Shown piece by piece: positions 1 through 64,000 of a stretch of 64,000 nt of DNA (its first letter is position 1; the number at the start of each line of letters is the position of its first letter). The stretch covers positions 62,001 through 126,000 of the forward strand of contig JASHNU010000073.1 of the NCBI GenBank assembly GCA_030041475.1, written 5' to 3'. The notes beneath the pieces are model-generated. The model made no database searches. It saw only the letters and a program-made list of their open reading frames with translations, and was not told the DNA's origin. The position numbers and the translations under genes are program-made. This DNA comes from Candidatus Sulfotelmatobacter sp. (lineage in GTDB: Bacteria; Acidobacteriota; Terriglobia; Terriglobales; Acidobacteriaceae).

Positions 1-147
1 CAGATGGGGAGTCAACAACCTTAGGGCGAACGTCAGGACGGTTACGACCGCAACGGCCACTACCGCGAACCCATACCGCACCGGCCAGGAGCGCTGCCTA
101 TAAGAATCGGAGATTCCCAGACTTTCCCACAGATCGGCAAAACTCAT
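1..147 (-). CDS. N-terminus of a membrane sensor protein (DUF4118-like), partial
   Basis: Reading leftward from an ATG at 147, 49 codons stay open to the window edge. The first 25 or so residues are polar (MSFADLWESLGISDSY), followed by WPVRYGFAVVAVAVVTVLTF, which starts a transmembrane helix. The R-Y-G-F-A-V lead into a hydrophobic helix resembles the start of DUF4118/KdpD-type four-helix sensor modules found in histidine kinases, but the catalytic part lies outside the window, so kinase identity is inference. The gene is on the same strand as the aminotransferase at 430-1767, with a 282-bp gap that makes co-transcription doubtful. Confidence 0.5.
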   Translation of the reverse strand, partial: MSFADLWESLGISDSYRQRSWPVRYGFAVVAVAVVTVLTFALRLLTPHL

Positions 148-429
148 AGCCAACCTCTACTTCGCGGGATTAAGTGGACGCGCCGTTCTGCTCGGCAATA
201 GAGTTCGATTGTGACGCTCCGTTGCTGAGCGACAAAGCCAGTTTTCAGGACAGCTACGTCCTTGGACCCCCAAGCTTGTGTCTTGCATTATGGCACGGAG
301 CTGCCCTTGTTTGTAAAGACGGCGGAGGAGCGAGATCTCCCGAAGTGGGAAAATTCGCGTGGAGCAGCGCCTCCTCGGGACACGCGTCTTCGGGGAACAA
401 CGGAGGTCCGTCGTGCTGGAATTCCGGTC

Positions 430-1767
430 TTAATCCTTTACCGCTTTGTCCGTGATCTCCAGGCCCTTGTCGATGATGGCATAGGCCTCCCGGAGTTGGC
501 GCTCGCTGATACACAACGGAGGATTCGTGAAGAACGTGTTCCACCGCACCAGCGTATAGAGCCCCTGCTCGCGGAAGTACCGCCCGAGGGCCGCCATCTC
601 GTCCGACGTACCGTTGAATGGAGCCATAGGCTGCCGCGTCTTCCGATTGCGGATGAGCTCTACGATTCCAAACAGTCCGATCGATCGCACCGCGCCGACC
701 GATGGATGCCTGGCTTGCAATTCGGTGCCGAGCTCTTTCATTACCGCACCCATCCGGCGTGCGTTCTCGATGAGGTTATCTTCCTCGTATACGCGGATGG
801 TCGCCAGCGCCGCCGCGCATCCCATGGGATGCGAATTGTAAGTCAGGCCGCCGTAGAACACCTTGTCCTGAAAATGCTGCGCGATATGATGCCGCATACC
901 CACAGCTCCAAGCGGCAGATAACTCGAAGTGAGCCCCTTCGCCATGCACAGCAGGTCCGGCACAACTTTCCAGTGATCGACGGCGAACCATTCGCCAGTG
1001 CGGCCGAAACCGGCCATCACTTCGTCCGCGATCATCAGGATGCCGTACTTGTCGCACAGCTTGCGAACGCCCTCGAGATATCCATCCGGCGGAACGAGAA
1101 CCCCGTTCGTTCCCGTGACCGGCTCGAGAATGAAGGCCGCAATGTTCTGCGGACCTTCGAGCTGCATGGTTTCTTCGATCATCGCTAGTGAAGTCTCCGC
1201 CGATTCCCATCCGCGCTCGATGCCGTGATAAGGATCGAGCACGCGCACGACTCCCGGCATGCCCGGTTCGACGGCCCATCGTCGCGGATCGCCCGTCAGC
1301 GAGATGCTGCCGGCCGTAGCGCCGTGATAGGACCGGTAGCGCGCCATGATCTTGTGTCGCCCCGTGAAAAATCGGGCGATCTTGATCGCGTTCTCGTTGG
1401 CCTCAGCGCCGCCGTTGGTAAGAAAGAAGGTATCGATATCGCCGGGGCAAATCTCCGCGAGCTTTGCGCCGAGCCGAGCCCGCGGCTCATGCGCCATGAA
1501 CGGATTCGCATAGCACAGCGTTTCGGCTTGCTCTTTGATCGCATTGATGACGCGCTCATCGCCGTGGCCGATGTTGACCGACATCAACTGGCTGTTGAAG
1601 TCGATGAATCGCTTCCCTTCCGGCGTGTAGAAATAAATGCCCTTGGCTTTCGCAACCGGAATGGGGTCGACCTTCGATTGCGCCGACCATTCATAGAGCG
1701 TGTGTTTCTTAGAAAGGTCAATCATTTCTTGCCCGGTCATGGTCGGATTGGCAACGGTAGTCGTCAT
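430..1767 (-). CDS. Class III (PLP-dependent) aminotransferase
   Basis: This is a fold-type I PLP enzyme of about 445 residues, a normal length for omega-amino acid:pyruvate or taurine/polyamine aminotransferases. Visible motifs are TNGGAEANENAIKIAR (cofactor phosphate region), SYHGATAGSISLTGD, the Asp of IADEVMAGFGRTGEW that holds the pyridine nitrogen, and MAKGLTSSYLPLGAV with the Schiff-base lysine. An upstream in-frame TTG at 1782 exists, but the ATG at 1767 is preferred because GAGGGAA sits 6-7 nt before it. It is the last gene of a minus-strand run with mmsA and two other aminotransferase genes. The likely substrate is a polyamine, beta-alanine or GABA-type amine with pyruvate as acceptor; exact substrate cannot be read from sequence. 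Confidence 0.88.
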   Translation of the reverse strand: MTTTVANPTMTGQEMIDLSKKHTLYEWSAQSKVDPIPVAKAKGIYFYTPEGKRFIDFNSQLMSVNIGHGDERVINAIKEQAETLCYANPFMAHEPRARLGAKLAEICPGDIDTFFLTNGGAEANENAIKIARFFTGRHKIMARYRSYHGATAGSISLTGDPRRWAVEPGMPGVVRVLDPYHGIERGWESAETSLAMIEETMQLEGPQNIAAFILEPVTGTNGVLVPPDGYLEGVRKLCDKYGILMIADEVMAGFGRTGEWFAVDHWKVVPDLLCMAKGLTSSYLPLGAVGMRHHIAQHFQDKVFYGGLTYNSHPMGCAAALATIRVYEEDNLIENARRMGAVMKELGTELQARHPSVGAVRSIGLFGIVELIRNRKTRQPMAPFNGTSDEMAALGRYFREQGLYTLVRWNTFFTNPPLCISERQLREAYAIIDKGLEITDKAVKD

Positions 1768-1790
1768 AAATTCCCTCGACAAAATAAATT

Positions 1791-1850
1791 CACCACAGCG
1801 TCACAGAAACTTCACTCTCGCTTTCTCAGTGTCTCCGTGCCTCTGTGGTG
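1791..1850. repeat. 60-bp dispersed repeat with 8-bp terminal inverted repeats
   Basis: The gap between the aminotransferase and mmsA is almost filled by an element starting CACCACAG and ending CTGTGGTG, perfect 8-bp inverted termini. The interior is rich in CTCCGTGCCTCTG and CTTTCTCAGTGTCTC words. On the other strand it reads as the CCACAGAGGCACGGAGACACTGAGA type sequence that I recall as widely scattered between genes in Acidobacteria and other soil bacteria. Function is unknown; no coding capacity. Confidence 0.55.
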
Positions 1851-1870
1851 AGAGTTTTGCACGGAGTCAC

Positions 1871-3388
1871 CTAGAACTTGCGGGAATGCTCCTTGGCCCA
1901 ACGTTCCACGACAACTTTCTTGTCAGTGTAGAACTCGATCGCGTCGCGGCCCTGGCCGTGGAGATCGCCGAAGAAGCTGTTTTTCCATCCGCTGAACGGG
2001 AAATAAGCCATAGGCGCGGCGACGCCGATGTTGATGCCGATATTTCCCGCCGGGGCCTCGTATCGGAAACGCCGCGCCGCTGATCCGCTCGACGTGAACA
2101 GCGACGCCTGGTTGCCGTATGCGCTGCGCTCCAGCCAGGCCAGGGCGTCATCGAGGCTGTCGGCGTGAACCAGACTGAGTACAGGACCAAAAATCTCTGT
2201 GTCGGTGAGTTCGCTCGTAGCGGGAACATTATCGAGGATCGTTGGCTTCACGAAGTTGCCGGATTCGTGCCGCGGAATTTTCGCGTTGCGTCCATCGAGC
2301 AGAACCTTCGCGCCTTGCTTCTCCCCCACGCCAATTAGATGCTCGACGCGTTCTTTGCTCTGCGGCGTAATCACCGGTCCCATTTGAACACCGTCTTCCA
2401 GGCCGTTGCCGACTCTGAGCTTCGAGGCAGCATCGGAAATCGAATCGCGGAATGTCTTCTGCGCTTCGCCGATAGTTAGCGCAACGGAAACTGCCAGACA
2501 GCGCTGGCCCGCGCATCCGAAGGCGCTGTCGGATATGATCTGCGTGGCCATTGGCATGTCGGCGTCGGGAAGAACAATCACGTGGTTCTTTGCGCCTCCC
2601 TGGCACTGGCAGCGTTTCCCTTTTTCCGCCGAGCGCGAGTAAATGTAGCGGGCTACCGGGGTTGAGCCGACAAAACTGATGGCACGAACTTTCGGATGAT
2701 CAATCAGCGCGTCGACCGCAGCCTTGCTGCCGTTTACCAGATTCACCACTCCCTTGGGCAGGCCGGTTTTTTCGAGCAGTTCGTAGATGTAGCGCATGGT
2801 CAGCGGCACGCGCTCGCTCGGCTTCAGGATGAACGTGTTGCCCGTGGCGATCGCGTACGGCAAATACCAGAACGCAATCATGCCGGGAAAGTTGAAGGGC
2901 ACGATGGCCGCGACCACGCCCAGCGGCTGCCGAAGCATCATTTCATCGATGCCGCGGGCAACATCTTCCAGGTTGTAGCCCTGCATCATCATCGGGATGC
3001 CGCAGGCCACCTCAACGTTCTCAATAGCGCGTCGCATCTCGGCCTTGGCTTCGGCGAATGTTTTGCCGTTCTCCACGGTGATGATGCGGGCAACCTGGTC
3101 GATGTGCTCCTCGAGCAGCATCTTCAGCTTGAACAGCGGCTGGATGCGGTTTTCCGGCGGCGTGCGGCGCCACTCGGGAAAAGCAGCGGCTGCGGCTTCG
3201 ACGGCGGCGTTCACGTCCGTGGCGTCGGCGAGGGGAACGCTGGCCAATATCTCGCCCGTGGCGGGATTCACGACATCGCGCCATTCTTTATCTGAACCAG
3301 CTTGATCTGACGAACCGGCGCACGAATCAATCCATTGTCCGTTGATGAAGTTCGTCAGCTTGATGACAGGAGGTGCGGCTACGCTCAT
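1871..3388 (-). CDS. mmsA: CoA-acylating methylmalonate/malonate-semialdehyde dehydrogenase
   Basis: An aldehyde dehydrogenase superfamily member of 505 residues, typical for MmsA/IolA. The family hallmark is visible: the usual catalytic-base motif ELGGK is replaced by [15 protein letters not shown], and the nucleophile lies in [15 protein letters not shown]. Loss of the Glu base fits CoA- rather than water-dependent deacylation. The reaction is oxidation of methylmalonate or malonate semialdehyde with NAD+ and CoA to propionyl- or acetyl-CoA. In this locus it could finish beta-alanine breakdown, the product of the aminopropyl half of spermidine, after transamination to malonate semialdehyde. 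ATG start at 3388; AGGAGG-like ribosome site is not obvious. The N-terminus has a short acidic insertion (about residues 20-36) absent from most homologues. Confidence 0.92.
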
Positions 3389-3488
3389 AGAAATAACCCC
3401 AGCGAATCGCGAAGAATCAGTTGCCTTGCTGGTTGCCTGCGGGCATCAGCAATATCGGTCAGTATAGCGCTGCCTCGGCAAGCTGCGG

Positions 3489-4850
3489 TCAAGCCCACTG
3501 CACCGCTGCGCCTTTCTTCTCGGCGACTGCGGCCAGCGCGGCTTCCAGAACGTCCAGCGCCTCAGCCATTTGCCCATCGGTGATGACGATCGGCATCAAC
3601 AGGCGGATCACGTTGCCGTAAGACCCGGCTGTTATCGTAACCAGGCCGTGCTCGTAGCAGAACTGCGCAATCTCTTTGGTCTCAGTGTCGGCGGGCTCGC
3701 GCGTCGCGCGGGAGCGGACAAGTTCCAGCGCCTGCATCGCGCCCAGGCCGCGCACCTCGCCGATCAGCTCCCAGCGGCGCTGCCAGTCATCTGCGCGTTT
3801 CCGGAAAATTTCACCCAAGTGATTGGCGCGGGCGTTGAGATTTTCTTTTTCAATCACGTCGAGCACGGCCAACGCTGCTTCGCACGCCGCTGGATTGCCC
3901 CCGAATGTCCCTCCAAGCTGGCCCGAAGCCGGGCCGTCCATGATTTCGGCGCGTCCCGTGATGGCGGCGAGCGGCAGGCCTCCGCCAATCGACTTGGCCA
4001 TCGTGATCAGATCCGGCTCCAGCCCGAAACGCTCGCAGGCAAACATCGCCCCAGTGCGGGCAAAGCCGCTCTGCACTTCATCGGCGATGACCAGGATCCC
4101 ATGCTTGCGGCAAATTTGCGTGAGGATCGAATAGAACTCCGCCGGCGGCGTGACGAAGCCGCCCTCACCCAGAACAGGCTCGACAATGACCGCAGCCACG
4201 GATTCCGCCGCAACTACGCGCTTGAATGTGTCTTCCAGATGACGCGCGCAGTGCACTTCGCAGCCCGGATATTGCAGCGAGTACGAGCAGCGATAACAAT
4301 AAGCGTACGGAATACGGTATACGTCACCGGGAAACGGCTCGAAACCGGCTTTATACGGATGAGTCTTGCTGGTCACCGACATCGCCATGTAGGTACGGCC
4401 ATGGAAGGCGTCTTCGAAAGAAATGATCGCCGGCCTCTTGGTGTGAAAACGCGCGATTTTGATGGCGTTCTCGACGGCCTCGGCACCGCTGTTCACTAGC
4501 AGCGTCTTCTTCGGGAAACGCCCCGGTGTGATCGCGTTGAGCCGCTCGGCCAGCGCCACATAACTTTCATATGGCAGCACGTTGAAGCTGGTGTGCAGGA
4601 AGCGATCGAGTTGGCGGCGAATGGCCGCGATCACAGAAGGCGCGCGGTGCCCGGTGTTGAGGCAGCCGATACCGCCGGCAAAATCGATGAGGCGGTTGCC
4701 GTCCACGTCTTCGACGACCGCGCCTTCGGCCTTCGCCACGAAGACTGGCGTAGCGTGGTAAGCGGCTTGGGGTACGGCCGCATTGCGGCGGCGCATCAGC
4801 TCGCGCGAGCGCGGGCCTGGAATGGGAGTGCGTAGTTGAATGGTAGACAT
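3489..4850 (-). CDS. gabT: 4-aminobutyrate aminotransferase-type class III aminotransferase
   Basis: A 453-residue PLP enzyme with the GabT signature set: VNSGAEAVENAIKIAR, FEDAFHGRTYMAMSVT, IVEPVLGEGGF, IADEVQSGFARTGAMF, and TMAKSIGGGLPLAAITGRAE carrying the PLP lysine, then GGTFGGNPAACEAALAVL. GabT moves the amino group of GABA (or beta-alanine) to 2-oxoglutarate, giving succinate (or malonate) semialdehyde and glutamate. It lies between mmsA and the aminoaldehyde dehydrogenase, on the same strand, so the three could act in series on putrescine- or spermidine-derived amines. A Cys-rich patch CYRCSYSLQYPGCEVHC near residues 195-210 is common in this subfamily. ATG at 4850. Confidence 0.88.
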   Translation of the reverse strand: MSTIQLRTPIPGPRSRELMRRRNAAVPQAAYHATPVFVAKAEGAVVEDVDGNRLIDFAGGIGCLNTGHRAPSVIAAIRRQLDRFLHTSFNVLPYESYVALAERLNAITPGRFPKKTLLVNSGAEAVENAIKIARFHTKRPAIISFEDAFHGRTYMAMSVTSKTHPYKAGFEPFPGDVYRIPYAYCYRCSYSLQYPGCEVHCARHLEDTFKRVVAAESVAAVIVEPVLGEGGFVTPPAEFYSILTQICRKHGILVIADEVQSGFARTGAMFACERFGLEPDLITMAKSIGGGLPLAAITGRAEIMDGPASGQLGGTFGGNPAACEAALAVLDVIEKENLNARANHLGEIFRKRADDWQRRWELIGEVRGLGAMQALELVRSRATREPADTETKEIAQFCYEHGLVTITAGSYGNVIRLLMPIVITDGQMAEALDVLEAALAAVAEKKGAAVQWA

Positions 4851-4926
4851 AGTTAAAATCTCTGGGGTCAGGGGCTAGCAGACCATCTGGCCGATTCCCT
4901 GATCCCTGGCCCCTAGTCCCTGCCTT

Positions 4927-6408
4927 TCAGTACCAGCCGATCGGCGCTTCGTTCAAATTGATGTGCACTTGCTTCGTTTCCAAATATTCTTCGATGCCCC
5001 ATGGGCCGAGTTCGCGGCCGAAGCCCGATTGCTTGAAGCCTCCCCAGGGCGCTTCGACGTAGGTCGGCTGCATGTGGTTGACCCAGACGATTCCGGCGCG
5101 TAAAGCTTTGACTGCGCGCATAGCCTTGAAAATGTCGCGCGTCCAGACGGCGGCGGCGAGCCCGTAGGGAGAGTCGTTCGCGATCTTCAGCGCGTCTTTC
5201 TCATCGTCGAACGGAATCACAGCAGCAACGGGGCCGAAAATTTCTTCGCGCGCAATACGGGCACTATTCGGCACGTCGTAGAAAATTGTCGGTTGCACGT
5301 AATAGCCCTTGGCGATTTTATCGGGGCGTCCACCGCCGGAGGCCAGCTTGGCTTCTTTCTTGCCAATGTCGACATAAGAGTTCACGCGGTCGTATTGTTC
5401 CTTGCTGACGAGTGGCCCCATTTTCGTGTCGCGTTCGAGTGGTGGACCGAGTTTGATCTTCTTGGCCTTTTCGGTCATAGCCTCGACAAAGTTCTTGTAA
5501 ATCGATTTCTGCACCAGGATGCGGCTTCCTGCGGAACATACCTCGCCCTGATTGATGAAGACGCCGAAGAGCGCTCCGTCGATGGCGGCTTCGAAGTCGG
5601 CGTCCGCGAAAAAGATGTTGGGTGATTTCCCACCCAGCTCGAGCGTGACGCGCTTCACTGTGTCGGCGGCCTGTTTGACGATGATCTTGCCCACGGTGGC
5701 ACTGCCGGTGAATGCAATCTTATTGACGTCGGCGTGCTGCACAATCGGCGCGCCGCAGGTCTCTCCGAAGCCGGTGACGATGTTGACCACACCGGCGGGC
5801 AGGCCACAGTCGGTAAAGTATTTTGCGAATTCGAGCGCGGTCAGCGGCGTCTGCTCGGCCGGCTTGAGAACGCACGTGCAACCCGCCGCAAGCGCGGGTG
5901 CAAGCTTCCACGCCGCCATCAACAGCGGGTAATTCCACGGGATAATCTGTCCGGCAACGCCGACTGGCTCTTTCAACGAGAGCGACATTGCGTTATCCGG
6001 CACGGGGTTCACCGAGCCGATAATTTTCGTAGCGAGGCCGCCGTAGTACTCAAAGCACGTGGCGACGTCGTTGAGATCGTATTCCGCTTCAACGATCGGT
6101 TTGCCCGTGTTGCGGCATTCGAGTTCGGCGAGCGCCGGCAGATTCTGCCGAACTTTGTCCGCGAGACGGAAGAGTACCCGGCCGCGCTCCTGCGCCGTGG
6201 TCGTCGCCCACGGGCCTTCGTCGAAAGCGGCTTTGGCGGCGGCGACCGCACGATTTACGTCGGTGGCGTTCGCGTCGGGAACCTGGGCGATTACTTCCTC
6301 CGTCGACGGATCATAAACTGGGAATGTCTTCGCCGATTGGCTCGCGACCCATTCCCCGTTGATGAACATCTGATAGGTTTTCACTTCGGTTGTGACTCCG
6401 CCGGGCAT
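4927..6408 (-). CDS. Aminoaldehyde/betaine-aldehyde-type NAD+-dependent aldehyde dehydrogenase
   Basis: A 493-residue soluble aldehyde dehydrogenase. The catalytic base motif VTLELGGKSPNIFFADAD and nucleophile motif NQGEVCSAGSRILVQ are intact, as is the C-terminal PWGGFKQSGFGRELG. Closest in overall character to betaine-aldehyde / gamma-aminobutyraldehyde / gamma-glutamyl-aminobutyraldehyde dehydrogenases. In a locus with a polyamine importer and amine oxidase the natural assignment is oxidation of 4-aminobutanal or 3-aminopropanal to GABA or beta-alanine (inference). The ATG at 6408 is supported by GAGGAGG about 7 nt upstream. The gap before the next gene upstream (6527-6529) holds strong hairpins that may cap the transcript. 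Confidence 0.86.
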   Translation of the reverse strand: MPGGVTTEVKTYQMFINGEWVASQSAKTFPVYDPSTEEVIAQVPDANATDVNRAVAAAKAAFDEGPWATTTAQERGRVLFRLADKVRQNLPALAELECRNTGKPIVEAEYDLNDVATCFEYYGGLATKIIGSVNPVPDNAMSLSLKEPVGVAGQIIPWNYPLLMAAWKLAPALAAGCTCVLKPAEQTPLTALEFAKYFTDCGLPAGVVNIVTGFGETCGAPIVQHADVNKIAFTGSATVGKIIVKQAADTVKRVTLELGGKSPNIFFADADFEAAIDGALFGVFINQGEVCSAGSRILVQKSIYKNFVEAMTEKAKKIKLGPPLERDTKMGPLVSKEQYDRVNSYVDIGKKEAKLASGGGRPDKIAKGYYVQPTIFYDVPNSARIAREEIFGPVAAVIPFDDEKDALKIANDSPYGLAAAVWTRDIFKAMRAVKALRAGIVWVNHMQPTYVEAPWGGFKQSGFGRELGPWGIEEYLETKQVHINLNEAPIGWY

Positions 6409-6484
6409 CGTGGCCCTCCTCGGGAGCTAAAGCCCCAGTCTTTCCCTTGCACTGTCAGCGCGCCTAAAGCCGCGTTTCAAACCT

Positions 6485-6526
6485 GGTCGAGCTTTCGCTC
6501 GACCGGACGGACGAGGGTGTCCGTCC
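6485..6526. repeat. Two adjacent perfect hairpins (REP-like)
   Basis: GGTCGAGC-TTTC-GCTCGACC (6485-6504) is followed without a gap by GGACGGAC-GAGGGT-GTCCGTCC (6505-6526). Each is an 8-bp perfect stem. The flanks contain GAGCTAAAGCCCC and CGCCTAAAGCCGCG, similar to the GGCTTTAGCC palindromes at 36911. They sit directly after the permease stop codon on the minus strand and could end or stabilise the permease transcript; no T tract follows. Confidence 0.6.
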
Positions 6527-6529
6527 TCC

Positions 6530-8029
6530 CTACACGGATCTTGCCTCTTCCATGCTCTTCTCAATCACTGGCTGCGGCGCCTTGTGCCGGCCATAAACGA
6601 AAAAGAAAAACGCGGCCAGACCGACGAAAAACAAAGTGCCGCCGATCATCCAGACTTCGTACCAGAACAGGGACGAGATCTGCTGGGCGGGAAAAAAGAC
6701 CAGCGCGATGCCGAGAATCGTAGTTAGAAATCCACTCATTCCCGCGGCAAACATCGTCCCTCGGCTGTACTGACCCCTGGGTGCAGACTCAGTGATCGCA
6801 AACTTCGCCAGCGCTCCGAACATGTAAACGAATGGCACCAGTTGCAGCACCACTGCCAGCGATAACAGCTTCTGAAACGTTTCCTGCACTCCTGCGCCAG
6901 CAAAATTCAAAATCACCAGGATCGCCGAGACGATTCCCTGCACGATGAGCGCCGCATACGGCGTTGCGTAGCGGGGATGCACATGGCCCAACCACGAAGG
7001 CATGTAAGAGTCGAGCCCCGCCACAAACGGAATGCGAGCCGATCCGCCCATCCACGCAGAGCCAATGCCGGCAATCGAAAGGCTGAGCATGAGCGCGAAT
7101 GGAACAGTGATCCCGCTCAAGCCGACCTGCGCAGCCATATGACTGACAGCCTGCACGATTCCCTGCAGGACATTTACGTTCTTGCCGACGGCGATGAGCA
7201 AGGCAAGTGTCGCGCCAACGTAGAACATTCCGGAAAGAATGCCGCCCAGGGCGACTGCGCCGGGCAGCGTCCGCTGCGGATCCTGGATTTCGTCTCCCAT
7301 CACGGAAGCGAGTTCGAGCCCGACCAAGCCGAAGCAGATCACACCGAAGGAATTGAGGACAAATTTCGGATTCGCCGGAATGGAGAAATCCGAAGGGGTG
7401 ATCGTCGTTCCAAACCGCGACCAGATCGCCACCGCAAGTCCAATCAGCACAGCGGCGGCGATGAATGTTCCAATTGCGCCGAGGTTGTTGATCCACTTGC
7501 CGACGCCGAGGCCGAGAATGTTGAAGAGCGTCAGCAGCGCGAGAAGCGAAAGCGACGCAATCGAAGCGAAGATCTTGTTGTCGGCCAGACTCTGATGGCC
7601 GGGGCCGAGGACGTAGACCGACACGCCGACGAAATACAGCATCACCGTCGGCACGTAGAGCATGTTGTTGGTCCAGTAGCACCAGCCGGAAAGAAATCCG
7701 TGGAAGTCGCCGAAGACTTCTTTCGCCCAAAGGTAGACACCGCCCTCGCCGGGATAACGGTGCGCGAGTTCAATGACGGCGATGCCCTGCGGCCAGAAAA
7801 AAAGCAGGAGGGAGATGGTCCAGAGCCAGACAGTGATGCCGCCGTTGGCCGCGATCGAGGGCACCACATTCAGATTGAACACCGCAACGACAAACAACAG
7901 CACCAGATCCCGGCGCCCGAGGGCGCGGATCAGATGGGGCTGTTCAGCGGATTGTGCCGTGGTGGACAAGGTCGTGTGCGCCGAAAAGCAGGTTCTCACC
8001 CCGGCTCTCGCCGGGATTCGGAATGACAA
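6530..8029 (-). CDS. APC-superfamily amino acid/polyamine permease
   Basis: About 12 hydrophobic segments follow one another from RRDLVLLFVVAVFNLNVVP onward, with the early AANGGITVWLW and the ELAHRYPGEGGVYLWAKEVF segment typical of amino acid-polyamine-organocation permeases (the GEGG motif of TM2). It should import an amino acid, GABA or polyamine by proton symport. The start is uncertain: the longest open frame begins with TTG at 8029, but its first 16 or so codons coincide with a dispersed repeat (7983-8030), so translation more likely begins at GTG 7999 or TTG 7969, shortly before the first membrane helix. Same strand as the neighbouring aminotransferase and dehydrogenase genes, 50 bp downstream of the aminotransferase at 8080. 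Confidence 0.85.
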   Translation of the reverse strand: MSFRIPARAGVRTCFSAHTTLSTTAQSAEQPHLIRALGRRDLVLLFVVAVFNLNVVPSIAANGGITVWLWTISLLLFFWPQGIAVIELAHRYPGEGGVYLWAKEVFGDFHGFLSGWCYWTNNMLYVPTVMLYFVGVSVYVLGPGHQSLADNKIFASIASLSLLALLTLFNILGLGVGKWINNLGAIGTFIAAAVLIGLAVAIWSRFGTTITPSDFSIPANPKFVLNSFGVICFGLVGLELASVMGDEIQDPQRTLPGAVALGGILSGMFYVGATLALLIAVGKNVNVLQGIVQAVSHMAAQVGLSGITVPFALMLSLSIAGIGSAWMGGSARIPFVAGLDSYMPSWLGHVHPRYATPYAALIVQGIVSAILVILNFAGAGVQETFQKLLSLAVVLQLVPFVYMFGALAKFAITESAPRGQYSRGTMFAAGMSGFLTTILGIALVFFPAQQISSLFWYEVWMIGGTLFFVGLAAFFFFVYGRHKAPQPVIEKSMEEARSV

Positions 8030-8030
8030 G
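7983..8030 (-). repeat. Dispersed palindromic repeat, copy 1 (GTCATT...GTGAG...CTGCTT family)
   Basis: On the minus strand this reads TTGTCATTCCGAATCCCGGC, then GAGAGCCGGGGTGAGAACCT and GCTTTTC. The same order of words (TTGTCATTyCGA, GTGAG, AAyCTGCTTyTC) recurs on the plus strand at 41341-41376. The centre folds as CCCGGC-GAGA-GCCGGG. It overlaps the predicted 5-prime end of the permease gene. Confidence 0.55.
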
Positions 8031-8079
8031 CCGTATTTGTTGCTGCCGTATTTATTACTGCTGACATTGTTGCTGAGGC

Positions 8080-9462
8080 TCAGTGCGCGACAGCGGCCGG
8101 CTCAGGGATCGCACGCTCCTGTTGTGCTTTCGCCAGCGATGCGGCAATGTCATCAAACGCGGCCAGGTGCTTGTCGATGTCGGCTTCGGTATGCTGCACC
8201 GAAATCGTCCACTGCTCATCCCACCAGTAAGGCTGAGCCATCACGCCGCGGTTCACCATGCCGAACCAGTAGTGGCGCCAGAGATCGACATCGATCGTCG
8301 TCCAGTCGCGATAGTTGACGATTTCTTTCGGATAAAGCATCAGCGCGCCATTCGCGCCCGCCTGCGCGATGTAGGCTTGCAGGCCCACCTTCGCGATGAT
8401 CTTGCGATAGCCGTCGGCCAGCTTCTTGCTGAGTTTCTCGACGTGCGCATAGTTCTCGCGCGTGAGCACATGGCGAAATGTGGCGAGACCGGCAGCCATC
8501 GAGACCGGATTCGTATTGTACGTTCCGCCATGAAAAACCTTGTGCTGCGAGATCAGATCCATCACCGACTTGTGCGTGCCGAAAGCCGCCAGTGGCAGCC
8601 CGCCGCCAATCGACTTGGCCAGGCAGATCATGTCGGGCATCACGCCGAAATATTCGCTGGCGCCTCCCCAGCAAAGTTTTGCCCCGGTCTTGACTTCGTC
8701 GAAGATCAGCAGCGCTCCGTTCTTGGTGGCGATGTCGCGCAGACCTTGCAGGAAGCCGGGTTGCGGCATGCACAGGCCGACGTTCATGAGAATGGGTTCG
8801 AGTATGATCGCCGCGATCTGACCGGTATTCTCCTTGAAGCGGCGCTCCACGGTCGCGAGACTATTGAAGGTGGCAATTTTGACGTTTTCGAGAGCGGCTT
8901 TGGGAACACCCAAGCCGCCGGGCACCGAGGTTGGAGCGTTAATGTCGCCATAGTCTGGGGCATGAGGCTTCACGCTGACCAGAGCGCTGTCATGCAGGCC
9001 GTGGTACGCGCCTTCGAACTTCACGATCTTGTCGCGACCAGTGGCAGCACGCGCGAGGCGGATGGCATGCATCGTGACTTCGGTGCCGCTATTGCCGAAG
9101 CGGCACATTTCGACCGGGAAGCGGTTGCAAATTTCCTCTGCGAGTTCCCACTCCATGTCGTGCGGCATGCCGAACATGGTGCCGGTCGAAAGGCGCTTTT
9201 CGACTGCCTTCATGACGGCCGGATGGCAGTGTCCCGCCATCAGCGCGCCGAAAGTCAGGTTGTGGTCAATGTATTCGTTGCCGTCGAGATCGCGGAACTT
9301 GCTGCCGCTTGCTTCTTTCACGAAGATCGGCCAGGGATCGTAGGCGCGATAATTGCTGGCCACGCCCAGAGGAATGCGCTTGAGATTTTTCTTGTGGGCT
9401 TCGGCGGATTTGGGCGTGCGGCGTTCGAACGCCGAGATTTCTTTCTGCAGATCGGGGTACAT
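8080..9462 (-). CDS. Class III aminotransferase, glutamate-1-semialdehyde-aminomutase-like
   Basis: A 460-residue PLP enzyme. Motifs: MCRFGNSGTEVTMHAIRLAR, KFEGAYHGLHDSALVSVKP, LIFDEVKTGAKLCWGGASEY, and CLAKSIGGGLPLAAFGTHKS with the Schiff-base lysine. The pattern RFGNSGTEVTMHAIRLARAATGR is that of the HemL-like branch, but the surrounding catabolic genes argue against tetrapyrrole synthesis; an omega-amine or beta-amino-acid aminotransferase is more probable. It is the third class III aminotransferase in 9 kb. Start ATG at 9462. It lies 50 bp upstream of the permease and 103 bp downstream of the receptor gene, on the same strand. Confidence 0.85.
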   Translation of the reverse strand: MYPDLQKEISAFERRTPKSAEAHKKNLKRIPLGVASNYRAYDPWPIFVKEASGSKFRDLDGNEYIDHNLTFGALMAGHCHPAVMKAVEKRLSTGTMFGMPHDMEWELAEEICNRFPVEMCRFGNSGTEVTMHAIRLARAATGRDKIVKFEGAYHGLHDSALVSVKPHAPDYGDINAPTSVPGGLGVPKAALENVKIATFNSLATVERRFKENTGQIAAIILEPILMNVGLCMPQPGFLQGLRDIATKNGALLIFDEVKTGAKLCWGGASEYFGVMPDMICLAKSIGGGLPLAAFGTHKSVMDLISQHKVFHGGTYNTNPVSMAAGLATFRHVLTRENYAHVEKLSKKLADGYRKIIAKVGLQAYIAQAGANGALMLYPKEIVNYRDWTTIDVDLWRHYWFGMVNRGVMAQPYWWDEQWTISVQHTEADIDKHLAAFDDIAASLAKAQQERAIPEPAAVAH

Positions 9463-9512
9463 CGAGATTCTCCGGAGATGCTCAGGCTCCGCATGCGCGG
9501 GCCATTAGAATG

Positions 9513-9536
9513 CCGGGACCGGGGAGGCGGTCCCGG
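9513..9536. repeat. Strong GC hairpin after the TonB-dependent receptor gene
   Basis: CCGGGACCG-GGGAGG-CGGTCCCGG is a perfect 9-bp stem with a 6-nt loop in the gap between the receptor stop (9566) and the aminotransferase start (9462). No T run follows, so it is more likely a processing or attenuation hairpin or a REP-like unit than a classical intrinsic terminator. Confidence 0.45.
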
Positions 9537-9565
9537 GAGGTGTTAGCTACAGTCTATCTCACAAC

Positions 9566-12500
9566 TCAGAAAAAGAACTTCAGAGCAAACTGAAACAACC
9601 GCGGATCGCCAGCCTGAGTGATCCTGCCAAACTCAGTCGGGCCATCTGAAAAGTGCCCGTCCGGATTCGCGTAATTCGTATGGTTAAAGACGTTAAAGAT
9701 TTCTGCGCGGAACTGCAGATACCTGGTCTCGCTCAGAGGAATCTTCTTGTGCACAGAAAAATCCCAATCCTGCGTCCCCGGTCCGCAGCAAATCGTACGC
9801 TGAGTGCCGTTGTTGAACTGTCCCAGCGGTGGATCAGCAAAGTCACCCGGATCAAACCAATACCCCGGTGCCGAGATGCCGAGCGAATTATCTGTAAGTA
9901 CTTTCCGCGGATTCAATTTCTGGAATGGTGCAACCAGGCTCGGCGCTTCGGTGCCCAGGAAGAAGAAGCTGTTGATGAGCTCGGCGTCGTCGGCCGTATC
10001 CAGGCGAATGGGAAATCCGCTCTGGAACTGCGTAATCCCTGAAATCTCCCAGTCATTCAGGATGGCGCGCTTAACGCCTGAATACCTGCGCGTGGGAATC
10101 TCCCAATCGTAGCTGATGACGAACCGTTGCTTTGCATTGAAGATCGAAAGCGCCCGGCTGGCCCGGTAATTGAAAGGATCGAGTGTTTCTTCAAACGTAG
10201 AACCATCGTCGATCGACTTGCTGAACGTGTATGCCGCCTGGAATTGCAGACCGCGGGAGAATCGCTTTTGCAGCATCATCTCCAACGCGTTGTAAACCGA
10301 GTTGGCGATCGTGTCCTCGGCGAAGACGTCAGTGAACACGGGAATTCCGTCGACGGGACAACCAACGCTGGTACTCGTATTCCCACTCACGTAGGGGCCC
10401 GTGTAAGGGTTGCAGTTGGGCGACGAGTACGGACGCAGACCAACCAGATTCAGCCCGCCGGGCGCGACCGATCCGATCGTGGTACCAGCGGGAATGACCG
10501 TCGGGCCGTTGGGACCGTAAGGAACGTGGAACCCTCCGGGAGGCGCGGTAGCCTGGGGCATGATGGTCCATTGCGAGTCTTCGAAAGTGGGCGCACAGTT
10601 GGCGCCCTCACCATACGACGTCACGTACGGGTTGGTTACGGGATTCGGACTTTCGGCATAGACACTCATAATGTCGAGGCAAGTCTGCGGAGTCGACGGG
10701 TTGATGTCATGAGACGCCAGCAGACGATGTCCCTGCGAGCCGACATAGCCGACCTGCAGCATTAGGCTGGGGCTCAATTCGCGCTGGATGGTCAGATTGT
10801 ACTGACTGGTGTATTGCGTGCGCAGATGGGGTTCGAAATCACCATAGAGAAGGATCGGGCGGAAAAAAGACAGATCGGTGGGCTGCCCCTTGGTCGGGGT
10901 GATGATTCCATTGAAGGGGTTAGGATTCACATACCCACCTTGGGCGACAAAAGGAGTGTTGAAAAGCTCGTCTGAAAGCGAGGAGCTTCCGCCGAAGGGA
11001 GGTTCGGCGCCGAACTGCGCCGCAACCAATTCTTCAATCGGATTGTAGAAAAGTCCAAAACCCGCGCGAATGCTTGTCTTTCCGTTGCTTCCGAATAGCT
11101 TGGCCAGGGGGCCGCTCTTGAAGTCGGGACTGTAAGCCACTCCAATGCGAGGCGCAAAAGCCTTGTAGTAGGTCGAGGTCAGGCCGGCGGGGACGCCAGG
11201 ATCACCGGGGACAACCAAACCGGTCGGCGTCGAACCTGTGTTGGCGCAAGTCGGATTGGTAACCCCATAGCCCTCCCAGTAAGAAGTGCTCGTGCTGATT
11301 CCGCAGGGATAAACCGTGGAATTTTGGCCGGGTCGGAAAGTCTCGACGTGTTGGGCGATGTCGGTTAGCGGCGGATTGAATTCCCAGCGCAGGCCGTAGT
11401 TGAGGGTCAGGTTCGGTTTGAGTTTCCAGCTATCCTGAACAAACGGGTAGACAGCCGTGCTGCGAATATCTTCGCGCTGGCCCGATCCCTCAATATAGAG
11501 ATCAGGGAGACCGAGCAAGTACTCGGCATAATTGTCGCCGTCGCCGGGAAGGATGGCATTCGGTCCAGTGTTGCTGAAACTGAAGTAGCCGTTGACGTCG
11601 AAATAATAATACTGGTCGAAGCGGGCGCGGCGTGCATCCACGCCAAACTTGAAAGTGTGGTTGCCTTTGACCCAGGTCAGGCCGTCGCTCCACTGAAAAC
11701 TGTTGCCAACCTGGGGAAGAAATCCCTCCCAGTTGTTGCCAAACTCCGCGCCTCCCCCGACGATGACGTAGGGGACGCCGGTCAGAGTGGAAGGCAGGCC
11801 TGGCGTGATGCCGTACTTCGGGTTTGTGCCAAACTGCCCCACCACCGAGGTACTGCCAAGGCTTGAATCAGACGTCCCGGTAAAGCAGAACGCGGCGGCT
11901 GCGCTGCCGCAAGACGAGGTAACGGCGTTCGTAGTCTGCGACTTCAGGAATCCGAGTTCCCCTTCCCTCATGTATGTGAAGTGAGCTTCGTTGACGAGCG
12001 CGTTGCTGATGGTCCAGGTATGGGTAAAGTTCCACTGCTGATAGCGAAGATCGTTATAGTTTCCAAAGCCGGGAAGGTTGGCGCCCGATTGTTCAAACGT
12101 ATTGTACGGCTGCAGTTGAGTGCCGTCGTTGAAGTAATAGTAGGCGGTCAGGTTTTGGTGATCGTTGATTCTGTGATCCACACGGACCGTAAATTGGTTG
12201 GCATTATCGGTTCCGACGGGAACCGCCTCGAACTGGCTCGACCCGACGTTGGCCGTGGGCACGTACTGCTGCAGCAGATTAACAGCCACAGGATCCTGGC
12301 AAGGAACCGGAATGATGCCGTTCGGAAACACTGTGTTCCACGGAATGTACGCCGCTCCGGTATTGGGATTGGTCTGTGTGGGCAGCGAGGCAATCGAATA
12401 ACCTAAAGCCGTATCGCATCCCGGGCGACCGTCGAGAACCTGCCCCACGAACGTGTTGTAGATCCCGGGATAGGATTGGCATGGATTGGTGTAAGGAGGG

Positions 12501-13603
12501 GTGGTCGAGCAGGAGGTCTGCCCGGAGGCCGGTATGCCTGCGGGAAATCCGCATACACCGTTAGAACAGGCTTGGGTGAAGATCCCACCGAATTCACCCG
12601 ACGCCGGCGTGCTCCCTATCGCGGGAGCGCCAGTCGGTACTGTTACCAGCTGCCCCGTCTGGCCTGCTCGGATGCGGCGCAACTCTGTCGACAAAAAGAA
12701 AAACGTCCGGTCCTTCTTGATGGGACCGCCGAATGTGCCCCCGAACTGATTCTGATTCAGCTGAGGTGTGAAAGGGTCGCCGTATCCTTTGGAATCGAGA
12801 ATGGTGTTGCGGAAATACTCGTAGATATTGCCGTGAAACCGGTTTGTCCCTGACTTGGTGATAACGTTTACAACGGACCCCGAGTTGCGGCCATACTCGG
12901 CATCGAAGGTATTGGTGATGACGCGAAACTCCTCAACCGCATCAGGAGTCGGTTCGATCGTCGGCGTATTGACGAATTGATCGTTGGCGTCGCCGCCGTT
13001 TACGCTGAAGTTGTTGGCGCGCGTGCGGCCTCCGTTAACCGAAACTGAACCCGGATCATCGGAACCAAAGAACAAGCTGCCGCTCGATCCAAGCTGCGAC
13101 TGCACTCCCGGCTGAAGCTGCAGGAACTGATAAGTATCGCGCGTGTTCAGCGGCAATTCATTCACGGATCGGTCGTTGATCACTGCGCCAAGCTGCGTGC
13201 TGGTCGTATCAATCTGCGGAGCTTCGGACGTAACGTCCACAACTTCCTGTGTGCCGCCAATCTGCAGCACGGAGTTCAGGGTCATCACCTGGTTGACGTC
13301 GAGGATCAGATCTTTCTGCTGATTTTTCTTAAAGCCCTTAAGCTCGAAAGTCGCCTGATAGGTCGCGGGCACAACATTCACGAACGAATAATCGCCGCTG
13401 TCGTTGGTCTGCGCGTCGCGGCTCACTCCGGTCGCCTGATTGGTGAGCGTGATCTTTACGCCCGAGAGCACCGCGCCGGTGGGATCCGAAACTCGGCCGA
13501 GGATTCGGCCGGTTGCACCCTGGGCGGCAAGCAGTGTGGGGAAAAGCAGGCAGATGCCGATCATCAGATACAGCGGAATCCATCGGGCTCGCAGTGACGG
13601 CAT
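9566..13603 (-). CDS. Oar-type TonB-dependent outer-membrane receptor
   Basis: A 1345-residue exported protein. A signal peptide (residues 1-27, ending LLAAQG) is followed by a carboxypeptidase-regulatory-like beta-sandwich (about 30-110: ATGRILGRVSDPTGAVLSGV) and a plug domain beginning near EVVDVTSEAPQIDTT, with SVNGGRTRANNFSVNGGDAN and EYGRNSGSVVNVITKSGTN typical of the large acidobacterial Oar receptors. The rest is a beta-barrel ending with aromatic residues (RLFQFALKFFF), the usual C-terminal outer-membrane signal. Substrate unknown. Its placement between catabolic genes and a divergent regulator suggests it takes up a substrate of this locus (inference). GGAGG lies 4-5 nt before the ATG at 13603. 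Confidence 0.93.
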   Translation of the reverse strand: MPSLRARWIPLYLMIGICLLFPTLLAAQGATGRILGRVSDPTGAVLSGVKITLTNQATGVSRDAQTNDSGDYSFVNVVPATYQATFELKGFKKNQQKDLILDVNQVMTLNSVLQIGGTQEVVDVTSEAPQIDTTSTQLGAVINDRSVNELPLNTRDTYQFLQLQPGVQSQLGSSGSLFFGSDDPGSVSVNGGRTRANNFSVNGGDANDQFVNTPTIEPTPDAVEEFRVITNTFDAEYGRNSGSVVNVITKSGTNRFHGNIYEYFRNTILDSKGYGDPFTPQLNQNQFGGTFGGPIKKDRTFFFLSTELRRIRAGQTGQLVTVPTGAPAIGSTPASGEFGGIFTQACSNGVCGFPAGIPASGQTSCSTTPPYTNPCQSYPGIYNTFVGQVLDGRPGCDTALGYSIASLPTQTNPNTGAAYIPWNTVFPNGIIPVPCQDPVAVNLLQQYVPTANVGSSQFEAVPVGTDNANQFTVRVDHRINDHQNLTAYYYFNDGTQLQPYNTFEQSGANLPGFGNYNDLRYQQWNFTHTWTISNALVNEAHFTYMREGELGFLKSQTTNAVTSSCGSAAAAFCFTGTSDSSLGSTSVVGQFGTNPKYGITPGLPSTLTGVPYVIVGGGAEFGNNWEGFLPQVGNSFQWSDGLTWVKGNHTFKFGVDARRARFDQYYYFDVNGYFSFSNTGPNAILPGDGDNYAEYLLGLPDLYIEGSGQREDIRSTAVYPFVQDSWKLKPNLTLNYGLRWEFNPPLTDIAQHVETFRPGQNSTVYPCGISTSTSYWEGYGVTNPTCANTGSTPTGLVVPGDPGVPAGLTSTYYKAFAPRIGVAYSPDFKSGPLAKLFGSNGKTSIRAGFGLFYNPIEELVAAQFGAEPPFGGSSSLSDELFNTPFVAQGGYVNPNPFNGIITPTKGQPTDLSFFRPILLYGDFEPHLRTQYTSQYNLTIQRELSPSLMLQVGYVGSQGHRLLASHDINPSTPQTCLDIMSVYAESPNPVTNPYVTSYGEGANCAPTFEDSQWTIMPQATAPPGGFHVPYGPNGPTVIPAGTTIGSVAPGGLNLVGLRPYSSPNCNPYTGPYVSGNTSTSVGCPVDGIPVFTDVFAEDTIANSVYNALEMMLQKRFSRGLQFQAAYTFSKSIDDGSTFEETLDPFNYRASRALSIFNAKQRFVISYDWEIPTRRYSGVKRAILNDWEISGITQFQSGFPIRLDTADDAELINSFFFLGTEAPSLVAPFQKLNPRKVLTDNSLGISAPGYWFDPGDFADPPLGQFNNGTQRTICCGPGTQDWDFSVHKKIPLSETRYLQFRAEIFNVFNHTNYANPDGHFSDGPTEFGRITQAGDPRLFQFALKFFF

Positions 13604-13672
13604 GGAACCTCCAGACTTCCTGGGAGATTGTTGAAATTTTTTTCGTGTTGAATCTTCGTCGCTAACGACAGC

Positions 13673-13700
13673 TTGAATCTATTCAGAACCTTGCTATAAT
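13673..13700 (+). promoter_or_regulatory. Predicted sigma70 promoter of the regulator-potDABC genes
   Basis: TTGAAT (13673-13678), a 16-nt spacer and a consensus TATAAT (13695-13700) point toward the regulator gene at 13817. The -10 box sits inside the spacer of a perfect inverted repeat (13687-13711). Confidence 0.6.
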
Positions 13701-13711
13701 CCCGCAAGGTT
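13687..13711. promoter_or_regulatory. Candidate operator: 8-bp perfect inverted repeat around the -10 box
   Basis: AACCTTGC and GCAAGGTT are exact inverted repeats separated by TATAATCCC. The symmetric site covers the -10 box of the divergent intergenic region, so a bound dimer would block or remodel the promoter. The adjacent MerR/XRE/cupin gene product is the natural candidate ligand-responsive binder (inference). Confidence 0.55.
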
Positions 13712-13768
13712 AGAGAAGCCGGGCAGGCACTGTCAAGGATAAAAACGAGTCTTACACACGAGAATCTG

Positions 13769-13798
13769 CGACGTCGAAATGTCACGTTCGAGACGTCG
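13769..13798. promoter_or_regulatory. Imperfect inverted repeat in the leader of the regulator gene
   Basis: CGACGTCGAA (13769-13778) and TTCGAGACGTCG (13787-13798) pair except for a 2-nt bulge. The site ends 18 nt before the regulator ATG, so it could be a second operator or an RNA hairpin limiting translation. Confidence 0.4.
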
Positions 13799-13816
13799 TG
13801 CCGCCTTCAGCAGGCA

Positions 13817-14617
13817 ATGAAACCGAGCAGCCCCAAACCTTACTTGAAGATCGGCGACGTAGCCAAGAAAGTGGGCGTCTCGCCGTCGGTGATTCGCTCC
13901 TGGGAGAGCCTGGGACTCGCGAGGCCGCAGCGCACGGCAAGCAAGTACCGTCTGTACACGGTGGACGATGTGAAACTGCTGCGGCGGGCGCGGTTCCTGC
14001 GCAAGGTGCGCGGACTGAACGCCCCGGCAATCGTACAATTGCTCAAACGCGAGGGCAGGGTGCATCCTGCAGGCGATGGCAATGTGGGCGCCATTGGTGC
14101 GCACTTGCGGCAACTGCGCATGCGACGCAGGCTTTCGCTCGCGCAAGTGGCTGAGACGGTGGGCATCTCAGTGGGATTTCTCAGTGCGCTGGAACGCTCT
14201 CAGATGAGCGGCTCGGTGGGGACGTTGCGCAAGCTGGCGCGGTTTTACAAAACGAATATCCTCGAATTTTTTGACGCGCATGGAGCCGGCAGTCGGCAAG
14301 TGCGTCCGGGCGATCGCAAGGTGCTGCAGGCGGGTGAGGGCGTGCGCATGGAACTGCTGGCTTGGGGAAACACGGTGATGGAGCCGCATTTGTTTCGCGT
14401 GGCGCCCGCAGCCGGCAGCGGTGATTCGTACGCGCACGAAGGCGAGGAGTTCATTTACGTGCTGCGTGGCGATTTGGAGATCATGCTCGCAGGCGAAAAA
14501 TACCGTCTGAAGCCGGGCGACAGCTTCTATTTCGAGAGTGCGACACCGCATCGCTGGAAGAATCCCGGCCGGAAAGAAACGTGGGTATTGTGGGTCAACA
14601 CTCCGCCGACATTCTAG
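13817..14617 (+). CDS. MerR + XRE + cupin three-domain transcriptional regulator
   Basis: The 266 residues hold three modules. Residues 10-75 are a MerR-type winged HTH (LKIGDVAKKVGVSPSVIRSW, then SKYRLYTVDDVKLLRRARFL). Residues 92-150 are a second, XRE-type HTH (RQLRMRRRLSLAQVAETVGI, then GFLSALERSQMSGSVGTLRK). Residues 180-262 form a cupin (HEGEEFIYVLRGDLEIMLAG, then LKPGDSFYFESATPHRWKN), a small-molecule sensor. XRE+cupin is the architecture of the putrescine repressor PuuR, and its location directly before potDABC fits a polyamine-responsive regulator; the added N-terminal MerR domain is unusual. It is divergent from the TonB-dependent receptor, so one operator region could control both sides. 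Confidence 0.88.
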   Translation: MKPSSPKPYLKIGDVAKKVGVSPSVIRSWESLGLARPQRTASKYRLYTVDDVKLLRRARFLRKVRGLNAPAIVQLLKREGRVHPAGDGNVGAIGAHLRQLRMRRRLSLAQVAETVGISVGFLSALERSQMSGSVGTLRKLARFYKTNILEFFDAHGAGSRQVRPGDRKVLQAGEGVRMELLAWGNTVMEPHLFRVAPAAGSGDSYAHEGEEFIYVLRGDLEIMLAGEKYRLKPGDSFYFESATPHRWKNPGRKETWVLWVNTPPTF

Positions 14618-14658
14618 GTTGCGGAAATGAGCAACACGGAATCTGCACGGGAGGGACC

Positions 14659-15732
14659 ATGAACTGGCGACGCATCGTCGGGCTACTGCCCGTTTTCGTG
14701 GCGGTTCTGTTCGTTGGATCGTGTACGAAGAAGACTCCCACGCTCAACCTGCTGGTGTGGGAAGGCTATGCCGATCCCTCATTCGTGCAGGCATTTGAGC
14801 AAGAAAATCATTGCAAGATTGCAGCGTCGTACATGGGATCGGACGATGAACTGATGGCCAAACTGCACGGAGGCAGTGCGTCGAACTACGACATCATTTC
14901 GCCATCGAGTGACGTAGCGGCCTCGATCGCGAACGCGAATCCGGAGCTGGCTGCGCCGCTCGATCTTTCGAAAATTCCCAGTTACAGCCAACTCTCTCCT
15001 CAGCTCACTTCCCTGCCCCTAGTACACGCCAAGGGCAATGTGTACGGAGTGCCGTTCATGTGGGGGCCGAACCCAATCGTGTACGACACGACTGTTTTTC
15101 ACCAGCCGCCCGATTCGTGGAATGTCATGTGGGATCCGAAATACAAAGGCAAAGTTTCGGTGTGGGACGATCTTTCCACTGTCTACATGGCGGCGCAGGT
15201 GCTCGGCTTTGACAAGCCCGAGCCGTCGCATCTTTACAACCTCAGCGATCAGGAACTCGAGGCCGTCCGCAAGAAGCTATTGGAGTTGAAGCCGAATGTG
15301 CGGAAAATGTGGGCCACAGGCGGTGAGCTTACGAATCTGTTCGAGAATCATGAAATCGTCATCGCGATGGGCTGGCCGCTGAACACGGCCGAACTCAAGA
15401 AGGCCGGTTTCCCTGCCGGCGAAACGATCCCGAAAGAAAACACAACGGGCTGGATCGACCACCTGATGATCACAGCCGGGAGCGAAAACAAGGAACTGGC
15501 TTACAAGTTCCTGGAATACATGGTTTCGGCCAAGGCGCAGCAACTCGTTGCCAAGAAGACGAATTACGCTCCGGCCAATCCACAGGCAGCGAAGTTCATG
15601 ACGCCCGACGAAGTGAAGAGTTCGCACCTGGACGACGTGGACAACTACCAGAGGCACATCTATTTCTGGCAGAATGTGCCACGGCGCGCGAAGTACACCG
15701 AGATCTGGAACGAGGTGAAAGCCGCGCAGTAA
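14659..15732 (+). CDS. potD: Spermidine/putrescine ABC transporter substrate-binding lipoprotein
   Basis: A 357-residue periplasmic binding protein. The ATG at 14659 is chosen over upstream in-frame starts because GGGAGGGA precedes it by 2-3 nt and because it begins a lipoprotein signal (FVAVLFVGSCTKK, lipobox Cys about residue 21). The mature part begins LNLLVWEGYADPSFVQAFEQ, the classic PotD/PotF opening, with SYMGSDDELMAKL, YDIISPSSDVAAS and VYGVPFMWGPNPIVYDT. It should capture a polyamine and deliver it to PotBC. It follows the regulator by 41 bp and leads the pot operon. Confidence 0.9.
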   Translation: MNWRRIVGLLPVFVAVLFVGSCTKKTPTLNLLVWEGYADPSFVQAFEQENHCKIAASYMGSDDELMAKLHGGSASNYDIISPSSDVAASIANANPELAAPLDLSKIPSYSQLSPQLTSLPLVHAKGNVYGVPFMWGPNPIVYDTTVFHQPPDSWNVMWDPKYKGKVSVWDDLSTVYMAAQVLGFDKPEPSHLYNLSDQELEAVRKKLLELKPNVRKMWATGGELTNLFENHEIVIAMGWPLNTAELKKAGFPAGETIPKENTTGWIDHLMITAGSENKELAYKFLEYMVSAKAQQLVAKKTNYAPANPQAAKFMTPDEVKSSHLDDVDNYQRHIYFWQNVPRRAKYTEIWNEVKAAQ

Positions 15733-15779
15733 ATGCTGCGCTGTGCGGCATCGTTGTGGCCCTCGGCCAGGCCTGCTGA

Positions 15780-16904
15780 ATGCTGCGCAACGATTTCTCA
15801 ACCATGATCTCACCAACCACTTCCGACGCGAAGGTCGCAGCAGGGGCAGTGTCGACGGCAAAACCCGCGCTGCTCGCCATCCGCAACGTAGCCAAAAGCT
15901 TTGGCCGCAATGTTGTGCTGCGCGACATTTCGCTGGAGATAGCCGAGGGGGAATTTCTCACGATTCTGGGTGAAAGCGGCTCGGGCAAAACGACGCTGCT
16001 GCGCATCATCGCCGGCTTCGAGAGGGCCACTTCGGGCGAACTTTGGATGGGCACAGAACGGCTCGACGCCCAACCTCCATACCGTCGCCGCGTGAACACC
16101 GTGTTTCAGCACTATGCACTGTTTCCGCATTTGACGGTCGAAGAGAACGTCGGATACGGATTGCGGGTTGCCAAACGGCCTGAGGCGGAAATTACTCAGC
16201 GAGTGGTCGAGGCTCTCGCCAAAGTTAAGATGACCGAGCACGCCAAGAAGAAGCCGTCGAAGATCAGCGGCGGTCAGCAGCAACGTGTGGCGCTGGCACG
16301 TGCGCTGGTCAACCGGCCGCGGCTACTGTTGCTCGACGAGCCGCTTTCCGCGCTGGATGCCAACTTGCGCCGGCAGATGCAGGTGGAACTGAAATCGCTG
16401 CAACGAGAAGTTGGAATTGCCTTCGTCTTCGTTACGCACGATCAGGAAGAAGCGATGGTGATGTCGGACCGGATCGCGCTTCTGCGCTCGGGCGAATTAG
16501 AGCAGGTCGCAACGCCGCGCGAAATCTACAGTCGCCCCGCAACGGCCTATGTGGCGCAGTTCATCGGGCATACGAATCTGCTGCGAGGCGCGGTGCGCGA
16601 CGGTGTGGTGCGATGCGAAACTCTTTCGTGGTCGTCAACGCTTCCTGACGGGCCGGTACTGTTTTCCTTGCGGCCGGAGCAGATTCGTCTCGGAAGTTCC
16701 GGTGCATCAGGCATGGTCCGCACTCGTGGGCGAATTCTGCATCAGGCGTTCCACGGCGCGACAGAACTGATTCGCGTGCAGTGTGCCGGTGATCTCGTGC
16801 TGACGGTTAGAACCACGAGCGGCAGCGCGCCACAGAACGAAGTTGAAGTAGAGTTTTCTCCCTCCGACGCGGTCGTAGTGCGCGAGTCTCCGGAAAGGAA
16901 CTGA
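15780..16904 (+). CDS. potA: Polyamine ABC transporter ATP-binding subunit
   Basis: A 374-residue ABC ATPase. Walker A GESGSGKTT, Q-loop NTVFQHYALFPHLTV, signature SGGQQQRVALARAL, Walker B LLLLDEPLSALD and the switch histidine in FVTHDQEEAM are all present. A C-terminal TOBE-like regulatory domain follows (about residues 280-370), as in PotA. It energises uptake through PotB and PotC. An ATG at 15804 is an alternative start; neither has a clear ribosome site. Its TGA overlaps the ATG of potB by 1 nt, so translation is coupled. Confidence 0.9.
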   Translation: MLRNDFSTMISPTTSDAKVAAGAVSTAKPALLAIRNVAKSFGRNVVLRDISLEIAEGEFLTILGESGSGKTTLLRIIAGFERATSGELWMGTERLDAQPPYRRRVNTVFQHYALFPHLTVEENVGYGLRVAKRPEAEITQRVVEALAKVKMTEHAKKKPSKISGGQQQRVALARALVNRPRLLLLDEPLSALDANLRRQMQVELKSLQREVGIAFVFVTHDQEEAMVMSDRIALLRSGELEQVATPREIYSRPATAYVAQFIGHTNLLRGAVRDGVVRCETLSWSSTLPDGPVLFSLRPEQIRLGSSGASGMVRTRGRILHQAFHGATELIRVQCAGDLVLTVRTTSGSAPQNEVEVEFSPSDAVVVRESPERN

Positions 16905-17752
16905 TGTTTTCCCGCGGCTACAAGACGGTCGTCACCGTGCCTCCGCTGGCGTGGGTCGCGGTGTTCCTGCTGGTGCCGTATCTGCTGATGTTCTGCTACA
17001 GCTTCTGGTCGGTATCTTCGTCGCAGACCATCGTGCATTCCTGGAATCTGAACAACTACCAGGAACTGCTGGCGAAACCGGTTTATTGGGAGACGCTGTT
17101 GCGCTCCATGTGGATCGCGGCACGGGTCATGCTATTTTCTCTGCTCCTCGGATATCCGCTGGCTTACTTACTATCGTTTTACGCCGGCGTGCGCAAGGAC
17201 CTGCTCTATCAGATGGTCATCATTCCGTTGTGGGTCAGCTATCTAGTAAGAGCGTACGCCTGGAAGACCATTCTTGGGGCCGATGGCGTGCTGAATACCT
17301 CCTTGCAATATCTGCACCTGACCAGCCATCCCATGGACTTCCTGTTGTACAGTCCGTTTGCCGTCGTTCTCACATTGACGCACATCTATACGCCGTTCAC
17401 GTTCTTGCCGATCTATGCCGCACTCGAGCATATCCCGCGGAATCTAATCGAAGCTTCGCACGATCTGGGAGCGAGTCCGTCGCAAACGTTCTGGAAGGTG
17501 ATCTTCCCGCTCTCGATTCCGGGCGTTCTTGCCGGAGCGACATTCGCCTTTGTCCTGAGTCTGGGCGATTTTCTCGCGCCGCTGCTGCTGGGCGGTCCGA
17601 GCGGCATCATGATTTCGAACGTCGTGGTCAGCCTGTTCGGTGCGGCCTACAACTGGCCGCTTGGGGCAGCGATTTCACTTTGCATGCTGGTCATTGTTGT
17701 GAGCTTGTTGTTTTTCTCGGAAAAATTGGAGAAGAAATGGAGCTTCTCATGA
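16904..17752 (+). CDS. potB: Polyamine ABC transporter permease subunit PotB
   Basis: A 282-residue membrane protein with about six helices. The EAA loop that contacts the ATPase reads IEASHDLGASPSQTFWKVIF. The N-terminal helix, LAWVAVFLLVPYLLMFCYSF, is typical of PotB/PotH. Its start overlaps the potA stop by 1 nt and its stop overlaps the potC start by 4 nt. Confidence 0.9.
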   Translation: MFSRGYKTVVTVPPLAWVAVFLLVPYLLMFCYSFWSVSSSQTIVHSWNLNNYQELLAKPVYWETLLRSMWIAARVMLFSLLLGYPLAYLLSFYAGVRKDLLYQMVIIPLWVSYLVRAYAWKTILGADGVLNTSLQYLHLTSHPMDFLLYSPFAVVLTLTHIYTPFTFLPIYAALEHIPRNLIEASHDLGASPSQTFWKVIFPLSIPGVLAGATFAFVLSLGDFLAPLLLGGPSGIMISNVVVSLFGAAYNWPLGAAISLCMLVIVVSLLFFSEKLEKKWSFS

Positions 17753-18621
17753 CCGGCAGCGCAGCCAATCCCTCGGGCCCGCGCTGGTTGCTGGCGCATG
17801 CAGCACTTGTCTTCGGCTTTCTCTACCTGCCTATCGCAGTCTTGATTTTGTATTCCTTCAACGGACAGGGAGTGGGCGGTTTCCCACCGCAGAACCTCAC
17901 GCTCGACTGGTATCGAACTCTGTTTGGTGACGGTGCTATCTGGGACTCAGTACTGAACAGCCTTTGGGTGGCATTCGCGGCAATGGCGATTTCACTTACG
18001 TTCGGCATTCCCGCTGCGCTAGCCCTGGATCGCTCACAGTTTCCGGGCAAGGCCTTGTTCCGCCGGCTGGTTCTGCTGCCGCTGATTCTGCCCGGAATCA
18101 TCACTGGACTTTCGCTGCTGATGCTGTTCAATCTCGACATGGTAGCGACGGTTCTCAAATGGATCACTGGCCAGAGACTCAGCCTGCTGACGATCACTCT
18201 TGGCCATGGTACCGCCCTGATTTCCGTGGCCACCACAGAGATTTTCGCCGGGCTACAGAAGCTCGACCGCGCGCAGGAAGAAGCGTCGCTTGACCTCGGA
18301 GCAAGCTATTGGCAGACATTCTGGCGAGTCACAGTGCCCAATCTCAAACTGCCGATCATCGGCGCGGCGTTGCTCATCTTCACGCTTTCCATGGATGAGA
18401 TCGCTGTCAGCTTTTTCCTGATCGGCCGCGACAACACGCTTCCGCTCGAAATCTGGGGGCGGTTGCGGCGCGGCATTACGCCGGAGATCAACGCAGTCTC
18501 GACCATCATTTTTATTTTTTCTCTGGTCACGATCGTTTTCTGGTACCGGTTGCGAGTGCGCAGCGAGGGTGCGGCTGAAGTCGGCACGGAGCTAATCGAG
18601 CCTGCGGAGGATGAGGCATGA
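17749..18621 (+). CDS. potC: Polyamine ABC transporter permease subunit PotC
   Basis: About 290 residues with six predicted membrane helices. The EAA loop is QEEASLDLGASYWQTFWRVT, and the sequence YSFNGQGVGGFPPQNLTLDW matches the PotC/PotI N-terminal periplasmic stretch. The frame is open much farther upstream, but the ATG at 17749 is chosen because it overlaps the potB stop as ATGA and has GGAG 7 nt upstream; another ATG lies at 17737. The stop overlaps the following amine oxidase gene by 4 nt. Confidence 0.88.
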   Translation: MTGSAANPSGPRWLLAHAALVFGFLYLPIAVLILYSFNGQGVGGFPPQNLTLDWYRTLFGDGAIWDSVLNSLWVAFAAMAISLTFGIPAALALDRSQFPGKALFRRLVLLPLILPGIITGLSLLMLFNLDMVATVLKWITGQRLSLLTITLGHGTALISVATTEIFAGLQKLDRAQEEASLDLGASYWQTFWRVTVPNLKLPIIGAALLIFTLSMDEIAVSFFLIGRDNTLPLEIWGRLRRGITPEINAVSTIIFIFSLVTIVFWYRLRVRSEGAAEVGTELIEPAEDEA

Positions 18622-20153
18622 GCGCGAATCGCAGAGACTTCATCAAGTTTGTGGTGGCGGGCGCGGTGTCGGCCGGGTGCCCGGTCGATCTGTCACTGAT
18701 CGCCCAAACCGCCGATCAGAACGCAGGCAGCAACGCCAGCGTGGAAGGCGAGGACAACCGCATTTGCCACCAGGTGCGCGATGGCCGCGTGTTCTCGCGT
18801 CCTCCGGCCTCGGCCAGGCACGACATCGTGATTGTTGGCGGCGGCGTGAGTGGTTTGACGGCGGCATATCGTCTGCAGCATCGCGATGTTCTTCTTCTCG
18901 AAAAAGAACCGCACTGGGGCGGCAATGCGTATGCCATGGAGTACGACGGCAGCGTCTATGCAACCGGCTCTGCCTTTATCTGGACGAACTCCGAAGCTTT
19001 CCGCTTCGCCAAGGAGATTGGCCTGACTCCGCTGCCGGTCGATTGTCCCGATGGCAGCATCATCAACGGCGAATTCATTCCCGACACGTGGGGCAGCGGT
19101 CTCGACAGGCTTCCCTATCCACCCATCACGCGCGAGAGTTTTAAGAAATTCAAAAAAGAAATGATGGGCATGGACGTCGAGAAACGCAGCGCGGAGCTGT
19201 ACAACGTTCCGTTTTCCACCTTCATGAAGCTCTACGCGGGCGAGATCAAGCAGTGGTGGGACACTTTCGGACCCTCCAATTGGGGCGCCACGAGCGACGA
19301 AACAGCGGCCGCGTTGGCCATCGACGAATTCCAGGACGTGGTCGCACAGAGCCGCGAAGACAACCGCTATACCTGGCCGGGAGGCCTCGGTGAAATCACG
19401 CGGCGGCTGGCGGAACTCCTTGAACCGAAATACGGCGCGCGCATGCAGCCAGGCGCGACCACGGTGGCCGTGGTTTCCGGCAAGAGCGACGTGGAGGTGA
19501 CATACGTTGTGGCGGGAGAACTGAAGACAGTCTCGGCGAAAGCCCTCATTATGGCCACGCCCAAGTTCATCACGCGCCGGATCGTCGAAGGGATTCCCGA
19601 CAAACAGAGTGAAGCGATGCGGCAGATTCACTATGCGCCGTATTGCGTGGTGAACCTCATCTTCGATAAGCCCGTCTTCAACAAGGGGTATGACACGTGG
19701 TGTCCGGGCAACACGTTCACCGATTTCGTCGTGGCCGACTGGGTGGTTCGCAAGAAATCAGGATACAAGCAGAAGTACAACATTCTGAGCTGTTATACCC
19801 CGATGAAGGAAGAGGACCGCGGATATCTGCTGAATGAAACCGGCTCGCGCAAGATTGCCGGCAACGTGTTACGGGATTTTCAGAAGCTTATGCCGGGCTT
19901 CAACGTCGATCCCATCGAAGTGCACATCTACCGGCGCGGGCACCCGATGTACATGTCGATGCCGGGACTCTACACGCAAGTGCAGCCGCTGGTGCGGCAG
20001 CCGATGGACCGCGTGTTCTTTGCGAATACCGATTCCGAAGGCCCGGAATCAACCACCAACGAAGCCATCAGGGCTGCGCAACGAGCCGTGCGGCAAGTGG
20101 AGGCGCGGCTGGCGGGCAAACCAGCGGGCAAAGACAAAGCAGTGGCGGGATAG
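18618..20153 (+). CDS. Tat-exported FAD-dependent amine oxidase (putative polyamine oxidase/dehydrogenase)
   Basis: A 511-residue flavoprotein. The N-terminus carries a twin-arginine export signal (NRRDFIKFVVAGAVSAGC; RRxFIK form), so the enzyme should fold with FAD in the cytoplasm and act in the periplasm. The dinucleotide-binding motif is DIVIVGGGVSGLTAAYRL followed by the acidic end of strand 2 in LLLEKE, and a C-terminal FAD-contact segment FANTDSEGPESTTNEAIRAA. These features match the NAD(P)-binding/amino-oxidase superfamily that includes spermidine dehydrogenase. Its 4-nt overlap with potC ties it to polyamine transport; oxidation of putrescine or spermidine is inference. The last Cys near residue 21 could also suggest a lipoprotein, but the RR motif favours Tat. 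Confidence 0.82.
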   Translation: MSANRRDFIKFVVAGAVSAGCPVDLSLIAQTADQNAGSNASVEGEDNRICHQVRDGRVFSRPPASARHDIVIVGGGVSGLTAAYRLQHRDVLLLEKEPHWGGNAYAMEYDGSVYATGSAFIWTNSEAFRFAKEIGLTPLPVDCPDGSIINGEFIPDTWGSGLDRLPYPPITRESFKKFKKEMMGMDVEKRSAELYNVPFSTFMKLYAGEIKQWWDTFGPSNWGATSDETAAALAIDEFQDVVAQSREDNRYTWPGGLGEITRRLAELLEPKYGARMQPGATTVAVVSGKSDVEVTYVVAGELKTVSAKALIMATPKFITRRIVEGIPDKQSEAMRQIHYAPYCVVNLIFDKPVFNKGYDTWCPGNTFTDFVVADWVVRKKSGYKQKYNILSCYTPMKEEDRGYLLNETGSRKIAGNVLRDFQKLMPGFNVDPIEVHIYRRGHPMYMSMPGLYTQVQPLVRQPMDRVFFANTDSEGPESTTNEAIRAAQRAVRQVEARLAGKPAGKDKAVAG

Positions 20154-20168
20154 CGACTGCGCGTGGGC

Positions 20169-20705
20169 TCACGTCGGGCGGGCTCTAGCCCGCCCCCGTT
20201 GGACGAAGTCGCGAATAGGAAAGTAGATCAGCGCCAGAGACCAAGCAAGAACAGAAGCGAAGACACCAGGCACCCATAGCCACGACGAAAACGCCACGAG
20301 TTCCAGGTACATCTGATGGCCCTGAAATATCAAGCTGAGCCCCCAGAATGCTCCCAAGGCAAGCATAAGTAGGTCTGCCGCCAGTCTTAAAGGAGCCCAG
20401 GAGAATGTGACGAGCGTCCGATTCGCCCGCCAAGATTCGATGCTCAGAGCCACCCAATACCAGAGCAGGCCCACCGCAAGCACGAAAACAACACGATCCC
20501 ACAGCTCCGAAACATGCCGATAGTAAAGCACTCGCATGATCGCCAGCGGAGCATTTAGGGAAACAAGCAAAGTGAAGGCGGGGGAATCAGCGAGCACTTC
20601 GTGATGCGCCTTCAGCGTCTCAAACCACACGTCAGACCAGCGATAAAGTCCGAGCGCAACTAACATCTGCGCCGCGGGTAGCACGTATCTCAGCCGCACT
20701 CTCAT
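20169..20705 (-). CDS. Hypothetical four-helix membrane protein
   Basis: 178 residues with about four hydrophobic helices (near 8-22, 45-60, 72-88, 108-125 and 140-160) and Arg-rich loops. No family motif is recognisable to me. The last residues (RGRARARPT) are encoded by a palindrome at 20176-20195, so the C-terminus may be a read-through of a repeat. The gene is convergent with the amine oxidase (15 bp gap) and divergent from typA. Start ATG at 20705 has no clear ribosome-binding site. Confidence 0.55.
20176..20195. repeat. GC palindrome between convergent genes
   Basis: GGGCGGGC-TCTA-GCCCGCCC is a perfect 8-bp stem with a 4-nt loop, in the 3-prime end of the membrane-protein gene and just after the amine oxidase stop. 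It can act on both transcripts as a stop or stabilising hairpin; it also resembles the other REP-like palindromes in the window. Confidence 0.55.
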
Positions 20706-20843
20706 GTGCCATTTCTAGCAGGACCCGGAGTAAACGCAAGTGAACGGAGGTAATAGCGAAATCCTCTGCTGCTCACCCCGAATTCCGCCGAGACGTTCCC
20801 GCATAGTAAAGTGGTAGTAACACGCAAATCAGAAAGGATTTCC

Positions 20844-22673
20844 TTGAGTTCAGGCATTCGCAATATCGCCATCATCGCGCACGTGGACCACGGTAAAACT
20901 ACGCTGGTCGACGCCATGCTGAAGCAGAGCGGGACGTTCCGCGCCAATGAGAACGTCGCCGAGCGCGTGATGGATTCGAACGAACTGGAGCGGGAGCGCG
21001 GCATCACGATTCTCGCCAAGAACACCGCGATTTTCTATCGCGACGTGAAGATCAACATCGTGGACACGCCGGGCCACAGCGATTTTGGCGGCGAGGTCGA
21101 GCGCGCGCTGAAGATGGTCGACGGGGTCATGCTGCTGGTCGATGCCAGCGAAGGTCCGCTGCCGCAGACGCGCTACGTGCTGGGCAAGGCGTTGGCAGCG
21201 CAACTGCCGCCGATTGTCGTCATCAACAAAATTGACCGCGCCGACGCTCGCCCGCAGGCAGTGCTGAACGAGATCTACGACCTTTTTATTGACCTCGACG
21301 CAAAGGAAGAGCAACTCGATTTTCCCGTGCTTTATACAAATGCGAAGACTGGCACCGCCGCGGTCGAGAGCAATGGCGGCGGTCAGGACCTGCGGCCGCT
21401 CTTTGATGCAATCCTGAAAACGATCCCGCCGCCGCAGGGCGATGCCGCGGGCGCACTGCAGATTCTGGTCGCAAATCTCGATTACAGCGACTATCTGGGA
21501 AGGCTGGCCATTGCCCGTGTTTTCAACGGAAAAATGTTCACCGGGGAAGAAGTCGCCATCGCGAAACTCGATGGCAGTCTGCACAAAACAAAAATCACGA
21601 AGCTGTTTTCTTTCTCCGGCCTGAAGCGCACCGACATCACAGAGACGGAACTCGGCGACATTATCGCCGTCGCCGGCGTGGAAGGAATCACGATTGGCGA
21701 GACCATTACTGACGCCGAGAATCCCGCACCGCTGCCTTCGATCGCCATTGACGAGCCGACGATTGCCATGCTCTTCACGGTGAACACTTCGCCTTTTGCC
21801 GGCAAAGATGGGACGTATGTGACGTCGCGCAATCTGCGTGAGCGCCTCGAAAAAGAATTGCTGACCAACGTTTCGCTCCGCGTGGAAGAAACGGGCTCGA
21901 CCGATTCGTTCAAAGTCCTCGGCCGCGGCGAACTGCAGCTTTCCATCCTGATCGAGATGATGCGGCGGGAGGGCTACGAGCTGATGGTGGGCAAACCGGA
22001 AATCGTCACCCGGCGCGACAGGGAAACCGGCAAGCTCATGGAACCGGTCGAGCACTTGACGGTGGATGTACCGGAGGAGTTCGTCGGCGTCGTCATGGAG
22101 CAACTGGGCGCGCGCAAGGGGGAAGTCACGAACATGCACAACCACGGCTACGGGCGCGTGCGCATCGAATTTCGCGTGCCCAGCCGCGGGCTGATCGGGC
22201 TGCGCAGCCAGTTGCTCACCGACACGCGCGGAACCATCGTGATGAATTCGCTGTTCGACGGATACACCGAATGGCAAGGGGAGATTCCGCACCGGCTCAC
22301 CGGGGCGCTGATCGCCGACCGGCCCGGCGTCTCGACCGCTTACGCGTTGTGGGGATTGCAAGAGCGCGGCGAGCTTTTTGTCGGTCCGGGAGTTGATCTC
22401 TACGAGGGGATGATCATCGGAGAGAACGCCAAGGATAACGATCTCGACGTCAACGCTGTGCGCGAAAAGAAGTTGACCAACATGCGCGCCTCAACCGCGG
22501 ATGAAGCAATCCGGTTGGTGCCATTCCGCGCGCTCAATCTGGAGCAAGCGATCGAATTTATTGCCGACGACGAGTTTGTGGAAGTCACGCCAAAGTCGCT
22601 GCGCCTGCGCAAGAAAGTTTTGGCGGCGAACAAGCGAAAGAAGAGCGCCCTGGCCGCCGTGGAAGAATTGTGA
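20844..22673 (+). CDS. typA: Ribosome-associated translational GTPase TypA/BipA
   Basis: A translation-factor GTPase of about 609 residues. G1 is HVDHGKTT, the switch region [16 protein letters not shown]3 [16 protein letters not shown] and G4 NKIDR. EF-G-like domains III and V and the BipA-specific C-terminal domain ([20 protein letters not shown]) follow. It supports ribosome assembly and stress adaptation. I prefer the TTG at 20844 (AAGGA 5 nt upstream; protein then starts at [10 protein letters not shown]), although an ATG at 20811 is in frame. Confidence 0.95.
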
Positions 22674-22924
22674 AGCAAGGTAGCAAGTCCGCAAGGAAGA
22701 TCCGGCCGGCCCGGACCGAAGTTGCGAAAACCGACCTCTGTATGTTTCTCGTCCCCTGCAGTTGCGGCACGACTTTTTCCGTTGCCGAAAACTATGATCG
22801 CCAAGGCATTGCCTGGAGCCGCTACCTGATCTGCCCGGCGTGCGGCAAACGGCACGATCCCAAGAATCGGCTTCTGCAGATGGGGTTTCATCCGGAAGGG
22901 TATTGGAAAGTAGATGCGTGCTAG
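22670..22924 (+). CDS. Small zinc-ribbon protein, hypothetical
   Basis: 84 residues from a GTG that overlaps the typA stop by 4 nt; an ATG at 22742 would give 60 residues. A CxC motif ([10 protein letters not shown]) and a CxxC motif ([10 protein letters not shown]) suggest one zinc-binding knuckle. Co-translation with typA suggests a shared role with ribosomes or RNA, but this is context only. Function not recognised. Confidence 0.6.
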
Positions 22925-22955
22925 AAGAAGGCACACGACAGGGTTCGTAACAAAC

Positions 22956-22987
22956 TTGACATGCCCTTAACGGCAACCTGCTATACT
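22956..22987 (+). promoter_or_regulatory. Possible promoter of the RRM protein gene
   Basis: A consensus TTGACA (22956-22961) and TATACT (22982-22987) face the RNA-binding protein gene. The spacer is 20 nt, longer than ideal, so use by the housekeeping sigma factor alone would be weak or regulator-dependent. A 110-nt leader without ORFs follows, as in other cold-responsive RRM genes. Confidence 0.4.
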
Positions 22988-23097
22988 GCTGGCCGCATTC
23001 GACTGTTCGCCAGCTCCGGTTTCGATTTTCAGGCTCCAACCTGCCAAGTCCGCCGAACTGAGCTCGCACTCCGACAGCTCAATGCAGAGGCAGACGC

Positions 23098-23439
23098 GTG
23101 AAAAACATTTTCGTGGGGAATCTCAGCTTCAACACAACTGAAGATGAGTTGCGCCAGGCATTCGAGGCGTACGGGCAGGTGGACCGAGTCAGCATTCTGA
23201 CCGACCGCGATACGGGCCGCTCGCGCGGCTTCGGCTTCGTCGAGATGGCCAGTAACGAAGACGGCGAAAAGGCCATCGCGGCGCTGAACGGAACGCAGAT
23301 CGCCGGCCGGACCATCAACGTCAACGAAGCGAGGCCGAAGTCTGATCGCGGCGGCGGTGGCGGCGGCGGTGGCCGGGATCGGGGAGATCGCGGGGGACGG
23401 GATCGTGGCGGCCGCGGCGACCGTGGCGATCGCTGGTAA
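23098..23439 (+). CDS. RRM-type glycine-rich RNA-binding protein
   Basis: 113 residues. One RNA recognition motif fills residues 1-80: RNP2 is IFVGNLSF and RNP1 is RSRGFGFVEM. A tail made of Gly, Arg and Asp (RGG-like, about residues 84-113) follows. It resembles the small cold- or stress-induced RNA chaperones of cyanobacteria and soil bacteria. The start is GTG at 23098 with GAGG 9 nt upstream. The tail is encoded by a GGC/GGT run (23350-23375) prone to length change. Confidence 0.93.
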   Translation: MKNIFVGNLSFNTTEDELRQAFEAYGQVDRVSILTDRDTGRSRGFGFVEMASNEDGEKAIAALNGTQIAGRTINVNEARPKSDRGGGGGGGGRDRGDRGGRDRGGRGDRGDRW

Positions 23440-23543
23440 GACGAATCCCATCTCCAGCATCGGCTTCGGCCGGCTTCTCCTATCAAGCGTGTGAGGCGTC
23501 GACGTTGAAGCCGGCTTCCTCGCGTGTGTAAACTGGAATTGGC

Positions 23544-23620
23544 GCGCCCGTAGCTCAGCTGGATAGAGCGGTTGCCTCCGGAGCAACAGGTCGGGAGTTC
23601 GAATCTCTCCGGGCGCACCA
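23544..23620 (+). tRNA. tRNA-Arg (anticodon CCG)
   Basis: The acceptor stem pairs GCGCCCG with CGGGCGC, the D-arm contains TAGCTCAGCTGGATAGAG, the anticodon stem is GTTGC/GCAAC with loop CTCCGGA (anticodon CCG), and the T-arm is CGGGAGTTCGAATCTCTCCG. The discriminator A and an encoded CCA follow. It decodes CGG, a common codon in this GC-rich DNA. Confidence 0.97.
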
Positions 23621-23656
23621 GACCTCCGACTCTCCTGCTCAGCAAGTCTCCTACTG

Positions 23657-24706
23657 ATGAACTACGACGCCATCCTGGTTGTTTCTTTCGGCGGTCCGGA
23701 ATCGAGAGAGAACGTGATTCCTTTCCTCGAGAATGTCCTGCGCGGACGCAACGTCCCGCGCGAGCGCATGCTGGCCGTCGCTGAGCACTACTACCACTTT
23801 GAAGGCAAGAGCCCGATCAATCAGCAAACACGTGAGCTGATCGCCGCGATCGAGGCCGAACTGGCGCAGCATGGTCCCAGGCTGCCGGTGTACTGGGGGA
23901 ACCGCAATTGGCATCCCATGCTGGCCGACACCTTGAGAAAGATGAAGCAAGACGGCGTGCGGCGGGCGCTGGCGTTCGTGACGTCGGCTTACAGTTCATA
24001 TTCGGGATGCAGGCAGTACCGCGAGGATATTGCCCGCGCGCAGAGCGAGGTTGGAGCTGGCACGCCGGAGATCGACAAGCTGCGCGCATTCTTCAATCAT
24101 CCGGGATTCATCGCTGCAACGGAAGAACGGCTTCGCGAAGCGCTCGAGCAAATTCCAGCGAACGCGCGGCAGAATGTTCAACTCATCTGCGTCGCGCACA
24201 GCATTCCAAGGTCGATGGCCAATACGTGCGACTACGTTCGCCAGTTGGAGGAAGTCCGCAAGCTCGTCTCGGAACGGCTCGGTATCGCCAACCATGCATT
24301 GGTATATCAGAGCCGAAGCGGCGCGCCGGGGCAGCCATGGCTTGAACCTGACATTCTGGATTACCTGCGCACGGTGAAGGAGAAAAATCTGGCCAGTGCC
24401 GCCGTGGTCGCGCCGATCAGTTTCATCTCCGATCACATGGAAGTGCTGTATGACCTCGAAATCGAGGCACGTCAGTTGTGCGATTCGTTGCAGCTGCCGA
24501 TGGCGCGCGCCAGAACCGTCGGGGTGCATCCTCAGTTTATCGCGATGATTCGCGAGCTGATTCTGGAGCGCACGAATCCAGGAAGGGAACGGCGCGCACT
24601 GGGATCACTCGGTGCGCGGCCGGATGTGTGCGCGGAAGATTGTTGTCCCGCTCCCCAGCGGCCACCGCGGCCGCAAGGCGCACCTCAAAGAACTGCCACG
24701 TCGTAG
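23657..24706 (+). CDS. hemH: Ferrochelatase
   Basis: 349 residues, matching the HemH/CpfC family. Visible: LVVSFGGPESRENVIPFL at the N-terminus, the conserved metal-site histidine in CVAHSIPRSMA, QSRSGAPGQPWLEPDI and the signature ISFISDHMEVLYDLEIEA. It inserts Fe2+ into protoporphyrin IX or coproporphyrin III; which one cannot be decided here. A C-terminal extension carries DVCAEDCCP, cysteines like those that hold a [2Fe-2S] cluster in some bacterial ferrochelatases. The gene starts 36 bp after the tRNA. Confidence 0.93.
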   Translation: MNYDAILVVSFGGPESRENVIPFLENVLRGRNVPRERMLAVAEHYYHFEGKSPINQQTRELIAAIEAELAQHGPRLPVYWGNRNWHPMLADTLRKMKQDGVRRALAFVTSAYSSYSGCRQYREDIARAQSEVGAGTPEIDKLRAFFNHPGFIAATEERLREALEQIPANARQNVQLICVAHSIPRSMANTCDYVRQLEEVRKLVSERLGIANHALVYQSRSGAPGQPWLEPDILDYLRTVKEKNLASAAVVAPISFISDHMEVLYDLEIEARQLCDSLQLPMARARTVGVHPQFIAMIRELILERTNPGRERRALGSLGARPDVCAEDCCPAPQRPPRPQGAPQRTATS

Positions 24707-24712
24707 CTGATC

Positions 24713-24734
24713 GGAACGGCTCCTGCCGCGTTCC
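24713..24734. terminator. Hairpin between convergent hemH and kinase-like gene
   Basis: GGAACGGC-TCCT-GCCGCGTTCC pairs with a 2-nt bulge. It occupies the 40-bp gap between two converging genes and is a plausible bidirectional stop, though it lacks a T run. Confidence 0.35.
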
Positions 24735-24746
24735 TCAGAGCTCTGC

Positions 24747-25415
24747 TCAGTGAGAAGTGACTGTCACTCGTGGCAGTTCGAAGTCGGTCGCTTTGGGACC
24801 GCCTTCAACCAGTCGCATGGTCTTCAGGATGGTCTGGATCACCGCTTCGTTGCCCACAGCCGTATTCAGCATCATGTGATAGAGCGAGCGGGTTGGCCAA
24901 TCCGCGTTGAAATAGTGCTTGATGTAGGCGACGCGCTCGCGATCCACTGACTCGACCAGTTCTTCGGCCTCTTCCTGCGAGTGGCCCTCGGCCATGACGC
25001 GGCGCATTTTTTCGGCGCGCGGAGCGTACAGGAAAACGTGGAAGGCATCCGGGTTCTCGCGCAGGAAATACGGCCCGCCACGTCCCACAATGACGGCGTT
25101 CCCTTCCCGCGCAATTCTGTCCATGATGTCCTGCATCATGGACATCATGCGGTCGGTGTCGAACACCTGACTGCCGAGGGCGGCGCTATTGCGTTCGTAG
25201 CTGCCGCGCCAGAAGGCCTTCGCCATGCGATGCAGCCGGCTGTCCATGCGCTCGTCACAGCGCCTCACGGCAGAGGCGTCGACGTTGGCAAGGCGGGCAA
25301 TTTCTGCGGTGAGGGTCTGGTCCCAGAGTTTCCAGCCGAAACGCTCGGCAAGGGCGGCAGCGACAGCGGCCGCGCCGCAGCCGTATTCGCGCTCGATGGT
25401 GACGAGACGAAACAT
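24747..25415 (-). CDS. Cytidylate kinase-like P-loop protein
   Basis: 222 residues of the cytidylate-kinase-like family. The N-terminal VTIEREYGCGAAAVAAALAE is a modified P-loop (G-C-G-A-A-A rather than GxxGxGKS/T: the Lys-Thr is missing), and NAVIVGRGGPYFL and RVAYIKHYF(N)ADW are family motifs. Not a standard Cmk; nucleotide substrate unknown. It ends the tolC-emrA-emrB operon, 9 bp after emrB. Confidence 0.78.
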   Translation of the reverse strand: MFRLVTIEREYGCGAAAVAAALAERFGWKLWDQTLTAEIARLANVDASAVRRCDERMDSRLHRMAKAFWRGSYERNSAALGSQVFDTDRMMSMMQDIMDRIAREGNAVIVGRGGPYFLRENPDAFHVFLYAPRAEKMRRVMAEGHSQEEAEELVESVDRERVAYIKHYFNADWPTRSLYHMMLNTAVGNEAVIQTILKTMRLVEGGPKATDFELPRVTVTSH

Positions 25416-25424
25416 CGCTACTGT

Positions 25425-27014
25425 TTAGTGTACCGCCATTCCACCGCCCGGTTTCCCTTTTTTGACTAGGAAAACCATTGGCACCATCAAGAGGATGGCC
25501 ACACCCAGAAACCAGAAGCAATCGATATATGCCAGCATGGTCGCCTGGCGTTCGACCGTGGCCTGGATGAGCGCGTAGGCCTGCTGCGTCGCATTCGCCG
25601 CACTCGCGCCATGGGCGCGCATGGCACTCGAAGCGCCCTGAATCATCGCGCGCAACGCCGGATTCGTCAAGCTGAGATTGCCGGCCAGATTGGTCAAATG
25701 CAGCTGCGTTCGGCGGTCGAGCATGGTAGTGACGACGGAGATGCCGACGCTGCCGCCGATATTTCGCGCCAAGTTCATCAGGCCTGATGCGGCGTTGTTC
25801 TTCTCGCGCGGCAGGAACGCATACGCGGCCGTATTGATTGGGACAAACAGGAATGCCATTCCCGCGGCCTGAAACACGCGGGCCATGGCCACGGTGTGGA
25901 AGTCGATGTCCAGATCGAATCGCGTCATGTGAAACAAGGACAGCGACAGTACTGTGAGGCCGACAAGAAGCAGCCAGCGCGGAGTGTACCGCGACAGCAA
26001 AAAGCCGACCAGCGGCAGCAGCAGCATGATCGTGAATCCGCCCGGCATCAGAGCAAGACCGGCCCGCTGGGCAGTGTACCCGAGCATGGTCTGCATGAAC
26101 AGCGGCAGCAGCAGCGTGCTGCCGAGCAGGGCGAATCCAAGCATGAACATGAGCAAGTTAGAGATGCCGAAAGTGCGGTCGCGGAACAAGTGCAAATCGA
26201 TGATGGGATCCTTGTGCCGCCACTCCCAGAAGATAACGAATATCAGCGCCACGGCGGAGATCAAGGCGAGCGTCACGATGAAGTTCGATTCGAACCAGTC
26301 GTCGCGCTGACCCTTATCGAGGACAATCTGCAGCGTTCCCAGTCCCAGCGCGACAAAACCGAGACCCACATAGTCGACGCTGGTTTCTCTCAGCTTGCGG
26401 CGCTTGAGATACGGCGGGTCCTGCACCAGGCGCGAGGTCAGAAGAATGGAAAGCATTCCGACCGGGATGTTGATGAAGAAAATCCAGCGCCAGGTGAAAT
26501 TGTCGGTGATCCAGCCACCGAGTGTGGGACCGATGGCCGGCGCCGTGACCACCGCGATGCCATACACCGCGAACGCCATGCCGCGCTTGGCCGGGGGAAA
26601 AGTGTCGGCCAGGATGGCCTGCTCGCTGGGTTGCAATCCACCGCCTCCGGCGCCTTGCAGAACGCGGCAGATGATGAGCGTTGCCAGGTTGGGCGCCAGT
26701 CCGCACATAAACGAACTGATGGTGAACAGGGCCACGCAGCCCATGTAGAAATTTTTGCGGCCGACAATGGATGAAAGCCAGCCGCTGAGCGGAAGAACAA
26801 TTGCGTTCGAGACCAGATAAGAAGTCAGGACCCAGGTGCTTTCGTCCTGCCCTGCAGAAAGGCTGCCAGCGATGTGCGGCAGCGCTACGTTGGCGATGGA
26901 AGTGTCGAGCACCTCCATGAACGTGGCCAGCGTCACGGTGACGGCGATGATCCACGGGTTGACCGCGGGACGCCAGGCTGCGGCCTGATCGAACGTGGCG
27001 GTGGTACTGCTCAT
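25425..27014 (-). CDS. emrB: EmrB-type DHA2 major facilitator drug efflux pump
   Basis: 529 residues with about 14 transmembrane helices. Motif C-like ALPHIAGSLSAGQDESTW and motif A-like GWLSSIVGRKNFYMG, plus FPPAKRGMAFAVYGIAVVTAP AIGP, are characteristic of the DHA2/EmrB family. It exports hydrophobic toxic compounds in exchange for protons. It works with EmrA and TolC encoded upstream; the start overlaps the emrA stop by 4 nt. No local TetR/MarR regulator is present. Confidence 0.92.
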   Translation of the reverse strand: MSSTTATFDQAAAWRPAVNPWIIAVTVTLATFMEVLDTSIANVALPHIAGSLSAGQDESTWVLTSYLVSNAIVLPLSGWLSSIVGRKNFYMGCVALFTISSFMCGLAPNLATLIICRVLQGAGGGGLQPSEQAILADTFPPAKRGMAFAVYGIAVVTAPAIGPTLGGWITDNFTWRWIFFINIPVGMLSILLTSRLVQDPPYLKRRKLRETSVDYVGLGFVALGLGTLQIVLDKGQRDDWFESNFIVTLALISAVALIFVIFWEWRHKDPIIDLHLFRDRTFGISNLLMFMLGFALLGSTLLLPLFMQTMLGYTAQRAGLALMPGGFTIMLLLPLVGFLLSRYTPRWLLLVGLTVLSLSLFHMTRFDLDIDFHTVAMARVFQAAGMAFLFVPINTAAYAFLPREKNNAASGLMNLARNIGGSVGISVVTTMLDRRTQLHLTNLAGNLSLTNPALRAMIQGASSAMRAHGASAANATQQAYALIQATVERQATMLAYIDCFWFLGVAILLMVPMVFLVKKGKPGGGMAVH

Positions 27015-28282
27015 CGGCGAATCCAGACCTTGGGCTCAACCGACATGCCCGGGCGCAACTGGTGATCGTTGTTCGAACCGGGATCGAGCACGATCTTAAC
27101 CGGGATGCGCTGGACAACCTTCACGTAGTTCCCCGTCGCATTTTCCGGCGGCAACAGGCTGAAGCGTGCGCCGCTGGCCCCGGCAACACTGTCCACTTTA
27201 CCGTGATAGGTCCGGCCATTGGCGTCAACTTCGATGTCGACAGGTTGGCCGACCTTCATGTTGCGAAGTTGAGTCTCCTTGTAGTTGGCCGTTATCCATA
27301 CTTCATCGAGATTGATGACTTTCATCAACTCCTGGCCGGGGCTCACGTTCTGCCCGACTTCTACCGTGCGATTGCTGACGATGCCGTTCACCGGCGCGAC
27401 GACCTTCGTATACTGCAAATTCAGTTGCGCTTGATCGAGGTCCGCCTTTTTTTGCTGCGCCTCGGCCAGAGCCGCATCTGCGCGGGCGCGTGTGATCTGC
27501 ACTTGCTTCGGCGCGGTATTGGCGTAACGCCAGTTCGCCTCGGCTTGAACGAGCCTGCCCTGCGCCTGCGTGACCTGCTGTTGCGCGGCATCGGCACTGG
27601 CTCGGGCCGCTTCCACAGTCGCGGCGCTGGCTTTGGCCGCAGCCACGGCCTGGTCATACTGCTGTTGCGAAATCTCCTGCTTGTCGACCAGTTGCTTGTA
27701 GCGCACCAGATCGTTTTGCGCCTTCACGTTGTTGGCTTCTGCTTCCTGCAATTGAGCTTTGGCGGCCTCAAATTGCTGTAGCGCGACCTGGATTCCTGCG
27801 CGTGCGCTGGTCACGTCAGCCTGGGTAACGGACACCTGACTGCTCGTGTTGACGTCAGTGACGGGAACGCTTACGCCGGCGGCCTCGGCTGCGGCACGCG
27901 CATCCTGATAGTCCGCTTTGGCGCGATCGTAGGCGACTTGATAATCCGTAGGATCAATTTCAACCAGCACCGTTCCGGCCTGCACGTATTGATTGTCGTC
28001 GACGTTGAGTTTGATCACGTGGCCAGTAATGCGGGCGCTGACGGAGTTGACGTGGCCGTCGACCTGTGCGTCATCGGTCGACTCGTAACTGGTCACATAG
28101 CGAATGACAAGAATTCCGACGACGAGTAGAACGACAATACCGATCGTCAGCCCGATGCGGAAGCCGGAACTGCCGGTTCGCGACGGACGGGTGTGAAAGT
28201 CTTTCTCCGTCGACGGCAGGGGTTTGGATACGGGCTCAGGGCCCGTGGATTCGACAGGCGGAACTTGAGCGGATTGTGCCAT
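27011..28282 (-). CDS. emrA: EmrA/HlyD-family membrane fusion protein
   Basis: 423 residues: a Pro-rich cytoplasmic tail, one transmembrane helix (GLTIGIVVLLVVGILVI, about 47-63), a lipoyl-like half-motif YESTDDAQVDGHVNSVSARI, a long alpha-hairpin rich in Ala and Gln (about 130-270) and a second lipoyl half with VVAPVNGIVSNRTVEVGQNV. It bridges EmrB and the outer-membrane channel. 3 bp separate it from tolC. Confidence 0.92.
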   Translation of the reverse strand: MAQSAQVPPVESTGPEPVSKPLPSTEKDFHTRPSRTGSSGFRIGLTIGIVVLLVVGILVIRYVTSYESTDDAQVDGHVNSVSARITGHVIKLNVDDNQYVQAGTVLVEIDPTDYQVAYDRAKADYQDARAAAEAAGVSVPVTDVNTSSQVSVTQADVTSARAGIQVALQQFEAAKAQLQEAEANNVKAQNDLVRYKQLVDKQEISQQQYDQAVAAAKASAATVEAARASADAAQQQVTQAQGRLVQAEANWRYANTAPKQVQITRARADAALAEAQQKKADLDQAQLNLQYTKVVAPVNGIVSNRTVEVGQNVSPGQELMKVINLDEVWITANYKETQLRNMKVGQPVDIEVDANGRTYHGKVDSVAGASGARFSLLPPENATGNYVKVVQRIPVKIVLDPGSNNDHQLRPGMSVEPKVWIRR

Positions 28283-28285
28283 AGG

Positions 28286-29755
28286 CTAATGACTGCCTTT
28301 CAGATATCGCTTCACGCCTTCCTCGGCGTCGCCGATGGCGTGAGCGAGTTCCACTTTCGCCAGATTGTGGGCGTACAGACTCTGAATGTAACTTTCATGA
28401 GCGCTGGCCAGGGCTTCCTGAGCCTGCACGACTTCGAGATTATCGGTTACACCGGCGGTAAAACGATCCTGCGATTGCGCCAGCGCTTGCTCCGCCAGAT
28501 CCACGGAACTGCGCGCGACTTCCACTTGCTCGGCGGCGGCATTCAGATCGAGCACCGCCGTACGAACCTCGTAGTCGATGCGGCCGCGCAGGTCGGCCAG
28601 TTGAGCACGCGTCTGTTTCAATTGGCTATCCGCTTCCAGCACATCGCTGTGGACTTTGTTGCCCGCAAAAATTGGGATGTTCAGCCCTCCGGCAACCTGC
28701 CATGTTCCGTTCGACTGGCTGGGCGTTACGCCGATGTCTCCCAGATTGGCGGTCAAATCGAGCGAGGGATAGCGACCCGCCGCTGCCGCCCGCCGCGACA
28801 ACTCAGCCGCCTGGACCTGCGCCAGCGCTGCCTGATAGTCGGCGCGGGCACTATAGGCCCGTTGCAGATACGTCTCAACAGGAAGAGCAGTCAGAGCCTG
28901 GTACGGTGCCTTCTCGGTAAGGACAAATTCCTGCCCCAGTGGCAAACCGATGATGCGTCCCACAGTCAGTTTCTGCTTCGCCAAATCGTTGCGGGCAACG
29001 ATGAGCTGCTGCTGCCGTGTCTGCAGTTCAACCTGAGAACGCAAAGTGTCAATCGCAGGGCTCAGTCCAGCCTTCTGCTGATCGACCGCCTTGTCGTAGA
29101 GAGCTTGGGCGCTCTTCACCTGCGCCTCGGCTGTTTCCACGCGCGCGCCCGCGGCGATGGCTTGCAGATACGAGTTGCCCACAGCAAGAACGACGGTTTC
29201 CCGTGCATCCTTGTAAGTGAACTGCGCCGCCCTCAGGCTGGCCGACGCCGCTTGTTCCTTCTCAAAATCCTTGAAGTTGAAAATGGACTGATTCAAGTTC
29301 GCGCGCGCATCGAAATAGTTGAAGGCCGGAATCACGCGCGGAAAGTGGCTCGTGTTGGAGCCTGGTGGGCTCAGCAGAGGCAACAGCTTGCTGAATCCAA
29401 GAGCTGCCAGGCTCTCAGTCTCCGCATTTTCCAGCAGACGAGCGCTCAGATCCGGCAACAGTGCGCTGAGTTCCTTCCATCTCTCACCCCGCGCCGTCTC
29501 CGTCTGATCGGCGGCCAAGAGCAGACCCAGGTTGTTACGCAACCCCCGATCGATCGCGTCTTTGAAATCGATCTGCAACACCTCTGCGGTAGCTTGGCCT
29601 TCAGGTGCGCTGCCCTGAAATTGGGCAGGAAGGTTAACGATCGGAGCTGACGACGAAGGCCCGGCTGCGGTTTGGGCGAGCAGCGCCGGGCTGGCGAACA
29701 GGGCGCAGATCAGGACAGGAAGTAAGGCTGAAAAAGCCTTCAATGAATGTTGCAT
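28286..29755 (-). CDS. tolC: TolC-family outer-membrane efflux protein
   Basis: 489 residues with a signal peptide (1-28, ending LLAQ) and two long coiled-coil halves (about 80-290 and 300-470) in the pattern of outer-membrane efflux proteins: QTETARGERWKELSALLPDL in the first half, AAEQVEVARSSVDLAEQALA in the second. It forms the exit duct for EmrAB. It is the first gene of the four-gene minus-strand operon; the promoter must lie in 29756-30001. Confidence 0.9.
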   Translation of the reverse strand: MQHSLKAFSALLPVLICALFASPALLAQTAAGPSSSAPIVNLPAQFQGSAPEGQATAEVLQIDFKDAIDRGLRNNLGLLLAADQTETARGERWKELSALLPDLSARLLENAETESLAALGFSKLLPLLSPPGSNTSHFPRVIPAFNYFDARANLNQSIFNFKDFEKEQAASASLRAAQFTYKDARETVVLAVGNSYLQAIAAGARVETAEAQVKSAQALYDKAVDQQKAGLSPAIDTLRSQVELQTRQQQLIVARNDLAKQKLTVGRIIGLPLGQEFVLTEKAPYQALTALPVETYLQRAYSARADYQAALAQVQAAELSRRAAAAGRYPSLDLTANLGDIGVTPSQSNGTWQVAGGLNIPIFAGNKVHSDVLEADSQLKQTRAQLADLRGRIDYEVRTAVLDLNAAAEQVEVARSSVDLAEQALAQSQDRFTAGVTDNLEVVQAQEALASAHESYIQSLYAHNLAKVELAHAIGDAEEGVKRYLKGSH

Positions 29756-30001
29756 CCGAGACCGTAGAGACCCCGCCGGACTGGTTCAGCGGCAGAAAGT
29801 CCTTTCTTGCTTATAGCATAACTTCCGAGATTGGATTCCTCGGCGACGATTAGCGATGCAAAACGATTGCGTCGCGGTACCTTGGAGCCGGCCCCTCAGA
29901 GTCGCCCGGGGAAAAGTGTCTCGTTCCGGGGCACCCAAAGTGCAGCCCCTTCGGTACTTTGCCGGGTACAAACCGGCGCCATTAAGCTGGTTTGGGTAGC
30001 T

Positions 30002-30331
30002 ATGCGCAGGTACGCCTCATTCTTGCTCGCAATAGTGGTGCCACTGACCGGGGTCACGCTGGCGCAACACAGTCCTGACTCGGAAAGTGTGCGTAAGGTC
30101 ATTACACGAGTCGCGCCCAGCTATCCCGAACTTGCGAAGCGTATGCACATTGAGGGTTCAGTCAAGATTGAGGCTATGGTGCGGCCGAACGGCACAGTCC
30201 GCACCACCCGCGTCATCGGCGGCAATCCCGTGTTGGTCGAGGCTGCATCCAATGCCGTGAGCAAGTGGAAGTTCGAGCCTGCTCCGAATGAGACCATGGA
30301 GGTTGTCCAGCTCACATTTGTGACGCAATGA
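30002..30331 (+). CDS. Secreted TonB C-terminal-domain protein
   Basis: About 109 residues. The ATG at 30002 is chosen because it begins a signal peptide (RRYASFLLAIVVPLTGVTLA), although the frame extends 57 codons upstream. The rest is a TonB-C-type fold: VAPSYPELAKRMHIEGSVKI, AMVRPNGTVRTTRVIGGNPV and VSKWKFEPAPNE. There is no ExbB-interacting transmembrane anchor beyond the signal peptide, no Pro-rich linker, so it is not a full TonB. Such orphan domains are frequent in Acidobacteria; partner unknown. Confidence 0.75.
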   Translation: MRRYASFLLAIVVPLTGVTLAQHSPDSESVRKVITRVAPSYPELAKRMHIEGSVKIEAMVRPNGTVRTTRVIGGNPVLVEAASNAVSKWKFEPAPNETMEVVQLTFVTQ

Positions 30332-30410
30332 ACTTTGCAAGTACGTGTTCCGATGAAAGAGGTTCGACCTTAACTCTGAGATCGCCCGCGGGTCTTGGGA
30401 TTCTGCCATC

Positions 30411-30782
30411 ATGTCATTCCAGCCAGGAAAAGCCCTCTATCGTGGGAAGGAGCGCCCCCATCGCCGTTATCCGCGATTTCAATGCGACTTTCCGGTCATC
30501 GTGTCATTGTTCTCCGGAGAAGCGCACAGGCGCTTCGACGGCCGATGCAAAGACCTTTCGGCGGCAGGAATCGGCATTTTGATCGCAGAGGAGATTTTGC
30601 TGGGCGAAGTGGCGTCGCTCGTCTTCTCTCTTTCTGACCAACCCGAGTCATGGACCGTACGGGCTGTACTTCGGCACCGCCGGGGATATCACTACGGATT
30701 TGAATTCCTCTCCCTCACGCCTCCACAGAGCGAAACGCTGGCGAACTTTCTTCCTCGCCTGAAGCGGGCTGACTCTGACTGA
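30411..30782 (+). CDS. Single-domain PilZ protein
   Basis: 123 residues. The c-di-GMP binding elements of PilZ are visible: the RRYPRFQC loop (RxxxR form) and DLSAAGIGILIAEEI (D/NxSxxG form) about 30 residues later. It likely binds cyclic di-GMP and acts as a small adaptor. The next gene encodes a second PilZ protein, and both lie downstream of the TonB C-terminal-domain gene. Confidence 0.82.
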   Translation: MSFQPGKALYRGKERPHRRYPRFQCDFPVIVSLFSGEAHRRFDGRCKDLSAAGIGILIAEEILLGEVASLVFSLSDQPESWTVRAVLRHRRGYHYGFEFLSLTPPQSETLANFLPRLKRADSD

Positions 30783-30916
30783 GAGCGAGAGACAGCCCGC
30801 ATCGTGATTCAGAAAAGATCGCGTATCCGAAAATAAGTGACTTAGGTCATCTTGATACGCGGTGACCCAGGGTAGAAGCTTAACGGGAGCCCGCAAGGAG
30901 CAGAAGTAGCATTTCC

Positions 30917-31561
30917 ATGAGTGCTGCCACAGGAACTGATTGGACTCGAATACTCTCCGACCCGGACCTGGTTCGGCACGTCGGTAAGCTCCTCCAGGCT
31001 TATCGCGAAGCGCCCGTAGAGAAGCGCGAAGAGGCCCTGCTCGCGGCCATGCGCCAGATCAAGACGGCCTCGGCTGGCGAGGCCAAGGCTGCTGGCCAAC
31101 CAGAAGCAGCGGCAGCGCCGCAACCGATTCCAACTCCTGCTTCCGCGACGCCTCCCTTTGAGCCCGATCTATTCACTCCAAACTTTGGCAGCGACCGTCG
31201 GCGCCATCCGCGCATCAAGTGCTTTGTCGCCGTCGAACTGCGCGTTGAGGACGATCCCGCGCCGATCTGGGGCAATCTGTCGAACACCAGCGTGGGTGGA
31301 TGTCTGGTCGAAACCGCCACTCCCGTTAAGCCCGGAGCCAAGGTAGATATCGGCCTTTGGGTACCGAATGGCAAGATCTGGGTTAAGGGATTCGCCCTAA
31401 GTGGAAAAGTTACCCGCAGCGGGCCCGCAACTGGCGTTCGCGTTCGTTTCGATAGCATGCAACCGGCCGAGCGCGACAGCTTGCGCCAATTCCTTAAGTT
31501 CGTACAGGACACTACGCGGGCATCCCACAGCGAAGACAGCTATTTGCAGCTTCTGAAGTAA
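30917..31561 (+). CDS. PilZ protein with an N-terminal helical module
   Basis: 214 residues. Residues 15-50 form an amphipathic stretch (DLVRHVGKLLQAYREAPVEK followed by REEALLAAMRQIK) that resembles the N-terminus of the zinc-ribbon/Sel1 protein at 46282. An Ala/Pro-rich linker (55-85) leads to a PilZ domain with DRRRHPRIKCFV (RxxxR) and NLSNTSVGGCLV (NxSxxG). It probably binds c-di-GMP. Start ATG at 30917, 134 bp after the first PilZ gene. Confidence 0.83.
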   Translation: MSAATGTDWTRILSDPDLVRHVGKLLQAYREAPVEKREEALLAAMRQIKTASAGEAKAAGQPEAAAAPQPIPTPASATPPFEPDLFTPNFGSDRRRHPRIKCFVAVELRVEDDPAPIWGNLSNTSVGGCLVETATPVKPGAKVDIGLWVPNGKIWVKGFALSGKVTRSGPATGVRVRFDSMQPAERDSLRQFLKFVQDTTRASHSEDSYLQLLK

Positions 31562-31720
31562 AGTCCTCGTTTTTCACCACACTTTTTTTCATTTCGCCTC
31601 AATCCACGCCTCTGCGGAAATTGGTACACTTTCTCACCGAAACCTTTATCTAGAATGAGACTCTAACTCCCTATGGAGAAATTCGGCGAGTAGAAGGCCG
31701 GGCTGGAGGAGCGAAATTCG

Positions 31721-33799
31721 ATGGTCGCCAGTGAACAAGTCTTAGCAACGGGAAAACAGCTGGACACGCTGTGCATCAACACGATTCGGACCCTGGCCAT
31801 TGATGCTGTACAGCAGGCCAACTCCGGCCATCCCGGCGCGCCCATGGGCCTTGCTCCGGTGGTGTATTGCCTATGGCAGGATTTTCTACGCTACGATCCC
31901 GCCGATCCCACCTGGCTTAACCGCGACCGCTTCGTCCTGTCGAACGGGCACGCCTCCATGCTGCTCTACGCTATGCTGAATCTGGCGGAGGTGCGCCAAG
32001 TCGGCGAGGATGGCCGAGTAACGAAGGACCTCGCGGTCCCCATAGAAGAGATCAAGCGCTTCCGCCAACTCGGAAGCCGCACACCGGGGCATCCCGAATC
32101 GCATCTGACCACTGGAGTGGAAACGACGACCGGGCCACTCGGGCAAGGCGTCGGCAACAGCCTAGGCATCGCGATCGCCGGCAAATGGCTGGCGTCAAAC
32201 TTCAATCGCCCGGGCCTTGAGATTTTTGATTACAACGTCTACGCGCTTTGCAGCGATGGCGATCTGATGGAAGGCATTGGCGGCGAGGCCGCTTCCCTGG
32301 CCGGACATCTTCACCTTTCGAATCTCTGCTGGATCTACGACAACAACCACGTCACGCTCGACGGCCCGGCCGCGTGGTCGTTCACTGAAGATGTGGCTAC
32401 CCGCTTTATCGGCTACGGATGGAACGTGACGCGCGTGGCCGATGCCAACGACCTGGAGATGCTGGCTCGCGCCTTTGAGGTCTTCCAGAAAACTTCCGAC
32501 CGGCCGACACTAATCATCGTCGACAGCCACATCGGCTACGGTTCGCCGCACAAGCAGGACACCAACGCCGCCCACGGCGAGCCTTTGGGTGAAGAGGAAG
32601 TGCGGCTGGTCAAGAAATTCTACGGCTGGCCCGAAGACGCGAAGTTTCTGGTTCCGGATGGAGTCCGCGAAAACTTCCGCGATGGCCTTGGCAAGCGTGG
32701 CCGCGATCTGCACGCGCAGTGGTCCGAAGGCTTCGCGGAATATTCCGAGAAATATCCTGAGTTAGCGGAGCGTTTACGGTTGATGCAACACCGCGATTTG
32801 CCAGCCGGCTGGGACAAAAATCTCCCCACGTTTCCCGCCGACGCGAAGGGCGTCGCGACGCGCGAAAGCGGTGGGAAGGTGCTCAATGCGCTCGCACAGA
32901 ACATTCCCTGGCTCATGGGTGGATCGGCCGATCTGGCAACTTCTAACAAAACCAACCTGAAATTTGAAGGCGCTGGAGATTTCGAAGCCGGCAGTTACGG
33001 CGGACGCAACCTTCACTTTGGCGTACGCGAGCACGTCATGGGCGCGAGCGTGAACGGTCTGGTGGTTTCGGGCATTCGTGCCTTTGGCGCAACGTTCTTC
33101 AACTTCAGCGATTACATGCGCGCCAGCATCCGGTTGTCGGCGCTCATGGAGATTCCGTCCGTCTTTGTGTTCACCCATGATTCGATCGGCGTGGGCGAGG
33201 ACGGCCCTACGCATCAACCGATTGAGCAACTGGCATCCCTGCGCGCCATGCCGAATCTCATTGTTCTTCGCCCCGGTGACGCCAACGAAGTCGTTGAAGC
33301 ATGGAAGGTGATTGCGCAACTCAAGCATTCGCCCGCCGCACTGGTACTGACGCGGCAAAATGTACCGACGCTGGATCGCACGAAATACGCCTCTGCATCC
33401 GGGCTGACGAAGGGAGCGTACGTGCTCGCCGACGCGGCCGACGGCAAACCTGAGGTGATTCTGATGGCGACGGGCAGCGAGCTATCGCTGTGCGTGGACG
33501 CTTACGAAAAATTGAAAACCGAAGGAATCCGCGCGCGCGTGGTCAGCATGCCTTCGTGGGAGATTTTCGAACAACAGAATGAAGCTTACCGGGAGAGCGT
33601 TCTGCCCTCCAGCGTCACGGCGCGCGTATCCGTCGAAATGGCCGCGACGTTAGGATGGGATCGCTATGTCGGACCGAAAGGTCGAGAGATCGGGATGCAT
33701 AGTTTTGGAGCGTCGGCTCCGTTGAAAGATCTGTTGAAGAATTTCGGATTCACCGTGGAAGCTGTGGTTGCTGAAGCGCATAAGGCAATCGGCCGCTAG
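31721..33799 (+). CDS. tkt: Transketolase
   Basis: 692 residues, full length. Thiamine-diphosphate enzyme motifs: SGHPGAPMGLAPVVYCLW, CSDGDLMEGIGGEAASLAGH with the GDG motif, and the Pyr-domain FTHDSIGVGEDGPTHQPIEQ. It moves two-carbon units in the non-oxidative pentose phosphate pathway. It opens a seven-gene run (transketolase, transaldolase, isomerase, 6PG dehydrogenase, G6P dehydrogenase, glucokinase, lactonase), all on the plus strand. ATG at 31721 with GGAGGAG upstream. Confidence 0.96.
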   Translation: MVASEQVLATGKQLDTLCINTIRTLAIDAVQQANSGHPGAPMGLAPVVYCLWQDFLRYDPADPTWLNRDRFVLSNGHASMLLYAMLNLAEVRQVGEDGRVTKDLAVPIEEIKRFRQLGSRTPGHPESHLTTGVETTTGPLGQGVGNSLGIAIAGKWLASNFNRPGLEIFDYNVYALCSDGDLMEGIGGEAASLAGHLHLSNLCWIYDNNHVTLDGPAAWSFTEDVATRFIGYGWNVTRVADANDLEMLARAFEVFQKTSDRPTLIIVDSHIGYGSPHKQDTNAAHGEPLGEEEVRLVKKFYGWPEDAKFLVPDGVRENFRDGLGKRGRDLHAQWSEGFAEYSEKYPELAERLRLMQHRDLPAGWDKNLPTFPADAKGVATRESGGKVLNALAQNIPWLMGGSADLATSNKTNLKFEGAGDFEAGSYGGRNLHFGVREHVMGASVNGLVVSGIRAFGATFFNFSDYMRASIRLSALMEIPSVFVFTHDSIGVGEDGPTHQPIEQLASLRAMPNLIVLRPGDANEVVEAWKVIAQLKHSPAALVLTRQNVPTLDRTKYASASGLTKGAYVLADAADGKPEVILMATGSELSLCVDAYEKLKTEGIRARVVSMPSWEIFEQQNEAYRESVLPSSVTARVSVEMAATLGWDRYVGPKGREIGMHSFGASAPLKDLLKNFGFTVEAVVAEAHKAIGR

Positions 33800-33866
33800 A
33801 AAACATCTTGCTCGTGATTCGCATCAGCTCTTTGATCCTGATCATCAAACCGTAGTGGAGGACATC

Positions 33867-35051
33867 ATGCAACCAACGGGAGTAATCGAAAACGCAAGAA
33901 CCACAAAGAATCCGCTCATGGAACTCCTCGACCACGGCCAGTCGATGTGGCTCGACTACATTCGCCGTGACTTGTTCACCACCGGAAAACTGAAGCAAAT
34001 GATTCACGACGACGGCTTGCGGGGAATGACGTCGAATCCGTCGATTTTCGAGAAGGCGGTCGCCGAGAGCTCGCTCTATGAAGAGATGCTGACGTCGCTG
34101 GCTTCGCGCGCCGATCTCGACACCACTGCCCGCTACGAACAGATCGCCATTCGCGATATTCAGGATGCAGCCGATACGCTGCGGCCCGTCTATGACCAAT
34201 CGAATTTCCGCGACGGCTACGTCAGCCTCGAGGTCTCTCCCTATCTGGCGCGCAAAACCCAAGAAACGATCGATGAGGCCCGGCGGCTTTGGAAAACCGT
34301 CCGCCGTGACAACGTCATGATCAAGGTTCCGGGCACGGCGGAGGGATTGCCGGCTATCCGGCAGTTGATCGGCGAGGGCATCAATATCAACGTGACGCTC
34401 TTGTTCGCGCAGGAAGTCTACGAAAAGGTTGCCGAAGCTTACATCGCCGGTCTCGAGGATTTATCGGCCCGCGGCGGCAACCTGAAGAAGATGGCGGGCG
34501 TCGCCAGCTTTTTCATCAGCCGCATCGACACTCTGGCGGATTCTCTCCTGGTGGAGAAACTGAAAACCGCATCCGGCCCAAGCCAGGAAGCGCTGTTGAA
34601 AAGCCTGCTGGGCAAGGTCGCGATCGCGAATGGAAAGCTCACCTATCAGCGCTATCTGCGCATCTTTAGTGGTCCGCGGTGGCAGGCTCTGGTCGCCAAG
34701 GGAGCACAGACGCAGCGCGTGCTGTGGGCCAGCACCAGCACAAAGAATCCCAACTATCGCGACGTGGTCTATGTTGAGGAACTGATCGGCCGCGACACCG
34801 TCAACACCATGCCTCCCGCTACGATCGACGCCTTTCGCGACCATGGGCACCTGCGCAATAGCCTGACGGAAGACATCGCTGGCGCGCAGAGAGTGATGGA
34901 CGATCTGGCGAGTGCCGGGATCTCGATCAAGGAAGTCACCGACAAGCTGACCGATGACGGTGTCAGGCTTTTCGCCGATGCATTCGACAAGCTTCTTGCC
35001 GCCGTGGCAAAGAGCACGAAGGCGAAGGGCACCGAGGGAAAGACCGCTTAA
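33867..35051 (+). CDS. tal: Transaldolase (long, phosphoglucose-isomerase-associated type)
   Basis: About 394 residues. The Schiff-base lysine lies in NVMIKVPGTAEGLPAI, and TSNPSIFEKAV is the N-terminal family motif. The ATG at 33867 is preferred: GGAGG sits 6 nt upstream, and the longer frame would overlap the transketolase gene. Transaldolases of this length occur fused to glucose-6-phosphate isomerase in many bacteria; here the isomerase is the next gene, 62 bp downstream. Confidence 0.94.
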   Translation: MQPTGVIENARTTKNPLMELLDHGQSMWLDYIRRDLFTTGKLKQMIHDDGLRGMTSNPSIFEKAVAESSLYEEMLTSLASRADLDTTARYEQIAIRDIQDAADTLRPVYDQSNFRDGYVSLEVSPYLARKTQETIDEARRLWKTVRRDNVMIKVPGTAEGLPAIRQLIGEGININVTLLFAQEVYEKVAEAYIAGLEDLSARGGNLKKMAGVASFFISRIDTLADSLLVEKLKTASGPSQEALLKSLLGKVAIANGKLTYQRYLRIFSGPRWQALVAKGAQTQRVLWASTSTKNPNYRDVVYVEELIGRDTVNTMPPATIDAFRDHGHLRNSLTEDIAGAQRVMDDLASAGISIKEVTDKLTDDGVRLFADAFDKLLAAVAKSTKAKGTEGKTA

Positions 35052-35113
35052 CGCAAGAACCCGCAGTAAGAGGGCCAGCCGTAATTCGGATAGCTGACCG
35101 ACGGAGTCGAGTC

Positions 35114-36865
35114 GTGAACGCAGCCAAGTTGCTGGACGAAGCGAAAACAGCGAGTGGATTCCAGTCATCTCTGCCCGGACCGCTGGCTTCGGTGGTGCAG
35201 TCGGCGGTTGCTGATTGGCAGTCCAGCGGAAAGATGAAGCGCCTGTGGCAGCGCGATGCCACGCTCTGGACGGGCGATGACGAGGCCAAGTGGCTGGGCT
35301 GGCTCGACACTGTCGAGGAACAACTCGCGCAGCACGAACGATTGCAGAAACTGGCCAAAGAAGTGCAGCAGCGCGGATTTGAGCACATCCTTCTGCTGGG
35401 CATGGGCGGCTCGAGCCTTTGCCCAGAAGTTCTCCGGATGACTTTTGGCCGGATCCCGCAATTCCCCACGCTGCACGTGCTCGACTCGACTGATCCCGCG
35501 CAAGTGAAGTGGTTCGAGCACCAGATAGACATTCCGAAGACGCTCTTCATTGTCGCCAGTAAGTCAGGCAGCACGCTCGAGCCCAATATCTTTAAGCAAT
35601 ATTTCTTCGAGCGCACGCGGCAAGCGGTGGGCACGACGAAGGCCGGCAACCATTTCATCGCCATCACCGATCCCGGCTCGAAGATGCAGCAGGTGGCCGA
35701 ATCAGATCATTTCCTGCACATTTTCTTTGGGCGGCCTTCCATCGGCGGGCGTTATTCGGCGCTGTCGAATTTCGGCATGGTGCCGGCCGCAGCCATGGGC
35801 CTCGACACGAAAACATTCCTCGACCGCGCGGCCGAAATGGTGCGCGCTTGCTCGGCCAACGTCGCCGTAACGGAGAATCCTGGAGCTCAGTTGGGCATTA
35901 TTCTTGGCGCCGCCGTGAAAGCGGGGCGCGACAAGATCACGCTCGTCACCTCGCCGGGCGTTTCCGATCTCGGCGCGTGGCTTGAGCAACTACTGGCCGA
36001 GTCCACTGGGAAAAACGGAAAAGGAATCATTCCTGTAGACCGCGAGCACCTGGCTGCGCCGGAAATCTACGGCAATGATCGCGTCTTTGTTTACGTCCGG
36101 CTGCAGTCGGGGGCTAATGCCGATCAGGATGCGAGAGTCGCCGCGATCGAAAGGGCCGGACATCCTGTAATGCGCATTACCATGTCCGACATCTACGAAC
36201 TCGGGGCGGAATTTTTCCGCTGGGAAATCGCCACGGCCGTCGCCGGGTCCATCATCGGCATCAACGCTTTCAATCAGCCCGACGTGGAAGCCAGCAAAGT
36301 CGTGACGCGCAGTCTGACTTCCGAGTACGAGAAAACTGGCTCGCTGCCGGCGGAAAAGCCCGTCCTCGAAGACGCCGGCATCAAGCTCTTCACCGATGAG
36401 AAAAATGACGCGGCGGTGGCCAAGTTGGCGACCGAACCGACATTGGCTGGATATTTGAAGGCGCACCTTGCTCGCATCAAGCCCGGAGACTATTTTGCCG
36501 TGCTCGGCTACATCCAGATGAACGCCGAGCACGAGCAGAGTTTGCAGGCCGTGCGTCACGCGGTTCGCGACAAGAAAGGCGTGGCCACGTGCCTCGGATT
36601 CGGCCCGCGCTTTCTGCATTCGACCGGGCAGGCTTACAAGGGTGGTCCGAACTCGGGCGTGTTTCTGCAGATTACCTGCGACGATTCGGTCGAACTGCCG
36701 GTTCCCGGCCAGAAATACACCTTCGGCGTGGTCAAGGCGGCGCAGGCGCGTGGAGATTTTCAGGTTTTGGCCGAACGCGGGCGGCGTGCATTGCGCGTTC
36801 ACTTAGGCAGCAACGTGAAAGCGGGACTGGCAACGTTGCAGAGCGCAGTGCAGAAAGCGCTTTGA
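35114..36865 (+). CDS. pgi: Glucose-6-phosphate isomerase
   Basis: 583 residues from a GTG start. Sugar-isomerase motifs: LLGMGGSSLCPEVLRMTFG, VASKSGSTLEPNIF, and GRYSALSNFGMVPAAAMGL. The C-terminal half has the FLHSTGQAYKGGPNSGVFLQ segment with the His of the active site. This is the isomerase type that is fused behind transaldolase in other lineages, here separate. It interconverts glucose-6- and fructose-6-phosphate, linking the oxidative and non-oxidative branches. Confidence 0.93.
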   Translation: MNAAKLLDEAKTASGFQSSLPGPLASVVQSAVADWQSSGKMKRLWQRDATLWTGDDEAKWLGWLDTVEEQLAQHERLQKLAKEVQQRGFEHILLLGMGGSSLCPEVLRMTFGRIPQFPTLHVLDSTDPAQVKWFEHQIDIPKTLFIVASKSGSTLEPNIFKQYFFERTRQAVGTTKAGNHFIAITDPGSKMQQVAESDHFLHIFFGRPSIGGRYSALSNFGMVPAAAMGLDTKTFLDRAAEMVRACSANVAVTENPGAQLGIILGAAVKAGRDKITLVTSPGVSDLGAWLEQLLAESTGKNGKGIIPVDREHLAAPEIYGNDRVFVYVRLQSGANADQDARVAAIERAGHPVMRITMSDIYELGAEFFRWEIATAVAGSIIGINAFNQPDVEASKVVTRSLTSEYEKTGSLPAEKPVLEDAGIKLFTDEKNDAAVAKLATEPTLAGYLKAHLARIKPGDYFAVLGYIQMNAEHEQSLQAVRHAVRDKKGVATCLGFGPRFLHSTGQAYKGGPNSGVFLQITCDDSVELPVPGQKYTFGVVKAAQARGDFQVLAERGRRALRVHLGSNVKAGLATLQSAVQKAL

Positions 36866-36869
36866 AAGG

Positions 36870-36926
36870 GCGCGGCTTCAAGCCGCGCTGCTCCGCCAGC
36901 AGAAATCGAAGGCGGCTTTAGCCGCC
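36870..36926. repeat. Two palindromes between pgi and gnd (REP-like)
   Basis: GCGCGGCTT-C-AAGCCGCGC (36870-36888) and GGCGGCT-TT-AGCCGCC (36911-36926) fold into two hairpins within 61 bp. They resemble the CTAAAGCC elements at 6421-6526. In an operon they may stabilise the upstream mRNA or tune the expression ratio of upstream and downstream genes. Confidence 0.6.
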
Positions 36927-36942
36927 GGCTACTGGAGCAGGC

Positions 36943-37965
36943 ATGCAACTGGGAATGGTAGGGCTTGGGCGCATGGGCGCCAACATGACGCGGCGCTTGA
37001 TGCGCGGCGGACATCAACTCGTCGTTTCTGATCTGAGCGCCGACGCGGTCAGGCAACTCTCGGCGGAAGGCGCGACTGGCTCAACATCGCCCGAAGACCT
37101 GGTCGCAAAGCTGGCACGGCCGCGCGCGGTGTGGATCATGGTTCCCTCCGGCGGTCCCACGGAAGCGACGGTCCAGAAACTTGCGCAGCATCTCAAGCCT
37201 GGCGACGCCATCATCGACGGCGGCAACTCTTACTTCAAAGATGACGTTCGCCGCTCCAAGGAACTCGCGCCCAGCGGCATTCACTACATCGACGTCGGAA
37301 CCAGTGGCGGCGTGTGGGGACTGGAGCGCGGTTACTGCATGATGATCGGTGGGCCCAAAGAGGCGGTGCAGCGCCTCGATCCGATTTTCAAAACGCTGGC
37401 GCCCGGCAAAGGCGACATCCCGCGCACTCCCGGAAGAGAAAAGCTCGGCGGCACCGCCGAAGACGGCTACATCCACTGCGGCCCCTCCGGCGCCGGGCAC
37501 TTCGTGAAGATGGTGCACAACGGCATCGAGTACGGCATCATGCAGGCTTACGCGGAGGGCTTCGACATTTTCAAGAACGCCACCAGCAAAGATCTGCCGG
37601 AGGATATGCGCTACGATCTGAATCTGCCCGACATCGCCGAGGTCTGGCGGCGTGGCAGCGTGGTCGCCTCCTGGCTGCTCGATCTGACCGCGATGGCGCT
37701 CACTGAGAACCCGACGCTTTCGGAATACGAAGGCTTCGTTCAGGATTCCGGCGAAGGGCGCTGGACAATTCAAGCGGCGATTGAAGAAGCCGTGCCCGCC
37801 GACGTGTTGACCGCAGCATTGTACGTACGTTTCCGCTCTCGCCAGCAGCATACCTTCGCCGAGAAGATGCTTTCCGCCATGCGCCAGAAATTCGGCGGAC
37901 ACGTGGAAGCTGGCGAGGGACCGGCTGGCGCGGCTAAGAACGGAGCAAAGAAGAAGACCGCCTAG
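36943..37965 (+). CDS. gnd: 6-phosphogluconate dehydrogenase, short NAD+-type
   Basis: 340 residues, much shorter than the 470-residue dimeric enzyme, hence the bacterial short form. The cofactor motif [42 protein letters not shown] and the catalytic [20 protein letters not shown] (Lys and the family Asn-Gly) are present. It oxidatively decarboxylates 6-phosphogluconate to ribulose-5-phosphate. The short form usually prefers NAD+. ATG at 36943. The C-terminal tail [10 protein letters not shown] is Lys/Ala-rich. Confidence 0.93.
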
Positions 37966-38000
37966 TTAGCTTCGACCTCTTCGAGAAGTGGGGAATTCTT

Positions 38001-39554
38001 ATGGCTCAACTCGTAGAAACTCCGGCGACAACGCCGCCGCGCATCGGCAAACAGGGCGATCCTTGCGTCATGGTCATTTTCGGAGCCGCGGGCGACCTGA
38101 CCGGGCGCAAGCTGATTCCAGCACTCTACAACCTGGCGCGAGCTGGCCTGCTTTCGCGCGAGTTTGCTGTCGTGGGCGTCGCCCGCGCCAAGATGTCCGA
38201 TGAGGACTTCAAGAAAAAAGTTCACGAGGACGTCAAGGAGTTTTGCGACGACTGCACTGAAGACGACTTGTGGGAGTGGTTCCAGCGGCGCTTCTATTAT
38301 TTCGCCGGCGACTTCAACGACGACAAGCTGTATCCGCAACTCAAAGACTATCTGGCCAAGGTCGATCAGGATCACTCCACCCACCAGAACTTTTTCTATT
38401 ACCTCGCGACCGCGCCCAGTTTTTTCGGGCCCATTGTTGAGAAACTTTCGACCTGTGGCCTGATGGAGCAGGGCAACGGGCAGAACAGCAGCCACTGGCG
38501 CCGCGTGATCATTGAGAAACCGTTTGGCCACGATCTGGAATCCGCGAAGTCCCTGAACCAGCAATTGTTGAAAGTTGCCGACGAAACGCAGGTCTACCGC
38601 ATCGACCACTATCTGGGCAAAGAGACCGTCCAGAACATATTGGCCTTTCGTTTTGCCAACGGAATTTTTGAGCCGGTCTGGAATCGCCGCTACATTGACC
38701 ACGTACAGATTTCTGTCGCGGAAACTGTCGGCGTCGAGGGCCGCGGCAGTTATTTCGATCATGCCGGATCGTTGCGCGACATGGTGCCGAACCACATCAT
38801 GCAGCTCATCTCGCTTACTGCGATGGAACCTCCGATTTCGTTCGATGCCAACGCCGTGCGCGACGAGCAGGCGAAGATTCTGCACGCCATTCAGCCCATG
38901 AGCGACGAGGAAGTCCTGAGCCGGACGATTCGCGGCCAGTACGGCGAGGGCACCGCCGAGGGCAAAAGGGTTCCCGCTTACCGCGCAGAAGAAGACGTTC
39001 CCGCGGATTCCCGGACCGAAACCTTCGTCGCCATGAAGTTGCTCATCGACAACTGGCGCTGGGCCGACGTTCCCTTCTACCTGCGCACGGGCAAGCGCAT
39101 GCCGGTCCGCAATACGCATATCGTGATACAGTTCAGACGGGCGCCATTCGTGCTCTTTCGCGATACGCCGGTCGAGCACCTCATGCCCAATCAACTGGTA
39201 CTGCACATTCAGCCAGAAGAAGGAATCTCGCTGCAATTCGCCGCCAAAGTTCCGGGGCCGGTCATGCGGCTGGGAACTGTCGACATGAATTTCGAGTATC
39301 AGGAATATTTTGGCAAGCAACCCAGCACCGGTTACGAGCGTCTCCTCCATGACTGCATGATTGGCGATCAGACGCTTTTTCAGCGCGCGGACATGGTGGA
39401 AGCCGGATGGTCCGTGGTCAGCCCGATCCTCGACATCTGGAAAGCCCTCCCTCCGCGCAACTTCCCCAACTACGCCTCAGGCACCTGGGGACCGAAGGAG
39501 GCCGACGAACTTCTCGAACGCGACGGCCGCCGCTGGAGGAACTTCGAAAAATGA
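38001..39554 (+). CDS. zwf: Glucose-6-phosphate 1-dehydrogenase
   Basis: 517 residues. The cofactor motif reads [19 protein letters not shown] (GASGDL in most homologues; here Ala replaces Ser), and the active site is [30 protein letters not shown] is the conserved substrate-binding region. It starts the oxidative pentose phosphate pathway. The stop overlaps the glucokinase start as ATGA. Confidence 0.95.
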
Positions 39555-40537
39555 TCCTGGCCGGCGATATTGGCGGTACCAATGCCAGGCTGGCTTATTT
39601 TCAACCCCAGAATGGGCACCTGCGGCTGCTCGCGGAGCGCGTCTTCCCCAGCCGCGAGCACAGCGAACTGGGAGAAATCGTAGAACAATTTCTGGAAGAA
39701 TCCGGCACGCGTCCGGAAGTCGCGTGCTTCGGCATCGCAGGCCCGGTGCGTAACGGACGCGTCGAAACTTCCAACCTGCCATGGGTCATCGAGCAATCGC
39801 GACTGGCCAGGCAGATTCGGCTTCCCGCAACCCTCCTCATCAACGACCTTGAGGCCAGCGCCTGGGGCATTGGCGCTCTGGAGAAGACTGATCTGGTTCC
39901 GTTGAACCGCGTCAAAGGTCCCGCCGTCGGCAATCAGGCGGTCATCGCTCCCGGCACAGGCCTCGGCGAGGCAGGAATGTTCTGGGATGGAACCGGGCAT
40001 CACGTTTTCGCTTGTGAAGGCGGGCACACCGATTTCGGACCGCAGGATGATCTGCAGATCGAGTTGTTGCGCTTTCTTCAGAAACGCTTCGGGCACGTCA
40101 GCTATGAGCGAATCGTGTCCGGTCCGGGGTTGGTGAATGTTTACGAATTTCTGCGCGACGGCGGGCGCGAAAAAGAGACGCCGAAGGTCGCGGCTCAGAT
40201 GAAGAGAGGCGATCCGGCCGCCGCGATCTCGCGTGCGGCGCTGGACGCGGCCTGTCCGCTCGCCCTGAAAGCGCTCGACGTTTGGATCTCCGTTTTCGGC
40301 GCCGAAGCCTCGAACCTGGCGCTCAAAACCATGGCGACCGGAGGATTGTTTCTCGCGGGCGGCATCTCGCCGAAGATTCTTCCCAAACTGAAGGAACCTT
40401 TGTTCATGCAGGCCTTCCTGCACAAGGGACGGCTGCGACCGCTCGTCGAATCCATCCCCGTGCAAGTCGTCACCAACGAAAAAGCCGGCTTGCTCGGCGC
40501 GGCGCGCTGCGCCGCCGCCCGCGGCAGCCAGGGTTGA
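39551..40537 (+). CDS. glk: Glucokinase
   Basis: About 328 residues. ATP/sugar kinase motif [17 protein letters not shown] at the start, [15 protein letters not shown] and [15 protein letters not shown] with the GTGLG phosphate loop, then [18 protein letters not shown]. The ATG at 39551 overlaps the zwf stop by 4 nt; the open frame extends farther upstream inside zwf but that part is a shadow. It phosphorylates glucose to feed the operon. Confidence 0.93.
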
Positions 40538-40555
40538 GCGAACGCGTGAGGCCTT

Positions 40556-41314
40556 GTGAGTTTTTCTTCGCTTGAAATCCGCACCCTGAGCACCCCACAG
40601 GAGTTGTTCGACGCCGCTGCCGAAGAGGTCATCCGTGCCGCCAACGAAGCCGTGGCCGCACGTTCACGCTTCACCATCGCGCTTGCAGGCGGAAACACCC
40701 CCAGAAGCCTCTATCACCTGCTCGCCAGTAACGGCCGCACTTCCTTGCCATGGGAGCACATGTTTTTTTTCTTTGGCGACGAGCGGCACGTGCCTCCGGA
40801 CAACCCGGACAGCAACTACCGCATGGCGAATGAGGCCATGCTGTCGAAGATCCCGTTAACGGCTGGAAATGTGTTTCGGGTTCCCGCGGAAAATCCTGAC
40901 GCTGCCGCTGCGGCCGCGCTCTACGATCAGACTCTGCGACAATTTTTCGCCCCCGCGCCTGGCGACTTCCCCAGCTTCGATCTCATCCTGCTCGGCCTGG
41001 GACCGGACGGCCACACAGCTTCTCTGTTTCCTGGGACTGCCGCGCTGCAAGAAAAGTCGCGCCTGGTGGTCGCCAATTGGGTGGAAAAATTCAAGACGTA
41101 CCGGATCACGTTCACGCTTCCTGTCTTGAATGCGGCGCGCTGCGTGGCCTTTCTGGTCAGCGGCACCGACAAAGCGCCGGCATTGAAAGCGGTGTTGGAA
41201 GGCGACGCTTCCGGCGAGCAGTATCCGGCAAAACTGGTGAGGCCAAGCAACGGAAAACTGATCTGGTTGGTTGACCGGGCCGCGGCGAGCGAGCTTTCGA
41301 AGAGCGCGGCGTAA
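40556..41314 (+). CDS. pgl: 6-phosphogluconolactonase
   Basis: 252 residues from GTG at 40556 (no clear Shine-Dalgarno). Motifs: IALAGGNTPRSLYHLLA, FFFGDERHVPPDNPDSNYRM and LILLGLGPDGHTASLFPGT, all characteristic of the DevB-type lactonase. It hydrolyses 6-phosphogluconolactone between Zwf and Gnd. It ends the operon; a dispersed repeat follows at 41341. Confidence 0.94.
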   Translation: MSFSSLEIRTLSTPQELFDAAAEEVIRAANEAVAARSRFTIALAGGNTPRSLYHLLASNGRTSLPWEHMFFFFGDERHVPPDNPDSNYRMANEAMLSKIPLTAGNVFRVPAENPDAAAAAALYDQTLRQFFAPAPGDFPSFDLILLGLGPDGHTASLFPGTAALQEKSRLVVANWVEKFKTYRITFTLPVLNAARCVAFLVSGTDKAPALKAVLEGDASGEQYPAKLVRPSNGKLIWLVDRAAASELSKSAA

Positions 41315-41340
41315 GAATCAAAAGAGAAACGCGGGAGGCG

Positions 41341-41376
41341 TTGTCATTTCGAGGGGAGTGAGGAATCTGCTTCTCC
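41341..41376 (+). repeat. Dispersed palindromic repeat, copy 2 (GTCATT...GTGAG...CTGCTT family)
   Basis: TTGTCATTTCGAGGGGAGTG then AGGAATCTGCTTCTC. Compared with 7983-8030 (other strand) it shares TTGTCATTyCGA, GTGAG and AAyCTGCTTyTC in order, but lacks the inner CCGGC hairpin. It lies between convergent pgl and the 41443 gene. Confidence 0.55.
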
Positions 41377-41442
41377 TCTCCACCAGCAGAAAACACATTC
41401 CAACTTCGTTGGCAATAACAAGACAGTGCGACGGGAAAGCTC

Positions 41443-41847
41443 TTATCCTCGCCAGTCGCCGATCTCCTTCAAACCTTTGCCACGGGCGTGTTCAAACAAC
41501 CGCACGCGATGGCGCGAATGTTCGAATTCGTGGATATCGGCCCAGACCTCTGCCTGCCAGCCCTTGTCGTGTGCGGCCGATTCACCACAAGTCGCGCAAC
41601 GGGTGTGTAAAGTTACCGGCAGCGATTCTACTCCCACCGGAACGGCTCCCGGCAGTTCGATGAAAATGCAGCGGACTTCTTGTATTTCCTCATCCTCGCC
41701 AAGGATGTGCTCGTAGCGCAGGAGATAACCGAAGCCCAGCTTGTGGGCCTCCGCCTCCGCTTCGGCTCGAGTGTGAAAAGGGCCATACTCCGCCCGCAGC
41801 GGCTCGGTGGAGTCGCAAGCCATCCAGAAGGTTTCCTTGTAAGCCAT
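41443..41847 (-). CDS. Hypothetical protein with a CxxC motif
   Basis: 134 residues, soluble, mixed alpha/beta composition. It begins MAYKETFWMACDSTEPLRAE, has an Ala/Glu-rich helix (HTRAEAEAEAHKLGFGYLLR), and contains HTRCATCGESAAHDKGW, a likely zinc or redox site, followed by several His residues (EFEHSRHRVRLFEHARG). No family is recognised. ATG at 41847. Convergent with pgl. Confidence 0.6.
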   Translation of the reverse strand: MAYKETFWMACDSTEPLRAEYGPFHTRAEAEAEAHKLGFGYLLRYEHILGEDEEIQEVRCIFIELPGAVPVGVESLPVTLHTRCATCGESAAHDKGWQAEVWADIHEFEHSRHRVRLFEHARGKGLKEIGDWRG

Positions 41848-42222
41848 CGCGGGTTCGCCTCGGGGGCCGCGAAGCCGGCTCTTTGGCTGCGGTCTGAGCC
41901 TGCTCTTCGGAGTCCGGTCCCAAAGAGCAATTCAGAGGCCGCGGAGAGAATTGGCTAAGGCTCTTGCTTACCATAGAGTTAACCCAAAACAAATGAGTAC
42001 CGACAAGAGCATTGCATGAAACCTTTTGCAGAAGAATGACGGGATGCGGGCGGTCGCAGCGGCGGGAATTGAAAACGCTTCGCAGCGGCCAGCTATCCAG
42101 GAAGACGCAAAGAATTGCAACGTGAGTACGGTTTCTCCGCGTCTCCACACTTTTCAGTGCCGCCGGCTTATGCGCCGAGCGTCCCACCTGGGTGTCAGCA
42201 GCACCGGCGACAGCCTTCGTTG
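41848..42222. other. Intergenic stretch, no gene seen
   Basis: 375 bp between a hypothetical gene and the first HTH gene, both on the minus strand. Short frames here lack ribosome sites and family motifs. It should hold the promoter of the hypothetical gene at 41847 and the 3-prime end of the HTH pair transcript. I see no convincing hairpin with a T run. Confidence 0.4.
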
Positions 42223-42480
42223 TCAGGCCCCGATCGCCCGCCCCGCCAGTTCGCCGTGCTCCTGCTCGAGCGGCCAGTTCCTGCCGCCATGGCTGGCCAC
42301 GTACATCGCCAGCTCCAGACGGCTCCAGACGCCCAGCTTGTCAAATGTGCTGCGCAGATGATTTTTGATCACTTGCTCGGTAGTGCCGACGATCTTGCCA
42401 ATTTCGCGATTGGTAAGCCCCTGCCACACCAGTTGCGCCACTTGTATTTCTTTCGGGGTAAGACACTCACACGGCGTCAT
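42223..42480 (-). CDS. HTH-only LuxR/GerE-type regulator (pair A, second gene)
   Basis: 85 residues consisting almost only of a GerE/LuxR DNA-binding domain: LTPKEIQVAQLVWQGLTNRE, then IGTT-like (VGTTEQVIKNHLRSTFDKLG). There is no receiver or sensor domain. A second, divergent version of this protein lies at 47751-47987 with the same companion gene. The ATG at 42480 overlaps the stop of the upstream HTH gene by 4 nt, so the two are translationally coupled. Confidence 0.82.
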   Translation of the reverse strand: MTPCECLTPKEIQVAQLVWQGLTNREIGKIVGTTEQVIKNHLRSTFDKLGVWSRLELAMYVASHGGRNWPLEQEHGELAGRAIGA

Positions 42481-42701
42481 GACTGCGCTTCCTCCTTGGT
42501 GAACATGGCAATCGCCAGCTTCACCCGCTTTCGGCCATCGCGGATTCCTGCACGCAAGAAGAGCGTGCGCAAATGCTGTTTTACGGTGCGCGGGCTGATG
42601 TTCAACTGTCCCGCAATTTCTTTGTTGCTGCAGCCCTGCACCAGGAGATTCAGAACCTGTTGGTCTCGGGGTGTGACTTTGACTTGCTCCAGATCGATCA
42701 C
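42477..42701 (-). CDS. HTH-only LuxR/GerE-type regulator (pair A, first gene)
   Basis: About 74 residues from a GTG at 42701, chosen because GGAGG lies 8 nt before it and the length then matches its paralogue at 47906-48196; the frame is open 68 codons farther upstream. The domain reads VTPRDQQVLNLLVQGCSNKE, then IAGQLNISPRTVKQHLRTLF and the distinctive IRDGRKRVKLAIAMF end. It lacks any sensory domain. It ends in an ATGA overlap with the second HTH gene. Confidence 0.78.
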   Translation of the reverse strand: MIDLEQVKVTPRDQQVLNLLVQGCSNKEIAGQLNISPRTVKQHLRTLFLRAGIRDGRKRVKLAIAMFTKEEAQS

Positions 42702-43258
42702 AATTGCATCCTCCACGTTCCGGGAATCAACTTCACCCTCTCCTAAAGCACACCTTTCGCCATTTATTCGGGCGCAGAAATGACAAAGCCCTAAGATATT
42801 GCGATCGCTATGGTTGTAGCGGCGATGCCTGTGTTTCAGGCGTTCTTCAGGAAGGACGTGGTAGCCTGAGAAAGTTCCGATTTGGTCCAGCAACTTGACC
42901 CACAAACCGCACCTGCACGATCTTGGTTTATGGCAGGCCTGCCTAGGGACAGGCCGATAACACAGGTGAGGACGCGACAGTTTCGTACACCTTTGGCAGA
43001 TCCCCTTTCACTTCTGCACGTTCCGCAGTACGAGAGAGCCCGGCATAATTTCATGAGGCTTACATCGAAGAACTCGATCTGCCCAACGTACCTCTGCCAT
43101 CATCTTTCCCACATCGGTCACAGCACAGAGGACCCCATTCTCAATTCGGGGCTGGGAGAGACTTTTGCACAGCTCACAACGCCATGGGCGCAGGTGCTTC
43201 ACGCCATAACTGGAATGGTGGTCGAAAACGTTGCTGCAAACATTGCTTCGACACGGGG
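42702..43258. other. Intergenic stretch with a nested palindrome
   Basis: About 560 bp between the divergent HTH pair A and the beta-barrel gene, with no supported gene. GGCAGGCCTGCC (42932-42943) is a perfect 12-bp palindrome, and GGCCTG-CCTAGGGA-CAGGCC (42936-42955) overlaps it, a plausible binding site for HTH dimers. Both transcripts should start in this stretch. Confidence 0.4.
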
Positions 43259-44134
43259 ATGAATCTGGCACTCATGCTTAATTTCATCCCCTCAGGTAGC
43301 ACCGAAAATTCAGGGCCGAGTCCTGGTCAGCGGGTGGTGATTTCTGAGCGCTCGAAAACCAGGCTGAGGACAATCCTCTGTTTCTTCTCTCTGCTGCTTC
43401 TTGGCAGCGGTCTCAGCTTCGCTCAGGGCGGGCCTCCCTTCTACACCACCGATCCTGCAACTCCCGGTCACCTGAACTGGGAAATCAATTTCGGTTATAT
43501 GCCGTTTCTGTACAGCGGCAATTCCATCACCCACACCCCCGACGTGGACATCAATTTCGGCGTGGGAGACCGCATTCAGCTCACTTACGAAAATGCCTGG
43601 CTGCGTGTCTGGAACCAGGGCACTCCCGCGAAATATGGCCTGGGGCAGGACATACTCGGGTTAAAGTGGCGCTTCTACGACACGGGCGAGAAGGGCATGC
43701 AGTTCTCCATTTTTCCCCAGCTCTCGGTCAACAATCCCAATCACGCCGTGCAACGTGGCATCACGCCCCCGGGCGCGAGTTTGCTGCTTCCCGTTGAGTT
43801 CACCCGGAAAATCGGCCCCATCGACCTGAACATTGAATCCGGCTATAACATCGTGCATCTCGGACCAGACGGTTGGTTCACCGGAGTGATCGTCGGCCAC
43901 GAGTTCACCAAGAAGCTCGAACTGGACGCCGAATTTTTCTGCACCGGCACCTTCCACCCTGCCTATGCACAGCCCACGCTCGACGTCGGCGGCCGATACA
44001 AACTGCACCGGCCTTTCATTCTTCTCTGGATGGCTGGGCGCGGGGTCGAACCGGCCAAAAGCGACCAGCCGTACTTCGTCGGCTATTTCGGGGTGCAGGT
44101 CCTGCTGCCGCTGAAGTCCTATGACAGGGAGTGA
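43259..44134 (+). CDS. Predicted outer-membrane beta-barrel protein
   Basis: About 291 residues. After a long polar start comes a signal peptide (RLRTILCFFSLLLLGSGLSF, AQ cut), then alternating amphipathic strands such as LNWEINFGYMPFLYSGNSI, VDINFGVGDRIQLTYENAWL and IDLNIESGYNIVHLGPDGWF. The pattern recalls the MetA-pathway-of-phenol-degradation-like transporter family of outer-membrane proteins; substrate unknown. Start is uncertain: ATG 43259 or GTG 43337 directly before the signal peptide. Confidence 0.68.
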   Translation: MNLALMLNFIPSGSTENSGPSPGQRVVISERSKTRLRTILCFFSLLLLGSGLSFAQGGPPFYTTDPATPGHLNWEINFGYMPFLYSGNSITHTPDVDINFGVGDRIQLTYENAWLRVWNQGTPAKYGLGQDILGLKWRFYDTGEKGMQFSIFPQLSVNNPNHAVQRGITPPGASLLLPVEFTRKIGPIDLNIESGYNIVHLGPDGWFTGVIVGHEFTKKLELDAEFFCTGTFHPAYAQPTLDVGGRYKLHRPFILLWMAGRGVEPAKSDQPYFVGYFGVQVLLPLKSYDRE

Positions 44135-44398
44135 TCTCTGGTTACCATAGTCACCGATCGCCTCTACTAGTCGCTTCAGCCCAACTTTTGCTGGCAAAGA
44201 AGACTCGCAAGCTGGGGCTTCCAGCGTTAAACTAGGGAGGATCTAGGAGCGCTTCCAGCGGAGCGTCAGGCAAGCCCCGGAATTTTCTTCCCCCATTTGA
44301 AAATCGGCCTTGGTACTTCCGATTGACCGCGGAATTTACAATAGAATACGCACAGCTCTCTCCGGAACAACACCGGACTGCAGACATCGGACGGCTTC

Positions 44399-46144
44399 GT
44401 GACTAAGAAAAAAGGGTCCGACAAGAACGACAAACCAGTTCTGAACGAGGAACTTCTCAGTAAGCTGCTCGAGGCGGCCTATGTGCTCCAGGAGCACAAC
44501 CGCCGAACGCGCGGAACGGAGCTGCGCGTCGAACTGGACCAGCCGGCGGGGGACGACGCCGAAAGTGCACCTGCGGAAGCTCCGGTATCGCAGAGCTCAG
44601 CTGTCCTAGGGGCCCCTGCCGACAACCCTCCGCTGGCGAAGGAAGAAGCCTTTACCGCTGATTACACCGCCATTCTCGCCCAAATCGTCGAGACGCAACA
44701 CAAGATTCAGCTGCGCAATCTGAAATTGGAAGATGCTATGACGCTCGTCGCTGCGCGTGTGCGCGAGATTGCGAAAGCCAGCGGCTCCGCTATCGCCACG
44801 ATCAACGGTAAGCGGATACGGTACCGGGCAGCGGCTGGCGACATGGTTCTTCCCGTTGGTACAGAAGTCTCCGCGGAAAAAGCGCTTTGCTCGGCTTGCG
44901 TCCGCACCGGGCAGGTGATCCGGGGCGCCAACATCAACACCGAGTTTCTTCTCGACAGCCGAGAGTGCCAACGGCGCGGCATTCAATCCATGATCGCAGT
45001 TCCTATCTACCACGAGGGTCGGATCGCAGGCGGGCTCGAGCTCTACTACGCCACACCCCAGGCCTTCACCGAGGAGAACGTTCACACTTGCCAGTTGATG
45101 GCCGGCCTTGTCACCGAAGCCCTGGCGCGCGATGAAGAAACCACTTGGAGGCAGTCGCTGGCCACGGAACGGCAAGTCGTGCTCGATGCTCTGCTAAGAC
45201 TCGATCCCAGTCTCGCGCCGCCGGAAAATGCGGCCACAGGCAAAGTCAGCGGAGTAACAACCGCAGACTTCAAATGTCGCAAATGCGGGCATCAACTCGC
45301 GCGCGAAGAGAACTTCTGCGGAAAATGCGGGACGGCGCGGCCTGATGAACACCCGACGACTGCATTGCCACCCAAACCGGCTCCAACTATGCCCGAAGGT
45401 GCAAAGCAAGGCACGAGTCGAGTGCCGAGCGAGGCAAGCGCAGGAGAGGACCTGGCCGGTACTGGCGGACTTCGGGGCGGCAATTCGTTGACGGAGTCGA
45501 TCGAACAGGAAATGCCCGACCTGTTCACTCCGAGCCCATCAGATGCGGCAGAACCTTCTGGTGCGATGGTTCGCCGGCCCATTGAGATCACGGATCACTC
45601 GCATCTGCCCTTCGACCTCGAAGCCAACGACAGAGAAGAGGAAGCAAACGGCACGCTCCCCGAGACCTCTCTTGCCCCGGCAGACTCGGTAGCAGACTGG
45701 AGTTCCGCCGCCTCCGCGCGTGCTTTCCTGCAGCAACTGGCGGCCGGCAGGTCGGACACCTTCGCCCGCTTCTGGAGAGCGCGCCGCGGCGACATTTATC
45801 TGGCAGTCGCCGGCATTCTGGTCGCGGTAGTGATCGGCTGGGGAATCTGGTCCGAGCATCCGGTCGGCGCCGCCAACGCGACGGCTGCGGGACACAGGAA
45901 AGCTCCGGATGCCGATCTCTCCATCCTCGATCACATGCTCATCAGTCTCGGCCTGGCGGAGGCGCCTCAACCGCCTGAGTCCAAGGGCAATCCCGACACG
46001 CAGGTTTGGGTCGATCTCCACACCGCGCTTTATTACTGTCCCGGAGCCGATCTCTACGGCAAAACCCCTAAGGGGAAATTCACCACGCAGCGCGACGCTC
46101 AGCTCGACCAGTTTGAGCCCGCCTATCGGAAAGCCTGCGAGTGA
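44399..46144 (+). CDS. GAF-domain, zinc-ribbon, single-pass membrane protein
   Basis: 581 residues from GTG 44399. Domains in order: helical N-terminus (15-60), GAF-like sensor domain (about 90-255; IAKASGSAIATINGKRIRYR and IQSMIAVPIYHEGRIAGGLE, with an internal CSAC motif), a zinc ribbon (about 290-316; FKCRKCGHQLAREENFCGKC), a long Pro/Ser/Glu-rich linker, one transmembrane helix (about 468-490; IYLAVAGILVAVVIGWGIW) and a C-terminal segment containing ALYYCPGADLYGKTPKGKFT. No kinase or output domain is present. Function is unknown; a membrane-linked sensor or adaptor is inference. Confidence 0.75.
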   Translation: MTKKKGSDKNDKPVLNEELLSKLLEAAYVLQEHNRRTRGTELRVELDQPAGDDAESAPAEAPVSQSSAVLGAPADNPPLAKEEAFTADYTAILAQIVETQHKIQLRNLKLEDAMTLVAARVREIAKASGSAIATINGKRIRYRAAAGDMVLPVGTEVSAEKALCSACVRTGQVIRGANINTEFLLDSRECQRRGIQSMIAVPIYHEGRIAGGLELYYATPQAFTEENVHTCQLMAGLVTEALARDEETTWRQSLATERQVVLDALLRLDPSLAPPENAATGKVSGVTTADFKCRKCGHQLAREENFCGKCGTARPDEHPTTALPPKPAPTMPEGAKQGTSRVPSEASAGEDLAGTGGLRGGNSLTESIEQEMPDLFTPSPSDAAEPSGAMVRRPIEITDHSHLPFDLEANDREEEANGTLPETSLAPADSVADWSSAASARAFLQQLAAGRSDTFARFWRARRGDIYLAVAGILVAVVIGWGIWSEHPVGAANATAAGHRKAPDADLSILDHMLISLGLAEAPQPPESKGNPDTQVWVDLHTALYYCPGADLYGKTPKGKFTTQRDAQLDQFEPAYRKACE

Positions 46145-46225
46145 GCGAATGCCACTGTACTTTTGTGCTTCCGCTCGCTGATGTAGGTCCGTGCACTTCC
46201 TTACTGATTTCCACACTCTTTCGAA

Positions 46226-46254
46226 TTGACAACCTCCCACCCCCGGAGTGCAAT
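46226..46254 (+). promoter_or_regulatory. Possible promoter before the zinc-ribbon/Sel1 gene
   Basis: TTGACA (46226-46231), a 17-nt spacer and TGCAAT (46249-46254) precede the TTG start at 46282. The -35 is exact; the -10 matches 4 of 6 bases. Confidence 0.4.
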
Positions 46255-46281
46255 CATATTTGGAGAAAAGGAGCGACCTGA

Positions 46282-47703
46282 TTGCCGCAAAGAGCCGATA
46301 ATTCTGACCATCCCGACTCGCTCCCTCCACCGGAATTAAATCCGCTCCTGAATCCACTGCTGGGCGCGCACATGGGCCGCTGGGCGGAAGTCTATTTCAC
46401 CAGCCCGCCGGAAAAACGCGACCAGGCCGTGTGGGACCTTTTGTGCGAACTGAAAGCCGAACAAACTGCGGGCGCGGGCTCCGCAGCGCCACTTTCTACG
46501 AATGGTGAGCGCGTCGCCACACATCCGGTCTCGCTGCGCGACAGCTCTCCGCTCCAGGGCCCTGGGATCGAAGATCTTCGCGCCCGTTTCTCGGCTCCTT
46601 CCGTCGCGGAGGTCAGGCCGGACTTGATCGTGTGTTCCGCCTGCGGTTTTGAAAGTCCCGCCCGTCAAAGGTTCTGTGGCATGTGTGGCACACGTCTCGC
46701 GAAGCGGCCGGCTGCTCTGAACGGACCTTCCACACATTTGCCGCCTGCTCCATCGGCTGCGGCAGAAACGGACCGACACGAGTCCAATCTGAATTCAGAA
46801 CCGGATCTGACTCTTGAGCCGAGTCAAAGTTTTGAGGCGGGTCGTTCTGAAGCGGATCAACGATCAGCGGCGAATGGAAGAAGTGAGCCGAATCAAGAAC
46901 CTGAAAGCGCTCCCTCCACCCATGTCCTCGACGAGTTCCCCTGGAGGCGCGATGAGAACTCGCTATTTCGCATCGCAGAGGAAGTGCGCCCGCATGGCAT
47001 TCGCGGCAGCCTGTTCGGAGACCCGGCGGATGGTTCGCTACGGTACCGACGTTATCTTGTGGCAGCCGTGGTCGTGGCGATCTTCGCCCTAGGCTATATC
47101 ACATGGCGGGCGCTGCAAAATCAGCCCAGCGCAGCGCTGCCAACCGCACCCGCCGCGCAGGAGCAGACTCCCGAGCAAAAATCGGTGGCCAATGCCGTGC
47201 AGTCAGCGGCGAGCCAAGTCGCGACCAATCAGCCCTCCGCGGCCCAGCCTTCTGATATCGCTGCATCCGTGTCCGCGTCTGAACCTGCAACCGCGCCCGC
47301 AAAAACCGCGACCATGAAAACAAAGACCAGCATGGGCGAATCAACCGCAACCCACGATCCCGGTCAGAACGCTCTGACGTCCCAGCCGACGAGCACGGCG
47401 GCCGACTCTTTGATGCCAGAGACTGCCGAATCCGGCGCCACGGACCTCGCCATGGGACGCAGCTATCTGAATGGCACTAACGGCCACGAACGCAACAGCA
47501 CTGAAGCTGCAGACTGCCTCTGGCGGGCCGTTTCCAAAAAGAATGCGGAAGCCACGCTCTTGTTGGCTGATCTATATTTGAGAGGAGATGGCGTTTCCAA
47601 GAATTGCGACCAGGCCCGAGTGCTGCTCGATGCCGCTGCGCGCAAGGGTTCGAAAGACGCCGCCGAACGGCTGCGCAATCTTCCGGCCTTTGGCTGCGAG
47701 TAA
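46282..47703 (+). CDS. Zinc-ribbon, membrane, Sel1-repeat protein
   Basis: 473 residues from TTG 46282 (AAGGAG about 9 nt upstream). An N-terminal helical module (about 20-60; HMGRWAEVYFTSPPEKRDQA) resembles the start of the PilZ protein at 30917. A zinc ribbon (CSACGFESPARQRFCGMCGT) follows, then a Ser/Glu-rich linker, a transmembrane helix (about 252-272), an Ala/Gln/Thr-rich periplasmic linker, and Sel1-like repeats at the C-terminus (TEAADCLWRAVSKKNAEATL and YLRGDGVSKNCDQARVLLDA). Layout parallels the GAF protein upstream: zinc ribbon, linker, one helix, extracytoplasmic part. Partner unknown. Confidence 0.75.
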   Translation: MPQRADNSDHPDSLPPPELNPLLNPLLGAHMGRWAEVYFTSPPEKRDQAVWDLLCELKAEQTAGAGSAAPLSTNGERVATHPVSLRDSSPLQGPGIEDLRARFSAPSVAEVRPDLIVCSACGFESPARQRFCGMCGTRLAKRPAALNGPSTHLPPAPSAAAETDRHESNLNSEPDLTLEPSQSFEAGRSEADQRSAANGRSEPNQEPESAPSTHVLDEFPWRRDENSLFRIAEEVRPHGIRGSLFGDPADGSLRYRRYLVAAVVVAIFALGYITWRALQNQPSAALPTAPAAQEQTPEQKSVANAVQSAASQVATNQPSAAQPSDIAASVSASEPATAPAKTATMKTKTSMGESTATHDPGQNALTSQPTSTAADSLMPETAESGATDLAMGRSYLNGTNGHERNSTEAADCLWRAVSKKNAEATLLLADLYLRGDGVSKNCDQARVLLDAAARKGSKDAAERLRNLPAFGCE

Positions 47704-47750
47704 TCGCGGTCGCTCTTGGATGCGAATATGCGCGCACGAATGACGGCGCT

Positions 47751-47987
47751 CTACTGCGTGAGAAACGCCGACGGGCTGCGCCTCGCCTCATACCACAGCG
47801 CCAGTTCCACGCGGTTCCAAAGTCCCAGCTTGTCGTAGATCACCCGCAGGTAGTTCTTCACTACATGCTCGGTCGTGCCGATCTCCTGGGCTACTTCGCG
47901 GTTCTTCAGGCCTTGGGCAACAAGGTGGATGACTCTCTGTTCACGCTCACTGGGGATACGGGTGCCATACCGTTCACTTGCAGACAT
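47751..47987 (-). CDS. HTH-only LuxR/GerE-type regulator (pair B, second gene)
   Basis: 78 residues starting MSASERYGTRIPSEREQRVI at ATG 47987. The HTH is VAQGLKNREVAQEIGTTEHV followed by VKNYLRVIYDKLGLWNRVEL; it aligns with the second gene of pair A (IGTTEHVVKNYL versus VGTTEQVIKNHL; YDKLGLWNRVELALW versus FDKLGVWSRLELAMY). Its first 82 nt overlap the 3-prime end of the companion gene in another frame. Confidence 0.78.
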   Translation of the reverse strand: MSASERYGTRIPSEREQRVIHLVAQGLKNREVAQEIGTTEHVVKNYLRVIYDKLGLWNRVELALWYEARRSPSAFLTQ

Positions 47988-48196
47988 GCCTGCCTCCGAT
48001 ACAAGATAGTTGCGAGTTTCACTCGCTTGATGCCGTCCGTAATTCCAAACCGGAGGAACAGCCGGTTGAAATGAGCCTTGACGGTTCGCCTCGCCATCTT
48101 GAGTTGGCTGGCAATCTCGGCGTTGTCGCAGCCTTGCAAAAGCAGTTCGACAATCTGTTCTTCGCGCGGGCCTAGCCGGACCGTGTGCTCCTTCAT
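47906..48196 (-). CDS. HTH-only LuxR/GerE-type regulator (pair B, first gene)
   Basis: 96 residues. Residues 1-69 are the HTH domain (LGPREEQIVELLLQGCDNAE, then ASQLKMARRTVKAHFNRLFL and ITDGIKRVKLA), the counterpart of the first gene of pair A. Residues 70-96 are an extra tail encoded entirely within the overlap with the next gene; the pair A counterpart stops about there. ATG at 48196. Confidence 0.75.
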   Translation of the reverse strand: MKEHTVRLGPREEQIVELLLQGCDNAEIASQLKMARRTVKAHFNRLFLRFGITDGIKRVKLATILYRRQACLQVNGMAPVSPVSVNRESSTLLPKA

Positions 48197-48843
48197 TTGC
48201 TCCCCCTACTGCGATTTGATTTGATTTCCAGCCCGATCCGGCGCGCGAGGCCGGGCGTTTCCAAAACCCATAGCATCCGCAATGCCAACTTGAGACCCAT
48301 TCTCGATTGTGACGACCGACCAACATTTTCCACAACATGCACTTACACACGAAACGCACATTGGACGGTCCTTCGCACTCCGCTGCAGGCTACCGCTCTC
48401 ACTTCCCAATTTCGTAACCCTGACCGCGACCGCGCAGAATCGGTGGAAAACCCACGCCTCTTCCCAAATTGAACCGGGCCACCTACGCGGCTTTGCGCAC
48501 TGTGCTGCGCGAAATTGCGTCTTCGCCTCAGCACAACGAGATTGACTGATTCGTGCGCGCGCATGGGATGTGGAAAGAAATTGCGACTTGCTCAGGTAAA
48601 CACCCTAGGCGAAATTTCCTATTCCGCGCCCGCTCCCTGAACAAATTACACGATTCCCCACGGCCCGGGCCGCACTGCAAGGTCGGCTGCACGTTGAGTA
48701 CAATCAGCCTAGCTCCAACGATCCAGGCCAGCTTGTAAGTAGTGCAAAATACTGGCAATCTGGAAATTCGGCGCAACGGTATCCCCAGGTTGCGGTGGGT
48801 TGCACATTCCGTAGGTTGAAGACTGACGCGCCGCTTTCGCCGT
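48197..48843. other. Long intergenic region, no gene seen
   Basis: About 650 bp between divergent HTH pair B and the phosphopantetheinyl transferase gene. Short frames here are not supported by ribosome sites, length or motifs. It must contain the promoters for both directions; I could not pick a convincing -35/-10 pair. The composition is less GC-rich than the flanking genes. Confidence 0.4.
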
Positions 48844-49632
48844 ATGGATTCCGAGCCAAAGCCAGAGCCAAACATCGAGATTCGCGACTACTCTGAGGCG
48901 GCCCTCCGCAGTGTGACCAGTCTGCTCCCCGGAGTTGTGCACCTGTGGTGGCGATCGCTCGAAGAGTCGGAAGGGGAGGTCCAAACCTGCTGCGAACTTC
49001 TCTCGCGTGACGAGCAGGACCGCGCGTCACGCTTTCGGGTAGAAGATGCTCGCGGGAATTTCATCTTGACCCGTGGCACATTGCGTTTGCTGCTCGCTGC
49101 CTACCTGCAAAAGAAGCCGGACCAGCTCTCGTTCGGGCTCACGAAATATGGCAAGCCTTTTCTCGATGGGCCACCTGACGCGCGCGTGAATGGCGTGCAC
49201 TTTAACGTATCTCACGCCGACGGCCTTGCCCTGCTGGGCTTTGCGCGTCAGCGCGAAATTGGAGTCGACGTCGAGCGCATTCGGCCCGAACTCGATACTT
49301 GGCAGTTGGCGGAGCGTTTCTTCTCCGCCCACGAGCGCAGCGTCCTGAAGAATCTCGGCGGTGAGGAACTTCAGTCGGCGTTTTTTCGTTGCTGGAGCAG
49401 GAAAGAGGCTTACATCAAGGCACGAGGTGAAGGATTGTCACTTCCGCTCAGCCAATTCGACGTGTCCATCGCACCGAACGAATCCCACGCTCTTCTGGCA
49501 ACCAGACCCGACGCTAGCGAAGCGGCGCGCTGGATTTTACGCGACGTGCCTGTGCGCGACGTTGCCCGCAACCTGCCCATGACTCGTGAATATGCCGCAG
49601 CCTGCTCGTTTTCGCTCAAGCCAGAGATCTAA
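48844..49632 (+). CDS. Sfp-type 4-prime-phosphopantetheinyl transferase
   Basis: 262 residues. The three family motifs are visible: VNGVHFNVSHADGLALL, IGVDVERIRPELD (Mg2+ binding GVDVE) and FFRCWSRKEAYIKARGEGL (WxxKEAxxK). The enzyme attaches the phosphopantetheine arm of CoA to carrier domains. The nearby NRPS has one such carrier (Ser1021), which is the obvious client. ATG at 48844, ribosome site unclear. Confidence 0.92.
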   Translation: MDSEPKPEPNIEIRDYSEAALRSVTSLLPGVVHLWWRSLEESEGEVQTCCELLSRDEQDRASRFRVEDARGNFILTRGTLRLLLAAYLQKKPDQLSFGLTKYGKPFLDGPPDARVNGVHFNVSHADGLALLGFARQREIGVDVERIRPELDTWQLAERFFSAHERSVLKNLGGEELQSAFFRCWSRKEAYIKARGEGLSLPLSQFDVSIAPNESHALLATRPDASEAARWILRDVPVRDVARNLPMTREYAAACSFSLKPEI

Positions 49633-49983
49633 TCCGCCTGTGGAAACTTGGGGGTCGAGAGATCGCAAGTCTTTTCACACTTGCTCGTGTGGATTCGTCA
49701 CCCGGGTGCTGCCGCCCGGCAATTCAATGCACTACAAGGACTTACGCGATGGTGCAAAACGCCCGCTGGGCACGGAGATTGCTCGCTTTTTGTTTTATCT
49801 TACGGAAGCGATTGACTATCCAGCGGCTCGGAAAAGTGTTAAGGTAACAGAAGTCAGTTTGGTTCTTTCCTCTCCCGTTTGTTTCTCCAAACCCGTTGTT
49901 TTGCTCAACCGGATGTCTGGCGGTGAATCCAGACAATTACAATAGGGTTACTAGATACACTATTTCCTAAGGGGGATCAGGAC
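49633..49983. other. Leader region of the sulfate-activation gene
   Basis: 350 bp without a supported gene. Just before the PAPS synthase gene is an imperfect inverted repeat, ATAGGGTTAC-TA-GATACACTAT (49942-49963; arms match 7 of 10), overlapped on its left by TACAAT (49938-49943). It could be an operator for a sulfur-responsive regulator; no known motif is matched with confidence. Confidence 0.35.
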
Positions 49984-51729
49984 TTGACCGTTTCGACCAG
50001 GCATCTCATTCCGCCCCACGGCGGCGAACTCATCGATCTTCTCGTAACACCCGAAAAAGCTGCAGAGTTGAAAGCCCACTCGCGCGAGTGGCCATCCTGG
50101 GACCTTACTGCCCGCCAGATTTGCGATCTCGAACTGCTCATGAGCGGCGGATTCTCTCCGCTGCGTGGATTCATGACCAAGGCCGACTACGAAGGCGTTT
50201 GCCACAATATGCGCCTCGCGAGCGGCGTCCTTTGGCCCATGCCGATCACTCTCGACGTCACCGAGGATTTTGCTAAGAAACTCACTCGCGGCTCCAGCAA
50301 AGTCGCCCTGCGCGATGCCGAAGGCGTGATGCTCGCCGTCCTGCACGTCGAAGAGGTCTGGCAACCTGATCGCATGGCGGAAGCCAAGGCCGTCTTCAAC
50401 AGCACCAGCAAGGCTCATCCCGGCGCCGACTATACGATGAACAAGTCCAATCCCTGGTACGTCGGTGGCCGCGTGGAAGGCCTGCAAGAACCTTCGCATT
50501 ATGACTTCCGCACTTTGCGTTTTACTCCCGCTGAACTGCGCGCCGAGTTCGCTCGCTTGGGATGGCGCCGGGTGGTGGCCTTCCAGACGCGCAATCCCAT
50601 GCATCGCGCACACGTCGAACTCACCTTCCGCGCCGCGAAGCAAGTCGAGGCCAACCTGCTGATTCATCCTGTGGTCGGAATGACCAAGCCCGGAGATGTG
50701 GACTACTACACGCGGGTGCGCTGCTATCAGCTGCTCGGTTCGAAGTATCCGCAGGGAACGCAGAAACTGTCGTTGCTGCCGCTGGCTATGCGCATGGGCG
50801 GACCGCGCGAGGCGATCTGGCATGGCGTCATCCGCAAGAACCACGGCTGCACCCACTTGATCGTCGGCCGCGACCACGCCGGTCCCGGCAAAGACACCGA
50901 CGGCAAACCGTTCTACGGCCCCTACGAAGCGCAGGAGCTCTTCCGGAAACATCAGGCTGATATCGGCGTCACTATGGTCCCCTTCAACATGATGGTCTAC
51001 CTCGAAGGCGAAGACCGTTATGTGCCGGATGACGAGGTCAAGAATGGCGACCGCGTTCTGAACATTTCCGGCACGGAACTGCGGCAACGGCTGAATGAAG
51101 GCCGCGATATTCCGGGATGGTTCACGTATCCCGAAGTCGTGCACGAACTGCGCCGCAGTTTTCCGCCGCGCTCTCACCAGGGTGTGACGGTTTTCTTCAC
51201 CGGACTTTCGGGCTCGGGCAAGTCCACCATCGCCAATGCACTGTTGACCAAGTTTCTCGAAGTCGGAGGCCGACCGGTCACGCTGCTCGACGGCGACTTG
51301 GTGCGCAAGCATCTTTCGTCGGAATTGGGCTTCTCGAAAGAGCACCGCGATATCAACATCCGCCGCATCGGCTATGTCGCGTCGGAAATCACCAAGAACG
51401 GCGGCATCGCCATTTGCGCGCCCATCGCGCCTTACGACGCGACCCGCAAACACGTCCGCCAGCTTATCGAGCCCTACGGTGGCTTCATCCTGGTGCACAT
51501 CGCTACCTCGGTGGAGGTCTGCGAGCAGCGCGATCGCAAGGGGCTGTATGCGAAGGCGCGTGCCGGCATTCTCAAGGAGTTCACCGGCATCTCGGATCCT
51601 TACGAAGCCCCGGCTGATGCCGAAGTCACGATCAACACTGCCGAAATGTCGCCGGAAGAAGCCGCGCAGGAAATCATCCTCCATCTGGAACGCGAGGGCT
51701 TCATCGGTGTCAACGGCGCGGCAGCGTAA
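49984..51729 (+). CDS. Bifunctional sulfate adenylyltransferase / APS kinase (PAPS synthase)
   Basis: 581 residues from TTG 49984. The N-terminal two thirds is ATP sulfurylase: QTRNPMHRAHVELTFRAAKQ (with the QxRN and HxxH nucleotide-binding elements) and VGRDHAGPGKD. The C-terminal third (about 395-570) is APS kinase: P-loop FTGLSGSGKSTIANAL, DGDLVRKHLSSELGFSKEHR and FVEVF-like (VEVCEQRDRKGLYAKARAG) segments. Together it converts sulfate to PAPS, the universal sulfate donor. Downstream genes are TauE, cysQ, and farther a sulfotransferase, so PAPS may serve sulfation; no cysH/cysI reductase genes occur in the window. Confidence 0.93.
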   Translation: MTVSTRHLIPPHGGELIDLLVTPEKAAELKAHSREWPSWDLTARQICDLELLMSGGFSPLRGFMTKADYEGVCHNMRLASGVLWPMPITLDVTEDFAKKLTRGSSKVALRDAEGVMLAVLHVEEVWQPDRMAEAKAVFNSTSKAHPGADYTMNKSNPWYVGGRVEGLQEPSHYDFRTLRFTPAELRAEFARLGWRRVVAFQTRNPMHRAHVELTFRAAKQVEANLLIHPVVGMTKPGDVDYYTRVRCYQLLGSKYPQGTQKLSLLPLAMRMGGPREAIWHGVIRKNHGCTHLIVGRDHAGPGKDTDGKPFYGPYEAQELFRKHQADIGVTMVPFNMMVYLEGEDRYVPDDEVKNGDRVLNISGTELRQRLNEGRDIPGWFTYPEVVHELRRSFPPRSHQGVTVFFTGLSGSGKSTIANALLTKFLEVGGRPVTLLDGDLVRKHLSSELGFSKEHRDINIRRIGYVASEITKNGGIAICAPIAPYDATRKHVRQLIEPYGGFILVHIATSVEVCEQRDRKGLYAKARAGILKEFTGISDPYEAPADAEVTINTAEMSPEEAAQEIILHLEREGFIGVNGAAA

Positions 51730-51797
51730 TCGAAGCGAAGCTTGATCCAGGCAAAGATCGAGGAGAGAAGTAAGAACGCGGCAAGACGGAATCGGCC

Positions 51798-52568
51798 ATG
51801 GAACTGTTGGCATTGAAAATCGCGGTTGGCTTTGTGGTCGGTGTTCTCATCGGCCTGAGCGGCGTGGGGGGCGGCGTCCTGCTGCTCCCCGTGCTCATCT
51901 TCGGCCTGAGAGTGCCCCCAATTGTGGCCGTCGGTTCTGACGCACTCTTCAACTTCTTCACCAAAGTTCCCGCCAGCCTTGTGCACATGAAAAAGGGAAC
52001 GGTGCGGCGCAAGGTCGTTCTCGCCCTTGCGATCGGCAGCATTCCCGGCTCGATTCTGGGCGTTCGAGTGCTCATGCACATCCGCCATCTCTATGGCGAC
52101 GGAGTCAACAGCTTCATCAAGACCGCGGTGGGCATTCTGCTCATCGTGATTCCAACTCTGCTTCTGTTTCAGAAGCGCATTGAGGAGCAGGTCGCGAACC
52201 GCCCTCCAACTCTTAAGAACTTTGCTGGCATGGCTGTGATCGGGCTGGTCGCGGGCGTGCTCGTCGGCATGACCTCGGTCGGCTCCGGCTCGATCATCAT
52301 GATGCTATTGTTGTTGTTTTACAGTTTTCCGCCTAAGGTGAACGTGGGAACCGACATCGTGCACGCGGTAATTCTCACGGGGGTGACCGGGTTCCTTCAC
52401 TTCAGGTTGGGTAATGTCGATCCGGGACTGGTGGTATCCTTGCTGATCGGCTCCATTCCTGGCGGCCTGGTCGGCTCGCATTTGGCCACGCGCGTTCCCA
52501 TGCTTTGGCTCCGCCGCATTCTCTGCGCGCTATTGTTGATCACGGGATGCCGCATGTTGTGGGCGTGA
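51798..52568 (+). CDS. TauE/SafE-family membrane permease
   Basis: 256 residues with about seven helices. The duplicated signature is visible: GVLIGLSGVGGGVLLLPVLI and GVLVGMTSVGSGSIIMMLLL. Family members export sulfite, sulfonates or carry sulfate/other anions. Located between PAPS synthase and PAP phosphatase, so sulfate or sulfite movement is the likely role (inference). ATG at 51798. Confidence 0.86.
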   Translation: MELLALKIAVGFVVGVLIGLSGVGGGVLLLPVLIFGLRVPPIVAVGSDALFNFFTKVPASLVHMKKGTVRRKVVLALAIGSIPGSILGVRVLMHIRHLYGDGVNSFIKTAVGILLIVIPTLLLFQKRIEEQVANRPPTLKNFAGMAVIGLVAGVLVGMTSVGSGSIIMMLLLLFYSFPPKVNVGTDIVHAVILTGVTGFLHFRLGNVDPGLVVSLLIGSIPGGLVGSHLATRVPMLWLRRILCALLLITGCRMLWA

Positions 52569-52593
52569 TCCGCACTTGTTGAATCAGGAAAAC

Positions 52594-53439
52594 ATGACTT
52601 CTTCTTCTTCCTACGCCGATATTCTGGAGCGAATCCACGCGGGGCTGGAAGCGGCTCGCACGATTCTGAATCGCTTCACTCCGGGTGAGATTGAGACGGA
52701 ATATAAGCACGGCCACGATCCGGTCACCGAGGCGGATCGAGCCGTGGACGCGGCGCTGCGCCTGAATCTCCTGCGCGACGGCGAAGGCTGGCTTTCGGAA
52801 GAAAGCGCGGACGATGTTTCCCGCCTCAGCAAAAGCCGCGTGTGGGTGGTCGATCCTCTCGACGGAACGCGCGAATTCGTTGCCGGCATTCCGGAATTCT
52901 GTGTCTCGATTGGATTCGTGGAGAATGGCCGTCCCGTGGCGGGAGGCATCTGCAATCCGGCGACGAGCGAAACGATTATCGGTACGATCGATTCAGGAGT
53001 CTTGTACAACGGAAAACCAGGGCACCCGAGTCAACGAACGACGCTCGAGGGCGCGCTGATTCTGGCCAGCCGCAGCGAAGTCAAACGCGGAGGGTGGAAG
53101 CAATTCGCGGGCAGCGAATTTCAGATTCGGCCCATGGGATCGGTCGCCTACAAGCTCTCTCTTGTCGCAGCCGGACTGGCCGATGCAACCTTCACCCTGA
53201 CGCCCAAAAACGAATGGGACGTGGTGGCGGGAGCGGCCCTGGTCAAAAGCGCAGGCGGCTTTGTCAGCACTCTCGAGAAGGCCGAACTTACGGCCAATCG
53301 CCGCAATCCGCTTCTCTCGGGCCTCGTGGCCAGCGGACCTTTCCTGAAGGAGCCGCTTCTCGACCTAATCGGGAAACACACCGTGCGTCACACCAGCGCG
53401 CATGGATCGGCAGCGGAACCCGCGCCCAGCCGGGGTTGA
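52594..53439 (+). CDS. cysQ: 3-prime(2-prime),5-prime-bisphosphate nucleotidase (CysQ-type inositol-phosphatase fold)
   Basis: About 281 residues. The Li+-sensitive phosphatase motifs are present: VTEADRAVDAALR, EGWLSEESAD (metal Glu), WVVDPLDGTREFVAGIPEFC (DPLDGT) and NEWDVVAGAALVKSAGG (WDxxAG). Followed by Arg/His-rich tail. CysQ hydrolyses PAP, the toxic by-product of PAPS-using sulfotransferases. The ATG at 52594 (AGGA 6 nt upstream) is preferred over TTG 52576. It follows TauE by 25 bp. Confidence 0.86.
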   Translation: MTSSSSYADILERIHAGLEAARTILNRFTPGEIETEYKHGHDPVTEADRAVDAALRLNLLRDGEGWLSEESADDVSRLSKSRVWVVDPLDGTREFVAGIPEFCVSIGFVENGRPVAGGICNPATSETIIGTIDSGVLYNGKPGHPSQRTTLEGALILASRSEVKRGGWKQFAGSEFQIRPMGSVAYKLSLVAAGLADATFTLTPKNEWDVVAGAALVKSAGGFVSTLEKAELTANRRNPLLSGLVASGPFLKEPLLDLIGKHTVRHTSAHGSAAEPAPSRG

Positions 53440-53533
53440 CGGGCGGGTTTTCTGCCCGACTCCCTGACGTAACGTTCTCGGCATCATCGTTCTCCGCTAA
53501 GATGGAGCAAGCGTCCGCAGCCGACTGCCCGGA

Positions 53534-56500
53534 ATGAACACTGAGACCATCCATCCAAGCGCATCCCGGCCAAGCGTATGCCGCCCGGCAGGGAGACCTC
53601 TCCTTGTCGCTCAAGAACGGTTTTGGGTGCTCGAGCAATTGCACCTGGGCAGCGCCGTTCAGAATATCGCGCTAGGCCTGCGCTGGACAGGTCGGTTCGA
53701 CCCCGGGGCGCTGCAGTCGGCGATGGACGAACTGATTCAACGGCATGAAATGCTGCGAACCGAATTTCATGTTTTTGACGGATCAGCGCGGCAGGTTGTG
53801 TCCTCATCGGCCAAGGTTGTTATCGGCAGCAACGATCTGCGCGGGATGCCAGATGCCGATCGCGAGCGTGAATTCCGGCGAAGTGCCGGAGAAGAACGGA
53901 AAAAATCCTTCGATCTGTCGCAGGCTCCCCTGCTGCGCGCGACATTGTTCCATATGTCGGATGCCGAACAGATTCTTCTCGCCGTCACGCATCGCATCGT
54001 CTGCGATGAGAGTTCTCTCCGAATCCTGCTCAGCGAACTCTATTCGGCTTACGCAGTTTTGCAGGAATCACCCGGACAAACACACACGAGCAAACCGGAC
54101 GGCGGCTTCGCTCCGCTCGATGTAGTGTCCCCTGCTGACATTTCGTTCTGGTTAAAACATCTGGCGGGGGCACCGGCAGGCCTGGAGTTGCCAACAGATC
54201 ATGCCAGGCCTGCCGTGCAGCAATTTCGCGGTAGTTGCGACGAGATGACGCTTCAGGCGCAGCTTGTGACGCGACTGCGAGAGCTTGGCGACAGCCACAA
54301 GGCCACACTGTTCACCACGCTGCTCGCCGGCTTCAGTGTTTTCTTGTCTCGCTATGCGCGTCAAGAGGATTTGGTGATTGGAACGCTGGTTTCCGGTCGC
54401 GATCGCGCGGAACTTACGAACGCCGTTGGCCCGATCGAAAACATGCTCGGTCTTCGTTTCGACGTTCCGGGTTTCGACCTGTCGGGCTTCGGCCGGTCGA
54501 GCAGTCCCAGCTTTGCTGATTTCGTAGCACGCGTACGGCGCAGCACGGAAGAATGCTTCGAGCACAAGAACGTGCCTTTCGAATCCGTGGTGCGCGAATT
54601 GCGCCTGCCGCGGGACATGAGCCGACATCCGGTGTTTCAGGTCATGTTCACGGCGAAGGAAGAGTACGCGGCGCTTGCGCCGGGCACCAGCCTGCTGGAA
54701 GTGGAAAATTCAGCAGAGCAGCTTGATCTCAGAGTTGAGTTCATGGAACAGAACGGCGAAGTCAAACTGCGCTTCCACTACGATGCCGATCTGTTCGATG
54801 CGGCAAACATCCGCCGCATGATGGGGAATTTCAATGTATTGCTGCAGTCGGTGGCAGCGGACCCAACGCTGCCAATCTCGCGGATTCCGCTGCTCACCGG
54901 GGCAGAGCGTCAGCAGTTGCTCGTCGATTGGAATGACACCAGCAGGGCTTATCCCACAGAGGTACCGCTGCACCGGCTGATCGAAGAGCAAGTTGAAAAG
55001 ACCCCCGAATCCATCGCGCTGATCTACGAATCGGAGCAATTGACTTATCGGCAGTTGAACGACCGCGCCAACCGGCTGGCGCATTATCTTCGAGAAAACG
55101 GAGTCGGCCCCGACGTTCTGGTGGGAATCTGTGCCGAGCGCTCGCTGGAAATCGTCATCGCGTTGCTGGCTTCGCTCAAGGCAGGTGGCGCGTACGTTCC
55201 GCTGGACCCGGAATATCCCAAAGACCGGCTGGTCGCGATGCTGCGCAACGCGAATCCGGCGGTGGTTCTGACGCAGCGCCATCTGCTCGATCGCCTGCCC
55301 GATAAAACGAAGAACGTGTTCTGCCTCGATCGCGACTGGCCGTCGCTCGCGTCGAAGAGCAGTAAGAATCCGAACATTGCCGTGGAGGGAAAGAGCCTGG
55401 CGTATGCAATTTACACATCTGGATCGACCGGCGAGCCCAAGGGCGTGCCCAACATTCACGAAGCCATCGTGAACCGGCTGCTCTGGATGCAAGACACCTA
55501 TCAGTTAACGGCCAAAGACCGCGTGCTGCAGAAAACTCCATTCAGTTTCGACGTTTCGGTGTGGGAGTTTTTCTGGCCGCTGCTGGCGGGGGCGACTCTG
55601 GTCGTGGCCCGTCCTGGCGGACATCGGGACCCGGCGTACCTGGTGAATCTGATCGCGGCACAAGACATCACGACGCTGCACTTCGTGCCCTCGATGCTCC
55701 GCATTTTTCTCGAATCGGCGGGGCTGGAACGGTGCTGCTCCATCCGGCAGATTTTCGCGAGCGGCGAAGCGCTGGCCTTCGAACTGCAACAGCGGTTTTT
55801 CAAGCGCATGAAGGCGGAGTTGCACAACTTGTACGGCCCGACGGAAGCTGCCGTGGACGTCACGTACTGGCGTTGCCGCCCTGACACGGAGGGCGCCATT
55901 GTTCCCATTGGCCGGCCAATCGCCAACACGCAGATTTACATTCTCGATCCGAATCTGCAGCCCGTTCCTGTCGGCGTGCAGGGAGAATTGCACATCGGCG
56001 GAATCGGGCTGGCTCGCGGATATTTGAATCGGCCTGATCTTACGGCGGAAAAATTCATCCCCGATCCATTCAGCGGAGCTCCGAACGCTCGCTTATACAA
56101 AACTGGAGATCTGGCGCGGTTTCTGGCGGATGGAAACATCGAGTATCTCGCCCGCATTGACAATCAGGTGAAGCTGAGGGGCTTCCGCATCGAACTGGGC
56201 GAAATTGAAGCGGTCCTCGGCCAGTGCGCGGGAGTCCTGCAGGCAGTTGTTATTGTCCGCGAGGACAATCGTGGAGATAAGCGTCTCGTGGCCTATTTGA
56301 TGGCTGCACCCGGCGGCAAATTGGTCATGGACGCGCTGCGCCGAGAACTGAAGAACAAACTTCCCGATTACATGGTGCCGTCGCAGATCGTCGTGTTGAA
56401 AGAATTTCCCATGACCACCAGTGGCAAGGTGGACCGTCGCGCGCTCCCCGCGCCCCAAGATGATGGCCGAACGACAACCGCACGCGTTGCACCGCGCAAC

Positions 56501-57565
56501 GAGATGGAATCTCACCTGGCGCAGATTTTCGCCAGCGTGCTGGGACTGCCATCGGTGGGCGTGACCGACAATTTTTTCGACCTCGGCGGGCACTCGCTGA
56601 CGGCCGCGCGCCTGCTGGCTCAGATCAACGAGATTACGGGACGGCAGATTCCGCTTTCCGCAATGTTTCGCGGTGCGACAGTTGAGTCGCTGGCACGGAT
56701 CATCAGCGAGCACAAGGACGCGAACGATCCGGTGGTAATGGAGATTCAGCACGGCGATGGTTCTGGCTTGCCGTTTTTTGCCATCGTGCCGGCGGGCGAA
56801 GAATCGATCGGCTACGCGATTCTGGCGCGGCACATGGGACCCCAACAGCACGTGTACAAAGTTCAGGGACACAGTCCGGTTGCGGGCGATCATCCTTACA
56901 CGCCGGAGCAATTGCAGTCGCTGGCCGGCGAGTATGTCGCCGCGATGCGTGCGGTGCAGCCTGAGGGCCCGTATTGTGTGGGAGGGCTATGCGGTGGCGT
57001 GCACATCGGAGAGCGCGTGGTGGTAGAGCTCGAAGCACAGGGGCAGGAAGTCGCGCTGTTTGTGTCGATCGATACGTGGGTGATGCAACACAGCATGCGG
57101 TTGTGGCTGGGGCGCGTTCACTATTTCGAGCAGCGGCTGCGGGAGGTTAAGAACTGGAGCTTTCGAGAACAACTTCGCCACTACAAGGGTGCGGCCGGCA
57201 ATCTGATGCGGAGGCTAACGGGTAAAGCGCCGGCGCGCACCGAGTGGCAGGAGGCCTACTGGCCGGGGAATTTCGTTACCACGCAATTCCGCGCTCCGGT
57301 GATTCTGTTCAAGCGTCCGAAGCAGCCCTACTATTACGTGAAGGATCCGCTGATGGGATGGGGCGCTCGCACCACCAGCGGCGTGGAGGTTCACGAAATC
57401 AATTTCGACCATCTCTACCTGCTGCGGGAACCGCATGTGAGAGTGCTGGGGGAAAAGTTAGCAGCGTGCATCCAGCGGGCGAGTGTGAGGAATGGACAAG
57501 AACGCCAGGCGCGGGAGGGGTCCCGTTCTGAACAGCCAGTGTGGGCCGGCGGAAAAGCGGAATAG
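53534..57565 (+). CDS. Single-module nonribosomal peptide synthetase (C-A-T-TE)
   Basis: 1343 residues. Condensation domain (about 20-440): the catalytic HHxxxDG motif reads HRIVCDE (153-159), so the catalytic second His is Arg154 and the Gly is Glu. Adenylation domain (about 465-960): YAIYTSGSTGEPKGVP, FSFDVSVWEFFWPL (D673, W677), LYGPTEAAVDV, YKTGDLARF, TTSGKVDRRAL. The binding-pocket residues by alignment are D-V-W-H-F-S-L-V-D-K, the published serine code. Carrier domain: DLGGHSLTAARLL, Ser1021. Thioesterase (about 1080-1320): GGLCGG with Cys1153 in place of Ser, and His1293. Architecture is EntF-like but no other siderophore genes occur. It should load Ser; the real product is unknown. 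Confidence 0.9.
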   Translation: MNTETIHPSASRPSVCRPAGRPLLVAQERFWVLEQLHLGSAVQNIALGLRWTGRFDPGALQSAMDELIQRHEMLRTEFHVFDGSARQVVSSSAKVVIGSNDLRGMPDADREREFRRSAGEERKKSFDLSQAPLLRATLFHMSDAEQILLAVTHRIVCDESSLRILLSELYSAYAVLQESPGQTHTSKPDGGFAPLDVVSPADISFWLKHLAGAPAGLELPTDHARPAVQQFRGSCDEMTLQAQLVTRLRELGDSHKATLFTTLLAGFSVFLSRYARQEDLVIGTLVSGRDRAELTNAVGPIENMLGLRFDVPGFDLSGFGRSSSPSFADFVARVRRSTEECFEHKNVPFESVVRELRLPRDMSRHPVFQVMFTAKEEYAALAPGTSLLEVENSAEQLDLRVEFMEQNGEVKLRFHYDADLFDAANIRRMMGNFNVLLQSVAADPTLPISRIPLLTGAERQQLLVDWNDTSRAYPTEVPLHRLIEEQVEKTPESIALIYESEQLTYRQLNDRANRLAHYLRENGVGPDVLVGICAERSLEIVIALLASLKAGGAYVPLDPEYPKDRLVAMLRNANPAVVLTQRHLLDRLPDKTKNVFCLDRDWPSLASKSSKNPNIAVEGKSLAYAIYTSGSTGEPKGVPNIHEAIVNRLLWMQDTYQLTAKDRVLQKTPFSFDVSVWEFFWPLLAGATLVVARPGGHRDPAYLVNLIAAQDITTLHFVPSMLRIFLESAGLERCCSIRQIFASGEALAFELQQRFFKRMKAELHNLYGPTEAAVDVTYWRCRPDTEGAIVPIGRPIANTQIYILDPNLQPVPVGVQGELHIGGIGLARGYLNRPDLTAEKFIPDPFSGAPNARLYKTGDLARFLADGNIEYLARIDNQVKLRGFRIELGEIEAVLGQCAGVLQAVVIVREDNRGDKRLVAYLMAAPGGKLVMDALRRELKNKLPDYMVPSQIVVLKEFPMTTSGKVDRRALPAPQDDGRTTTARVAPRNEMESHLAQIFASVLGLPSVGVTDNFFDLGGHSLTAARLLAQINEITGRQIPLSAMFRGATVESLARIISEHKDANDPVVMEIQHGDGSGLPFFAIVPAGEESIGYAILARHMGPQQHVYKVQGHSPVAGDHPYTPEQLQSLAGEYVAAMRAVQPEGPYCVGGLCGGVHIGERVVVELEAQGQEVALFVSIDTWVMQHSMRLWLGRVHYFEQRLREVKNWSFREQLRHYKGAAGNLMRRLTGKAPARTEWQEAYWPGNFVTTQFRAPVILFKRPKQPYYYVKDPLMGWGARTTSGVEVHEINFDHLYLLREPHVRVLGEKLAACIQRASVRNGQERQAREGSRSEQPVWAGGKAE

Positions 57566-57598
57566 CAGACAAATGCGCTACAAGCTGGCCAGTACGGT

Positions 57599-59176
57599 TT
57601 GAATCGGAAATTATTGAAAGCCTCGGGAAAAATCGCGATCTTCAAGAATGTTGGTTCCAGCTGGTTCGCGCTTGGGCTCAACATTGTGGTCGGCATTTTT
57701 CTTTCGCCATACATTCTTCATCACCTGGGGGACGAGGCCTTCGGCCTGTGGGTTCTGATTTTTTCGATCACGGGCTATTACGGCTTGTTTGATCTGGGAA
57801 TCCGGTCCTCGATCATCCGCTACGTCGCCAAGTACTCGGCGACGGATGAGAAGGCCGAACTCAACCGGCTCATCAACACGGCACTGTTCGTCTATAGCGC
57901 AATCGGCGTGGTGGCGATCCTGGTAACCCTCGCGGTCAGTTCCCACGCGACGTCAATGTTCCGCATTCCCGGCAACTCGCGCCAGCTGGCGCAATGGCTG
58001 ATTCTGATCGTGGGCACAGCGGTGGCTTTGGGATTTCCGCTGGGCGTGTTCGGCGGAATTCTGGAAGGCCTGCAGCGATTTTATGTGCTGAACCTCAACA
58101 GCATGATCTCGACTCTCATTCGGGCCTCGTTGATAGTCACAGCACTGCGGCACGGCCGGGGATTGCTGACGATTGCGGTGATCACTGTCTCGTTGCCACT
58201 GCTCGCGGCGATAGTGAACGCAACGGTGGTGCTGCGGCTTCTGCCTCTGCGGTTCGGCCTGCAGTACCTCAATCGCGAGAGTCTGAAGCGCATTGCGAGT
58301 TACAGCGGCACGACGTTTATCATCATCGTGGCCACGCGGCTGCGGTTCAAGACCGATGCCATGGTCATCGGAACATTCGTGTCCTCAGCGGCCATCACTT
58401 ACTTCACGATTGGATCGCGGCTGGTGGATTACGCGGGCGATGTGGTCGGCAGCTTGGCGCAGTTGTTTGTCCCGATGTCGAGTAAGTCGGACGCTACGGG
58501 CGATCTGGCCGGGTTGAGAAGAATCTTCGTCGCTGGGAACCGCGCCTGTGCTTTGATCATTCTTCCCATCGCGGCCGTTCTGATCATTCTCGGCAGGTCG
58601 GTGATCGAGGCGTGGGTGGGAGCGCGGTATATAGCTACAAGCTATCCAGCCCTGCTGATTCTTGTAATCCCAACGACATTGATGCTGGCGCAGGCTGCCT
58701 CGGGAAGAGTTCTATTCGGGATGGCGAAGCACAAAACGCTCGCCATGGTCTCGTTGATGGAAGGCGCGGCCAATCTGCTTCTTAGCGTCCTGCTGGCGCG
58801 ACAGTTCGGCATGCTGGGAGACGCGGTGGGCACAGCAATTCCGCTCTACTGCACGACGCTGTTTTTTCTTCCGCGGCACCTTTGCCGCGTGTTAAAACTG
58901 CGCCTCGGCACTTATCTGAGCCAGGCCTTCACGTTGCCCATCCTGCTTTGCGCGCCGCTGGTGGTCGTGCTGTTGCTGCTGCGCCACTGGTTCGTCGCCC
59001 ACAACTATTTGCAATTGGCGATCCAGTTGACGATCACCGGCGTTGTTTACGGAGCCGGACTTGTATGGGCCATCTGGTCTCGCAAGGTCTGGCAGGTGGA
59101 AGGGATTCAAGACAGCGACACGGCCAATCAGGTCGCGGTCGGCCTGATCGAGACCATGCAGCAAGAGGAAATATAA
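57599..59176 (+). CDS. Polysaccharide/lipid-intermediate flippase-type transporter (MATE/Wzx-like)
   Basis: 525 residues with about 12-14 transmembrane helices from KNVGSSWFALGLNIVVGIFL onward; FDLGIRSSIIRYVAKY and VFGGILEGLQRFYVLN resemble the oligosaccharide-flippase family. It should move a lipid-linked or peptide product across the inner membrane. TTG start at 57599, 33 bp after the NRPS stop on the same strand, so the two are probably co-transcribed. Substrate unknown; a drug/peptide exporter of the MOP superfamily is possible. Confidence 0.83.
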   Translation: MNRKLLKASGKIAIFKNVGSSWFALGLNIVVGIFLSPYILHHLGDEAFGLWVLIFSITGYYGLFDLGIRSSIIRYVAKYSATDEKAELNRLINTALFVYSAIGVVAILVTLAVSSHATSMFRIPGNSRQLAQWLILIVGTAVALGFPLGVFGGILEGLQRFYVLNLNSMISTLIRASLIVTALRHGRGLLTIAVITVSLPLLAAIVNATVVLRLLPLRFGLQYLNRESLKRIASYSGTTFIIIVATRLRFKTDAMVIGTFVSSAAITYFTIGSRLVDYAGDVVGSLAQLFVPMSSKSDATGDLAGLRRIFVAGNRACALIILPIAAVLIILGRSVIEAWVGARYIATSYPALLILVIPTTLMLAQAASGRVLFGMAKHKTLAMVSLMEGAANLLLSVLLARQFGMLGDAVGTAIPLYCTTLFFLPRHLCRVLKLRLGTYLSQAFTLPILLCAPLVVVLLLLRHWFVAHNYLQLAIQLTITGVVYGAGLVWAIWSRKVWQVEGIQDSDTANQVAVGLIETMQQEEI

Positions 59177-59205
59177 CTCGGATTTGGAATAGGCCGATGA
59201 ACTGA

Positions 59206-59223
59206 CCATGGTGAAAACCATGG
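59206..59223. terminator. Hairpin between convergent genes
   Basis: CCATGGT-GAAA-ACCATGG is a perfect 7-bp stem with a GAAA tetraloop in the gap between the flippase and the NHL-repeat gene, which converge. On the minus strand it is flanked by T residues; it may stop both transcripts. Confidence 0.45.
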
Positions 59224-59251
59224 AAAGCCATCGCGATTGATAGGGAGCGCT

Positions 59252-60214
59252 TTAGCGCCAACGGGCCAGCAGCTCCCCCTGTTGCGAAAACTTCACCACA
59301 CTCATACTCCCAACAATTCCGTATCCATCGACTGTATAGAGGTTGCCATCCGCATCAACGGTAACCCCGGCGGGACCGTTTTGTGAGAACAAGACATTAT
59401 TGGCTGAGTTGGAAATCGTAGAAAGCAACTTGCCGTGGGGGTCGAATTTCTGCACTCGATGCAGAGTCCAATCGCTGACATAAATGTTTCCCTCATGATC
59501 CACGCCTGATCCCTCATCCTCGACAAATTGGCCCGGTCCTTTCCCACGTCCGCCAAAGACAAACTGAGTGTGCCCGGTACGAATTGATATCACAACGATC
59601 CGATGATTGCCCGCATCTTCAACCACCAGGCTGCCGTCGGAACGAACGGCAATAGTCTCCGGCGTATTCCATTGGTCGCGTCCATTTCCCTTGGATCGCT
59701 GCCAGACGGCAACCCGCTTGCCGTCGGAGGAAAATTTCTGGATTCGATTTGCTCCGCCCTCCGCAACGTAGATGTAACCGGCTGAATCGACCGCAACATG
59801 CCCCAGATCGTGAACCCATGGATGCTTGCTCCCTATACTCATGAGCAGCTTGCCCGTGGGTGAAAACTTCAGTACACGCAAGCTCCCGCCATCAGTGACG
59901 AAGATGTTTCCATTGGAATCGACGGCGATGCCTTCGGGCCCGCTCGCGCGGCCCTGAACCGCGCGGAAGACTCGCCATTCGGCGATCCGCGTTCCCTGCG
60001 GGGAAACTTCCAAGACGCGAAAATGGCTCTTGTGATCGTTATCGGTGATATATGCGTTGCCGACGGCATCGATGACAATATTGTCGGGGCCGTAAAAACA
60101 CAAAGTGCATGCTGCCTCGTTTCTGGTTGCCAATGAGTGCGAAGACGCCCACGCGAGGGCGACCAGACAGACAACCCATAGGAAAATGCGGCGAGACAAA
60201 CTACGGAAACACAT
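59252..60214 (-). CDS. Secreted NHL-repeat protein
   Basis: About 320 residues. ATG 60214 begins a signal peptide (RRIFLWVVCLVALAWASSHS), followed by NHL-type beta-propeller repeats: PDNIVIDAVGNAYITDNDH, PEGIAVDSNGNIFVTDGGSL, DLGHVAVDSAGYIYVAEGGA, IAVRSDGSLVVEDAGNHRIV and PAGVTVDADGNLYTVDGYGI. The fold suits binding of a ligand or protein partner in the periplasm. It follows the sulfotransferase gene by 43 bp on the same strand, so both may be one transcript. A CTLCFYG motif sits at the mature N-terminus. Confidence 0.82.
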   Translation of the reverse strand: MCFRSLSRRIFLWVVCLVALAWASSHSLATRNEAACTLCFYGPDNIVIDAVGNAYITDNDHKSHFRVLEVSPQGTRIAEWRVFRAVQGRASGPEGIAVDSNGNIFVTDGGSLRVLKFSPTGKLLMSIGSKHPWVHDLGHVAVDSAGYIYVAEGGANRIQKFSSDGKRVAVWQRSKGNGRDQWNTPETIAVRSDGSLVVEDAGNHRIVVISIRTGHTQFVFGGRGKGPGQFVEDEGSGVDHEGNIYVSDWTLHRVQKFDPHGKLLSTISNSANNVLFSQNGPAGVTVDADGNLYTVDGYGIVGSMSVVKFSQQGELLARWR

Positions 60215-60257
60215 GAATGCACCCCTGACTTTAAGATTGAGGTTAAAGGCCAGAAGG

Positions 60258-61106
60258 TCAGATCTTAGGTGCCACTCTGCTGCCGACGAGTTCGTAGCCG
60301 AGTTCCTCCATTGTCGCTCCCCACGCCGTTTCAATTTTGCGCACCGACACCGCAGAGAGTTTTCCCTGCCACGTGCCCGACCTGGCCTCACGAACAAAGG
60401 GAATGTCGTCGCGAGTATTCCTGGTGGTCTCCCACTGCTTCCATTGCTTTTGTTCGAGCGAGCGCATCTGCGCAGCGGAACTCAGTTTGACCGCCCGCTG
60501 GATTCTTTCGGGGTGAACATCCTTGCCGATCAGATCTGCCACCCGCGTTAATTCGGTCGCGGTGTCCGCGAGCAAGTCCTCGTAGCGCACGAAGCGGTAA
60601 CCCGGTTTGCCTTTGCGCAGGCGGCACCAGCTCAACGTGTGATCCTCCCAGGAGCCCAGGCGATCCGCGTAGTCCGCCATATGCGCAGCGATAAAGCGGT
60701 CCACGAACTCATCCATGGGGTAGCCATCGGGCAGTTCGCCAACTTTGATGTTGTAGTAGTAGAGCGACAGAGCCACATCTCGCGGGTCGCGGACAATGTG
60801 GATCACCCGCGGATAACGCGGATCAAAACTCTCGTGACTTTTGATCAACCGGGGCAACCGGCGCAGAACGTGGTCAGGATGATCGTAGATCAGCGGCACG
60901 AGGCGGTTCACGTTGGCAAAGGTGATGGGCTCGTCTTGCACGAGATTGCCGAAAAGAAATCGCGCCCACGTGCTGCCTGAGCGCAAGTACGAAACAATGA
61001 AGACATCGTCGGGGAAAACGGTCAGGCCGCGCCCCGCCGCTTTTCTGCCCAAGGCAACGTCCATCACACTTTTGGTGTAGCTCCGGGCGCGACCGATCAG
61101 GCCCAT
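60258..61106 (-). CDS. PAPS-dependent sulfotransferase
   Basis: About 282 residues from ATG 61106 (GGAG about 10 nt upstream; an ATG at 61163 is also in frame). The PAPS 5-prime-phosphosulfate loop reads FIVSYLRSGSTWARFLFGNL (RSGSTW for the usual PKSGTTW), and the 3-prime-phosphate motif is RVIHIVRDPRDVALSLYYY. The C-terminal REARSGTWQGKLS matches the last family motif, RKGxxGDWK. It transfers sulfate from PAPS to a hydroxyl or amine; acceptor unknown. The PAPS synthase and PAP phosphatase genes lie 8-11 kb away. Confidence 0.87.
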   Translation of the reverse strand: MGLIGRARSYTKSVMDVALGRKAAGRGLTVFPDDVFIVSYLRSGSTWARFLFGNLVQDEPITFANVNRLVPLIYDHPDHVLRRLPRLIKSHESFDPRYPRVIHIVRDPRDVALSLYYYNIKVGELPDGYPMDEFVDRFIAAHMADYADRLGSWEDHTLSWCRLRKGKPGYRFVRYEDLLADTATELTRVADLIGKDVHPERIQRAVKLSSAAQMRSLEQKQWKQWETTRNTRDDIPFVREARSGTWQGKLSAVSVRKIETAWGATMEELGYELVGSRVAPKI

Positions 61107-61418
61107 CTGTTTTCTCTCCGTGTCTTCATCCTCTCCGTCTCTTCTGCAACCCAAGCTGTGCATAGACTAGAACAGATGCACAGCGGCAAACAATTACGTT
61201 CGCGCCCGCGAGCCACGTCGCCAGTTAACTCCGCACCCTCGATTCGCCAACTTTGATTCACGGAAGTCGTTCCGCTGCCGAAGTCCATGTACTAGTGGCA
61301 CCCCGTGGGGTAGCAACTTTCGTTATCTACGTCCCTCAAAACTGCCTGATTACAGTCGAGATGTGTCACCAGACCTGGACGCAGGGTCGAAAAAAATCTC
61401 AAACCGAGGTTCAAACTC

Positions 61419-63596
61419 TTGCTTTCGCAAGGAGTATCCCCCAACTTCTCATGCGCGCGGCGAAACTTCGTCTCGCTTTTTGAGCGCGTCGCGATACTGG
61501 CCATTGCTTGTGCGGTATTGAGTCTTGCAACAGGATGCGCCACCAATAGTTTGGCCCAGAGTCATACTCAGTCCGCGGCCCAACCGATTCAAGTCACGAT
61601 TTCTCCAAGCAGCGTAACGCTGATCCCAGGAGCGCAGCAGCAGTTCACGGCGACAGTGCACGGCACGAGCAATACAGCGACGAGCTGGCGCGCATCGGCA
61701 GGTTCGATCTCGAGCGACGGCACATTCACTGCTCCAGCAGTAAACAACGGAACCGAAATCACGATTTCGGCAAGCGTCGACGGCCTGGCTGAACCGGCGA
61801 CCACGGTGGTTACCGTCGAGCGTGGGCCTAAGCTTGCAATCACCACATCGTCGTTGAGTGCAGCCTCCGCCAACACTGCTTATGCGGGAACTCTGACTGC
61901 GACCGGCGGAACTCCTCCATACCGCTGGAGCCTTGCGGCAGGGACCCTGGCGCCGGGCTTGCAGTTACAACCCACTGGCGTTCTGGCAGGCACCACCACC
62001 AGCAAGGGGCAATATTCCTTCACTGTGCAGGTCACCGACGCCGTTTCCAACTCGGCGACGCAGGCGCTGACCCTCGCCGTCACGAGTACATCGAGTCAAG
62101 GTACTTCGGCCGGGCCCAACTGCGGCGCGCCCAATTACTGCTCTACTACTTCGACTGCGAATCCGGGGCCGATCTCCCCCTTGTTTACCGGAACACTGGG
62201 CGTTAACCAGACGGCTTTCGACACGACCTACAATCCTGCCGGGATGGATTGCTACACTCGCGCCACCGACGCCTCGACGTGGGGCGGACCCTCCACCGAC
62301 AACAACACGTTCTCGGGCGGCGACAATGACATCATGTGGTCGAAAAACAACACCTACGTTGGCGTCGAATCCGGAGGGGACGTCTACATTCTGCACCTGA
62401 ATTTGTCGGGCAACTGCGCCAAGGTCGTCAACACCGGAAATCTTCAGGGACATGGCAGCGTACACATGGCTGGCCCGTTCGGTTTCTCCAAGACGACCGA
62501 CAACGTCTTCTACTACCTGACGAGCTACACCCAGCTCAACGAAGGCACCATCACCAGCGACAGCACCTACACTTCGACACTTCTGGTTGATGTGGCTGAC
62601 GGATCAGCGTGCCCCGGTCTGCCCTATCCCTTCAATGCCACGCACGCGGGCATTCTCGGCATCCGCTTCGACGATGGCCGCTTCGGCTGGGTCCTGAGTA
62701 ACACAGGCGGGCAAGGGACGGGTGTTTGGGCGGTGATTTGGGATCGCGATCTGGGATGCTCCGTCGCCAACATGAGCACAGGATCGTATTGGGCGTTTTG
62801 CGCGTCGAACTGCAAACCGTCGACTCAGCCCACTGGCATGTTGGCGAGCAGCGCGGCCTGCACCAGCGAAAGCGACTGCAATTGCTGGGGAGGGGCGATT
62901 CACGACTCACAGATGTCCGGCGACGGAAACGCCCTGGTCATAAGCGAATACGGCGTGTGGACGCACGGGGCGTGCGCCGGCAAGAAATATGGGACGATGT
63001 TTTCGATCTGGGAGCCGGGTACGGCCATCACCCAGTTTTGCGACAGCGCGCCAGGGACCGGGACTGGCGGTCAGTACTGTGGCGGCCATGATTCTGTGGG
63101 CATCAGCCACATGCTGAATTCACAGCTCACGATGAGCGCAATGCGTTCTCTAACCAACGTTCTCAGTTACACGCAGTTCGATAGCGGCCTCATCTTTGAG
63201 GGCGCACACGGGCAATGGCCGCATCCGGACAACGACGACACGTATCCCTGGGTGCAGGCCAGCTATGACTTGTACACCACGCAAGGCACGGGTTGTCGCG
63301 GGGGCGCCAACTACTGCCCCATCAACGGCGGCAACGCGATTTTTGCCGACTACCCTTCCCGTGAACTGGGACACCCGCGAACCTACTTCGGCCACACCTT
63401 CAGCTGCAACACCACTTCTTCAAACTGGGCACAGTGCAACGGCACGGGCGACTACTACTTTGGCTGCGCCAATGCCATCATGAGCGTTTCACAGGATGGC
63501 AATTGGGCCATGATTGCGAGCGGGATGCTGTTGGACCTGGGAACGGATTCCAAGGGCCATCCGCGCTGCGACACATTCATCGTCCATCTGAACTAA
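61419..63596 (+). CDS. Ig-like-domain lipoprotein, function unknown
   Basis: 725 residues from TTG 61419. A lipoprotein signal (VAILAIACAVLSLATGCAT, Cys about residue 40) precedes two Ig-like domains: a BIG2-type (SPSSVTLIPGAQQQFTATV) and a putative Ig/cadherin-like (TPPYRWSLAAGTLAPGLQLQ). The remaining 470 residues are rich in Gly, Asn, Ser and Cys with repeated aromatic/Asp patches, for example GHGSVHMAGPFGFSKTTDN and VWAVIWDRDLGCSVANMST; no enzyme motif is recognised. Possibly a surface-exposed binding protein. Upstream 255 bp should hold its promoter, shared with the divergent sulfotransferase. Confidence 0.75.
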   Translation: MLSQGVSPNFSCARRNFVSLFERVAILAIACAVLSLATGCATNSLAQSHTQSAAQPIQVTISPSSVTLIPGAQQQFTATVHGTSNTATSWRASAGSISSDGTFTAPAVNNGTEITISASVDGLAEPATTVVTVERGPKLAITTSSLSAASANTAYAGTLTATGGTPPYRWSLAAGTLAPGLQLQPTGVLAGTTTSKGQYSFTVQVTDAVSNSATQALTLAVTSTSSQGTSAGPNCGAPNYCSTTSTANPGPISPLFTGTLGVNQTAFDTTYNPAGMDCYTRATDASTWGGPSTDNNTFSGGDNDIMWSKNNTYVGVESGGDVYILHLNLSGNCAKVVNTGNLQGHGSVHMAGPFGFSKTTDNVFYYLTSYTQLNEGTITSDSTYTSTLLVDVADGSACPGLPYPFNATHAGILGIRFDDGRFGWVLSNTGGQGTGVWAVIWDRDLGCSVANMSTGSYWAFCASNCKPSTQPTGMLASSAACTSESDCNCWGGAIHDSQMSGDGNALVISEYGVWTHGACAGKKYGTMFSIWEPGTAITQFCDSAPGTGTGGQYCGGHDSVGISHMLNSQLTMSAMRSLTNVLSYTQFDSGLIFEGAHGQWPHPDNDDTYPWVQASYDLYTTQGTGCRGGANYCPINGGNAIFADYPSRELGHPRTYFGHTFSCNTTSSNWAQCNGTGDYYFGCANAIMSVSQDGNWAMIASGMLLDLGTDSKGHPRCDTFIVHLN

Positions 63597-63775
63597 CGAG
63601 CATCGCAGAATAACGACAGGGCGCCGGGGACCGACCGGTCTCGGCGCCTGCCTTACGGAGAATATTCTGCCCGCGACTTCGCGTGGTAACATGGCGAAAG
63701 TTGAGGCTTTCTCCAATCTGGTGCTGCCTCCGTTTCGGTTGAGCGAAATTCCTCGTGTCTGGCAACTTTCAATTC

Positions 63776-64000
63776 ATGCCCGTTAGGCCTGCGATATGGA
63801 AATTGGGCCTGCTCATTCTTAGTGCCGCGTGTTCGGTTGCGGCACAGAGCGCAGCGGCACCGGATACGAAATCGACCTCGACGCAAACGAATCCAGGGCA
63901 GTCTGACCCACCCAAGCCTGGCGCCAAAAGTGACCCAGCCGGTCAGGGCCAATTCGACGGTCCCGCGGAGTTACCCCGTGTGTATATGAGGACGGCACTT
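63776..64000 (+). CDS. Exported protein, N-terminal fragment
   Basis: 75 codons open to the window edge from ATG 63776. A signal peptide (PAIWKLGLLILSAACSVAAQ; either lipobox SAAC or cleavage after AAQ) is followed by a Ser/Thr/Pro/Gly-rich linker and FDGPAELPRVYMRTAL. This last segment resembles the start of acidobacterial exported proteins that continue as parallel beta-helix domains, but the identification is from memory and weak. Confidence 0.55.
   Translation, partial: MPVRPAIWKLGLLILSAACSVAAQSAAAPDTKSTSTQTNPGQSDPPKPGAKSDPAGQGQFDGPAELPRVYMRTAL

Follow-up and report, generated by a model that had tools for sequence, protein, structure and literature searches.

Two related pairs of overlapping HTH-only LuxR-type genes in Candidatus Sulfotelmatobacter, each a putative two-subunit regulator

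Results

Gene content of the locus

The window analysed here is a stretch of 64,000 nt from Candidatus Sulfotelmatobacter sp. (contig JASHNU010000073.1, assembly GCA_030041475.1). It contains two pairs of short genes, which we call A-B and A'-B', together with the genes that lie between them:

42223..42480, minus strand: gene B, HTH-only GerE/LuxR-type, 85 aa (PF00196, E 8.1e-13)
42477..42701, minus strand: gene A, HTH-only GerE/LuxR-type, 74 aa, GTG start
43184..44134, plus strand: outer-membrane-protein-like ORF (barrel), divergent from A, no Pfam match
44399..46144, plus strand: GAF and zinc-ribbon protein (GAF-Zn) with one transmembrane segment (by eye), divergent from A (PF13185, E 7.6e-14)
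46282..47703, plus strand: protein with zinc ribbon, transmembrane segment (by eye) and Sel1 repeats (Sel1-Zn), convergent with B'
47751..47987, minus strand: gene B', paralogue of B, HTH-only, 78 aa (PF00196, E 4.7e-12)
47906..48196, minus strand: gene A', paralogue of A, HTH-only, 96 aa (PF00196, E 4.5e-11)

The four HTH frames lie at the positions given in the original prediction, on the minus strand and in the same order in both pairs, and the protein ends that it quoted are real: A ends in ...GIRDGRKRVKLA and A' in ...GITDGIKRVKLA, while B ends in ...LGVWSRLELAMY and B' in ...LGLWNRVELALW. Gene A matches PF00196 with an E-value of 3.2e-14 (frame 42477-42752), and the scores of the four proteins (52.7, 48.2, 42.7 and 45.8 bits) are all above the curated cut-off of 23.5. 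Their other Pfam matches are to HTH and sigma-factor families, plus one sub-cut-off match to a transposition protein. The lack of a sensor in all four genes, also part of that prediction, was borne out by the Pfam search, which gave no sensor or receiver domain (PF00072) in any of them and no match to the N-terminal autoinducer-binding domain of quorum-sensing LuxR; the proteins are just 74-96 aa long. The listed matches to named NCBIfam LuxR-type equivalogs (PedR, NarL, CsgD, BglJ and others) are all below the curated cut-offs, the comparison for A being based on the best 25 of 30 matches. All four ORFs are under strong purifying selection (dN/dS 0.02-0.03; 0.026 for A). The genome has 16 GerE matches, 12 of them outside the two pairs.

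In the GAF-Zn protein the zinc-ribbon match is slightly under cut-off, and in the Sel1-Zn protein both PF08238 (E 5.6e-7; 30.3 bits, cut-off 30.7) and PF12773 are below theirs. The block between the pairs had been called an island, a label that is apt only in part: because base composition is unbroken and the block is syntenic across the genus, it looks unlike an inserted foreign island, and we dropped the genomic-island reading.

Similarity and predicted fold

A and A' are 53% identical over 64 aa, and B and B' are 53% identical over 53 aa, versus 32% over 59 aa for A and B and 29% over 52 aa for A' and B'. The cross-locus similarity is thus above general HTH similarity, in agreement with the proposal that the pairs are paralogous gene by gene. 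Gene A is 77-97% identical across 24 syntenic loci. Of the 36 other genomes in the genus, 32 have a match to A' at 75-90%.

The predicted helices of A' (10-20, 25-32, 36-50 and 57-74) correspond to the tetrahelical fold of PF00196. Its best Foldseek matches include LiaR, NarL and GerE chains with a target TM of about 0.8, although the best E-value is just 0.0017. The position of the A' stop varies among loci, and some A' frames continue through much of B'; for these reasons we dropped the idea of a conserved role for the tail of A', which seems to be a by-product of overlapping B'.

Linkage to neighbouring genes

Behind A'-B', in convergent orientation, 52 of 56 loci have a zinc-ribbon gene of the GAF or Sel1 type, and one or the other is linked to A-B in 34 of the 42 loci with room for it; neither is linked to any of three lone or four fused copies. 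Of 25 syntenic loci (window included), 9 carry the barrel gene, 9 others an RND pump, and the remaining 7 neither. Gene linkage and DNA binding are separate matters.

These counts divide the original prediction that the pairs act on the intervening genes: the zinc-ribbon genes are near-constant neighbours of A'-B', but the barrel is found in a minority of the loci. It is possible, though we lean against it, that the pairs are simply local regulators of whatever lies between them (barrel, GAF/zinc-ribbon and Sel1/zinc-ribbon genes). The zinc-ribbon linkage, and its absence from lone and fused copies, speaks for this; the limited occurrence of the barrel, with an RND pump in as many other loci, speaks against it, as do the lack (by eye) of a motif that the promoters of the pairs have in common with that of GAF-Zn and the faster evolution of GAF-Zn, which is 41-65% identical within the genus versus 67-97% for the HTH genes.

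Pairing, overlap and fusion

Among MAGs of Acidobacteria (Candidatus Sulfotelmatobacter and its relatives), A is followed by B in all 54 distinct A domains and A' by B' in 65 of 69 distinct A' domains. No mixed pair (A-B' or A'-B) occurs among these 123 domains, a count that took in distinct domains of at least 60 bits. In the window, A and B overlap by 4 nt, such that the B ATG overlaps the A stop and is directly preceded by GGAGG within A, and the last 82 nt of A' overlap B', which starts inside A' after a GGAGG. Overlap of genes is also possible when their products make no contact.

In 5 of the 54 A domains, A and B form one ORF. Four of these natural fusions were included in the tree, where they cluster as one clade whichever half is used, so that the fusions appear to be one clade of extra copies. 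In an AlphaFold model of a fused protein (pTM 0.69) both halves are four-helix domains joined by a low-confidence linker, and the Foldseek matches of good TM are single HTH domains.

Four of the 69 A' domains have no B', and the B' of one locus (L065) carries an internal stop, so A-type proteins can exist alone. Each protein might then be a GerE-like homodimer in its own right, with A and B sharing an operon since they are needed simultaneously. The lone A' genes would fit this, as would GerE itself, described as a 74-aa regulator of the LuxR-FixJ family (PMC5595907), but we consider it rather unlikely given the cognate pairing without mixing and the natural A-B fusions. Co-occurrence, gene overlap and fusion make a putative heteromeric unit the best reading of each pair.

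Upstream elements

The intergenic regions 42702-43258 and 48197-48843 contain deeply conserved elements:

42746..42763, minus strand: sigma-54-like -24/-12 element of A-B, ATGGCGAAAGGTGTGCTT, pattern TGGC-N8-TGCW
42846-42866 and 42874-42888, minus strand: conserved upstream boxes of A-B, from an alignment of 48 upstream regions
48271..48288, minus strand: sigma-54-like -24/-12 element of A'-B', TTGGCATTGCGGATGCTA
48307..48335, minus strand: inverted-repeat upstream site of A'-B', TTGTG-N19-CACAA

Their sequences resemble sigma-54 promoters accompanied by upstream sites. TGGC-N8-TGCW is found upstream of A-B in 28 of 31 loci (0.9% of shuffles), and the looser TGG-N9-TGC in 49 of 54; the A'-B' element is found in 29 of 31 loci (0.8% of shuffles), and a relaxed form of it lies within 300 nt in 62 of 69. 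The A'-B' upstream site, as [CT]TGTGG-N17-19-TCAC, occurs in 32 of 69 loci versus 0.14% of shuffles. Control counts for the -24/-12 element are 0/22 for glk, 0/26 for pgl, 1/29 for x41443, 0/22 for Sel1-Zn, 0/8 for the barrel, 0/10 for PPT, 0/5 for PAPSS, and 1/31 each for B and B'. The element is missing in 4 of 5 fused copies. It precedes GAF-Zn in only 9 of 26 genomes, the window not among them, and a TAGAATA-like element is better conserved there (by eye), so a sigma-54 promoter for GAF-Zn was dropped. By eye, the two upstream regions share no operator.

The upstream sites of A and A' were searched against six genomes with up to 3 mismatches, the reversed pattern serving as control. For A', the single best match is the A' promoter itself in four genomes (G010, G011, G013 and G035); in its own genome the promoter shares first place, at one mismatch, with a stretch of contig C57, and in G018 the promoter is unmatched and the best match lies elsewhere at two mismatches. 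Three-mismatch matches resemble the control yield (0-3 per genome). Three stretches were examined (own C57, G010 and G018), none of which supports a second A' target: the C57 and G010 stretches lack a -24/-12 element within 220 nt, and at G018 such an element overlaps the matched site itself. The A site has matches in three of the six genomes, all of them positioned at the A promoter, and none in its own. No regulon was obtained from this search.

The pairs could instead be transcribed by the housekeeping sigma factor, with the conserved elements serving as operators or leader elements. The match of the -24/-12 elements to the consensus is partial, mostly 9 of 13 positions, which leaves about four unmatched, and the return of the A' site to its own promoter in four genomes would fit an autoregulatory operator. 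We nevertheless regard this as unlikely, because both paralogous promoters have the GG-N10-GC spacing of a sigma-54-dependent operon, which is nearly absent from most neighbour genes, and because the genome encodes RpoN (one copy, E 2e-59). It also has 26 PF00158 matches, 22 of them at E <= 2e-45; no enhancer-binding protein was noticed adjoining the pairs when the ORFs listed for five loci were read by eye. We infer that both operons use sigma-54.

Origin of the two pairs

Clade supports in the tree are 99/88 for A+A', 99/99 for A', 95/89 for B and 100/100 for B', and A alone is united in 64% of bootstrap trees. The B+B' clade also holds C18 and C105, regulators of the same genome whose HTH is closest to B/B' and which adjoin B' (86/57); B is 59% identical to C105, and B' is 44% identical to C18. 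Unlike the B-type genes these are longer frames (225 aa for C18, 283 aa for C105), with a receiver above cut-off in C105 and a degenerate, sub-threshold one in C18. Exclusive monophyly of B+B' is neither supported nor rejected (p-AU 0.449). The pair duplication that had been suggested thus has tree support on the A side, and lacks an exclusive B+B' clade on the other. That B and B' were separately derived from longer response regulators by receiver loss, joining A and A' on two occasions, would explain the position and receivers of C18 and C105, but is improbable given the single A+A' clade, the agreement of both loci in gene order, strand and overlap, and the cost of only 1.6 log units for forcing B+B' together. 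The pair was likely, though not provably, duplicated as a unit, and most likely once, before these genera diverged.

Discussion

We consider that A-B and A'-B' are probably paralogous operons of two genes apiece. The products of each operon would form a single obligate two-subunit DNA-binding regulator, controlled through its transcription and driven by sigma-54. The two HTHs of a pair would bind DNA as an A-B (or A'-B') heterodimer reading an asymmetric site, perhaps in contact via the last helix, which is the dimer contact in NarL/GerE-type proteins. Without a sensor, activity would be set by the amount of regulator produced. Sigma-54 RNA polymerase and an enhancer-binding protein would transcribe each operon from the conserved -24/-12 promoter, and the first candidate targets would be the zinc-ribbon genes (GAF and Sel1 type) linked to the pairs. 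Both heterodimerisation and targets are inferred.

A more speculative extension, which we hold with little confidence, is that the membrane-bound GAF/zinc-ribbon (and Sel1) proteins gate the two sensor-less HTH heterodimers, each made from a separate sigma-54 promoter that has an upstream site dedicated to it, by binding or releasing subunits on a signal, the fusions being single-chain heterodimers and the arrangement specific to this Acidobacteriota clade.

Switching at the level of transcription would resemble the case of GerE: sigma-K polymerase transcribes the gene for that protein. GerE of Bacillus (PDB 1fse), which turned up for A' in both sequence and fold searches, is likewise an HTH-only, sensor-less LuxR-FixJ family protein of similar length. 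It is described as modulating sigma-K-controlled genes in sporulation (PMC5595907). Unlike the present system, GerE is a single gene, whereas here there are two different subunits, overlapping genes and sigma-54-like promoters.

LuxR-type regulators described as acting as heterodimers include RcsB-RcsA, RcsB-BglJ and BldM-WhiI, in a paper that calls transcription-factor heterodimerisation rare in bacteria (PMC4125116). Our pairs share the LuxR type with these, and here pairing and fusion serve as genomic proxies for a heterodimer; RcsA, BldM and WhiI are larger, have N-terminal domains and are not overlapping HTH-only gene pairs. Many LuxR-family proteins lacking an autoinducer or receiver domain are known from Actinobacteria and others (PMC13136126, PMC3466318); the available text of these papers describes these HTH-only or single-domain proteins as single, with no obligate overlapping pair or fusion. 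A limited literature search returned nothing on Sulfotelmatobacter LuxR or on sigma54 enhancer-binding proteins in Acidobacteria.

Two related HTH-only pairs in a group of soil acidobacteria, with gene overlap and occasional fusion, suggest that the proteins of a pair function jointly. If so, heterodimerisation would be built into gene order, with tiny subunits, overlapping genes, two paralogous copies and single-chain fusions, in a clade known largely from MAGs. In so small a system (four proteins of fewer than 100 residues and two short promoter regions), one can directly test what gives a sensor-less HTH pair its specificity and how such a pair is switched.

Of the named families, PedR (NCBIfam NF052366) has a LuxR-type model of 74 positions that all four proteins match weakly, at 27-39 bits versus a cut-off of 120; PedR, however, is one protein and has no pair.

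HTH genes and their relatives

The four regulator genes lie on the minus strand at the positions originally predicted:

HTH-only genes of the two pairs
42477-42701, minus strand: A, upstream member of pair A-B; PF00196 match
42223-42480, minus strand: B, downstream member of pair A-B; PF00196 match
47906-48196, minus strand: A', upstream member of pair A'-B'; PF00196 match
47751-47987, minus strand: B', downstream member of pair A'-B'; PF00196 match

All four PF00196 matches are above cut-off, and in none of the four proteins does Pfam find a receiver or, as had been anticipated, a sensor domain. The proposed homologies of A to A' and of B to B' also hold, with 53% identity in each case (64 and 53 aa, respectively) versus 32% for A/B and 29% for A'/B' within the pairs. 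In A-type proteins the last helix is preceded by three additional residues. Sixteen GerE matches, these four included, occur in the genome (4.63 Mb, 112 contigs).

A' and the fused protein L130 are predicted to form four-helix HTHs (pLDDT 84-96 per block within the HTH domains). Solved relatives are VpsT, NarL, LiaR, GerE, VraR and DosR by sequence, and include LiaR, NarL, DosR, VraR and GerE by fold. HTH-only LuxR-family proteins are already well known (PMC13136126, PMC3466318); what is new here is that two of them form an obligate pair with overlapping genes, and that this pair is both fused in places and duplicated. The comparative evidence for this unusual arrangement is strong.

Pairing, overlap and fusion

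Pairing was counted over 123 domains of at least 60 bits, distinct by surrounding DNA (identical surroundings were merged, and near-copies from sister genomes counted separately). L058, where an A with an internal stop precedes a damaged B, and the unrelated L177 fall below this cut-off and were left out. A is followed by B at 54 of 54 distinct A domains and A' by B' at 65 of 69 distinct A' domains, and none of the 123 domains belongs to a mixed pair (A-B' or A'-B). L121 has a weak B (48 bits), and in L065 the B' contains an internal stop. At least 3 kb of contig remains behind each A' lacking B' (L059, L066, L147 and L178).

Overlaps were measured from the start of the B domain, a point that does not coincide with a start codon for 3 of the 54 B and 12 of the 65 B' domains. 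A and B overlap by 4 nt (33 loci), 22 nt (10), 14 nt (5) or 2 nt (1), or are fused (5). The A'/B' overlap is always at least 58 nt, and is 82 nt in 29 of 65 loci. In the window, GGAGG lies directly 5' of the B and B' starts, within the upstream gene. The A' frame is open across most of B', in a different frame, in 14 of the 65 paired loci (overlaps 292-367 nt).

Single reading frames with A then B domains occur at five loci (L060-L063 and L129), and the four in the tree form one clade for both halves. For the fused protein, a pTM of 0.69 hints that its halves may be fixed relative to each other. Three of the five fused copies are immediately preceded by a small ORF that by eye resembles a histidine-kinase H-box region (L061:4402-4581, L060:5423-5596 and L063:4206-4373); neither of the two tested has a Pfam match.

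Synteny and linkage

A' was searched against its own genome and 60 relatives. Of the 36 other genomes in the genus, 32 contain a match at 75-90% identity, and most of these 32 have a second match at ~50%, mostly on the same contig and strand. Forty fetched stretches were examined, of which 24 contain both pairs; in these and the own genome (25/25) the order is x41443 - B - A - variable genes - GAF-Zn (GAF plus zinc ribbon) - Sel1-Zn (zinc ribbon plus Sel1) - B' - A', with Sel1-Zn recognised from short partial matches in L042 and L044. Identities in the 24 loci are 77-97% (A), 67-87% (B), 75-90% (A'), 79-86% (B') and 41-65% (GAF-Zn, upper values being partial alignments). The four HTH genes are under purifying selection, with dN/dS of 0.021-0.029 (core codons, 13 genomes), which is rough because synonymous sites are near saturation. 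The best-kept piece of GAF-Zn elsewhere is C-terminal (residues ~443-581, window 45700-46144; 41-78% identity), the remainder being fast-changing. Downstream of B, x41443 (41443-41847) encodes 134 aa with a CxxC motif, is 77-93% conserved across the genus, and has a weak DUF7848 match as its sole match.

Linkage was scored by GAF-Zn or Sel1-Zn, either sufficing. One is convergent within 7 kb at 52 of the 56 A'B' pairs whose contigs leave 3.5 kb or more of room (nine with less were left out), and divergent within 9 kb upstream at 34 of 42 A-B pairs with room, some of the eight misses being on short contigs; none was found behind three lone A' or upstream of four fused copies. The original prediction suggested that the intervening genes belong to the system, and this zinc-ribbon linkage is its strongest support. 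The claim does not extend to the outer-membrane-protein-like barrel gene, which separates A from GAF-Zn at 9 of the 25 syntenic loci; nine others have an RND pump gene there (83-92% identical to that of L031), and seven have neither. The L031 operon (L031:5935-12223), of TolC-HlyD-AcrB efflux type and sited between A and GAF-Zn, matches OEP, HlyD and ACR_tran. L039, a barrel locus, retains a 61-aa RND gene fragment (L039:7545-7727).

Promoter-like elements

Alignment of 48 regions upstream of A and 65 upstream of A' reveals conserved blocks. In the gene-proximal blocks, TTTGGCGAA-N4-GTGCT and TGGCAttGTGGaTGCT, the GG and GC doublets are spaced as in sigma-54 promoters (GG-N10-GC), whose consensus is given as TGGCACG-N4-TTGCW (PMC6424431). 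TGG-N9-TGC occurs in 49/54 A and 54/69 A' regions of 150 nt versus 3-4% of shuffles; a similar pattern, counted without shuffle control, occurs in 47/52 and 62/69 regions of 300 nt. In the fetched stretches (extra copies excluded), TGGC-N8-TGCW lies upstream of A in 28/31 and of A' in 29/31. Counts for other genes of the block are B 1/31, B' 1/31, x41443 1/29, glk 0/22, pgl 0/26, barrel 0/8, Sel1-Zn 0/22, PPT 0/10, PAPSS 0/5 and GAF-Zn 9/26, the window's own GAF-Zn having none upstream. The -24/-12-type element is missing from four of five fused copies and present in L060. A single RpoN is encoded in the genome, together with 26 PF00158 matches (22 strong). An inverted repeat, TTGTG-N19-CACAA, lies upstream of A' in the window, and a looser form occurs in 32 of 69 loci.

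Probable duplication and proposed mechanism

In a tree of 89 HTH domains (77 columns), support is 99/88 for A+A', 99/99 for A', 95/89 for B and 100/100 for B'; A alone is recovered as a single group by 64% of the bootstrap replicates. B and B' form a clade only together with C18 and C105, longer regulators of the same genome (99/96), of which C105 has a receiver and C18 a sub-threshold one. Constraining B+B' to one clade costs 1.6 log units (p-AU 0.449), and constraining all four types together costs 8.0 (p 0.294). The pair duplication raised originally finds backing on the A side, with B+B' grouping only as described; that the pair duplicated as a unit is the simplest reading, and is not proved.

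Most likely, the overlapping genes encode a two-subunit HTH regulator that would be transcribed from a sigma-54 promoter at each pair and active once made, with two diverged copies coexisting. The sequences themselves show the genes, their pairing and fusion, the selection on them, the promoter-like elements and the linkage, and from these we infer heterodimer formation, sigma-54 use, control by abundance and the targets.

Distribution

The A/A' profile matches at E<=1e-20 in 68 of 250 same-family genomes (32 of 79 genera). In an even phylum sample of 347 genomes, four, all of this family, score better than 1e-30, followed by a 263-aa frame at 3.7e-16. The B/B' profile finds the same four (1.2e-28 or better), followed by long open frames from further genomes within this family. 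Candidatus Sulfotelmatobacter, Acidobacteriaceae and Terriglobia are among the titles of the 79 named loci; most are MAGs, and bog or palsa appears in many of their isolate names. Two (L177, L179) are ordinary LuxR matches from other bacteria. Elsewhere in the window, a 1343-aa ORF (53534-57565), by eye nonribosomal peptide synthetase-like, is separated by ~4 kb from a phosphopantetheinyl transferase gene (48844-49632).
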